Assembly (NCBI GenBank): GCA_021775575.1
Contig: JAJFHO010000026.1
Span: forward strand, 1 to 38,319
DNA length: 38,319 bases
Source: Hyphomicrobiales bacterium
GTDB lineage: Bacteria > Pseudomonadota > Alphaproteobacteria > Rhizobiales > Methyloligellaceae
Reading direction: 5' to 3'
Of this stretch, positions 1 to 38,319 are shown piece after piece (position 1 is the first letter of the stretch; each line of letters starts with the position of its first letter). Below the pieces are notes generated by a model, which did not search any database, was not told the origin of the DNA, and saw only the letters and a list, made by a program, of their open reading frames with translations. The position numbers were made by a program, and so were the translations under genes.

Positions 1-649
1 CGCCGCCGCGGATCGCCGCGATGTTGGCGGCGTAGCGCCCGTCGCCGAAGACCGCGGAACCCGCCACCAGCACATTGGCGCCGGCCTGCGCCACGTCGCG
101 GGCCGTCTCGGGGTTCACCCCGCCATCGACCTGCAGATCGATGGCACGCTCGCCGATCATCTCGCGCAGCCGCGCGATCTTGGCGCATTGCGCGGGGATG
201 AATTTCTGGCCCCCGAAGCCGGGATTGACGGTCATCACCAGGATCAGATCCAGCTTGTCCAGCACATGCTCGATCGAGCGCTCGCTGGTCGCCGGGTTGA
301 GCGACACCCCGGCCCGCTTGCCGAGCCCCTTGATCACCTGCAACGACCGGTCGAGATGCTTGTCGGCCTCCGCATGGACGGTGATGATGTCCGCGCCGGC
401 CTTGGCGAAGGCCTCCAGATAGGGCGCCGCGGGATCGATCATCAGATGCACGTCCATGACTTTTTTCGTGTGCGGGCGGATCGCCTCCAGCACGCAGGGC
501 CCAAAGGTGAGATTGGGCACGAAATGCCCGTCCATCACATCCACATGCACCCAGTCGCACCCGGCTTCATCGATGGCGCGCACCTCTTCGCCGAGCCTGG
601 CAAAGTCGGCCGAGAGAATCGAGGGTGCGATGAGGATGTCAGACGGCAT
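1..649 (-). CDS. rpe: Ribulose-phosphate 3-epimerase (partial, C-terminus off window)
   Basis: The enzyme interconverts ribulose 5-phosphate and xylulose 5-phosphate in the regeneration phase of the CBB cycle and in the pentose phosphate pathway. The reading frame is open from ATG at 649 to the window edge, giving 216 visible codons of a family usually near 220-230, so only the extreme C-terminus is missing. The N-terminus has the typical [16 protein letters not shown]. The metal and phosphate motifs follow in order: [17 protein letters not shown], the flexible loop VNPGFGGQ and the barrel-end QVDGGV. A purine-rich GGAAAGG lies just upstream of the start. It is the last visible gene of the cbb operon, 26 bp behind the CBS-domain gene, so it is probably cbbE and co-transcribed with RuBisCO. 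Confidence in function is high; whether a second rpe copy exists elsewhere cannot be seen. Confidence 0.95.
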
Positions 650-675
650 GAGGGCAACCTTTCCGGTACCTGGCC

Positions 676-1116
676 TTAGCGAAATCGGGCCGCGATGACG
701 CTGTCCTTGAGGACTTTGACCTCAAGTTCGGTTTCCTCGAGGCGGGTTTCCAGCAGGTCGCGGATACAGAGGATACCGACCAGCTCGCCGTCATCCACGA
801 CGGGCAGATGGCGAAAGCGGTGAGTCTGCAGGAGCTTGCGCGCCTGCGCCATCGTATCGTCGCGATTGCAGGTAATCACGTCGCTGGTCATGACGTCGCG
901 CACACGAAGCACATTGGTGTCGCTGCCCCGCTGTGCGAAGGCCGTTACCAGGTCGCGTTCGGAAATGATGCCGACCATTGCGCCTAGCTCGTTGCATACG
1001 GGGAGCGCCCCGATACGTTTGCTGGTCAGCACTATAGCGATCGTCTGGATCGTATCTTCCGGCCTGCAGGTCGCAATATTCTGTTCGAGCTTCTCAAAAA
1101 ATTCACCAACCGTCAT
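676..1116 (-). CDS. Stand-alone CBS-domain pair protein in the cbb operon
   Basis: The product is 146 residues and consists almost entirely of two CBS motifs, roughly residues 8-66 (ending in [12 protein letters not shown]) and 76-132 (containing [21 protein letters not shown]). A short charged C-terminal helix follows. Such tandem CBS (Bateman) modules usually bind AMP, ADP, ATP or S-adenosylmethionine and act as regulatory sensors. No catalytic domain or signal peptide is present. I chose ATG at 1116 because AGGAGGAG sits directly upstream; a longer in-frame extension would overlap cbbS. It lies 25 bp after cbbS and 26 bp before rpe, so it is very likely co-transcribed with the cycle genes. 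By inference it may report adenylate charge to phosphoribulokinase, GAPDH or RuBisCO. It lacks the paired cysteines of CP12. The exact ligand and target are unknown. Confidence 0.88.
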
Positions 1117-1141
1117 CTGCTCCTCCTTTGTTGTCAGGCTT

Positions 1142-1486
1142 TCAGGCCCGGTGGACGACCATGGCCATGCCCTGGGTTTGGTTCTTGCCATCATAGCCGA
1201 TCACCTTGATGTGGTGGCCGGCATAGGCATTCCGGCAGGCGGTGATCTCATTCATGATCGTATCGAGATTCCACTCGCCAAAGAATGGCAGCTTCCACAT
1301 ATACCAGTAGGTCTTGTTGCTGCGCTCCGGCTCGACATGCTCGATGGCGACTTCCCACCCCTTGTCGAGCATCGCCTGTATCTGCTTGCGGATCGCGCCG
1401 GCGTCCATCTCGGCGAGGTATGAATAGGTCTCGAGCTTCCGGCTGTCGGGATCATCGAGGAGGGAATGATAGTCTTGCAATTCCAT
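1142..1486 (-). CDS. cbbS: RuBisCO small subunit, form IA
   Basis: This is the small subunit of ribulose-1,5-bisphosphate carboxylase/oxygenase, which caps the L8 core in the L8S8 hexadecamer. The 114-residue product begins with the green-like signature LQDYHSLLDDPDSRKLETYSYL and contains GWEVAIEHVEP, YWYMWKLPFFGE and the C-terminal IKVIGYDGKNQTQGMAMVV. The length and these motifs fit form IA (proteobacterial green-like). The red-like IC/ID small subunits are longer with a C-terminal extension. The start ATG is preceded by CGGAGAAC at suitable spacing. It lies 37 bp downstream of cbbL, as in nearly all form I operons. No obvious anomaly was seen in the protein. Confidence 0.97.
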   Translation of the reverse strand: MELQDYHSLLDDPDSRKLETYSYLAEMDAGAIRKQIQAMLDKGWEVAIEHVEPERSNKTYWYMWKLPFFGEWNLDTIMNEITACRNAYAGHHIKVIGYDGKNQTQGMAMVVHRA

Positions 1487-1523
1487 TTGACTGTTCTCCG
1501 TAAGGGGTTCGGCGAGCGCCGCG

Positions 1524-2957
1524 TCAGCTTGCGACGTCGAGTTTGTCGACCGTATCGAATTCGAACTTGATCTCTTTCCAGGTCTCCATGGCCGCGGCCA
1601 ATTCGGGGCTGTGCTTGGCGGCCTTGGTCAGGACGTCGCGGCCGTTCTTTTCAACCTCCACGCCCTCGTTGCGGGCCTGAACGCAGGCCTCGACGGCAAC
1701 CCTGTTCGCGGCAGCGCCGGCGGCGTTACCCCAGGGATGGCCGAGCGTCCCGCCGCCGAACTGGAAGCAGGCATTGTCGCCGAAGATCCCGACGAGCGCC
1801 GGCATGTGCCAGACATGGATGCCGCCGGAAGCCACCGGCATGACACCCGGCATGGTGCCGAAATCCTGATCGAAGAACAGGCCGCGGGCGCGGTTCTCGG
1901 GCACGAAACTCTCGCGCATCAGATCGACCCAGCCCAGGGTCGCCTCGCGGTCGCCTTCCAGCTTGCCCACGACCGTGCCCGAGTGCAAATGGTCACCACC
2001 CGACAACCGCAGACATTTGGTCAGAACCCGGAAATGGATGCCGTGCTTGGGATGCCGGTCGACCACCGCATGCATGGCCCTGTGAATATGCAGCAGCATG
2101 CCATTGTCGCGGCACCAGTTGGCGAGCGAGGTATTGGCGGTGAAGCCGGCGGTGAAGAAGTCATGCATGATGATACGGCTGCCCAGCTCTTTGGCGAACT
2201 CGGCGCGCTTGTACATTTCCTCCACCGTACCGGCGGTAACGTTCAGATAGTGGCCCTTGCGCTCGCCGGTTTCCGCTTCCGCCTGATCGACCGCCTCCAT
2301 CACGCATTCGAAGCGGTTGCGCCAGCGCATGAAAGGCTGCGAGTTGATATTCTCGTCATCCTTGGTGAAGTCGAGGCCGCCGCGCAGACACTCATAAACC
2401 GCGCGGCCGTAATTCTTGGCCGACAGTCCGAGCTTCGGCTTGATAGTGCAGCCAAGCAGCGGCCGGCCATATTTGTTGAGCCTGTCGCGCTCCACGGTGA
2501 TGCCGTTGGGGGGACCTCCGCAGGTCATCACATAATGCAGCGGAAAGCGGACATCCTCCAGCCTGAGCGAGCGTAGCGCCTTGAAGCCGAACACGTTGCC
2601 GACCAGCGAGGTCAGCACGTTGACGATCGAGCCTTCCTCGAAAAGATCGATCGGGTAGGCGATAAAGGCATAGTAGCTCTCATCGTCGCCGGGCACGTCT
2701 TCGATCTTGTAGGCACGGCCTTTATAATAGTCGAGGTCGGTGAGAAGGTCGGTCCACACCGTCGTCCAGGTGCCGGTGGAGGATTCCGCCGCGACCGCTG
2801 CCGCGACCTCTTCCTTGGCAATGCCGGGCTGCGGCGTGACTTTGAAGCACGCCAGCAGGTCGGTGTCCTTGGGTTCGTAGTCGGGTTCCCAATAGGTCTC
2901 CCGATATTCTTTTACGCCGGCTTCATATTTGCCGGAAATGTTGGACTTCTTGGTCAT
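1524..2957 (-). CDS. cbbL: RuBisCO large subunit, form IA
   Basis: This is the catalytic subunit that fixes CO2 onto ribulose 1,5-bisphosphate to give two 3-phosphoglycerates. The 477-residue protein has the full active-site set: [10 protein letters not shown] around residue 61, the catalytic TIKPKLGLS (K173 and K175), the carbamylated lysine K199 followed by D201 and E202 in [18 protein letters not shown] around 290-296, the loop-6 lysine K332 in GKLEGDR, and [10 protein letters not shown] near the C-terminus. The N-terminal [21 protein letters not shown] is the form IA/IB (green-like) type. ATG at 2957 has an AGGAGA ribosome-binding site. It is seventh in the operon, 49 bp after fba, so carboxylase follows the reduction and regeneration enzymes. 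No cbbQ, cbbO or cbbX activase gene is adjacent in this window. Confidence 0.99.
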
Positions 2958-3006
2958 GATCTATCTCCTGATCGGGTTCTTTCACGTGTTCTGGCGTGGC
3001 TGCCAG

Positions 3007-4092
3007 TTATTCGGCGGCGGCGCGCGCCGCACTGATTTGCGGGTCGAGCGAGCCCTCCGCATAGGACTTGGCCATCTGGCCGAGCGGGATGGCGGTGATC
3101 TTCGAGGCGTTGCCGGCGGTGCCGAACCGCTCGAAGCGGTCGCGGCACAGATCGCGCATGGCGTCGATTGCCGGGATCAGGAATTTCCGCGGATCGAATT
3201 CCTGCGGCTTGTCCTGGGCCAGTTTGCGGAACTGCCCGGTCATCGCCATGCGGCAATCGGTGTCGATATTGACCTTGCGCACGCCGTGGCGGATGCCGCG
3301 CTCGATTTCCTCGACCGGCACGCCGTAGGTCTGGGGCATCGCCCCGCCATACTGATTGATGATGTCCTGCAATTCCTGGGGCACGGAGCTCGATCCGTGC
3401 ATCACCAGATGGGTGTTGGGCAGCTTGTTGTGAATTTCCTCGATAACCCGCATGGCGAGGATGTCGCCGTCGGGTTTGCGGGAAAATTTATAGGCGCCGT
3501 GCGAGGTGCCGCATGCGATGGCGAGAGCGTCGACCTTGGTCCTGGCGACGAAATCGACCGCCTGATCGGGATCGGTCAGGAGCTGGTCTTCCGACAGCTT
3601 GCCCTCCGCGCCATGGCCATCTTCCTTTTCGCCCTCGCCGGTCTCCAGCGAACCGAGAACCCCGAGTTCGCCCTCCACCGATGCGCCGACCCAATGGGCC
3701 ATCCGCGTGACGCGCGCGGTGATCTCGACATTATATTCGTAGGAGGCCGGGGTCTTCATGTCGGCCTCGAGCGAGCCGTCCATCATCACCGAGGTGAAGC
3801 CATGTTGTATCGCCGTCATGCAAGTGGCTTCATCATTGCCATGATCCTGATGCATGCAGACCGGAATCTGCGGATACATCTCGGCCAATGCGTCGATCAT
3901 TTTCGCCAGCATGATGTCGCCGGCATAGGCGCGCGCGCCGCGCGAGGCCTGCATGATTACCGGCGCATCGCAGGCATCAGCGGCCTGCATGATCGCGAGG
4001 CCCTGCTCCATATTGTTGATGTTGAAGGCCGGTACGCCGTAGCCCTGCTCGGCGGCGTGATCCAGCAATTGCCTCATTGATATCCGTGCCAT
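3007..4092 (-). CDS. fba: Class II fructose-bisphosphate aldolase (Calvin-cycle type)
   Basis: The zinc enzyme condenses dihydroxyacetone phosphate with glyceraldehyde 3-phosphate (and with erythrose 4-phosphate in the CBB cycle). The product is 361 residues with class II features: [12 protein letters not shown] near the N-terminus, zinc ligands in MHQDHGND (about residues 79-86), CGTSHGAYK and [10 protein letters not shown], and the substrate-binding [13 protein letters not shown]. The length and motifs fit the Calvin-cycle subtype, often named cbbA. Two ATG codons are adjacent; I chose the one at 4092 because AAGGAG is six bases upstream of it. That start forms a TGATG overlap with the stop codon of pgk, implying translational coupling. 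cbbL follows 49 bp downstream. Function is confident; the exact one-codon choice of start is not. Confidence 0.96.
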
Positions 4093-5330
4093 CATGCACT
4101 CCTTGCCAGTTGATGTTGCTGATTTCGCGCCAGTGCGGCGACGCCTGGTAATTCGCGGCCCTCGAGCCATTCGAGAAAGGCGCCGCCCGCTGTCGAGATA
4201 TAGGTGAAATCCTGCATGACGCCGGCGGCATTCAGGGCGGCCACCGTATCGCCGCCGCCGGCAACGCTTGTCAGCGTGCCCTGTTTGGTGAGCGCTGCCG
4301 CTTCTTGCGCGAGTTTGAACGTGCCGGCGCCGAAGGGTTCGATTTCGAACGCGCCAAGCGGGCCGTTCCAGAGCAATGTACGGCAGTTGCTCAGCCGTTC
4401 GGCCAAATCAGCGACGGTTGCCGGGCCGACATCGAGGATCATTCCGCTCTGGCCCACCGCGTCGATGCCGCAAACCTCGCTCGGGGCGCCTTCGCTGAAT
4501 TCCTCGGCGACAACAACGTCCTTGGGCAGCAGAATCTCGCAGCTCTGTTCGCGCGCCGCCGCGAGAATTCCGGTGGCGGTCTCCGCGAAGTCAGGCTCGC
4601 AAAGCGACTTCCCGACGCCGTGACCCATCGCAAACAGGAAGGTGTTCGCCATTGCCCCGCCAATAATCAAAAAATCGACCTTGGGGAGGAGATTGGTCAG
4701 CACGGGAATTTTGGTCGAAATCTTCGCGCCGCCGACAACCGCCGCGACGGGCCGCTCGGGATTATCGAGCGCCGTGCGAAGGGCGATGATCTCGGCCATC
4801 AGCGCCGGCCCCGCATAGGAGGGCAGCAGACGGGTTATCGCCTCTGTCGACGCGTGCGCCCGATGGGCGGTCGAGAAGGCGTCGTTGACATAGATATCGG
4901 CCAAAGCGCCGAGTGACTTGGCAAAGTCGGTGCTATTGGCTTCTTCGCCGGGATGGAAGCGCAGATTCTCAAGCACCGCGACCTGGCCGTCTTCGAGCGC
5001 GCCGGCAACGGCTTGCGCGTGGGCACCGACGCAGCCCTCGACGAACTGCACGTCGACGCCGGGCAGCATGCCACGCATCGAATCGGTCACGATCTTCAGT
5101 GACATGTCGGGATGCGGTTTGCCTTTGGGCCGGCCAAAATGAGAGACCATGACCACTTTCGCCCCGCGTTCGCTGAGCGCTCTTATGGTCGGCAGGACCC
5201 GCTGTATCCGCGTTGCATCCGTTACCGCGCCGCCGGAAACGGGTACATTGAGGTCGGCGCGGACCAGGACCCGCTTGCCGGCAACGTCAACGCCGTCGAT
5301 CGCGCGCAGATTGTCCAGTGCGTCCTTCAT
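4092..5330 (-). CDS. pgk: Phosphoglycerate kinase
   Basis: The enzyme uses ATP to phosphorylate 3-phosphoglycerate, the first step after carboxylation in the CBB cycle, and runs reversibly in glycolysis. The 412-residue product has the substrate-binding RADLNVP near residue 24, [31 protein letters not shown] and the C-terminal nucleotide motif [13 protein letters not shown]. An upstream extension of the frame is open, but ATG at 5330 matches the family's usual start. That ATG overlaps the TAA stop of gap (TAATG). There is no strong Shine-Dalgarno sequence, so coupling to gap translation is likely. Its own stop overlaps the start of fba (TGATG). Inclusion of pgk inside the cbb operon suggests its level is set by CbbR here. 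Confidence 0.97.
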
Positions 5331-6340
5331 TACAGGAGGCGTCCCATCGCTCCGGCGGTATCGTTCATCCGGTTGGAGAAGCCCCACTCGTTGTCGTACC
5401 AGGACACGACGCGGCAGAAGGTGTCGTCGACGACTTGCGTGCTCGCCAGATCGAAAGTCGAACTCGCTGCATTGTGGTTGAAGTCGGAGGAGACCAGAGG
5501 TTTGTCGTTGACCGCGAGAACGCCCGCCATGCCATTCGCCGCGACTGCGATAACCGCGCCGTTTATTTCCTCGATGCTGGTTTTGCGCTCGGCGGTGAAT
5601 TTAAGATCGATAAGGCTGACATTGGGCGTCGGCACGCGGATTGCGGCTCCGTCCAGCTTGCCGGCCAGCTCGGGCAGCACCAGCCCGACCGCGCGCGCTG
5701 CGCCGGTCGATGTCGGGATCAGGTTGGTTGCCGCCGCCCGGGCCCTGAAGAAATCCTTGTGGAAGGTATCGACCGGGCGCTGGTCGCCGGTATAGGCGTG
5801 AATCGTCGTCATATAGCCGTGGCGAATGCCGATCGCTTCATTCAGGGCCTTGGCGACCGGCGCAAGGCAATTGGTCGTGCAGGAGGCGTTCGAGACGACA
5901 TGATGCTCTTGCGTGAGCTTGTCGTCGTTGACGCCGTAAACCACCGTCAGGTCGGCGTCCTTGCAGGGCGCGGAGACCAGCACGCGCTTGGCGCCGGCCT
6001 CGACATGTTGCGCGGCGGCACTCCGGTCGGTGAAACGGCCGGTGCACTCCATGACGATATCTACATCCAAATCGCCCCAGGGAAGGTTCTCGGGAAGCAT
6101 CTCGGAGAAAACCTGCATGGAGTGGGCTTCGGCAACGAGAGTGCCGTCGCTTGCCGTGATATCGCCGTCATAGCGCCCGTGCACGCTGTCATAGGCGAGC
6201 AGGTGGGCGTTCATATCCGCCGGGCCGAGATCGTTTATCGCGACGAATTCCAGATCGTCGCGCTCCGATTCCAGATAGGCCCGGAGCACCAGGCGCCCGA
6301 TGCGGCCGAAACCATTGATTGCCACGCGAGTCTTGGTCAT
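5330..6340 (-). CDS. gap: Glyceraldehyde-3-phosphate dehydrogenase, type I
   Basis: The enzyme reduces 1,3-bisphosphoglycerate to glyceraldehyde 3-phosphate, the reductive step of the CBB cycle. The 336-residue protein starts with the Rossmann motif VAINGFGRIGRLVLR. It has the catalytic cysteine C154 in SNASCTTNCLAPV, the conserved TIHAYTGDQRPVD, the substrate region STGAARAVG and the C-terminal VSWYDNEWGFSNRM. The residues after the second beta strand read FVAINDLGP. I cannot decide NAD versus NADP preference from this. The start is supported by an AGAAGG sequence just upstream. It is 7 bp from tkt, and its TAA overlaps the pgk ATG. A separate glycolytic copy could exist elsewhere in the genome. 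Confidence 0.97.
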   Translation of the reverse strand: MTKTRVAINGFGRIGRLVLRAYLESERDDLEFVAINDLGPADMNAHLLAYDSVHGRYDGDITASDGTLVAEAHSMQVFSEMLPENLPWGDLDVDIVMECTGRFTDRSAAAQHVEAGAKRVLVSAPCKDADLTVVYGVNDDKLTQEHHVVSNASCTTNCLAPVAKALNEAIGIRHGYMTTIHAYTGDQRPVDTFHKDFFRARAAATNLIPTSTGAARAVGLVLPELAGKLDGAAIRVPTPNVSLIDLKFTAERKTSIEEINGAVIAVAANGMAGVLAVNDKPLVSSDFNHNAASSTFDLASTQVVDDTFCRVVSWYDNEWGFSNRMNDTAGAMGRLL

Positions 6341-6347
6341 TGCCTTC

Positions 6348-8372
6348 TTACTCCCTGTCAGAGTCGATCAGCGCGCGGGCGGCGTCGGCCACCGCGCTGC
6401 TGGTAATGCCGAAATGCTCGTAAAGTTCGCTTGCAGGCGCGGAGGCGCCGAAGCTGCTCATGCCGATGAAGGCGCCGTTCGAGCCGGTCCATTTGTCCCA
6501 GCCGAAGCCGCAGGCCGCCTCCACGCCGACGCACGGCGCCGACCCCAGCACTTTTTCGCGATAGTCGGCCGGCTGGGCTTCGAACAATTCCCAGCACGGC
6601 ATCGAGACCACGGCAACGTTGTGCCCTTCGTCGGCAAGGGTATTCGCGGCCTCCAGGGCCATCGAAACCTCCGAACCGGTGGCGATCAGCGTCACGTCGC
6701 GTGTCACACCCGCCTCGCGCATGACATAGCCGCCCCTGGCGGTGAGATTTTCATCTGTATGGCTATGGCGCAGCAGCGGAAGACTCTGGCGGCTCAGGCA
6801 AAGCACCGATGGCGTGGTGGCGGAGGACAGTGCGATTTCCCAGCACTCCGCGCATTCCACCGCGTCGGCCGGCCTCAGGACGTTGAGGTTGGGTATAGAC
6901 CTTAACGACGCCATATGTTCGACCGGCTGGTGGGTCGGGCCATCCTCGCCGAGGCCGATGGAATCATGGGTCATGACATAGATGACGCGCTGCTCCATCA
7001 GCGCCGACAGGCGAATGGAGGGCCGGCAATAATCGGCGAAGACAAGGAAAGTCCCGCTATAGGGCACGATACCGCCATGCAGCGCCATGCCATTCATGGC
7101 CGCCGCCATGCCATGCTCACGCACGCCGTAATGTATGTAAGTGCCGGAGAAATCGCCGGGCTGCACCGGCACGTGATGAGACGTGCGCGTCCCGTTCGAA
7201 CCCGTCAAGTCGGCGGAACCGCCTACCAGGGAGGTGATGACAGGAACCAATTTCTCCAGCACTTTCTGAGAGGAAACGCGCGTCGCGAGCGCCGGCGCTT
7301 CCCGGGAAAACTCTATCTTGACCGCCTGCACGGCCGCGGCGATTTCCGCCCGGGCAGCGCTGTCAACCGGGTCGTGCAGCCGGGCAAGATCGGCAGCGCC
7401 CAGCTTTTGCGCGCGGCCTTGCCAAGCCGCATGGGCGGTCCGGCTGCGGGTGCCCGCCGCACGCCAGGCTGCGAGGATTGGCGCGGGGACCACGAATTGC
7501 GGACTGTCCCATCCCAGCTCGTCGCGCGCCGCGGCGATTTCGTCGTCGCCCAGAGGCGCGCCATGGGTTGCCGCCGTCCCCTGCTTGGTGGGAGCGCCAT
7601 AGCCGATGACGGTCCTGCAGGCGATGAGCGAGGGTTTTTCGGATGCTTTCGCCGCCTCGAGCGCCCGCCCAATCGCCTCCGGGTCATGGCCGTCGATCCG
7701 GGCTGTTTCCCAGCCCGACGCCTCGAACCGCTTCAACTGATCATCGGACACCGACAAATCAGTCGCCCCGTCGATGGAAATCTGGTTGTCGTCGAACAGC
7801 AGGATCAGTTTTGCCAGTCTCAGATGGCCGGCGAGCGAAATCGCCTCATGAGAGATGCCCTCCATCAGGCAGCCGTCGCCGGCGATCACATAGGTGAAAT
7901 GATCGCAAATATCGTCGCCGTGGCGCGCGTTGAGCAGCCGCTCGGCCAGGGCCATGCCGACGGCGTTGGCGATGCCTTGCCCCAAGGGTCCGGTCGTCGT
8001 TTCGATGCCCGGCGCGTGGCCGAACTCGGGATGGCCCGCGGTTTTTGAGCCGAACTGGCGGAAATTCTCAAGCTGCTCGATATCCATGCTTCGATAGCCA
8101 GTGAGATAGAGCAGCGAATAAAGCAGCATCGAGCCGTGGCCGGCGGAGAGCACAAACCGGTCGCGGTCCGGCCAATCCGGGTGCACTGGGTCGAATTTGA
8201 GGAATTCCTTGAACAGGACGGTCGCAACGTCGGCCATGCCCATGGGCATCCCGGGATGTCCGCTATTGGCCCTCTGCACCGCATCCATCGACAGGGCGCG
8301 GATTGCATTGGCCATGGTCCGTGCGCCTACCGGCATTGTCTGTTCCTCTGCAACAACGGCTGTTTCGCTCAT
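6348..8372 (-). CDS. tkt: Transketolase
   Basis: This thiamine diphosphate enzyme moves two-carbon units between sugar phosphates in the regeneration phase of the CBB cycle and in the pentose phosphate pathway. The 674-residue product has [23 protein letters not shown] at the N-terminus, the ThDP/Mg motif [23 protein letters not shown], and the pyrimidine-domain [19 protein letters not shown]-terminal transketolase domain carries [16 protein letters not shown] at 8372 is favoured over the adjacent upstream GTG because the AGGGGAG sequence is better spaced from ATG. It is 9 bp behind prk and 7 bp before gap, so it is clearly operonic. In this setting it corresponds to cbbT. Confidence 0.97.
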
Positions 8373-8381
8373 CACGCTCCC

Positions 8382-9260
8382 CTATCGCTCTGCACGGCGC
8401 TTTTGTTCGACCAGTTGCAAGATCATCGGCGTCAGGATGAGCTGCATGGCAATATCGAGCTTGCCGCCCGGAATGACGATCGAATTGGCCCGCGACATGA
8501 AGCTGTCGTGGATCATCGAGACCAGATAGGGAAAGTCGATGCCGCTCGGGTTCCGGAAGCGGATCACCACCATCGATTCATCCGCGGTCGGGATCCAGCG
8601 CGCGACGAACGGGTTTGACGTGTCGACCGTCGGCACACGCTGGAAATTGATGTCGGTCTCGGTGAATTGCGGGCAGATATAGTGAACATAGTCCGGCATG
8701 CGGCGCAGCATGGTGTCCATGACCGCTTCGGTCGAATAGCCGCGCACCTCTTTGTCGCGGTGAATCTTCTGGATCCATTCGAGATTGATAACCGGCACGA
8801 CGCCGATCTTGAGGTCGGCATGTTGGGCGTTATTGACCGTTTCGGTGACAACGGCGCCATGGAGGCCCTCGTAAAACAGCAGGTCCGTGCTCTTGGGAAA
8901 TTCGGTCCACTCGGTAAAGGTGCCGGGCGGCGCACCGTAAAGCTCCTCTTCCTCCTGGTCGTGCACATAGTGGCGGGTCTTCCCGGCGCCGGTTTCGCCA
9001 TACGCCTTGAATGTCGCTTCGAGTTCGGCCAGCAGATTCGCCTCGGGACCGAAATGGCTGAAATGATCGTTCCCGGTCTTCTCCTGCTCCGCCATGACGC
9101 GTTTCATGTCGGTGCGGTCGTAGCGGTGGAACGCATCGCCCTCGATAAAGGCGGCGGCGACCCCGTCCCGCCTGAAGATGCGCTCGAAGGTGCGTTTGAC
9201 CGACGAGGTGCCGGCGCCGGAGGATCCGGTTACTGAGATAATCGGGTGTTTCTCGGACAT
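8382..9260 (-). CDS. prk: Phosphoribulokinase, bacterial class
   Basis: The kinase phosphorylates ribulose 5-phosphate to the RuBisCO substrate ribulose 1,5-bisphosphate, a step specific to the CBB cycle. The 292-residue product has the P-loop GSSGAGTSS at residues 12-20, FIEGDAFHRYDRTDM, the acidic HDQEEEELYGAPPGTF and VINLEWIQKIHRDKEVRGYS. The length matches the proteobacterial octameric class, known to be allosterically sensitive to NADH and AMP, rather than the longer plant or cyanobacterial class. The start has GGAG eight bases upstream. It lies 20 bp after fbp and 9 bp before tkt. Together with form IA RuBisCO it establishes autotrophic potential. Synonym cbbP. Confidence 0.98.
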   Translation of the reverse strand: MSEKHPIISVTGSSGAGTSSVKRTFERIFRRDGVAAAFIEGDAFHRYDRTDMKRVMAEQEKTGNDHFSHFGPEANLLAELEATFKAYGETGAGKTRHYVHDQEEEELYGAPPGTFTEWTEFPKSTDLLFYEGLHGAVVTETVNNAQHADLKIGVVPVINLEWIQKIHRDKEVRGYSTEAVMDTMLRRMPDYVHYICPQFTETDINFQRVPTVDTSNPFVARWIPTADESMVVIRFRNPSGIDFPYLVSMIHDSFMSRANSIVIPGGKLDIAMQLILTPMILQLVEQKRRAER

Positions 9261-9280
9261 CGATCCGCTCCGGTCAGGGC

Positions 9281-10327
9281 CTAGGTCCGGAACAGGCCGC
9301 GCCTGCTGAACAGGGGCGAGCGATGGCCGGTTGAACGCTTGGTGTCGTGATTGCCCTGCAGCAGTGCCACTTCTTCGCTAGAGCCGAAAATCAGGGGCAC
9401 ACGCTGATGGATGTCGCTGGGCACCACATCGAGAATGCGCATCTTGCCGGTGATGGCGCTGCCGCCGGCTTGTTCCATCAGGAAGGCGACCGGGTTGCCT
9501 TCGTATATGAGCCGCAGCCGGCCTTTGCCGTAACCCAGCCTGTCGTCGCCGGGATAGAGAAAAATCCCGCCGCGCATCAAAATGCGGTGGCACTCGGCAA
9601 CCATCGACGCGATCCAGCGGGTGTTGAAGTCTTTGCCCCGATGTCCTTCGGTACCCTCCAGACATTCGTCGATATAGCTCCGGATGACCTTGTCCCAATG
9701 GCGATAGTTGGAGGCGTTGATGGCGAATTCGCGCGTCTGGGCGGGCACCTGCACATTGGCTTTTGTCAGCTTGAACTGGCCGTCGCCGGGATCGAGGGTG
9801 AAGATATGCGTGCCTTCCCCGAGGGTGAGCACGAGCGCGGTATGCGGTCCGTAGATGATGTAGCCCGCGCCGAGCTGCTTCGATCCGGGCTGAAAGAAGT
9901 GCAGGTTCGCTGACCCGTTGGCCTCCTCGCTGCGCGGCAGAATTGAAAAGATCGTGCCGACCGAGACGTTGGTGTCGATGTTGGAGGAACCGTCGAGCGG
10001 ATCGATGGCCACACAAAGCGGCGCGTCCGGCTTGCCGGTCGCGATCGGCTGGCCGAGTTCTTCTGAAGCAATGAAAGCGACCGGCGACGCCTTCAGCGTG
10101 TCGATCAATTGCGCATTGGCGAGGCAGTCGAGCTCCTTTTGCTGGTCGCCGTCGGAATTGTTGCCAACGATCATGCCCAGCGGGCCGGCCAACTGCCCCT
10201 GGGCAATCAGCCCGGAGATCACCTTGCCAGCGCCGGCAATCGCGCGAACGACCTCGGCGGTCGGCCGTGTATCGCTGGTCTTGGCCCAGTCGTCCAGATA
10301 GCGGTTCAGCGTTATTGACGCTCCCAT
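9281..10327 (-). CDS. fbp: Fructose-1,6-bisphosphatase, class I
   Basis: The enzyme hydrolyses fructose 1,6-bisphosphate to fructose 6-phosphate; in CBB operons it may also serve sedoheptulose bisphosphate. The 348-residue protein has the class I metal-binding IDPLDGSSNID (about residues 108-118), ASEE at 87-90, SNYRHWDKVIRSYIDECL, and RGGIFLYPGDDRLGYGKGRLRLIYE with the sugar-binding residues. ATG at 10327 is preceded by GGAGGACAGGG. It is the first gene of the ten-gene minus-strand operon and is divergent from cbbR, with a 146-bp gap between the two ATG codons. The promoter and CbbR operator should therefore lie between 10328 and 10473. Synonym cbbF. No distinct sedoheptulose bisphosphatase is seen in the window. 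Confidence 0.97.
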   Translation of the reverse strand: MGASITLNRYLDDWAKTSDTRPTAEVVRAIAGAGKVISGLIAQGQLAGPLGMIVGNNSDGDQQKELDCLANAQLIDTLKASPVAFIASEELGQPIATGKPDAPLCVAIDPLDGSSNIDTNVSVGTIFSILPRSEEANGSANLHFFQPGSKQLGAGYIIYGPHTALVLTLGEGTHIFTLDPGDGQFKLTKANVQVPAQTREFAINASNYRHWDKVIRSYIDECLEGTEGHRGKDFNTRWIASMVAECHRILMRGGIFLYPGDDRLGYGKGRLRLIYEGNPVAFLMEQAGGSAITGKMRILDVVPSDIHQRVPLIFGSSEEVALLQGNHDTKRSTGHRSPLFSRRGLFRT

Positions 10328-10350
10328 TTGGCCCTGTCCTCCCCGGTCAT

Positions 10351-10363
10351 TTACGCCAACTCA
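10351..10363. promoter_or_regulatory. Candidate CbbR half-site motif, cbbF side
   Basis: The sequence TTA-N7-TCA fits TNA-N7-TNA and the general LysR T-N11-A box. It sits 24-36 bp upstream of the fbp start codon, which would put it in the leader or close to the promoter. Short motifs of this kind occur by chance, so the call rests on location. Confidence 0.35.
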
Positions 10364-10382
10364 AGCGCGATGGCGTCGCTGC

Positions 10383-10394
10383 ATTGGCGCCAAT
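10383..10394. promoter_or_regulatory. Perfect 12-bp palindrome in cbb intergenic region
   Basis: ATTGGCGCCAAT is a perfect inverted repeat, and the core TGGCG/CGCCA recurs nearby (for example ACGCCAAC and ACTGGCGCAA). It may be a binding site for a dimeric regulator other than CbbR, or for RNA polymerase-proximal control. No known consensus is recognised. Confidence 0.35.
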
Positions 10395-10449
10395 CCCGCC
10401 GCCGCCCGCTTGTGCTGGGAGCGGATCATCTAGGGACTGGCGCAAAAAG

Positions 10450-10462
10450 TAAATTTGAATTA
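10450..10462. promoter_or_regulatory. Candidate CbbR motif, cbbR side
   Basis: TAA-N7-TTA matches TNA-N7-TNA and T-N11-A inside an AT-rich patch (TAAATTTGAATTAATTT) that stands out in this GC-rich region. It ends 11 bp before the cbbR ATG, the position expected for an autorepression site of a LysR-type regulator. Confidence 0.45.
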
Positions 10463-10473
10463 ATTTGGTCGCA

Positions 10474-11460
10474 ATGAAAGAAAAACTTAAAATCGTGACT
10501 GGCCGGATTACACTCAAACAGTTGCGCGCGCTTGATGCGGCGATCCGGGAGGGGACGATTTCCGGTGCCGCTCAATCGCTTAGCGTGACGCCGCCGGCGG
10601 TGACCATGCAAATGCGTCTGCTTGAAGAGACCGTCGGGCTGCCGCTTGTGGAGCGGACGAATGCAGGGTTGCGACCCACTGACGCGGGCCAGGTCGTGCT
10701 TGATGCGGTGCATCGCTGCGAGGCCGCGCTTGAAGCCTGCGGCGATGCGCTTGACGCGCTCAAGGGGACCGGCGGCGGCCGGGTGATCGTCGGCGTCGTG
10801 AGCACGGCCAAATATTTTGCGCCGCGCGCCCTGGCCGCCTTTGCGCGCGCCCATCCCGGCGTGGATGTCCGCCTGTCGGTCGGAAACCGGGGCGAGACGG
10901 TCGCTGCCTTGCAGGATTATGAGCTGGACTTTGCCGTGATGGGGCGGCCGCCGGACGGGTTCGAAGTGGACCGGGCGGTAATCGGCGACCACCCGCATGT
11001 CATTATTGCGCCGCCCGACCACCCGATGGCGGCCCGCAAATCGATTGCCATCGCCGACCTGGCTGGCGAAACATTCCTGCTGCGCGAGGAAGGTTCAGGG
11101 ACCCGGTTGCTGATGCGGCGCCTGTTCGCCGAAGTTGGCCTCGATCCGACGATCGGCATGGAGATTGGCAGCAACGAAACCATAAAACAGGCGGTGATGG
11201 CCGGGCTCGGCGTTGCCCTGATCTCGGCGCATACGATCGCGCCCGAGTTGAGCGATGGCCGCCTTGCGATGCTCAAAGTGGACGGCTTGCCGGTGATGCG
11301 CCAATGGTTTGTCGTCAAACGCCGCAGCAAGGAGCTTCTGCCCGCCTCGCAGGCCTTATGGGATTTCATGGCGGTATCGGGGGCGGAATTCCTGCCCGGC
11401 CTCGGCGCGACCCAAAGCGCCACGGCCACGGTCTCCGGCCCGACGGGCGATACCCGTTGA
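10474..11460 (+). CDS. cbbR: LysR-type transcriptional regulator CbbR
   Basis: This is the activator of CO2-fixation operons; family members respond to cycle intermediates or nicotinamide and adenine nucleotides. The 328-residue product has the N-terminal winged helix-turn-helix (about residues 13-72: ITLKQLRALDAAIREGTISG, then AAQSLSVTPPAVTMQM and LPLVERTNAGLRPTDAG). A LysR substrate-binding domain from about residue 92 carries CbbR-like REEGSGTR and SNETIKQAVMAGLGVALIS. It is divergent from the complete cbb operon, the classical location of cbbR. I used ATG at 10474; a TTG nine bases upstream is also in frame but has no better ribosome-binding site. No clear Shine-Dalgarno sequence precedes either. 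Its end is 6 bp from the convergent mutT gene. Confidence 0.93.
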   Translation: MKEKLKIVTGRITLKQLRALDAAIREGTISGAAQSLSVTPPAVTMQMRLLEETVGLPLVERTNAGLRPTDAGQVVLDAVHRCEAALEACGDALDALKGTGGGRVIVGVVSTAKYFAPRALAAFARAHPGVDVRLSVGNRGETVAALQDYELDFAVMGRPPDGFEVDRAVIGDHPHVIIAPPDHPMAARKSIAIADLAGETFLLREEGSGTRLLMRRLFAEVGLDPTIGMEIGSNETIKQAVMAGLGVALISAHTIAPELSDGRLAMLKVDGLPVMRQWFVVKRRSKELLPASQALWDFMAVSGAEFLPGLGATQSATATVSGPTGDTR

Positions 11461-11466
11461 CAGACC

Positions 11467-11865
11467 CTAGAGCAGATCCCGCAGCATCGCCTTCAGCGGC
11501 TCATCGGCTGGCGGCATTTCGTAGCCGGCCAGCCGGTTCGGCCTGACCCAGGCCAGCTCCTGGCCTTCGAGCGGCGCGACATCGCCATGCCACTGGCGGC
11601 ACACGTAAAGCGGCATCAGCAGGTGAAAGCTCTCATAAGTGTGGCTTGCAAATGTCAGCGGCGCCAGGCAGCTCTCGGTTACGTCGATCCCCAGTTCCTC
11701 CGCCAGTTCGCGGATCAAGGCATCCTCGGGTTTCTCGCCCGGATCGATTTTGCCACCGGGGAATTCCCACAATCCGGCAAGCGCGCGGCCTTCGGGCCGT
11801 TTGGCGATCAGCACACGCCCGTCACCGTCAACGAGCGCACAGGCGACGACAAGGGTGATCTTCAT
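11467..11865 (-). CDS. mutT: Nudix hydrolase, MutT-type 8-oxo-dGTP diphosphatase
   Basis: The protein probably removes oxidised nucleoside triphosphates from the pool. The 132-residue product has the full Nudix box, GGKIDPGEKPEDAL then IRELAEELGI (about residues 37-60), matching GX5EX7REUXEEXGU. It also has the MutT-like start KITLVVACALVDGDGRVLIAKRP and WEFPGGK. The frame is open further upstream, but ATG at 11865 follows the argJ stop codon by one base, which fits translational coupling and the family's usual N-terminus. The argJ-mutT pair belongs to the secA-linked block recalled from Hyphomicrobiales. Substrate specificity within the Nudix family cannot be proven from sequence. Confidence 0.9.
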   Translation of the reverse strand: MKITLVVACALVDGDGRVLIAKRPEGRALAGLWEFPGGKIDPGEKPEDALIRELAEELGIDVTESCLAPLTFASHTYESFHLLMPLYVCRQWHGDVAPLEGQELAWVRPNRLAGYEMPPADEPLKAMLRDLL

Positions 11866-11866
11866 T

Positions 11867-13102
11867 CTAGCTGCGATAGTCGGCATTGATCGCGATATAG
11901 CCGGCCGTCATGTCGCAGGTCCATACTCTCGAGGTGCCCGCGCCGATACCGACATCGACGCGAATTTCAAGCTCTGCCTTCTTCATATAGGCCGCGGCGT
12001 CAGGCTCGCTGTACCCCGGGTCGACCTCGCCCTTCGAGGCAACCTTGATATCGCCGAACCAGATCGACAGCGTATCCCTGTCGGCGGCCTCACCCGCCTT
12101 GCCGACCGCCATCACGACCCGGCCCCAGTTCGGGTCCTCCCCGGCGATAGCGGTTTTGACCAATGGCGAATTGGCGATCGAAAAGCCGATCCTGCGCGCC
12201 GCCGCGTCGTTTTCCGCGCCCTCCACGGTGACCGTCAGGAATTTCGTCGCACCCTCGCCGTCCTTGACGATCTGATGGGCCAGGTCGCGCATAACCGCGT
12301 TTACCGCGTCGCGCAGCCCGGCGAGCCGTTCGTCTCCCGGGTCGGATATTTCGGGCGCGCCGCGCTCGCGCGCCGCTCCGGTCGCGAACAGCAACACCGT
12401 ATCGCTGGTCGAGGTGTCGCCATCGACGGTTATGGCGTTGAATGTGTCGTGGACGCCGCTGCTGCACAAAGCCTGCGCAACGTCGCCGGTGAGCGGCGCG
12501 TCGGTGAACAGAAAGCCGAGCATGGTGGCCATGTCGGGCGCGATCATGCCGGACCCCTTGGCGATCCCGTTGACGGTGACATGCGCGCCGCCCAGATCGG
12601 CCGTCGCGGTGGCGACTTTCGGATAGGTGTCGGTGGTCATGATGGCGCGCGCCGCCTCGCCAAAGCCGTCCGCGCGTACTGCGCCGCCAAGAGCCTCAAG
12701 CTGGCCGGTGAACCGCTCCGGCTCAAGCGCCTCGCCGATCACGCCGGTTGACGCGATAAACACTTCGCCCGGGCCGCAATCCGCGACCGCGGCCGCCGCC
12801 GCCGCGGTTGCCGCGACCGCCTCGCGCCCGCGCATGCCCGTGAAGGCATTGGCGTTGCCGGAATTGACGACAAGCGCCCTGGCGATCCCGGCGGGCAGAT
12901 GCTCCCTGCACCAATCCACCGGCGCGGACGCGGTCTTGGAGCGGGTCAGTACGCCGCCGACGCAAGTCGCCGGCGCAAGCAGGGCGAGCATCAAATCCAT
13001 TCGCCCCCGATAGCGGATGCCCGCCTCGCAAGCGGCCAGCCTCACTCCCTCGATCGGGGGGAGTTCGGCAATTGAATCAGGTGCGAATGGTGAAATGGTC
13101 AC
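11867..13102 (-). CDS. argJ: Bifunctional glutamate N-acetyltransferase / amino-acid acetyltransferase
   Basis: ArgJ transfers acetyl from N-acetylornithine to glutamate (and, if bifunctional, uses acetyl-CoA) in cyclic arginine biosynthesis. The 411-residue precursor contains the self-cleavage region [16 protein letters not shown] with the nucleophilic threonine in MATML. It also has [10 protein letters not shown] and STGVIGE upstream, and [27 protein letters not shown] and [19 protein letters not shown] downstream. Autoproteolysis would yield alpha and beta chains. The start is GTG at 13102, chosen because [20 protein letters not shown] aligns with the usual N-terminus; the ribosome-binding site is poor. 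It is 32 bp downstream of the parvulin gene and one base from mutT, so the three genes look operonic. Confidence 0.96.
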
Positions 13103-13134
13103 CCTAAAAAGAGCCCTAACCGCAACCGGTTTCG

Positions 13135-13989
13135 CTATTGCTGGAAGCTGCCTTGAACGGGCTGCTCCATGGCTTTCTTGATGGCCGGGTCGACGACCTC
13201 AACCTTGGCTTTCGACCGCAGGGCCTTCATCACTTCCTGCGCTTTCTGCTGGACCAGCGCGCTGATAATCTGCTCCTTCACCGCGTCAAAGGTCGGCGGC
13301 TTCTTTTCCCGCTTGTCCTCGGCCTTGATCACATGCCAGCCGAATTGCGTTTTCACCGGCTCCGAGGTCGCTCCCTTCTCGAGCTTGAAAGCGGCTTCCT
13401 CGAATTCCTTCACCATCTGGCCTTTGGTGAAATATCCGAGATCGCCCCCTTGCACCTTGCTCGGCCCCTTTGACAGCTCTTTCGCCAGCTCGGCGAATTC
13501 GTCGCCACGGTTGAGCCGTTCGATGGCGACGCGGGCATCCGCTTCGCTTTCGACAAGAATGTGCCGGGCGCGCAATTCGGTCTCCGGCTTGATCTTGGCA
13601 ACCTGCTCGTCATAGATCTTGCGCGCATCGTCTTCCTTCACCGCGCCGCGGACCTTTGTCTCGAAGTAGAGATCGCGCAACGCGCGCCGGCGATAATATT
13701 TCAGCCGGCGTTCGAAGCCGGGCTGTTCGGTCAGCTTGTCGGTTTCCGCCGCGGTGGACAGAAGCTGGTTCTCGATCAGGAACTCGACGAGAACGCGGTC
13801 CCTCTGATCAGCAGGTATCTGCGCCAGTTCCGCACCGATCTCGGCGCGCGCCGTGGCGACGTCGGCTTCGGTGATTTCGGTACCATCGACTGTCGCAAGA
13901 ACCTTGCTGTCTTGCGCGATCGCGGGCGCGGAGGCCATCGCCGCCAATGCTATGACGGAGGCTCCAAGCAGTGTCTTCAAGGCTTTCAT
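13135..13989 (-). CDS. Periplasmic parvulin-type peptidyl-prolyl isomerase
   Basis: This is a secreted foldase of the SurA/PrsA/PpiC group that assists folding of exported proteins. The 284-residue precursor has a clear Sec signal peptide, ending ...MASAPAIAQ around residue 26. An N-terminal helical chaperone region follows (about 27-135), then a PpiC rotamase domain (about 139-230) with [33 protein letters not shown] and [13 protein letters not shown] basic C-terminal tail ends the protein. It is transcribed divergently from secA and heads the argJ-mutT run. Placing a periplasmic chaperone beside secA makes functional sense for export. Its leader contains a 10-bp inverted repeat described separately. 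Confidence 0.93.
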
Positions 13990-14002
13990 TTACCCATTCC
14001 TT

Positions 14003-14048
14003 ATGTTGCCGCAGCACTCGCTTGCAGCATTCGCCGCGGCGGCAACAT
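14003..14048 (-). promoter_or_regulatory. Inverted repeat / possible leader hairpin before the parvulin gene
   Basis: ATGTTGCCGC (14003-14012) and GCGGCAACAT (14039-14048) form a perfect 10-bp inverted repeat separated by 26 bp. It starts 13 bp upstream of the parvulin ATG. In RNA it could fold into a stem in the 5' leader, or in DNA serve as a two-site operator. No known motif is recognised. Confidence 0.45.
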
Positions 14049-14185
14049 GATTGCCTATCCTGGCGGGATCGAAAAGTGATGCATTCTTACCGTTCGCCAT
14101 ACTATCTTGCCAAGCGGCGTTTACAGGTTTTCACGCCAAATTGCTTAGCGTCCGGATCCTAGGTTAACAATGCTGCCGGAGCGCG

Positions 14186-14214
14186 TTGACAAGGGGGTAT
14201 GGCCCACTTATCTG
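14186..14214 (+). promoter_or_regulatory. Sigma-70-like promoter for secA
   Basis: TTGACA at 14186-14191 is followed after exactly 17 bp by TATCTG at 14209-14214. The -35 is perfect and the -10 partial. It reads toward secA and would give a leader of roughly 180 nt that includes the 14-bp palindrome. Confidence 0.5.
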
Positions 14215-14259
14215 TCAGGCGAACCGGTTGGCTTTCGCGCCCTAGGCACCATTCGCGTG

Positions 14260-14273
14260 TTCGGAATTCCGAA
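14260..14273. promoter_or_regulatory. Perfect 14-bp palindrome upstream of secA
   Basis: TTCGGAATTCCGAA is a perfect palindrome downstream of the candidate secA promoter, so it lies in the leader. It could be an operator for a dimeric repressor. The match is clear but the function is unknown. Confidence 0.4.
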
Positions 14274-14397
14274 TAAGGCATATACAGGCCAGTCACGGGC
14301 CGGCCTTGAAAGCGCCGCCATTGCATAGGACATGGCCAAGCCGCAATTATGGCGGTTCGGCCGGAAATTGACTCCAAAGGACCAAAGGGCCTGTCAG

Positions 14398-17166
14398 ATG
14401 GTTTCCCTGGACAAGATTGCCAGCAAGATTTTCGGCTCCTCCAACGAGCGAAAACTGAACTCCTACGATGCCAATGTCGAGGCGATCAACGCGCTCGAAG
14501 GCGAACTGGAAAAACTCAGCGACGCCGGACTGAAGGCGCGCACCGGCGATTTCCGGAAGCAGATTGCAGACGGAGCGTCGCTGGAGGATTTGCTGGTTCC
14601 CGCATTCGCCACCGTTCGTGAAGCGGCCAAACGCACCTTGGGTCAACGGCATTTCGATGTGCAGCTCGTCGGCGGCATGGTGCTGCACGAGGGCAACATC
14701 GCCGAAATGAAAACCGGCGAGGGCAAGACATTGGTGGCGACGCTTCCGGTCTATCTCAATGCGCTCGCCAGCGGCGGCGTTCATGTCGTTACGGTCAATG
14801 ACTATCTGGCCCAGCGCGACGCCGGCTGGATGGGCGAGATTTACGAATTTCTGGGCTTGAGCGTCGGTTGCATCATTCACGATCTCGACGACCCGGGGCG
14901 CAAGGAACAATATGCCTGCGACGTCACCTACGGGACCAATAACGAGCTCGGCTTCGATTATCTGCGCGACAATATGAAATATTCGCCCGACGAGATGGTC
15001 CAGCGCGGACACGTCTTTGCGATCGTCGACGAGGTCGACTCGATTCTGGTCGACGAGGCCCGCACGCCGCTGATTATTTCCGGTCCGCTGGACGACCGCT
15101 CCGAGCTGTACAACACGATCGACGCCTTCATCCCGCGACTCGCCGAGGAAGATTTCGAGATTGACGAGAAAATGAAGACCGCGGTCCTTACCGAGCAAGG
15201 CAACGAGCATGCCGAGAAGTTGCTGCAGGAGGCCGGTCTGCTCAAGGGCGAGGCGCTTTACGACGTGGAGAATGTGACGCTCGTTCACCACATCAACCAG
15301 GCCCTGAAAGCGCATAAGCTGTTCGAGAGGGACCGGGACTATATCGTCAAGGACGATCAGGTCATCATCATCGACGAATTCACCGGCCGGATGATGGAAG
15401 GCCGCCGTTATTCGGAAGGGCTGCACCAGGCGCTGGAGGGGAAAGAGCAAGTCTCGATCCAGCCCGAGAACCAGACGCTCGCCTCGATCACATTCCAGAA
15501 TTATTTCCGCCTCTACGAAAAACTGGCCGGCATGACCGGCACCGCGCTCACCGAAGCCGACGAGTTCATGGATATTTACGGGCTCGACGTTCTGGATATC
15601 CCGACCAACCAGGACATGGTCCGCATCGACGACGACGACGAAGTCTATCGCACGGTGGCGGAGAAAAATGTGGCGATCGGGTCGCTCATCAAGGATTGCC
15701 GGGAACGTGGTCAGCCGGTGCTCGTCGGCACCACGTCGATCGAGAAGTCGGAGCATCTCGCCGAGCTGCTGCGCCAGGACAAGATCAAGGACATCCGCGT
15801 GCTCAACGCCCGCTACCACGAGCAGGAAGCGCATATCATCGCCCAGGCCGGCATTCCCGGAGCGATTACTATCGCTACGAATATGGCGGGGCGCGGCACC
15901 GACATCCAGCTCGGCGGCAATCTCGACATGCTGATCGCGGACTGGATCGCCGTAGAAGAGAAAAAAGCAGGCAAGGCCCCGACCGAAAGGCGGATCGAGA
16001 CGCAGCGCAACAAGATCGAGACCGATATCGCCAGGAAGAAGCAGATGGCGCTTGATGCCGGGGGCCTCTACGTCATTGGCACCGAGCGGCATGAAAGCCG
16101 CCGTATCGACAATCAGCTGCGCGGCCGTTCGGGCCGTCAGGGCGACCCCGGCCACTCGAAGTTTTTCCTGTCGCTTGAAGACGATCTGATGCGCATCTTC
16201 GGATCCGACCGGATGGACGGCATGCTCCAGAAGCTCGGCCTGGAAGAGGGCGAGGCGATCATCCATCCCTGGATCAACAAGGCGCTTGAAAAGGCGCAGC
16301 AAAAGGTCGAGGCGCGCAATTTCGACGCGCGCAAGCATATTCTCAAATTCGATGACGTCATGAACGACCAGCGCAAGGTTATTTTCGAGCAGCGTCTCGA
16401 ACTGATGCAGGACACCGACGTTCAGGAAACCGTCGCCGATATGCGCCACGAGGTCGTGGAAGACCTCGTCGCACGGCACATCCCGGAAAAGGCCTATGCC
16501 GAGCAGTGGGATTCGGAAGGGCTGAAAGAGGATGTTCAGCAGACATTCAATCTCGATCTGCCGGTGCCGGACTGGGCCGCGGAAGAGGGCATCGCGGATC
16601 AGGAGATTCGCGAGAGGCTGATCCGCGAGGTCGATGAGGCGGCGGCGCGCAAGGCCACCGAAATCACCCCCGACCTCATGCGCGAGGTCGAGAAGTCGTT
16701 TTTGCTGCGCACGCTGGATGAGTTATGGCGCGAGCATCTGGTGACCCTTGAGCATCTGCGCCAGGTCGTGGGGCTGCGCGGCTATGGCCAGCGCGATCCG
16801 CTGAATGAATACAAGACGGAGAGCTTCACGCTGTTCGAAACCATGCTCGCCAATCTGCGCCAGGCGGTCACCGGTCAGCTCTCTCATATCGAACTGGCGC
16901 CGCAGGAGCCGCCGCCGGTGCTGGAGATGGTGGATCTGCCGCAGATGGAGGCGCATCATATCGACCCGCTGACCGGCGAGGACGATTTCGCCGGCGAGGG
17001 CGCGGAAGCGGGCGTCGCGCTCAAGGCGCGCCCGGCGCGCAGCCGCAGCCCCGGCGCCGAACTCGACCCCGGCGATCCCGCGAGCTGGGGCAAGGTGCCG
17101 CGCAACGCGCCATGTCCGTGCGGCTCGGGCAAGAAATACAAGCATTGTCACGGCCGGCTGGCCTAG
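14398..17166 (+). CDS. secA: Preprotein translocase ATPase SecA
   Basis: SecA is the ATP motor that drives unfolded preproteins through SecYEG. The 922-residue product begins [19 protein letters not shown] as in other alphaproteobacteria. It has the Walker [10 protein letters not shown] (about residue 103), the Walker B-type [20 protein letters not shown], the preprotein cross-linking domain, the NBD2 motif [45 protein letters not shown], and helical wing and scaffold regions. The C-terminal zinc and SecB-binding tail is [16 protein letters not shown]. The variable linker before the tail is Ala/Glu-rich. I rejected an upstream in-frame ATG because ATG at 14398 matches the family. An AAAGGG lies upstream. 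It is divergent from the periplasmic parvulin and is followed 47 bp later by an SLC13-type permease. Confidence 0.99.
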
Positions 17167-17213
17167 GGCCTGTGGACAGGCGCTAGTCTTGTGGCCGGCT
17201 GGGGGGAACGGCC

Positions 17214-18992
17214 ATGACTACCGATCAGATCCTTCTGTTTGCTCTTCTGGGCGTCGTTTTCGCGATGTTGGTCTGGGGCCGTATCCGGTACGACATTGTC
17301 GCGTTCGGCGCGCTGGTCGCCGCGGTCCTGCTCGGCGTTGTCGATCAGCAAAGCGCGTTTGACGGATTCGGCCATCCGGCCGTCATCATTATCGCACTGG
17401 TGCTCGTCGTCAGCCGGGGTCTGGTCAATTCGGGCGCCATCGAAATCATTGCACGGCACGCGATCGACAAAACGCGTTCGGTCTCCGCGCATATCGGCAT
17501 CATGGCCGGCGTCGGGGCGGCGCTGTCGGCGGTGATGAACAATGTCGGCGCGCTCGCATTACTGATGCCGGTGGACATACAGGCCGCCGCAAAAGCCAAG
17601 CGCAGCCCGGCCGCGACCCTTATGCCATTGTCCTTCGCCACAATCCTCGGCGGCCTCGTCACCCTGATCGGCACGCCGCCCAATATCATCATCGCCTCCT
17701 TTCGCGAGCAGGAACTGGGCGCGTCATTCTCCATGTTCGACTTCGCCCCCGTCGGCTTCGTTGCGGCCGCCGCCGGCGTTTTGTTCGTGGCGCTTTTCGG
17801 CTGGCGGCTGATCCCTGCGGAGCGCCGCGAGAGCGATAGCGCGGCCGAATTGTTCGACATGGGCGATTATATCGCCGAGGTGCGCGTCAAGCAGGGGTCG
17901 CCGGCCATCGGCAAGCGCGTGCGTGAGCTCGACGATATTGTCGAGGAGGCTGGCGCCGCAATCCTCGGCGTCGTGCGGCGCGGCAAGCGCCTTCCCGGCC
18001 AGGCGCGCCGCGAGCTTCTCCGCAAGGGCGATATTCTGGTGATCGAGGCGCGGCCGCAGGGAATTGACGAGCTGACCGGCGCGCTCGGGCTGCAATATGT
18101 CGGGGCGGAAAAACATGGCGGCCTTGTCGGCACGGCCGACACCGCTATGCTCGAGGTCGTGGTGCCGGAGAATTCTCGGATCGCCGGGCGCTCCGCGCTC
18201 GACGTGCGCCTGCTCTATCGTCACGGCGTCACCCTGCTCGGCGTGTCGCGCCAGGGCCGCGCCTTCCGCGACCGGGTGCGCCAACTGACTATCGAGCCGG
18301 GCGACATTCTGCTGCTCTACGGCGCCAATGACAGGCTGATCGATATCGCCGACTGGCTCGGTTCCCTGCCGCTGGCCGAACGTGGGCTTCAGGTCATCAA
18401 GCGTGAAACGGCGTGGCTCGCCGTCGGGATTTTCGCCGCCGCCATCGTGTTGGCGAGTTTGGAGCTCGTCTATCTTCCGATTGCGCTGGCCGGCGCCTGC
18501 GTGATGATGGCGCTGCTCAACATCGTGCCGGTACGCCAGCTCTACGACTCAATCGAATGGCCGGTGATCGTGCTGCTCGGCTCGCTCATTCCCATCGGCA
18601 ACGCCTTGCAGGAGACCGGCGGCACGTCGCTGCTGGCAGAGAGCATATTGTCGCTCTCCAGCGGCGCCTCTCCAGCCGTGATCCTGACCGTGCTGATGGT
18701 GGTGACCATGACCCTGTCGGATGTTTTGAACAACACCGCCACCGCGCTGATCGCCGCGCCGGTGGCGGTAAAGATAGCCGAAGGGCTCAACGTCAATCCC
18801 GACCCCTTCCTGATGGCCGTCGCAATCGCGGCGTCCTGCGCTTTCCTGACGCCGATCGGCCACAAGAACAACACGCTGATCATGGGACCGGGCGGCTACC
18901 GTTTCGGCGATTACTGGCGCATGGGGTTGCCGCTTGAGGTCATCGTCATCACCGTGTCGGTGCCGATGATCCTGATCGTGTGGCCGTTTTAG
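17214..18992 (+). CDS. SLC13/DASS-type permease with two RCK_C (TrkA_C) domains
   Basis: This is an inner-membrane transporter of the divalent anion:sodium symporter group, moving dicarboxylates, sulfate or a similar anion; the substrate is not determinable. The 592-residue product has hydrophobic segments in residues 5-200 and 400-592. These flank a soluble insert at about 205-395 that contains two RCK_C-like repeats, each ending in a GDILVIEA- or GDILLLYG-type strand. The two pseudo-symmetric substrate hairpins are visible as NNVGALALLMP (109-119) with IGTPPNIIIA (152-161), and LNNTATALIAAP (505-516) with LTPIGHKNNTLIMGPGG (545-561). The gene has GGGGGGAA upstream of ATG. It follows secA by 47 bp on the same strand, possibly with its own promoter. 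RCK_C domains suggest ligand gating. Confidence 0.9.
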   Translation: MTTDQILLFALLGVVFAMLVWGRIRYDIVAFGALVAAVLLGVVDQQSAFDGFGHPAVIIIALVLVVSRGLVNSGAIEIIARHAIDKTRSVSAHIGIMAGVGAALSAVMNNVGALALLMPVDIQAAAKAKRSPAATLMPLSFATILGGLVTLIGTPPNIIIASFREQELGASFSMFDFAPVGFVAAAAGVLFVALFGWRLIPAERRESDSAAELFDMGDYIAEVRVKQGSPAIGKRVRELDDIVEEAGAAILGVVRRGKRLPGQARRELLRKGDILVIEARPQGIDELTGALGLQYVGAEKHGGLVGTADTAMLEVVVPENSRIAGRSALDVRLLYRHGVTLLGVSRQGRAFRDRVRQLTIEPGDILLLYGANDRLIDIADWLGSLPLAERGLQVIKRETAWLAVGIFAAAIVLASLELVYLPIALAGACVMMALLNIVPVRQLYDSIEWPVIVLLGSLIPIGNALQETGGTSLLAESILSLSSGASPAVILTVLMVVTMTLSDVLNNTATALIAAPVAVKIAEGLNVNPDPFLMAVAIAASCAFLTPIGHKNNTLIMGPGGYRFGDYWRMGLPLEVIVITVSVPMILIVWPF

Positions 18993-19014
18993 AAACCAGG
19001 CGGCGCGCCCGGCT

Positions 19015-19434
19015 TTATTTCTTCTGTATCGAGCACATTGTGTCCTGGTCGCGCACCAGAAACAGCAACAGCAGGCCAGCCCATACCGGCACCGCCGCCC
19101 AGAAGGTCAAACCCTTGGCAACGAACGCGAATAAGAGCTTATGCCATGTCGACGCAACCGAGATCGTATGAACCGCCAGCAGAAAGCCGGTTGTCCACTT
19201 CTTGTACATGCCCAACATGAAAAGGATTATGATCACGACCTGCGCGACGCCGATTGCCATGGCAATTTCAGGCGAAATTTCCAGGCCATAGAATTTCTTG
19301 AAAATCGCGACGGAGTGTTTTGTGTAGAACAGTTTGTCGAGAGCCCAGGCCAGGAAAAAGATCCCGGTCGCTATTCTCAGAATGAACAGACCCAGTTTCA
19401 GGTTCCTGTTCGTGTCACTTTCTGCAGAAGCCAT
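19015..19434 (-). CDS. DoxX-like integral membrane protein
   Basis: This is a small membrane protein of 139 residues with four predicted transmembrane segments (about residues 16-34, 56-78, 84-105 and 109-127). It has the DoxX-family start LRIATGIFFLAWALDKLF. DoxX-like proteins are loosely linked to thiol/redox or quinone chemistry, but no catalytic residues can be assigned. The start ATG at 19434 has a strong GGAGG ribosome-binding site embedded in a small inverted repeat (see 19440-19453). It is convergent with the SLC13 permease gene, 22 bp away. It is 111 bp downstream of a L,D-transpeptidase-family gene on the same strand, so co-transcription is possible. Function is unknown beyond family. 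Confidence 0.8.
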   Translation of the reverse strand: MASAESDTNRNLKLGLFILRIATGIFFLAWALDKLFYTKHSVAIFKKFYGLEISPEIAMAIGVAQVVIIILFMLGMYKKWTTGFLLAVHTISVASTWHKLLFAFVAKGLTFWAAVPVWAGLLLLFLVRDQDTMCSIQKK

Positions 19435-19439
19435 GGTTC

Positions 19440-19453
19440 CAACCTCCAGGTTG
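19440..19453 (-). promoter_or_regulatory. Ribosome-binding site inside a hairpin, DoxX-like gene
   Basis: On the mRNA sense strand CAACC-TGGA-GGTTG forms a 5-bp stem with a tetraloop. The GGAGG Shine-Dalgarno sequence spans the loop and 3' arm, five bases or so upstream of the ATG. It could reduce translation unless opened. Confidence 0.4.
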
Positions 19454-19545
19454 CCGTTCGCCTGTCGTGCAAATCCCAGACACCATTTGGAGGATTAATG
19501 GCCGGTCATACGAACGTCCATCGATATCGGAAAATAACAGTTTAG

Positions 19546-20424
19546 CTATTTTCGAGCAGTCGGGGCGCAATTGTCGCTGATCGGATGGCCGCCCGCGCTG
19601 CCCGGCTTTCCTTCGCTGACGGCATAGCGGCTGCCGCAAACTGAAACCTCCGGCGGCCTATGTGTCTTTTCAAACAGGTCGTGCCCCTTTTTCAGATCAC
19701 GCCAGAAGCCGTTCCATTCGCCGTGTCCGTACAAGGTCATGTTCCAGCCTGTCATGCGGAAAGGAAAGACGTGAACGTGAAAGCGCGGCTGCCCGTTCCG
19801 GAGCGCCGCGGTGACGAGCCGCCAAATTTCGTCGATCACCGGATTGGTCATCGCATAGCAGCCGATGGAGCCGCAGCCGCCATGGACCATAAGAAACGAG
19901 CCGGTGCGTCCATGTGCCCGGTCGAGCCGGTTGGGAAAGCCGAGATTGAAGGAACGGTGCCAGCGGCTGTTCGGGTTGAGCTGGTTTTGCGCCACCGTAT
20001 AGAAGCCCTCCGGGCTCTGCCGGTCGCCTTCCTTCAGCTTGGGGCCGAGGCGGCCCGACCAGCGGCAAATAGGGTAAGTCGCGAAAAGAGTGAACTGGCC
20101 GCCCTTCCTGATCCACAGCTCAAGCTCGGATTCCCGCTTGAAGATACGGATAAACACCGCGCCGCCGGCTTTCAGGCCCTTCTCGGCGAGCCGCTCCTTG
20201 AAGCTTGATAGGTCCGGCGTCCCCCGCAATGGCATTCCCAGCCGCAGCCTGACCTTCCTGTCGACCCAGGCCAGGTTGCGCATGGCGCCGTCGAGCCAGG
20301 CACGCCCCGCCGGCATCGCCAGCAATCCAAGAAACAGCGACAAGATGACGACAACGAGCGAGAACAGCCTGGCCAATCGCCGGACTCTGCCTTGCTTGGC
20401 CCTGTTGCGGGTGCGTGGGCTCAT
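19546..20424 (-). CDS. YafK-type L,D-transpeptidase-family protein, membrane-anchored
   Basis: This is a YkuD/YafK-like catalytic domain acting on peptidoglycan or on protein-peptidoglycan crosslinks. The 292-residue product has a basic N-terminus and one hydrophobic segment (about residues 18-40, LFSLVVVILSLFLGLLAMPAG), so it is exported and either anchored or cleaved. The catalytic domain (about 80-235) contains TYPICRWSGRLGPK, SPEGFY, NLGFPNRLDRAHGRTGSFLMVHG, and the nucleophile region HGGCGSIGCYAMTNPVIDEI with the conserved Gly-Cys. The family includes E. coli YafK/DpaA, which detaches Braun lipoprotein from murein. It lies 85 bp downstream of a clear paralogue on the same strand. The C-terminal third after the PFRMT motif is poorly conserved between the two. 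Confidence 0.88.
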   Translation of the reverse strand: MSPRTRNRAKQGRVRRLARLFSLVVVILSLFLGLLAMPAGRAWLDGAMRNLAWVDRKVRLRLGMPLRGTPDLSSFKERLAEKGLKAGGAVFIRIFKRESELELWIRKGGQFTLFATYPICRWSGRLGPKLKEGDRQSPEGFYTVAQNQLNPNSRWHRSFNLGFPNRLDRAHGRTGSFLMVHGGCGSIGCYAMTNPVIDEIWRLVTAALRNGQPRFHVHVFPFRMTGWNMTLYGHGEWNGFWRDLKKGHDLFEKTHRPPEVSVCGSRYAVSEGKPGSAGGHPISDNCAPTARK

Positions 20425-20509
20425 TCGCTATCGAAAAACATGCCATTGGGGCAAAAGCGCGGCGCAACGTCCCAGACAGCGCGGCGGGCTTGGCGACAGG
20501 ATCAAGGGC

Positions 20510-21529
20510 TTATTTGGCGGTGGGCGCGCCGAGCGTCGCGTTGGAGCGGAAGGCGAAGCCCGAATAAGTCGGCTTGGCTGGCGCAAGGCCAAACCCGAAT
20601 GTCGTGCCCCGGCCGATTGTCGCCTGCGAAGCAGCACTCGGCTCGCTGGCGGCGGGTGAGGCACCGGGCTCTTCGACAATCGGGGCGAAGGCCATCGGGC
20701 GCGTCGTCTTTTTCTGTTTCTGCGCTTCCTGGATCATCGGCGGGTCGGGCGCCTTTTCAAGCGGCAGGGCCTCGTAGATCGGACAGGCACCTTTCGGGTC
20801 GACCCGTGCCGGCGTATCGAGGAAGGCTACATTCACGACATAGCGCTTCTCGCAAACGTCGACCTTCGGTTCCTGGCGGGTATATTCGAAATGGTCATAC
20901 CCGGTCTTGAGGGTTTTCCAGAACGGATAGGCCTGATGTTTGGCATGCCGGCGCATATTGTCCGGTGTCATCCGGAAGGGAAGGGCCTGCACCGAGAATT
21001 TTTCCTGGCCGCCTTTGAAGGATTCGCGCGCTAGCGCGTAAATTTCCTCGATCAGCGCGTCCGTCATCGCGTAGCAGCCGGCCGAGCGGCAATCGCCATG
21101 CACCATCAGATAATTGCCGGTGCGGCCATGGGAGCGGTCGAATTTGTTCGGATAGCCCAGATTGAAGGACAGGTGATACTGGCTGTTCGGGTTCATCAGC
21201 CTCTGGGAAACGTGATAAAACCCTTCCGGCGCCTGCTTGTCGCCCTGCCTGATCTTGGGCCCGAGCGCGCCTGACCAGTTGCAGATCGGATATGTCTTGA
21301 AATGGTGAAAGCGGCCGTCGTCCTTCGCTTTCCAGACTTCAAGCTCGGATTCTTCCTTGAACACGCGCACGAAGATCGGCGCTTCTTGCGCCATACCCTT
21401 TTCCGTCAGCAGCGCCGTTGCCTCGGGCGACAATGGACGCAGATGCGGCGGCAATTCCTGCCCGCATCCCGACAGCATAACTGCGAGCGCCGACGGTATC
21501 AGCAATGAAGTTCTAATGGCCCTAGCCAT
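20510..21529 (-). CDS. YafK-type L,D-transpeptidase-family lipoprotein
   Basis: This is a 339-residue paralogue of the preceding gene. A lipobox, LSGC at residues 19-22, after a short hydrophobic signal predicts lipoprotein processing. The catalytic domain contains ESELEVW, TYPICNWSGALGPKIRQGDKQAPEGFY, NLGYPNKFDRSHGRTGNYLMVHG and the nucleophile motif HGDCRSAGCYAMTDALIEEI. A Pro/Ala/Ser-rich C-terminal tail (about residues 275-339) differs from the neighbour. The two copies share most of the catalytic core, pointing to an old tandem duplication. A CtrA-like TTAA-N7-TTAC motif lies upstream at 21576-21590. Whether it crosslinks peptidoglycan or cleaves lipoprotein linkages is not decidable from sequence. 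Confidence 0.9.
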   Translation of the reverse strand: MARAIRTSLLIPSALAVMLSGCGQELPPHLRPLSPEATALLTEKGMAQEAPIFVRVFKEESELEVWKAKDDGRFHHFKTYPICNWSGALGPKIRQGDKQAPEGFYHVSQRLMNPNSQYHLSFNLGYPNKFDRSHGRTGNYLMVHGDCRSAGCYAMTDALIEEIYALARESFKGGQEKFSVQALPFRMTPDNMRRHAKHQAYPFWKTLKTGYDHFEYTRQEPKVDVCEKRYVVNVAFLDTPARVDPKGACPIYEALPLEKAPDPPMIQEAQKQKKTTRPMAFAPIVEEPGASPAASEPSAASQATIGRGTTFGFGLAPAKPTYSGFAFRSNATLGAPTAK

Positions 21530-21575
21530 ACGCAGTGCCCCTTGCGCACGTGTGGCTACAATCCAATAGCCTAGG

Positions 21576-21590
21576 TTAATACAGAGTTAC
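21576..21590. promoter_or_regulatory. CtrA-like box upstream of the transpeptidase lipoprotein
   Basis: TTAA-N7-TTAC matches the alphaproteobacterial CtrA consensus TTAA-N7-TTAA with one mismatch. It lies 47-61 bp upstream of the ATG at 21529. Many CtrA targets are envelope genes, which fits, but a single near-match is weak evidence. Confidence 0.35.
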
Positions 21591-21721
21591 CAAAACGTGA
21601 AACCCTTTTTGGCGGCACATAAGGCACACCCACAACTCACATTATCATGAGCAATGTGGCGGTTTCAGGGGCCAAAGTCCCGAAAAATAAGGCGAAAATA
21701 GGGAAGGCTCTGGTCCGGACT

Positions 21722-22675
21722 TTAGACTTTCTCACCCATTTCCAGGAATTTCCGCCGGCGGTGACGGCGAATATCCTTGCCGGCCATGCCGTCGAAGGCT
21801 TCCAGGGCTTCACCCAGCGCCTCGCCGGTGGCCGCGATGGTTATCGCCGTGTCGCGGTGCGCGCCGCCAAGCGGCTCGGGCACGATGATGTCGATAATGC
21901 CAAATTCCATGAGATCCTGCGCCGTGATTTTCATATTTGTCGCGGCGTCGCGCGCCCGTGCCGAATCGTGCCACAGGATCGAGGCGGCGGCCTCCGGCGA
22001 GGCGACCGTATAGATCGAGTGCTCCAGCATGATGACGGAATTGGCGGTGGCGATGGCGACCGCGCCGCCAGATCCGCCCTCGCCGACAACAGCGGCGACA
22101 ATGGGAACTTCCAATGCAAGACAGCAGTCTATCGAACGGGCGATCGCTTCCGACTGGCCGCGTTCTTCCGCGCCGATACCGGGATAGGCGCCGGCGGTAT
22201 CGACAATCGATATGACGGGCAGCGAGAATCTGTCGGCCAGTTCCATCAGCCGGATCGCCTTGCGGTAGCCTTCCGGCCGCGCCATGCCGAAATTATGCTT
22301 CAGCCGGCTCTCGGTATCGGACCCTTTCTCATGGCCGATGACCATCACGGGCCTGTCGCGAAACCGGCCAAGCCCGCCGACAATAGCGTGATCCTCGGCG
22401 AAATGGCGGTCGCCCGCGAGCGGAACGAATTCTTCGATAAGGGCGTCGATATAGTCCTGCGCATGCGGCCTTTCGGGATGGCGCGCCACTTGCGTTTTCT
22501 GCCATGGACCGAGATTGGCATAGGTGCGCTGGAGCGCATCGTTGGTCTTTGCCTCGAGCCGGGAGATTTCGTCGGTGAGCGATACCGCCTCATCTTCAGC
22601 CGTCAGGGCGCGCAATTCCGCGACCCGGCTCTCCAGCTCGGCAATCGGTTTCTCGAAATCGAGATAGGTGCGCAT
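21722..22675 (-). CDS. accA: Acetyl-CoA carboxylase carboxyltransferase subunit alpha
   Basis: With AccD it transfers carboxyl from biotin carboxyl carrier protein to acetyl-CoA, making malonyl-CoA for fatty acid synthesis. The 317-residue protein starts with [19 protein letters not shown], typical of AccA. It has [47 protein letters not shown], the crotonase-like oxyanion region [21 protein letters not shown] and [12 protein letters not shown]. The Shine-Dalgarno sequence before ATG at 22675 is weak. It is transcribed away from xerD, with 186 bp between xerD's end and accA's start, so it probably has its own promoter. accD is not in the window. Length and motifs show no anomaly. Confidence 0.98.
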
Positions 22676-22861
22676 CTGTCAAATATATCTTCGTCTGTCC
22701 GACCGGCCAATTATAGGCCAATCGCCACGCCGTAACGCAACTGTTGATTTAGGCCAGGAGCCACCGCCCTTGGTATTAGTTGGCGGCGAGGGTCGCGGCT
22801 GTCAAGGGATTGAGCAACCGCGTGGTGTCCGCAGCGTTAACCCGGGCGTGGCAAGGCGCGA

Positions 22862-23815
22862 TCATTTGTTCCGCGCCCCGCGGCCCAGCGGATGGTGTTC
22901 AAACACCAGATCGCGAAGCCTCTCTTCGAGCACATGGGTGTAGATCTGCGTCGTTGAAATGTCGGCATGGCCGAGAAGCTGCTGGACGGCGCGCAAATCC
23001 GCGCCACGCTCCAGCAGATGACTTGCGAAGGCATGGCGTACAATATGCGGCGACACCCGCGCCGGCGCGATATCGGCCTTGGCCGCGAGCTGCTTGAGTT
23101 CCTGAGCGAAACGCTGCCGCGTCAGGTGCCCGTCGCGCGAGCGCGACGCGAACAGCCAGCGTGAGGTGGCGCGCTTGTCGGCTTCCAAGTCCTCCAGATA
23201 GGCCGCCGCCGCCTTGCCGGCGGCATCGGTGAGCGGGACAATGCGTTCGCGTCCGCCCTTGCCCGTCACGGTCAGAAACCGCTCGCCGGACACCATGACG
23301 GAGCGCGGCAGCGACACCAGCTCCGACACCCGCAAACCGGTGGCATAGAGCACCTCAAGCAGGCAACGCAGCCGCAGAGACTTGAGACGCCGCGCGCCTT
23401 GCGCGTCCGCACACGCCTGCTCGGCGGTTTTCAGCAGCCGGTCGACCTCCTCCACGCTCAGGATTTTCGGCAACGGACGGCTCTGCTTTGGACTTTCGAT
23501 GGTCGCGGCCGGATCGTCGCCGCGCAGCCCTTCGGCAAAAAGAAATTTGAAGAACTGCCGGATCGCGGAGAGCTTGCGCGCCCGCGATGAGGCTGCCAGG
23601 CGGCGGCGTGCCAGCCGTTCGAGGTAGCCGGTGACGTCTCCCGCATCGGCGTTTTTCGGGCTGCGCCGCGCCCTTGCGAGATAGCTCAGAAAGTCGGTGA
23701 GGTCGCGCTCGTAGGACAGCAGAGTATTGCGTGCCGCGCCCCGTTCGGCGCTCAGCATTTCCAGGAACGCCTCAAGCTCGCGCGCGCCGCGCGCGGCCTC
23801 GCAATCGTCAGCCAT
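22862..23815 (-). CDS. xerD: Tyrosine site-specific recombinase XerD
   Basis: This is a chromosome-dimer resolving recombinase acting at dif with XerC and FtsK. The 317-residue protein has an N-terminal SAM-like core-binding domain (about residues 8-95) and a C-terminal catalytic domain with all expected residues. These are the first arginine in LYATGLRVSELVSL, the beta-hairpin lysine in GKGGRERIVPL, HIVRHAFASHLLERGADLRAVQ, LGHADISTTQIYTHV with the second histidine, and the nucleophilic tyrosine. ATG at 23815 has GGGAGG seven bases upstream. Linkage to the small membrane protein and divergent aroK is what I recall for Hyphomicrobiales XerD, which favours XerD over XerC or a phage integrase. 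No attachment-site repeats were noticed nearby. Confidence 0.93.
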   Translation of the reverse strand: MADDCEAARGARELEAFLEMLSAERGAARNTLLSYERDLTDFLSYLARARRSPKNADAGDVTGYLERLARRRLAASSRARKLSAIRQFFKFLFAEGLRGDDPAATIESPKQSRPLPKILSVEEVDRLLKTAEQACADAQGARRLKSLRLRCLLEVLYATGLRVSELVSLPRSVMVSGERFLTVTGKGGRERIVPLTDAAGKAAAAYLEDLEADKRATSRWLFASRSRDGHLTRQRFAQELKQLAAKADIAPARVSPHIVRHAFASHLLERGADLRAVQQLLGHADISTTQIYTHVLEERLRDLVFEHHPLGRGARNK

Positions 23816-23866
23816 TGCCGGCCTCCCGCCCGCGGAATGTCACCGCACCGGGGCTACCTATCTTTC

Positions 23867-24013
23867 CTAGTCCCGTTTCAACTTGATATCGCGAATCGCC
23901 TTTGAGATTTCCTTCGTCTCCGGTTCGAAATATTCCGCGAGCACATAGAGCCCCCCGACCACGATGCCTCCGAGCAGGGAGCAGACGACGAGAAACCGTA
24001 TTAAACTTGGCAT
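23867..24013 (-). CDS. Small 48-residue membrane protein
   Basis: This small gene sits between xerD and aroK. The product, beginning MPSLIRFLVVCSLLGGIVVGG, is one transmembrane helix (about residues 5-27) followed by a charged tail (YFEPETKEISKAIRDIKLKRD). ATG at 24013 has GAGAGG at good spacing; the frame stays open upstream for 66 codons but with no membrane-protein character. It is 51 bp upstream of xerD on the same strand, likely co-transcribed, and divergent from aroK. Similar tiny proteins occur at this position in related genomes as I recall, but no function is known. The N-terminus-in or -out topology cannot be assigned safely. Confidence 0.78.
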   Translation of the reverse strand: MPSLIRFLVVCSLLGGIVVGGLYVLAEYFEPETKEISKAIRDIKLKRD

Positions 24014-24211
24014 GTTCCGCCTCTCGTCACCCGGGTCAGTCTCCTGCGGCTCGGCGCCCGCGCCGATCCACGCGCATCGGCCGCGTTCGCCGCATCGATC
24101 CAGCTGCTCTGTGGATATTTGCGTTAGGCATCCTCTTGACGGCAAAGTAGAAGACGATGGACGTTGGTTGCAACTGCTATTGCGACCGCGACCGAAACGG
24201 AGGTGCGGCAA

Positions 24212-24856
24212 TTGGCGCTTCGCTCACGCAAACGCGACAACAAAAATGACCAGGCCGGGTTGATTCGCAAGCAGATCGGCACGCGCAGCATCGTCCTCAT
24301 AGGGCTGATGGGTGCCGGCAAGACGGCAATCGGGCGAAGACTGGCAAACCGCCTCGGTCTTGAATTTGTCGACGCCGACAACGAAATCGAAATTGCGGCC
24401 GGCAAGAGCATTAGCGATATTTTCGCCGAACATGGCGAAAGCCAGTTCCGGCGGGGCGAGGAAAAGGTGATCGCGCGTTTACTCAAATGCGGTCCACAGG
24501 TTCTCGCCACCGGCGGTGGCGCCTATATGAGTGAAGCGACGCGCGCGAATATTGGCGAGCAGGGCGTGGCGGTATGGCTGAAGGGCAGCCTCGATGTGCT
24601 GATGGGCCGGGTCAAGCGCCGCGACCACCGGCCGCTGCTGAAAACCGATGACCCGGAAGCGGTCATGAAGAGATTGATGGACGAGCGCTATCCGGTATAC
24701 GCCGGCGCCGATATCACGGTGGAAAGCCGCGATGTCGCTCATGATATCATTGTCGGCGAGATCATCTCGGCGCTCGCCGGCAGAAAACAACCCTCCGGCG
24801 CGCGCAAAAAAACCCCGCGGCGGTCGGCACAACAAGCCGGCACAACAAGAAAGTGA
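24212..24856 (+). CDS. aroK: Shikimate kinase
   Basis: The enzyme phosphorylates shikimate to shikimate 3-phosphate in aromatic amino acid synthesis. The catalytic core begins near residue 24 with IVLIGLMGAGKTAIGRRLANRLG (Walker A GLMGAGKT). The shikimate-binding DADNEIE, FRRGEEKVI, ATGGGAYM and the LID RVKRRDHRPLL follow. No ATG lies in frame before the Walker A. I chose TTG at 24212 because GGAGG (24199-24203) lies eight bases upstream. GTG at 24203 and TTG at 24164 are in-frame alternatives. The product would be 214 residues, longer than many AroK proteins because of a basic N-terminal extension and a Lys/Arg-rich C-terminal tail. The stop overlaps a GTG start option of aroB, implying an operon. 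Confidence 0.93.
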   Translation: MALRSRKRDNKNDQAGLIRKQIGTRSIVLIGLMGAGKTAIGRRLANRLGLEFVDADNEIEIAAGKSISDIFAEHGESQFRRGEEKVIARLLKCGPQVLATGGGAYMSEATRANIGEQGVAVWLKGSLDVLMGRVKRRDHRPLLKTDDPEAVMKRLMDERYPVYAGADITVESRDVAHDIIVGEIISALAGRKQPSGARKKTPRRSAQQAGTTRK

Positions 24857-24867
24857 AGTCTAAATCC

Positions 24868-26001
24868 ATGCTCGATGCACCTACCGGAGCCACACCGCGC
24901 CGCTTGCGGGTCGGCTTGGGCGCGCGCAGCTACGATATCGTCATCGGACCGGGTCTGCTGGCCCGCGCCGGGGCGTTGTGCACCGAAGCTGTCGGGCAAG
25001 CGAAATGCGCCATCCTATCCGACGACAATGTGGCCGGGCTGCATGCCGATGCGCTTTGCGCCGGGCTTGAACCGGAAATACCGGTGGCCGGCACGATCAC
25101 CCTGCCGCCGGGCGAGGGGAGCAAATGCTTCGCCGAGCTTGAGAGGATTTGCGGGGAGCTGCTGGACCTCGGCATTGAGCGCGGCGATGTCGTCGTCGCC
25201 TTCGGCGGCGGCGTCGTTGGTGATCTTGCCGGCTTCGCCGCAAGCATCCTGCGGCGCGGCGTCCGCTTCGTCCAGATACCGACAACGCTGCTGGCCCAGG
25301 TCGATTCTTCCGTCGGCGGCAAGACCGGCATCAACATGGGCCAGGGAAAAAACCTGATCGGCGCCTTTCACCAGCCCGCCCTGGTGATCGCCGATACCGG
25401 CTTGCTCGCCACATTGCCGGAGCGTCAGTTCCGCGCCGGATATGCCGAAATGGTCAAATACGGCCTGCTGGGCGATGCCGAGTTTTTCAGCTGGCTCGAT
25501 ACAAACCGCAAACAAGTCTTCGCCGGCGGCGAGGCGCTGATCCAGGCGGTCGAGACGAGCTGCAAGGCCAAGGCGGCCATCGTCGAGGAGGATGAGCAGG
25601 AGCATGGCAAACGCGCGCTGCTCAATCTCGGCCACACTTTCGGCCACGCGCTGGAAGCATATGCCGGATATTCCGACCGGCTGCTGCATGGCGAGGCGAT
25701 CGCCATCGGGATGGCGCTGGCCTTCCGTTTCTCCCATGAGCTCGGCCTGTGTCCGTCGCAGGAGAGCGATCGTGCCATCGCCCATTTCAGGGAGGTCGGC
25801 TTGCCGGTCCGCATCGGCGATATCGCGGGCGAAAAACCGGACAAGGACGCCTTGATGGCACTGATTGGCCAGGACAAGAAGGTCCAGGCCGGGTTGCCCG
25901 CTTTCATTCTTGTGCGCGGCATTGGCGCGGCTTTCATCGAGCCGCGCGTGCCGATGGCCAAATTAGAGGACTTTCTCTCCCGCATGTGTGACCGGCAATG
26001 A
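24868..26001 (+). CDS. aroB: 3-Dehydroquinate synthase
   Basis: The enzyme cyclises DAHP to 3-dehydroquinate, second step of the shikimate pathway. The product (377 residues from ATG at 24868) has the NAD-binding VVAFGGGVVGDLAGFAAS, PTTLLAQVDSSVGGKTGIN, the metal ligands in AGYAEMVKYGLL, LNLGHTFGHALE and LHGEAIAIGM. A GTG at 24853, overlapping the aroK stop, is also in frame and would add five residues; the ATG is preferred only because it is ATG. The 3' end overlaps the next gene by ATGA. This aroK-aroB-CorC order is the usual alphaproteobacterial arrangement as I recall it. Confidence 0.97.
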   Translation: MLDAPTGATPRRLRVGLGARSYDIVIGPGLLARAGALCTEAVGQAKCAILSDDNVAGLHADALCAGLEPEIPVAGTITLPPGEGSKCFAELERICGELLDLGIERGDVVVAFGGGVVGDLAGFAASILRRGVRFVQIPTTLLAQVDSSVGGKTGINMGQGKNLIGAFHQPALVIADTGLLATLPERQFRAGYAEMVKYGLLGDAEFFSWLDTNRKQVFAGGEALIQAVETSCKAKAAIVEEDEQEHGKRALLNLGHTFGHALEAYAGYSDRLLHGEAIAIGMALAFRFSHELGLCPSQESDRAIAHFREVGLPVRIGDIAGEKPDKDALMALIGQDKKVQAGLPAFILVRGIGAAFIEPRVPMAKLEDFLSRMCDRQ

Positions 26002-27272
26002 CACTTGGCCTGATCGTTACCCTTTGCATCATTTGCATATTGATCGTGCTCTCCGCCTTCTTCTCCGGATCGGAGACCGCGCTGACGGCCGCGTCACGCG
26101 CGCGCATGCACGCGCTGGAGCAGGACGGCTCCACGCGCGCCGGCATCGTGAACCGGCTCATGGATATGCCCGAACAGCTTATCGGGGCGATCCTGCTTGG
26201 CAACAATCTGGTCAATATTCTGGCTTCCGCGCTGGCGACGAGCGTTTTTCTGAGCCTTTTCGGCGATGCCGGCGTCGTCTATGCGACGTTGACCATGACG
26301 GCGCTGGTGCTGATTTTCGGCGAGGTTATGCCGAAGACCTACGCGATCACCAATCCGGACCGCGCCGCGCTGGCCGTTTCGCCGATCATTCGCCTCGTCG
26401 TTTCCATTTTCGGACCCGTCACCACGGCGGTGCAGGCCATTGTCCGCTTTTTCTTCCGCCTGTTCGGGCCCGGCATTGATGAAGGATTGGCGGTGCTGTC
26501 GGCGCATGAGGAAATCAGGGGCGCCATTGCGCTGCACCACAAGGAAGGCGGCGTGGTCAAGCATGACCGCGACATGCTCGGCGGCGTACTGGACCTCACC
26601 GACATGGAGGTCGAGGACATCATGATCCACCGCACCGACATGGTGGCGATCAACGTCGCCGACGCGCCGCAGTCGATCATCGATCAGATTCTGGAGAGCC
26701 CCTACACCCGCCTGCCGCTGTGGCAGGACGAGCCGGAGAATATTGTCGGCATCCTGCACGCCAAGACTATTCTCAAGGCGCTCAAGGCCGCTGGCGGCGA
26801 CGCGTCGAAACTCGACATGACGGAGCTCTGCGTGCCGCCCTGGTTCGTGCCCGATACAACGCCGCTGAAACGCCAGCTCAACAACTTCCTGCGCCGCAAG
26901 ACGCATTTTGCCCTTGTCGTCGACGAATATGGCGAGGTGCAGGGGCTGGTGACGCTGGAAGACATATTGGAGGAAATCGTCGGTGACATCGCCGATGAGC
27001 ATGACATCCTGGACGAAGGCATTCGCCCGCAGAGCGACGGCACGGTCAATGTCGACGGCTCGGTGCCCGTGCGCGACCTCAACCGCTTCATGGACTGGGA
27101 TCTGGACGACGAGGAAGCAACCACGATCGCCGGTCTGGTGATTCACAAGGCACAAACGATTCCGCAGCCGGGTCAGGCCTTCACCTTCGAGGGCTTCCGT
27201 TTTGAAATAACCCACCGCGAGAAGAACAAGGTCACCGGGCTGAAGGTCACGCCGCTGAAAGCGAGCGCATAG
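25998..27272 (+). CDS. CorC/HlyC-type (CNNM-family) transporter-associated protein
   Basis: This is a membrane protein of the CNNM/CorB/UPF0053 group, usually linked to Mg2+ (or Co2+) efflux or homeostasis. The 424-residue product has a DUF21/CNNM transmembrane domain (about residues 5-195) with FFSGSETALTAASRAR and FGEVMPKTYAITNP. Two CBS motifs follow (about 205-330, including IMIHRTDMVAINV and FALVVDEYGEVQGLVTLEDILEEIVGDI), then a C-terminal CorC_HlyC domain (about 345-424). The CBS pair of this family binds ATP-Mg. Its ATG overlaps the aroB stop (ATGA), so it is translated from the aro transcript. Exact ion specificity is unknown; the hemolysin name is historical. Confidence 0.92.
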   Translation: MTLGLIVTLCIICILIVLSAFFSGSETALTAASRARMHALEQDGSTRAGIVNRLMDMPEQLIGAILLGNNLVNILASALATSVFLSLFGDAGVVYATLTMTALVLIFGEVMPKTYAITNPDRAALAVSPIIRLVVSIFGPVTTAVQAIVRFFFRLFGPGIDEGLAVLSAHEEIRGAIALHHKEGGVVKHDRDMLGGVLDLTDMEVEDIMIHRTDMVAINVADAPQSIIDQILESPYTRLPLWQDEPENIVGILHAKTILKALKAAGGDASKLDMTELCVPPWFVPDTTPLKRQLNNFLRRKTHFALVVDEYGEVQGLVTLEDILEEIVGDIADEHDILDEGIRPQSDGTVNVDGSVPVRDLNRFMDWDLDDEEATTIAGLVIHKAQTIPQPGQAFTFEGFRFEITHREKNKVTGLKVTPLKASA

Positions 27273-27311
27273 GCAGGGGCGCACCGCCGCGCCCCGGCTC
27301 GTTCTCCCGCA

Positions 27312-27578
27312 TCACTCTCCGGGGCTGAGTGTCTTCATCGCCAGCGCGTGCACCGGGCCGGCGAGTTCTTGCGCCAACGCCTCATTGACCAGCCGGTGAC
27401 GGTCGATTCGGGAGAGACCGTCGAATTTCTCCGACACAATGGTCACGCGGAAATGGCTTGTCCCCGTGCCCGGCGAGCCGGCATGGCCCGCATGCTTATC
27501 CGATTCGTTCACGACTTCGAGCCGCTCGGGCGTAAAAGCCTCGTTTAGCTTTTCCCTGATAACCTGTTCCACACTCAT
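27312..27578 (-). CDS. bolA: BolA family protein
   Basis: BolA-like proteins form complexes with monothiol glutaredoxins that coordinate [2Fe-2S] clusters, and some act as transcription or morphology regulators. The 88-residue product has the class II KH-like fold signature: an N-terminal helix MSVEQVIREKLNEAF, a loop with conserved histidine (ESDKHAGHAG) and FRVTIVSEKFDGLSRIDRHRLVNEAL. I chose ATG at 27578 because GGAGAGGG is immediately upstream; a longer frame exists. It is convergent with the CorC-type gene and divergent from the J-domain protein gene (94 bp between starts). Its neighbours are usual for Hyphomicrobiales. Which of the BolA subtypes it is cannot be fixed here. Confidence 0.92.
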   Translation of the reverse strand: MSVEQVIREKLNEAFTPERLEVVNESDKHAGHAGSPGTGTSHFRVTIVSEKFDGLSRIDRHRLVNEALAQELAGPVHALAMKTLSPGE

Positions 27579-27671
27579 GACCCTCTCCGCCAAAATGATG
27601 CTCACGCAAAACCGGCGCAGCGGCTCCTGTCAAGCTTGTTTTGGAATTTCCTTATCCCCATACTCGATGCA

Positions 27672-28289
27672 ATGAAACTGGACTCGAAATATTTCGACTG
27701 CATCCGGGTCAAGCCCGACGAGGATCGGATGCTGCGCGATACGTACCCGGCCTGCGACTGGAGCGGCTGCAGCAATCCGGCACAGCATCCCGCGCCGCGG
27801 GGACGCGGGCGCGAGGGGCAGTATTTCAATTTCTGCCTTGGCCATGTGCGCGAATACAACAAGTCCTACAACTACTTCAACGGCATGAGCGATGACGATG
27901 TGGCGCGCTATCAGGAGGCTTCCCTGACCGGCCACCGCCCAACCTGGTCGATGGGCGCGCGCGCCGGCGCGCCGCCATGCGACGGCAAGAAGGACGGCTT
28001 TATGCATGGCTTCTCCGTCGACGACGTGTTCGGCTTCTTCGGCCGGCCGACCCTCGGCTCGGGTCCGCGCGAATATACCAATGCGAGGCCCATCCGCCGC
28101 GCCGAGCGCAAATGCCTCACCGCGCTCGATCTCGACGAGACGGTCGCCCCGAGTGAGATCAAGGCGCGCTACAAGGCGCTGGTGAAACGGCTCCACCCCG
28201 ACGCCAATGGCGGCGACCGCCGCTCGGAGGCAAAGTTGCGCGAAGTGATCCAAGCCTATAACTATCTGAAACAGGCTGGTTTGTGCTAA
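27672..28289 (+). CDS. C-terminal J-domain protein with Cys/His-rich N-terminal module
   Basis: This is a probable DnaK co-chaperone of 205 residues. The J-domain is at the C-terminus (about residues 145-205), with KALVKRLHPDANGGD containing the essential HPD (175-177). The N-terminal part has C28, C33, C55 and H58 in the pattern C-X4-C-X21-C-X2-H, with a nearby H39, suggesting a metal site. The segment between them is basic and disordered-looking. ATG at 27672 is preferred over an upstream TTG. It precedes cobS by 86 bp on the same strand, an association that I recall across Hyphomicrobiales, so it may help assemble or remodel the CobST complex. Function is inferred; the metal site is a prediction. 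Confidence 0.85.
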   Translation: MKLDSKYFDCIRVKPDEDRMLRDTYPACDWSGCSNPAQHPAPRGRGREGQYFNFCLGHVREYNKSYNYFNGMSDDDVARYQEASLTGHRPTWSMGARAGAPPCDGKKDGFMHGFSVDDVFGFFGRPTLGSGPREYTNARPIRRAERKCLTALDLDETVAPSEIKARYKALVKRLHPDANGGDRRSEAKLREVIQAYNYLKQAGLC

Positions 28290-28375
28290 ACAGATCCGAT
28301 GTGCTCCTGCCTGGCAATCACACCGCCTGATATGACCGCGCCAGGCTGAAACCAATAAAACCGGAATTTGACCCT

Positions 28376-29365
28376 ATGACCCTCGCAGTAAATGGCGAAA
28401 CGCCTGGTATGCCCGACATGAGTGTGTCGGTGCGGCAATTATTCAATATCGACAGCGACTTGGAATGCCCGGCCTATTCGAAGGCGGACGAGCATGTGCC
28501 CGATTTCGATTCCGACTATCAGTTTAACCGGGACGTGACGCTCGCCATCCTGGCCGGCTTCAAACACAACCGGCGGGTGATGATCCAGGGCTATCACGGC
28601 ACCGGCAAGTCGACCCATATCGAGCAGGTCGCGGCGCGGCTCAACTGGCCCTGCATCCGCGTCAATCTCGACAGCCATGTCAGCCGTATCGATCTCGTGG
28701 GCAAGGACGCCATCGTCATCAAGGACGGCCTGCAAGTGACCGAATTCCGCGAGGGCATTCTCCCCTATGCGCTGCAGACCAACACGGCGCTGTGTTTCGA
28801 CGAATATGACGCCGGGCGTCCGGACGTCATGTTCGTAATCCAGCGCGTGCTGGAAGTTAAGGGCCGGCTGACGCTGCTGGACCAGTCCAAGGTCATCATG
28901 CCGCATCCCGCCTTCCGGCTGTTCTCGACCACGAATACGATCGGGCTGGGCGATACATCGGGCCTCTATCACGGCACCCAGCAGATCAACCAGGGGCAGA
29001 TGGACCGCTGGTCGATTGTCGCCACGCTCAATTATCTGCCTCATGACGATGAGGTGAATATCGTTCTGGCCAAGGCCAAGAGCTACGATACCGAAGCGGG
29101 TCGCACGCAGATCGCCAATATGGTGCGCGTGGCGGACCTGACGCGCAGCGCCTTCGTGAATGGCGATCTCTCGACTGTCATGAGCCCCCGGACGGTGATC
29201 ACCTGGGCGGAGAATGCGGAGATCTTCGACGATATCGGCTTCGCGTTCAACGTCAGTTTCCTCAACAAATGCGACGAGCTGGAGCGTGGCCTGGTGGCCG
29301 AGTTCTACCAGCGCTGTTTTGACGAGGAGCTTCCCGATTCGACCGCGAATATCGCGCTGAGCTAG
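28376..29365 (+). CDS. cobS: Cobaltochelatase AAA+ subunit CobS
   Basis: This is the AAA+ ATPase subunit of the aerobic CobNST cobaltochelatase, which inserts Co2+ into hydrogenobyrinic acid a,c-diamide in B12 synthesis. The 329-residue product has Walker [10 protein letters not shown] (72-80), Walker [12 protein letters not shown] (137-147), sensor-1 LFSTTNTIG (182-190) and a MoxR-type C-terminal part with [17 protein letters not shown] at 28376 was chosen; the N-terminal region [19 protein letters not shown] is typical for CobS. It is followed 15 bp later by cobT. The large subunit CobN and other cob genes are not present in the window, as is usual for this order. Together with CobT it forms a ring-shaped ATPase complex. 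Confidence 0.95.
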
Positions 29366-29380
29366 AGATCTTTCCCGCCG

Positions 29381-31282
29381 ATGCCCATATCGCCCAAACG
29401 CAAGGACGGACCGAGCGAGCCCTTCAAACAGGCTCTTGCCCTGGCCACCCGCTCGATTGCCGGCGATGACACGCTTCAGGTGGTTTATGGATCGGACCCG
29501 CCGGGCGTGCAGGCCGGCACCGCGCGATTGCCCGAGCCCTCGCGCGTTCCGACACGGCAAGAAATCGCAACGATTCGCGGTCATGCCGATTCGGCGGCGC
29601 TGACGCTCGCCTGTCATGACCCGGCCATTCACCGGAAACTGGCGCCCGGCGGAGGCTCGGCGCGGGCGGTCTTCGAGGCCGTGGAGCGCGCCCGTGTGGA
29701 ATCGATCGGCGCCCAACGCATGGACGGCATGGCCCGGAATATCGCCGCCAAGATCACCGGGCAGTATGAACGCACGAACTACGACCAGATTGCCGACCGC
29801 GCCGAGGCGCCGCTCGACGAGGCGCTGGCGCTGATGGTGCGCGAACGCCTGACCGGCGAGGCGCCGCCGGAGAAGGCGCAGCCGATGGTCGACATCTGGC
29901 GGTCCTGGATCGAGCAGCGCTCGGGAGCCACGCTCGAACAGCTTGGCGATCTGATCGAGGACCAGTCGGCCTTCGGCAGGCTGCTGCGCAATGTGCTGAG
30001 CGAGCTGAATCTCGCCGACGAGCTTGAAGAGGGGGCGGAACAAGACGGCGAGGGTGAGGATTCCTCACAGTCGGACAAGCAGTCGGAGGAGGGCGGCGAG
30101 GACGGCGAGGGCGCGGAGCGCAGCGATCTCATGGCCGACGACCAGGCGCAGGGCGAAAGCGAGGGCAGCGACGAAATGGAGCTGAACGATTTCGGCGACC
30201 TCGACCAGATGGATGCCGATGCGGAAGGCGATGCCTCGCAGCGCGAAGCGGAGCCCCGGCGGCCGAACCTGTCGGTGCTCGACGCGCCGCAGGCCTTCGG
30301 CTACGACATATTCTCCCGTGCGCATGACGAAACCATCGCCGCCGACGAATTGTGTGACGCGGATGAGCTTGAAAGGCTCAGGAGTTTTCTCGACAAGCAG
30401 CTTCAGAGCTTGCATGGCGCGGTGGCGCGCCTCGCCAACCGCTTGCAGCGCCGGCTGCTGGCGCAGCAGAATCGCGGCTGGGACTTCGATCTGGAAGAGG
30501 GCGTCCTGGATGCCGCCCGGCTGACGCGCGTCATCATCGATCCGATGCATGCGCTTTCCTTCAAGCATGAGCGCGATACCGATTTCCGCGATACGGTGGT
30601 GACGCTCCTGCTCGATAATTCCGGCTCCATGCGCGGCCGGCCGATCATGGTCGCGGCCTGCTGCGCGGATATCCTGGCGCGCACGCTGGAGCGGTGCGGC
30701 GTGAAGGTCGAAATTCTCGGCTTCACCACCCGTGCCTGGAAAGGCGGACAGTCGCGCGAGGAATGGCTCGCCGCCGGCAAGCCGTCCTCTCCCGGCCGAC
30801 TGAACGATCTGCGCCACATCATCTACAAACCGGCGGATGCGCCCTGGCGGCGCGCGCGCCGCAGCCTGGGTCTGATGATGCGCGAAGGGCTGCTGAAGGA
30901 GAATATCGACGGCGAGGCTCTTGCCTGGGCGCACAAGCGCCTTCTCGGGCGCCCCGAGCAGCGGCGTATTCTGATGATGATTTCAGACGGCGCGCCGGTC
31001 GACGATTCCACGCTGTCGGTCAATTCGGGCTGTTATCTGGAGCAGCATCTCAGGCAGGTCATCGAGGAGATTGAAACCCGCTCGCCGGTCGAACTGATTG
31101 CCATCGGGATCGGCCACGACGTAACCCGCTATTACCGCCGCGCGGTGACCATCACCGACGCGGAGGAGCTGGCTGGGGCACTGACCGACAAACTGGCCGA
31201 GCTGTTCGACGAGGGCGGCGTCCAGCAGAGCGCCCAGCGCATTGCAATGGCGCAACGCCGCCGCGCCGGGCGTCCGCATTGA
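29381..31282 (+). CDS. cobT: Cobaltochelatase subunit CobT (VWA domain)
   Basis: This is the VWA/MIDAS partner of CobS in aerobic B12 synthesis. The 633-residue protein has an N-terminal helical CobT domain (about residues 20-210) and a long highly acidic Glu/Asp/Ser-rich linker (about 210-300, with runs such as [11 protein letters not shown]). The C-terminal von Willebrand A domain (about 400-610) carries the MIDAS motif DNSGSMRG near 411. [18 protein letters not shown] supplies the second metal ligand. This architecture matches CobT and its homologue ChlD of Mg-chelatase. Start ATG at 29381 is 15 bp after cobS. Its stop overlaps the next gene's TTG start. The acidic linker is a family feature, not an anomaly. 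Confidence 0.95.
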
Positions 31283-32331
31283 TACGGGCACATCCGCGCC
31301 GCGGCGCAGTGGTGATGCTGGCCGCGCTCGGCCTGATCGTTGTTGCCGCCACGCAGGCCCCGGCCCGCAAGCCGGAAATAAGCCTGAGCGCCCCGCGCGC
31401 AATTACCGTCATCGCAAAACAGGTGCCGTTCGACCTCAACGCAACCGAGCAGATCCGGTTCGGCAAGCTCGACTGGCTCGGCAGCGTCGAGATCAGGTCT
31501 GAATCGCCTCTTTTTGGCGGCTTTTCCGGGCTGGCGATCGACAAGACCGGCACCCGCCTGCTGGCCCTATCCGACGCCGGATCGTGGCTCGCGGCGAAGC
31601 TCGTCTATCGCGGCGGGCGAATCGAGAAGCTCGTCGATGCGGTCGTCGGACCGCTAAGGGGGCGGGATGGGAAGGTCCTGAGCGGAGGGAAAAACGCGGA
31701 CTCCGAGGCCATCGCTTTCGCCCGGCCCGGTATGATTACCGGAGAGGCCTACATCTCCTTCGAACAACGCCACCGTATTGCCGTTGTCCCGGTGACGCAA
31801 AAAGGCATCGGCGCGGCCAAGCGGCACTTGCCGTTGCCGCCACGGGCAAAAGCGGCGAAAGGCAATAAGGGGCTTGAGGCCATCGCGCCGCTGCGCGCGG
31901 GACCCTCGAAGGGCAAGCTCCTGGCGATGCTCCAGGAGGACGCCGACGAAGAAGCCGATACCGCCGGCTGGCTGATCGGCGGCAAGAAGCCGGGGGCCGT
32001 CCGGCTCAAACAGATTGGCGGCTTTGCGGTGACCGACATGACCAGCCTGCCCGGCGGCGATCTGATTGTGCTCGAACGCCGCTTCCGCTTCAGCGAAGGC
32101 GTGAAATTCCGGATAAGGCGCATCAAGGCGCAGACGGTCAAACCCGGTGCCCTGCTCGATGGCGATATTCTGCTCGAAACCGACGACACGCGCGAGATCG
32201 ACAATATGGAAGGGATCGCGGTTCACCGTGACGGCGCGGGCCGCACGATCCTGACGATTATATCGGATGACAATTTCAACCTGCGTTTTCAGCGCACGCT
32301 GCTGATGCAGTTCGCGCTGCCGGACCAATAG
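31279..32331 (+). CDS. Exported phytase-like esterase-domain protein
   Basis: The 350-residue product has an N-terminal signal-like segment (basic MIRAHPRRG then [19 protein letters not shown], about residues 1-29) and one domain of the 'esterase-like activity of phytase' type. Supporting strings are [57 protein letters not shown] and [27 protein letters not shown], consistent with a beta-propeller. The start is TTG at 31279, overlapping the cobT stop (TTGA), so coupling is likely. ATG at 31315 is a less likely internal start that would shorten the signal. Its link to cobT is a conserved neighbourhood as I recall; substrate and role are unknown. Confidence 0.82.
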
Positions 32332-32346
32332 ACGCCGCTCCGCCGG

Positions 32347-33030
32347 TCAGGCTTTCGTGAAGACGAGCGACAGATTATTGGCCGGCATCTCGACGATCTC
32401 GGCCAGGCTCAGCCCGTGCTTTCCGGCTTCAGCCTCGACATCGCTTATCTCGCGCACGCCCCATTCGGTATTTTGCGCGCGCAGACTGGCGTCGAAGGCG
32501 GCGTTGCTCGGCGCGGTGTGCACCCCGCACCGCTTGAAGGGCCCATACAAATAAAGCAGCCCGCCCGGCGCCAGCAGCGCACCGGCGCCGCGCATCAGCC
32601 CCTCCGTCGCCGCCCAGGCCGAGATATGAATGAGATTGATGGCGAGGACTGCGTCAACGGCCGCCTCAAACCGCTCAGGCCAGTCCGGCGCCGTTACATC
32701 GAGAGCCTGGGGCTGGCGGATATTGGGCAGGCCGGCATCCTCTATCCATGCGGAGATACTGCCCCGCGCATCCGCATCCGCGTCGCTGGGACACCACTTC
32801 AACGCCGGCAAGGCGCGGGCGAAGGCGACCACATGCTGGCCGGTTCCGCTGGCAATCTCGAGCACCCGTCCTTCGCGAGGAAGAATCCGCTTCAGGACAG
32901 AGACGATCGGCTCGCGATTGCGATCCGCCGCGGGGGCGTAACATTTTCGGTGCAGGGGCGTGGACTTGGCCGCACCAATGTCAGGCCCGGCGGGGCGCCT
33001 GGTGCCGCTGCTGTCGTCGCTGTCGGCCAT
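32347..33030 (-). CDS. DUF938 SAM-dependent methyltransferase-like protein
   Basis: The 227-residue product of the DUF938 family has a Rossmann methyltransferase fold: KCYAPAADRNREPIVSVLKRILP, SAM motif I VLEIASGTGQHVVAFA (about residues 56-71), WCPSDADADARGSISAW, ALDVTAPDWPE, NLIHISAWAATEGLM and LLYLYGPFKRCG. The substrate is not known. The frame is open far upstream through rpmB in another register. I chose ATG at 33030, which leaves an N-terminal extension of about 30 residues (ADSDDSSGTRRPAGPDIGAA) rarely seen in the family, and the ribosome-binding site is weak. The true start may be further in. It is 89 bp downstream of rpmB and convergent with the phytase-like gene. Confidence 0.82.
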   Translation of the reverse strand: MADSDDSSGTRRPAGPDIGAAKSTPLHRKCYAPAADRNREPIVSVLKRILPREGRVLEIASGTGQHVVAFARALPALKWCPSDADADARGSISAWIEDAGLPNIRQPQALDVTAPDWPERFEAAVDAVLAINLIHISAWAATEGLMRGAGALLAPGGLLYLYGPFKRCGVHTAPSNAAFDASLRAQNTEWGVREISDVEAEAGKHGLSLAEIVEMPANNLSLVFTKA

Positions 33031-33119
33031 GGTGGCACGGAGCCCTCGGCAAGATACAGAACCCTCAGCAAGGTGTCGGGGCCTCGGCGCGAACGTGTGG
33101 CCGGGCAAACAGCATACAG

Positions 33120-33410
33120 CTAGCTGGCGGAGACCTGAGACTTTTCTATCTGGCGCTTCAAGCGGCGCGCCCTGAGCGACAGATCGGCGGCTTTCGCCTT
33201 GGCCAGGAAGCGGTCGATGCCGCCGCGATGCTCGACAGTGCGAAGTGCGCTCGCGCAAATCCGCAGCCGCACCGGACGGCCAAGCGTCTCGCTCATCAGA
33301 CTGACATTGCAAAGGTTTGGCAGAAAACGGCGCCGGGTCCTGTTGTGAGCATGGCTCACATTGTTGCCGGTCAGCACATCTTTGCCGGTTAGCTCGCAAC
33401 GGCGGGCCAT
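33120..33410 (-). CDS. rpmB: 50S ribosomal protein L28
   Basis: The 96-residue product is a core component of the large ribosomal subunit. It begins [33 protein letters not shown], the classic L28 start, and continues with [30 protein letters not shown] and a basic C-terminus. The cysteine in the N-terminal CELTGK is typical of many L28 proteins. I used ATG at 33410 although the frame is open upstream. It is divergent from the DUF3108 gene and has a convincing promoter at 33472-33500, so it is expected to be strongly expressed. The neighbour pair rpmB/DUF3108 is common in Hyphomicrobiales as I recall. Confidence 0.98.
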
Positions 33411-33471
33411 GATTCTGCTCCTTGGACTGAAATAAGGAAACGCCGCACCCAACCAGTGCGGATGGCGCGAA

Positions 33472-33500
33472 GATATACGGACCCTGGAGCAGAGCGTCAA
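33472..33500 (-). promoter_or_regulatory. Sigma-70-like promoter of rpmB
   Basis: On the minus strand TTGACG (33495-33500) and TATATC (33472-33477) are separated by exactly 17 bp. The start codon lies about 61 bp further downstream. Both hexamers are good matches and the position suits a ribosomal protein gene. Confidence 0.6.
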
Positions 33501-33646
33501 CCCGCAGCAGGCGGGGCATCTGTTATGTTATGAGGCGGGCGCTAACACATAATTGACGAATTCGGTGAATAAGGGTTGGTATTGATCGAAATTGCGGTGC
33601 TTCACTAAACGACTGTATTGAGTGCGCGCGAAACAAGAAGGCGTCG

Positions 33647-34528
33647 ATGCATATTCGTCTTGCATCTCCTATTGCACGAGCTGTGATGGTGTCGGGCTTC
33701 CTGTTCGGGTCGGCGGGCCTGTTCGCGCCCGCGCCGGCTCCCGCGGCGCAAATTCAAAGCGCTCCGGGAAAGATCTCGGCCGTCTATCAGTTGCGCTTCG
33801 CCGGATTGTCGCTCGGCCATTTCAAGATTTGGTCGAATGTGCAGGAAGGCCGCTACTCCCTGCAGGGCCAGGGCGATCTCAGATTTCTGGCCGGTCTGAT
33901 TTTCGAGTTGAAGGGCGGCACGGCGAGTTCAGGCGTAATATCCAAGACCGGACCGCTGCCGAGTGCCTTTTCCTTTAGCTTCCAGAGCAAGAAAAAGAAG
34001 GGCCAGCTGGTTATGAAATTTAACGGTGGCTCGGTCAGCGAAGTTGCCTCGCAGCCGCCGATCAAGATTTCGTCCACGGCGGTGCCGGTGACCAACAAAC
34101 ATGTCAAGGGCGTGCTCGACCCACTGACCGCGTTGTTCTATTCAGCGCAGGCGAAGCGCCCCGGGCAGCATGACTCGGTCTGCAATAAGCGCGTGCCGGT
34201 TTATGACGGACTCTACCGCTTCGATCTGCAGCTGTCGCACAAGCGCACTGTTCGCGTCGTCCGGAAAGGCAAGTCGGGCTATGTGGGTCCGGCCGTGATC
34301 TGCCGGGTTAAATTCATCCCCGTGGCCGGGCACAAACCGGCGGCCAGCAACACCGTTTTCATGTCGCAAACCGACGACATCGAGGTCTGGCTGATCCCGA
34401 CGCCGGAAGGCCGGATGTATGTGCCCTATCACGTATCGATCCCGACGCCCTACGGCACCGCCCAGGCGACATCGACCGCTATGAATATAGAAATGGCGGG
34501 CCAGAAAAGGGTCGCTCTCGTTCGCTAG
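33647..34528 (+). CDS. Exported DUF3108 protein
   Basis: The 293-residue product has a clear Sec signal peptide (about residues 1-34, with cleavage likely after APAPAPAAQ) and a DUF3108 domain: KISAVYQLRFAGLSLGHFKIWSNV, LIFELKGGTASSGVISKTG, VPVTNKHVKGVLDPLTALFY and VPVYDGLYRFDLQLSHKRTV. AVICRVKFIPVAGHKPAAS and RMYVPYHVSIPTPYGTA follow toward the C-terminus. It is expected in the periplasm or outer envelope and to be beta-rich. Function of the family is unknown. ATG at 33647 lies in a 236-bp divergent space from rpmB. It is convergent with amt. Nothing broken or unusual was noticed in the reading frame. Confidence 0.85.
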   Translation: MHIRLASPIARAVMVSGFLFGSAGLFAPAPAPAAQIQSAPGKISAVYQLRFAGLSLGHFKIWSNVQEGRYSLQGQGDLRFLAGLIFELKGGTASSGVISKTGPLPSAFSFSFQSKKKKGQLVMKFNGGSVSEVASQPPIKISSTAVPVTNKHVKGVLDPLTALFYSAQAKRPGQHDSVCNKRVPVYDGLYRFDLQLSHKRTVRVVRKGKSGYVGPAVICRVKFIPVAGHKPAASNTVFMSQTDDIEVWLIPTPEGRMYVPYHVSIPTPYGTAQATSTAMNIEMAGQKRVALVR

Positions 34529-34560
34529 GTCATGAAGCTAAGAATGTCGCTTGGCCCTGA

Positions 34561-34577
34561 GCCCGGTTGACGCGGGC
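34561..34577. terminator. GC-rich hairpin between convergent DUF3108 and amt
   Basis: GCCCG-GTTGACG-CGGGC forms a 5-bp GC stem with a 7-nt loop in the 49-bp gap between the two convergent stop codons, abutting the amt stop. There is no clear U-tract on either strand, so termination is only a possibility. Confidence 0.3.
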
Positions 34578-35795
34578 CTAGGGATTGTAGGCGGTTTCGC
34601 CATGCCCGGTAATGTCGAGACCTTCAAGCTCCTCATCATTCGTTACACGCAGACCGGCAACCATCTGGATCGCCTTGACAATGATGTAGGTGGCGACAAC
34701 GGACCAGACTGCGACCGCGGCCAGGCCGGTCATCTGGACGGCGAACTGAGCGCCGATGGTGACGCCGTCGGCCAGCCCCGCGCCGCCGAAAGACGTGTCC
34801 ACCAGGAAGGACACCAGTACCACGCCGGTCGCGCCGCCAACGCCATGGACGGCAAACACGTCGAGCGAATCGTCGATTCTGAGACGGTTCTTGACGAGAT
34901 GAACGCACAGGAAACAAATCAACCCTCCGGCGAGCCCGATGACGACCGCGCCGGCCGGGCCGACAAATCCGGATGCCGGCGTGATAGTCGCCAATCCGGC
35001 GATTGTGCCGGTTACGAGGCCGATCAGGCTCGGCTTGCCGAATTTCAGCCATTCGATCACCAGCCAGACCAGCGAGGCCGTGGCGGCCGAAATATGGGTC
35101 ACGGCAAGCGCCATGCCCGCGTCACCCCCGGCGGCAAGCGCGCTTCCGGCATTGAAGCCGAACCAGCCGACCCACAGCATGGACGCGCCGACCATGGTCA
35201 TCCACGGCGCATGGGGCGGCTTGACCTCGCCCGGAAAGCCCCGGCGGGGCCCCAGGACCATCACCAGCACGACCGCCGAAACGCCGGCGGTGAGATGCAC
35301 CACCAGGCCACCGGCGAAGTCCATGACGCCCATACCGGCAAGCCAGCCGCCGCCCCAGACCCAATGGGCGACCGGTGCATAGACGAAAATCAGCCACAGG
35401 GCCGAGAAGGCAAGCATGGGCCCGAACTTTATGCGCTCGACATAGGCGCCCACGATCAGCGCCGGGGTGATGATCGCGAAGGTCATCTGGAACATGAAGA
35501 ACACGGTTTCGGGGATGGACGTGCCCGGATAGGGCGCGTCGCGGCCGATGCCGGCGAGGAAGAATTTGCTTAAATCGCCGACATAGGCGTTTCCCTCGGC
35601 GAAGGCGAGCGAGTAGACGCCGGCGAGCCAGAGCAGCGAGGCGAGGCAAGTGATCGAGAAACAGTGCATCAGCACCGAGAGCACATTGCGGGACTGCACC
35701 AGCCCCGCGTAAAACAGCGCAAGGCCCGGAATTGTCATGAACAGGACCAGGGCCGTGGATGTTAAAATCCAGGCGGTATTGGCGGCGTCGATCAT
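34578..35795 (-). CDS. amt: Ammonium transporter (Amt/MEP/Rh)
   Basis: This is an inner-membrane ammonium channel of 405 residues with about eleven transmembrane helices. Visible family features are the N-terminal ALVLFMTIPGLALFYAGLVQSRNVLS, the periplasmic FFMFQMTFAIITPALIVGAYVERIKF, APVAHWVWGGGWL, and the pore twin-histidine regions DFAGGLVVHLTAGVSA and DSLDVFAVHGVGGATG. No cleavable signal is evident. Bacterial amt genes are often preceded by glnK; none is seen in this window, so PII control would act in trans. The 313-bp upstream region holds several symmetric elements that may reflect nitrogen control. It is convergent with the DUF3108 gene. Confidence 0.97.
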   Translation of the reverse strand: MIDAANTAWILTSTALVLFMTIPGLALFYAGLVQSRNVLSVLMHCFSITCLASLLWLAGVYSLAFAEGNAYVGDLSKFFLAGIGRDAPYPGTSIPETVFFMFQMTFAIITPALIVGAYVERIKFGPMLAFSALWLIFVYAPVAHWVWGGGWLAGMGVMDFAGGLVVHLTAGVSAVVLVMVLGPRRGFPGEVKPPHAPWMTMVGASMLWVGWFGFNAGSALAAGGDAGMALAVTHISAATASLVWLVIEWLKFGKPSLIGLVTGTIAGLATITPASGFVGPAGAVVIGLAGGLICFLCVHLVKNRLRIDDSLDVFAVHGVGGATGVVLVSFLVDTSFGGAGLADGVTIGAQFAVQMTGLAAVAVWSVVATYIIVKAIQMVAGLRVTNDEELEGLDITGHGETAYNP

Positions 35796-35818
35796 TGAAG
35801 CGGTCCCCTCCCGTTTGC

Positions 35819-35859
35819 CGGCTCGCGGCTTTTACGCCCGTGCCATTCGTTGCGAGCCG
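35819..35859 (-). promoter_or_regulatory. Possible leader hairpin upstream of amt
   Basis: CGGCTCGC (35819-35826) and GCGAGCCG (35852-35859) are perfectly complementary over 8 bp with a 25-bp spacer. They sit 24-64 bp upstream of the amt ATG and could form a GC-rich stem in its leader RNA. No riboswitch class is recognised. Confidence 0.4.
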
Positions 35860-35913
35860 CTTCTCAAGACCCATGCCAGAAAATTGGGCAATCGTAATTA
35901 CGTAGAAAAAACA

Positions 35914-35926
35914 GCAGGTTACCTGC
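35914..35926. promoter_or_regulatory. Symmetric element GCAGGT-T-ACCTGC upstream of amt
   Basis: A perfect 6-bp inverted repeat around one central base lies about 120-130 bp before the amt ATG and 12 bp from another palindrome, CGTAATTACG. It has the size of an activator binding site but does not match the NtrC consensus. Confidence 0.35.
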
Positions 35927-36003
35927 GGAGAGCCTCGGTGTAAGGGTCGTGTGCCCATGGTGAGTTGCCACTGAAATAGGCAAACTGCCCCGCCGGGCTG
36001 CCC

Positions 36004-36028
36004 AAAAAAAATGCAAACCCCGCTTTGC
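36004..36028 (-). terminator. Terminator-like hairpin with U-tract, minus orientation
   Basis: On the minus strand GCAAA-GCGGGG-TTTGC is followed by A and eight T residues, the shape of a rho-independent terminator with a short stem. No minus-strand gene lies just upstream of it, so it could stop antisense transcription from the hydrolase gene, or be chance. Confidence 0.3.
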
Positions 36029-36108
36029 CGGCACAGCGCGGGCGGCGCATCGGAGACGCCGTCCTGACAGCATTTCAGCCTTCCGCGCCGCGTGCCGATG
36101 TTATACCC

Positions 36109-36963
36109 ATGGGCCCCATGAACGACGCGATCGACTATGAGGTCCAATATAACAGCCGCTTGGCCATTCCCGGTCACGCCAAGTTCTCCGACGCCTGGGA
36201 TGTGCATGCGCGCGACTATCGTGCCGGCGCGGCTGCGGAGCTTGATATTCCCTATGGCCCGGGCGAACGGACGCGGTTTGATTTCTTCCCCGGCAGGGGT
36301 GCGGACGGGGCGGAACCGCTGGCCGTCTATATTCATGGCGGTTACTGGCGCTCGCGCGGCCGCGAGACATTCTCCCATGTGGCTCGGCCGCTGAACGAGC
36401 GCGGCATTTCGGTCGCAATTCCTTCCTACGATCACTGCCCCACCGTGACGATCATGGAGATTATCGCCCAGATGCGGGGCTTCCTTGCGAAACTCTGGGA
36501 GCGGACGGGACAGCACCCCGTCATCGCCGGACATTCCGCCGGCGGGCATTTGACGGCCTGTATGTTTGCCACCGACTGGTCGGGAGTCGATGGCGTCCCG
36601 GACGATCTGGTGCGCTGCGCCTATGCGGTGAGCGGGATTTACGATCTGACGCCGGTACGCAAGACGAGCGTGAATGAGGATCTCGGACTGAGCGAGGAAG
36701 GCGCGCGGGAGGCAAGCCCGTTTTGCTGGCCCGCGCCCGCGCGGGACAGGGAATTTGTGGCAGCCGTGGGCGGCCAGGAAAGCGATGAATTCAAGCGCCA
36801 GTCGCGGGATTTGATCGGGCGCTGGAGAAGCGAAGGCGTGAACGCCGAATTTGCCGAAATTCCCGGCGGCCACCATTTTTCGATCGTCGATGCGCTGACT
36901 GCGCCCGGCAGTCCCATGATGGAGCGGGTCGCGGACATGGCAGAAGCGGCAGCGCGGGGCTGA
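36109..36963 (+). CDS. Alpha/beta hydrolase, kynurenine formamidase-like
   Basis: This is a soluble hydrolase of 284 residues. The oxyanion motif HGGYW is at 76-80, the nucleophile elbow GHSAGG at 141-146 (Ser143), a probable acid in QESDEF near 224-228 and the catalytic histidine in GGHHFSIVD (255 or 256). The N-terminus (DYEVQYNSRLAIPGHAKFSDAW) and HGGYW resemble arylformamidases of tryptophan breakdown, though carboxylesterases share these features. ATG at 36109 and 36118 are both possible; neither has a clear ribosome-binding site, and the frame is open further upstream to 36025. No kynurenine-pathway neighbours are present. It is 18 bp upstream of the lytic transglycosylase gene, so the two may be co-transcribed. 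Confidence 0.85.
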   Translation: MGPMNDAIDYEVQYNSRLAIPGHAKFSDAWDVHARDYRAGAAAELDIPYGPGERTRFDFFPGRGADGAEPLAVYIHGGYWRSRGRETFSHVARPLNERGISVAIPSYDHCPTVTIMEIIAQMRGFLAKLWERTGQHPVIAGHSAGGHLTACMFATDWSGVDGVPDDLVRCAYAVSGIYDLTPVRKTSVNEDLGLSEEGAREASPFCWPAPARDREFVAAVGGQESDEFKRQSRDLIGRWRSEGVNAEFAEIPGGHHFSIVDALTAPGSPMMERVADMAEAAARG

Positions 36964-36981
36964 AGTGTGGGGGTTGCGTCA

Positions 36982-38319
36982 ATGAAGCGGAAAAAACGTG
37001 TGAGCCTGTTGTCGATGCTGTGCGCGTTGGCGTTCGCGGCCGGCACTCTTGGCCTGTCCGCCGCCGAGGCGCTTGCCGCGGACGCCAGATACAAACGCTT
37101 TGTCGAGAGCTTCTGGCCGGTGGCGAAAAGGAACGGGATTTCGCAGGCGACCTACGACGCCGCCTTCAAGGGGCTGGAACCCGACCCGGATGTCATCAAG
37201 AAAGACGCGCATCAGCCGGAATTCGTGCTGCCGGCATCGCATTATCTGGCCCTGACGGTTACCGATACCCGCATCCGTATCGGTTCAGAGATGCTGGAGA
37301 AATACAAAAGCGAGCTGGCGGCGATCGAGAAGAAATACGGCGTCGACAAACAGGTGCTCGTGGCGATCTGGGGCATGGAGACCAATTTCGGCCAGTTCAT
37401 GGGCGACAAGAATGTGATCCGCGCGCTCTCCACGCTGGCCTATACGGGACGGCGCAAGAAGTTCGGGCGCAGCGAGCTGCTCGCGGCGCTGAAAATGCTG
37501 GAGCGCGGCTATATCACGCCGGACAAGATTATGGGGTCCTGGGCCGGCGCGCTCGGCTATACGCAGCTGCTCCCCTCCAACTATCTCAAATTCGCCGTCG
37601 ACTTTGATGGCGACGGCAAGCGCGACATCTGGGAGACGCCACCCGACGCGCTCGCCTCAACGGCAAACTATCTCGCCCGCAACGGCTGGAAGCGCGGGCC
37701 CACCTGGGGCTATGAGGTTGTGCTCCCCAAACGCGTCAGCGCGAAATATGCCGGGCGGCGCAACTCCCGCTCCATCGCCCGCTGGAAGGCGCTGGGAGTG
37801 AAGCGTGTGCGCGGCCAGGAATTTCCGCGCGGGCAAGACCGCGCCTATCTCTATCTGCCCGGCGGCCGGAAGGGCCCCGCCCTTCTGCTGCTTGATAATT
37901 TCCGCGTCGTCATGCGCTACAACGCGTCGCATAAATATGCGCTGTCGGTCTCGCATCTCTCCGACCGCTTTCTCGGCGTGCCGGCTTTCGAGAAGCCCTG
38001 GCCCGACGGCGTGCGCGCGCTCGATGAGCCGGAGCGCTTCGAACTGCAAAAACGCCTGATCCAGCGCGGCTACGTCATCGGCGAGGTCGACGGCGTGCTC
38101 GGCTCCAAGACACGCGCGGCGATCCGCAAATTACAGAAAGAAAAGAAGCTGAAGGTCGACGGTTTCCCGAAGCCTAAGATGCTGGAAATCCTGCGCGAGG
38201 AGCAGGGGCCGCTTGCGGCAGATGCGAGCGCTGCGCAGCCTGCCGCGACGCCAGAGCCGCCGCAGCCTCGGGCTGCAACCAGCGAGCCGCCGCCCGCCGC
38301 CGCTACGCCGCAACTGCCC
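36982..38319 (+). CDS. MltB-type lytic murein transglycosylase with peptidoglycan-binding domain (partial)
   Basis: This is a periplasmic enzyme that cleaves the glycan strand of peptidoglycan to 1,6-anhydro products. The frame is open from ATG at 36982 to the window edge (446 codons, no stop). A signal peptide (about residues 1-33, with hydrophobic LLSMLCALAFAAGTLG) precedes an SLT_2 domain (about 35-330). This contains the catalytic Glu133 in IWGMETNFG, GALGYTQLLPSNYLKFAVDFDGDGKRDIW, and NYLARNGWKRG. A PG_binding_1 domain (about 350-405) has LIQRGYVIGEVDGVLGSKTRAAI. From about residue 412 the sequence is Pro/Ala-rich and low complexity, and its end is not visible. Family B transglycosylases more often read GHTQFIPT at the GYTQLLPS position. 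Confidence 0.93.
   Translation, partial: MKRKKRVSLLSMLCALAFAAGTLGLSAAEALAADARYKRFVESFWPVAKRNGISQATYDAAFKGLEPDPDVIKKDAHQPEFVLPASHYLALTVTDTRIRIGSEMLEKYKSELAAIEKKYGVDKQVLVAIWGMETNFGQFMGDKNVIRALSTLAYTGRRKKFGRSELLAALKMLERGYITPDKIMGSWAGALGYTQLLPSNYLKFAVDFDGDGKRDIWETPPDALASTANYLARNGWKRGPTWGYEVVLPKRVSAKYAGRRNSRSIARWKALGVKRVRGQEFPRGQDRAYLYLPGGRKGPALLLLDNFRVVMRYNASHKYALSVSHLSDRFLGVPAFEKPWPDGVRALDEPERFELQKRLIQRGYVIGEVDGVLGSKTRAAIRKLQKEKKLKVDGFPKPKMLEILREEQGPLAADASAAQPAATPEPPQPRAATSEPPPAAATPQLP

Follow-up and report, generated by a model that had tools for sequence, protein, structure and literature searches.

P0001, the 146-residue CBS-pair protein encoded in the Calvin-cycle operon described here, is read with just under even confidence as a free CBS-pair adenylate sensor of sulfur-oxidising-type Hyphomicrobiales, the gene of which lies in the cbb operon in one lineage. 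The initial annotation had proposed a free adenylate-sensing subunit that controls phosphoribulokinase (PRK), GAPDH or RuBisCO, and this proposal stands in part: a free CBS pair is indeed present in a form IA Calvin operon, but the tighter link of its subfamily is with APS reductase and not with RuBisCO. Free CBS-pair sensors are a kind already known, while a setting in a Calvin operon was not found in the open-licence literature searched. If the reading is true, a free nucleotide-sensing subunit would be located inside a proteobacterial Calvin operon, forming a control layer beyond the known CbbR, PRK-effector, CbbX/CbbQO and CP12 systems.

The window (the whole stretch of DNA that was analysed, 38,319 nucleotides) is the complete contig C169 of a 4.06 Mb genome in 281 contigs. 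Its minus strand carries an operon in the order fbp-prk-tkt-gap-pgk-fba-cbbL-cbbS-CBS-rpe, with cbbR divergent. The names gap, pgk and rpe were given by reading, these three having no HMM call. The features are:

1..649, minus strand: rpe, ribulose-phosphate 3-epimerase, 216 codons held, running to the contig end (reading and homologues)
650..675, minus strand: spacer between the CBS gene and rpe, 26 bp (sequence)
676..1116, minus strand: CBS-pair protein P0001, 146 aa (ORF, Pfam, model, alignment)
1117..1141, minus strand: spacer between cbbS and the CBS gene, 25 bp, with an AGGAGG ribosome-binding site (sequence)
1142..1486, minus strand: cbbS, RuBisCO small chain (PF00101)
1524..2957, minus strand: cbbL, RuBisCO large chain, form IA-like (HMM, clustering; nearest solved chains 7smk and 1svd)
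3007..4095, minus strand: fba, class II fructose-bisphosphate aldolase (TIGR01521)
4092..5330, minus strand: pgk, phosphoglycerate kinase, likely ATG at 5330, ORF opening at 5387 (reading)
5330..6340, minus strand: gap, glyceraldehyde-3-phosphate dehydrogenase (reading)
6348..8375, minus strand: tkt, transketolase (TIGR00232)
8382..9260, minus strand: prk, class I phosphoribulokinase (NF011997; alignment with 1a7j)
9281..10327, minus strand: fbp, class 1 fructose-bisphosphatase (NF006780)
10465..11460, plus strand: cbbR, divergent LysR regulator (NF045990, CbbR, is the best NCBIfam model, with 372 bits, under its cut-off of 450)

The placement of a 146-residue CBS protein between cbbS and rpe, with gaps of 25 and 26 bp, is thus borne out by the sequence. 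The operon had been called complete; it is a form IA Calvin operon with a free CBS protein, but rpe runs into the contig end. Form IA is the name that we take to apply to the class of this cbbL. The spacer preceding the ATG of P0001 reads AAGCCTGACAACAAAGGAGGAGCAG and has the ribosome site inside it. The region from 500 to 1700 showed no promoter-like site on the plus or the minus strand, nor any terminator-like site on the minus strand, which is weak evidence. The window contains a second CBS pair at 25998-27269, in a CNNM/CorC-type membrane protein that is unrelated to P0001.

Comparison of P0001 with its 76% identical orthologue in Bacterium BMS3Bbin10 (G006) gives a dN of 0.137 and a dS of 0.589, and P0001 is therefore a selected protein, under purifying selection. 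The ORF list also holds a 172-residue form starting at an upstream ATG within cbbS; the MTVG start of the 146-residue form is common to both close orthologues. In a Pfam search, P0001 matches CBS only, in two stretches (PF00571, 102 bits with the cut-off at 24). The AlphaFold model, built on a 22-sequence alignment, has a pLDDT of 88.7 and consists of two CBS units followed by a single helix at residues 118-144. The protein had been described as only two CBS motifs, which is right in so far as CBS is its sole Pfam family, but leaves out this 27-residue C-terminal helix with its subfamily-specific tail. Among solved structures, the model is closest to Atu1752 (3fhm; TM 0.79-0.93, rmsd 1.4, 33% identity). 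Further matches are NE2398, ST2348, AcuB with AMP, ADP, ATP or Ap4A, and CBSX2 with AMP. This structure comparison upholds the expectation of an adenylate-type pair, as the fold of the P0001 model is that of CBS pairs that bind adenine nucleotides. Most likely, P0001 is a putative reader of the adenylate pool (AMP versus ADP/ATP).

The motif of CBS1 is GIISERD (residues 49-55) and that of CBS2 is GILCIRD (114-120). In CBS1 domains, G-x-x-S-x-x-D is the ribose/phosphate motif, and GIISERD retains it. Alignment A3 comprises 24 rows (16 from the clade described below and 8 from outside it). At residue 117, in CBS2, P0001 has Cys, whereas the 23 other proteins aligned all have Ser. With Cys in place of Ser, one of the two predicted ligand sites of P0001 may be altered. 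Two other cysteines stand out in the same alignment: C17 occurs in all 16 clade rows versus 1 of 8 outside rows, and C83 in 23 of the 24. C17 is therefore a possible candidate for a subfamily-specific thiol. These residues would suit a sensor of redox state or NAD(H) like Atu1752 or the CBSX proteins, working via thioredoxin-like partners or NADH binding, as would the closest fold being that of Atu1752 and the presence of a redoxin gene after rpe in a second Calvin cluster (G045). However, the Atu1752-like proteins form a different tree group, the window operon has no redoxin gene, and it is guesswork that C17 and C83 serve as functional thiols. Such a sensor is considered very unlikely.

CBS pairs as such are universal in the genomes searched, with matches at E ≤ 1e-3 in 61 of 61 genomes (own genome included) and 34 CBS domain matches in the own genome. 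P0001 itself belongs to a small and rare subfamily, named CRPEDT here after its CBS1 motif. It falls in the clade, has the CRPEDT-like start of CBS1 and carries the ELExNVLxDxxIAAR-like tail. In a survey of the order, 19 of 397 genomes match P0001 at E ≤ 1e-30. In a 45-row tree, 17 proteins from 16 of these 19 genomes form one clade with a support of 98/91, G077 having two proteins. The remaining three (G066, G129 and G152) match at this threshold yet fall outside the clade, and so do all five weaker matches that were added (G031, G049, G038, G030 and G058; E 2e-30 to 4e-28). The next-closest CBS pair of the own genome, on contig C247, groups with the common alphaproteobacterial type, outside the clade of P0001. 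In a survey of the class (385 genomes), two pass E ≤ 1e-32, namely the window genome and G715, which lies outside the clade. When the named genome collection is scanned by pattern, the same two close orthologues appear, in Bacterium BMS3Bbin10 (76%) and Hyphomicrobiales MAG S144_23 (61%), the next best being at 48%. Spread of the gene by plasmid was considered and rejected. On plasmids, 492 records match, with a top identity of 44% over most of the query among the best 40 of the 492. Three plasmid form I cbbLS neighbourhoods, from the best 10 of 122 records, show no annotated CBS gene in an incomplete gene table.

The CBS gene is found in different neighbourhoods across the 16 carriers: in the Calvin cluster in 3, downstream of sulfite-oxidation genes in 3, and near neither in 10. 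The Calvin-cluster carriers are the window genome, Bacterium BMS3Bbin10 and the Hyphomicrobiales MAG (G045). They belong to two families, and their proteins form a sub-clade with a support of 100/95. In all three, the CBS gene lies directly upstream of rpe, and in two of them it is adjacent to cbbS. The order in BMS3Bbin10 is tkt-fba-cbbL-cbbS-CBS-rpe. One contig of the MAG carries a CbbO-like VWA protein, a class II aldolase with a Dabb domain, CBS, rpe, the redoxin and a CbbY-like HAD protein, the CbbO and CbbY names being given by reading; another contig carries cbbL, a gene for CbbQ (PF08406) and the beginning of a CbbO-like gene. Since the end of that gene overlaps the first contig in translation, with no exact DNA overlap, the order cbbLSQO-fba-CBS-rpe was inferred for this genome, with cbbS placed by inference and having no call. 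The spacers are looser here, with 555 bp to the aldolase and 230 bp to rpe. The aldolase of this cluster (L040:3794-5110), class II with a fused Dabb (stress A/B barrel) domain, is an observation in its own right.

In the other 13 carriers, no query of the Calvin set besides CBS matches at E ≤ 1e-10, the stretches around the CBS gene measuring 10.5-19.5 kb, some of them shorter on one flank because the contig ends there. Among the closest relatives of the window RuBisCO, G031 and G193 run from cbbS to rpe without a CBS gene, and G085 has none by cbbS. In two carriers of family f23 (G188 and G405), the CBS gene comes after aprB-aprA plus three small genes on the same strand; in a third (G051), it lies downstream of Qmo/Hdr-like genes on the same strand, where the Hdr models score under their cut-offs and the Qmo name was given by reading. 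Five carriers of family f12 have it near genes read as groES/groEL, of which G087 shows groES only. Three small genes directly after aprBA were observed in three genomes (L172:7846-9122, L171:7827-9028 and L179:3550-4775). They encode proteins of 139 aa, 175 aa (SlyD/FKBP-like) and 82 aa, and the 139- and 175-residue proteins have no Pfam match at E ≤ 1e-5.

The neighbourhood search thus confirms a linkage to cbb genes in three genomes of two families that form one clade, but in only 3 of the 16 carriers. The idea that wide scattering and lack of linkage would count against a Calvin role is therefore half realised: the gene is linked in 3 of 16, yet its distribution is far from random. Within the order sample, the CRPEDT subfamily is present only in genomes that bear AprA. 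AprA occurs in 16 of 16 carriers versus 38 of 317 genomes of the order, these 317 being taken as part of the 397. All 15 carriers within the 317-genome draw are AprA-positive, with a hypergeometric probability of 9e-16 by genomes, a statistic that ignores kinship, no species tree being used. By family, the probability is about 0.001 (8 carrier families from 24 AprA-positive families of at most 52), a value that rises if the draw has fewer families, the families having been counted by hand. The AprA family model (TIGR02061) was applied to the G405 query alone, and six carrier matches are 48-51% identical to that query. One of these, in BMS3Bbin10, lies beside AprB and Qmo-like genes, and a Sat-like ORF, named by reading, is situated between the Qmo-like and apr genes of this genome. 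In the window genome, AprA is a 145-residue end piece at a contig end, beside AprB. Of the 38 AprA-positive genomes (of 317), 23 have no subfamily member at E ≤ 1e-30; one of these 23, G066, does match at this level, but outside the clade. Compared with the query, full-length AprA matches in the order fall at about 80-95%, 71-72% or 48-51% identity, which suggests that the APS pathway there has multiple origins.

RuBisCO shows a weaker association. A large chain is present in 13 of 16 carriers and absent from G076, G113 and G154. Nine of the carrier RuBisCOs are form IA by clustering (80-100% identity to the window); of the rest, that of G054 (59%) was taken as form IC, those of G051 and G123 (32-33%) were taken as form II, and that of G181 is a fragment. 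The hosts of CRPEDT proteins are sulfur-oxidising-type, mostly RuBisCO-bearing Hyphomicrobiales. The subfamily occurs in 9 of 18 form IA genomes versus 7 of 379 others (Fisher 8e-10), the other 9 of the 18 (of 397) having no member at E ≤ 1e-30. Within the AprA-positive set, the form IA effect shrinks to 8 of 12 versus 7 of 26 (p 0.03), and AprA is therefore the better correlate. Form IA RuBisCO as the driver was rejected on these grounds, its association being strong but its extra effect within the AprA-positive set being lesser. A near RuBisCO was found in 5 of 385 genomes of the class survey, including the window genome, and none of the 4 such genomes outside the order has a member at E ≤ 1e-32.

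These distributions bear on the target. P0001 could be a general energy or stress sensor acting on something other than the Calvin cycle, such as the Qmo complex or the enzymes of the APS pathway; its place among the cbb genes would then reflect autotrophic co-expression only. The better correlation with AprA (16 of 16 carriers) speaks for this, as do the three genomes with the CBS gene by apr or Qmo/Hdr-like genes and the 10 of 16 carriers with the gene near neither set, including the five with groES/groEL nearby. However, the three cbb-linked genomes keep the CBS gene beside rpe in two operon layouts, and RuBisCO is present in 13 of 16 carriers, so that this explanation is regarded as possible but doubtful. 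Even with a non-Calvin target, a subfamily that is restricted to AprA-bearing genomes in the sample would still give this otherwise anonymous CBS protein a narrow hypothesis and a marker that can be tested.

Another explanation is control as by the cyanobacterial CBS-CP12 proteins, with AMP-loaded P0001 inhibiting PRK, or PRK and GAPDH. The window PRK belongs to class I (NF011997) and retains R31, R49, R187, R234 and R257, which we take to be the residues of PRK's own NADH/AMP allosteric site. As the enzyme is of class I and keeps these putative allosteric arginines, PRK is not an obvious target of P0001, and the suggestion that it is one is weakened. Class I bacterial PRK is by itself subject to inhibition by AMP and activation by NADH, according to PMC4806589. 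The absence of CP12, as initially noted, holds: the 146 residues of P0001 have no CP12 Pfam match and no AWD_VEEL core with Cys pairs, and this also speaks against the explanation. In its favour are the presence of prk, and by reading gap, in the same operon, and the precedent of CBS-CP12, which binds AMP and hinders the activation of PRK by thioredoxin, as stated in PMC9406205. On balance, control of PRK is very unlikely. Since PRK is of the self-regulated kind, RuBisCO or Rpe ranks above it, and on operon position alone either is a more likely Calvin target than PRK.

With RuBisCO as a candidate target, a role of P0001 in place of an activase was considered as well. The window genome yielded no CbbX, a result for which no positive control exists, as none of 14 control genomes exceeds the cut-off either. 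Searches of the drafts G000, G006, G085, G031 and G193 for CbbQ and CbbO gave no match at E ≤ 1e-20; G045, the source of the queries, did match. Form IA RuBisCO without a recognised activase was thus observed in five drafts, the own genome included, with RuBisCOs at least 89% identical to that of the window (loci: window 1142-2957, L039, L155, L156 and L157). P0001 as a replacement for the activase was rejected, because CbbQO and CBS show no either/or pattern: G045 has both CbbQO and CBS, and G031, G085 and G193 show neither CbbQO nor an operon CBS.

The preferred reading, a free adenylate sensor recruited to the cbb operon in one lineage, starts from the observed fold family, operon, clade, selection and association with AprA and RuBisCO; dimer, ligand, partner and sign of control are its inferred parts. 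Counting against it are the ten carriers with the gene near neither cbb nor apr genes, the form IA and AprA-positive genomes that have no member, the genomes outside the order with a near RuBisCO but no member, the nearest RuBisCO relatives with no CBS gene by cbbS, the Cys in CBS2 and the looser spacing in G045. In one lineage, the CBS gene would have moved into the Calvin operon, so as to be made together with RuBisCO and the epimerase. P0001 would dimerise via Bateman discs, and AMP or ATP in the clefts would set the position of the C-terminal helix with its ELExNVLxDxxIAAR tail. The helices might then dock onto one of the Calvin enzymes, more likely RuBisCO or Rpe than PRK, and docking would slow CO2 fixation as the energy charge drops. 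Oxidative AprBA, which would oxidise sulfite in these organisms, uses AMP, and Sat then makes ATP. AMP/ATP would therefore report directly on the supply of electron donor. Because the subfamily occurs, among the sampled relatives, only in genomes that have this AMP-using enzyme of sulfur oxidation, P0001 may tie CO2 fixation to the energy state. A bolder and unlikely extension holds that CRPEDT proteins as a group are energy-charge sensors of APS-pathway sulfur lithoautotrophs, in which a free CBS dimer gates RuBisCO or the epimerase in an AMPK-like manner. The consumption of AMP by sulfite oxidation would then link electron-donor supply to CO2 fixation after transcription. If the preferred reading is true, CO2 fixation would be tied to an AMP/ATP balance set by sulfur oxidation.

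The open-licence literature yielded no paper placing a CBS-domain protein in a cbbL/cbbS operon or in an alphaproteobacterial Calvin/RuBisCO operon. A CBS domain together with aprA, sulfur oxidation and RuBisCO was not found among the matches listed; no paper was found for the 3FHM CBS, an Agrobacterium CBS-NADH structure or BMS3Bbin10, and Atu1752 was absent among the matches listed. Several known CBS systems can nevertheless be compared with P0001. Atu1752 (PDB 3fhm) has the same size and fold at 33% identity, and its crystal presumably holds AMP and NADH. However, the common Atu1752-like pairs form a separate tree group, Atu1752 itself not being a row of the tree. In these common pairs, CBS2 contains SIGD and the tail is EAMR-like, in contrast to the clade, where 14 of 16 A3 rows have SIRD or CIRD (two have SIGD) with an ELExNVLxDxxIA-like tail. 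Plant CBSX1 and CBSX2 are stand-alone CBS pairs as well, CBSX2 having an AMP-bound structure (4gqy), and are proposed modulators of chloroplast thioredoxins (PMC7921703). They differ from P0001 in being plastid proteins with other targets, at 26-30% identity. CBS-CP12 of cyanobacteria (PDB 5nmu) has the CBS pair and the Calvin-cycle setting in common with P0001, with a sequence match at E 1.1e-9. It belongs to another phylum, however, and the CP12 part, the hexamer and the thioredoxin link are features of CBS-CP12, the first of which P0001 does not have. AcuB of Bacillus and Geobacillus is likewise a free, operon-encoded CBS pair. This Bateman protein binds AMP, ADP, ATP and Ap4A and controls a partner, inhibiting AcuC when AMP-bound (PMC13121692) and responding to Ap4A as well (PMC13039410). 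While AcuB contacts AcuC through a C-terminal ACT domain, P0001 has no ACT domain and ends at residue 146 in a long helix.
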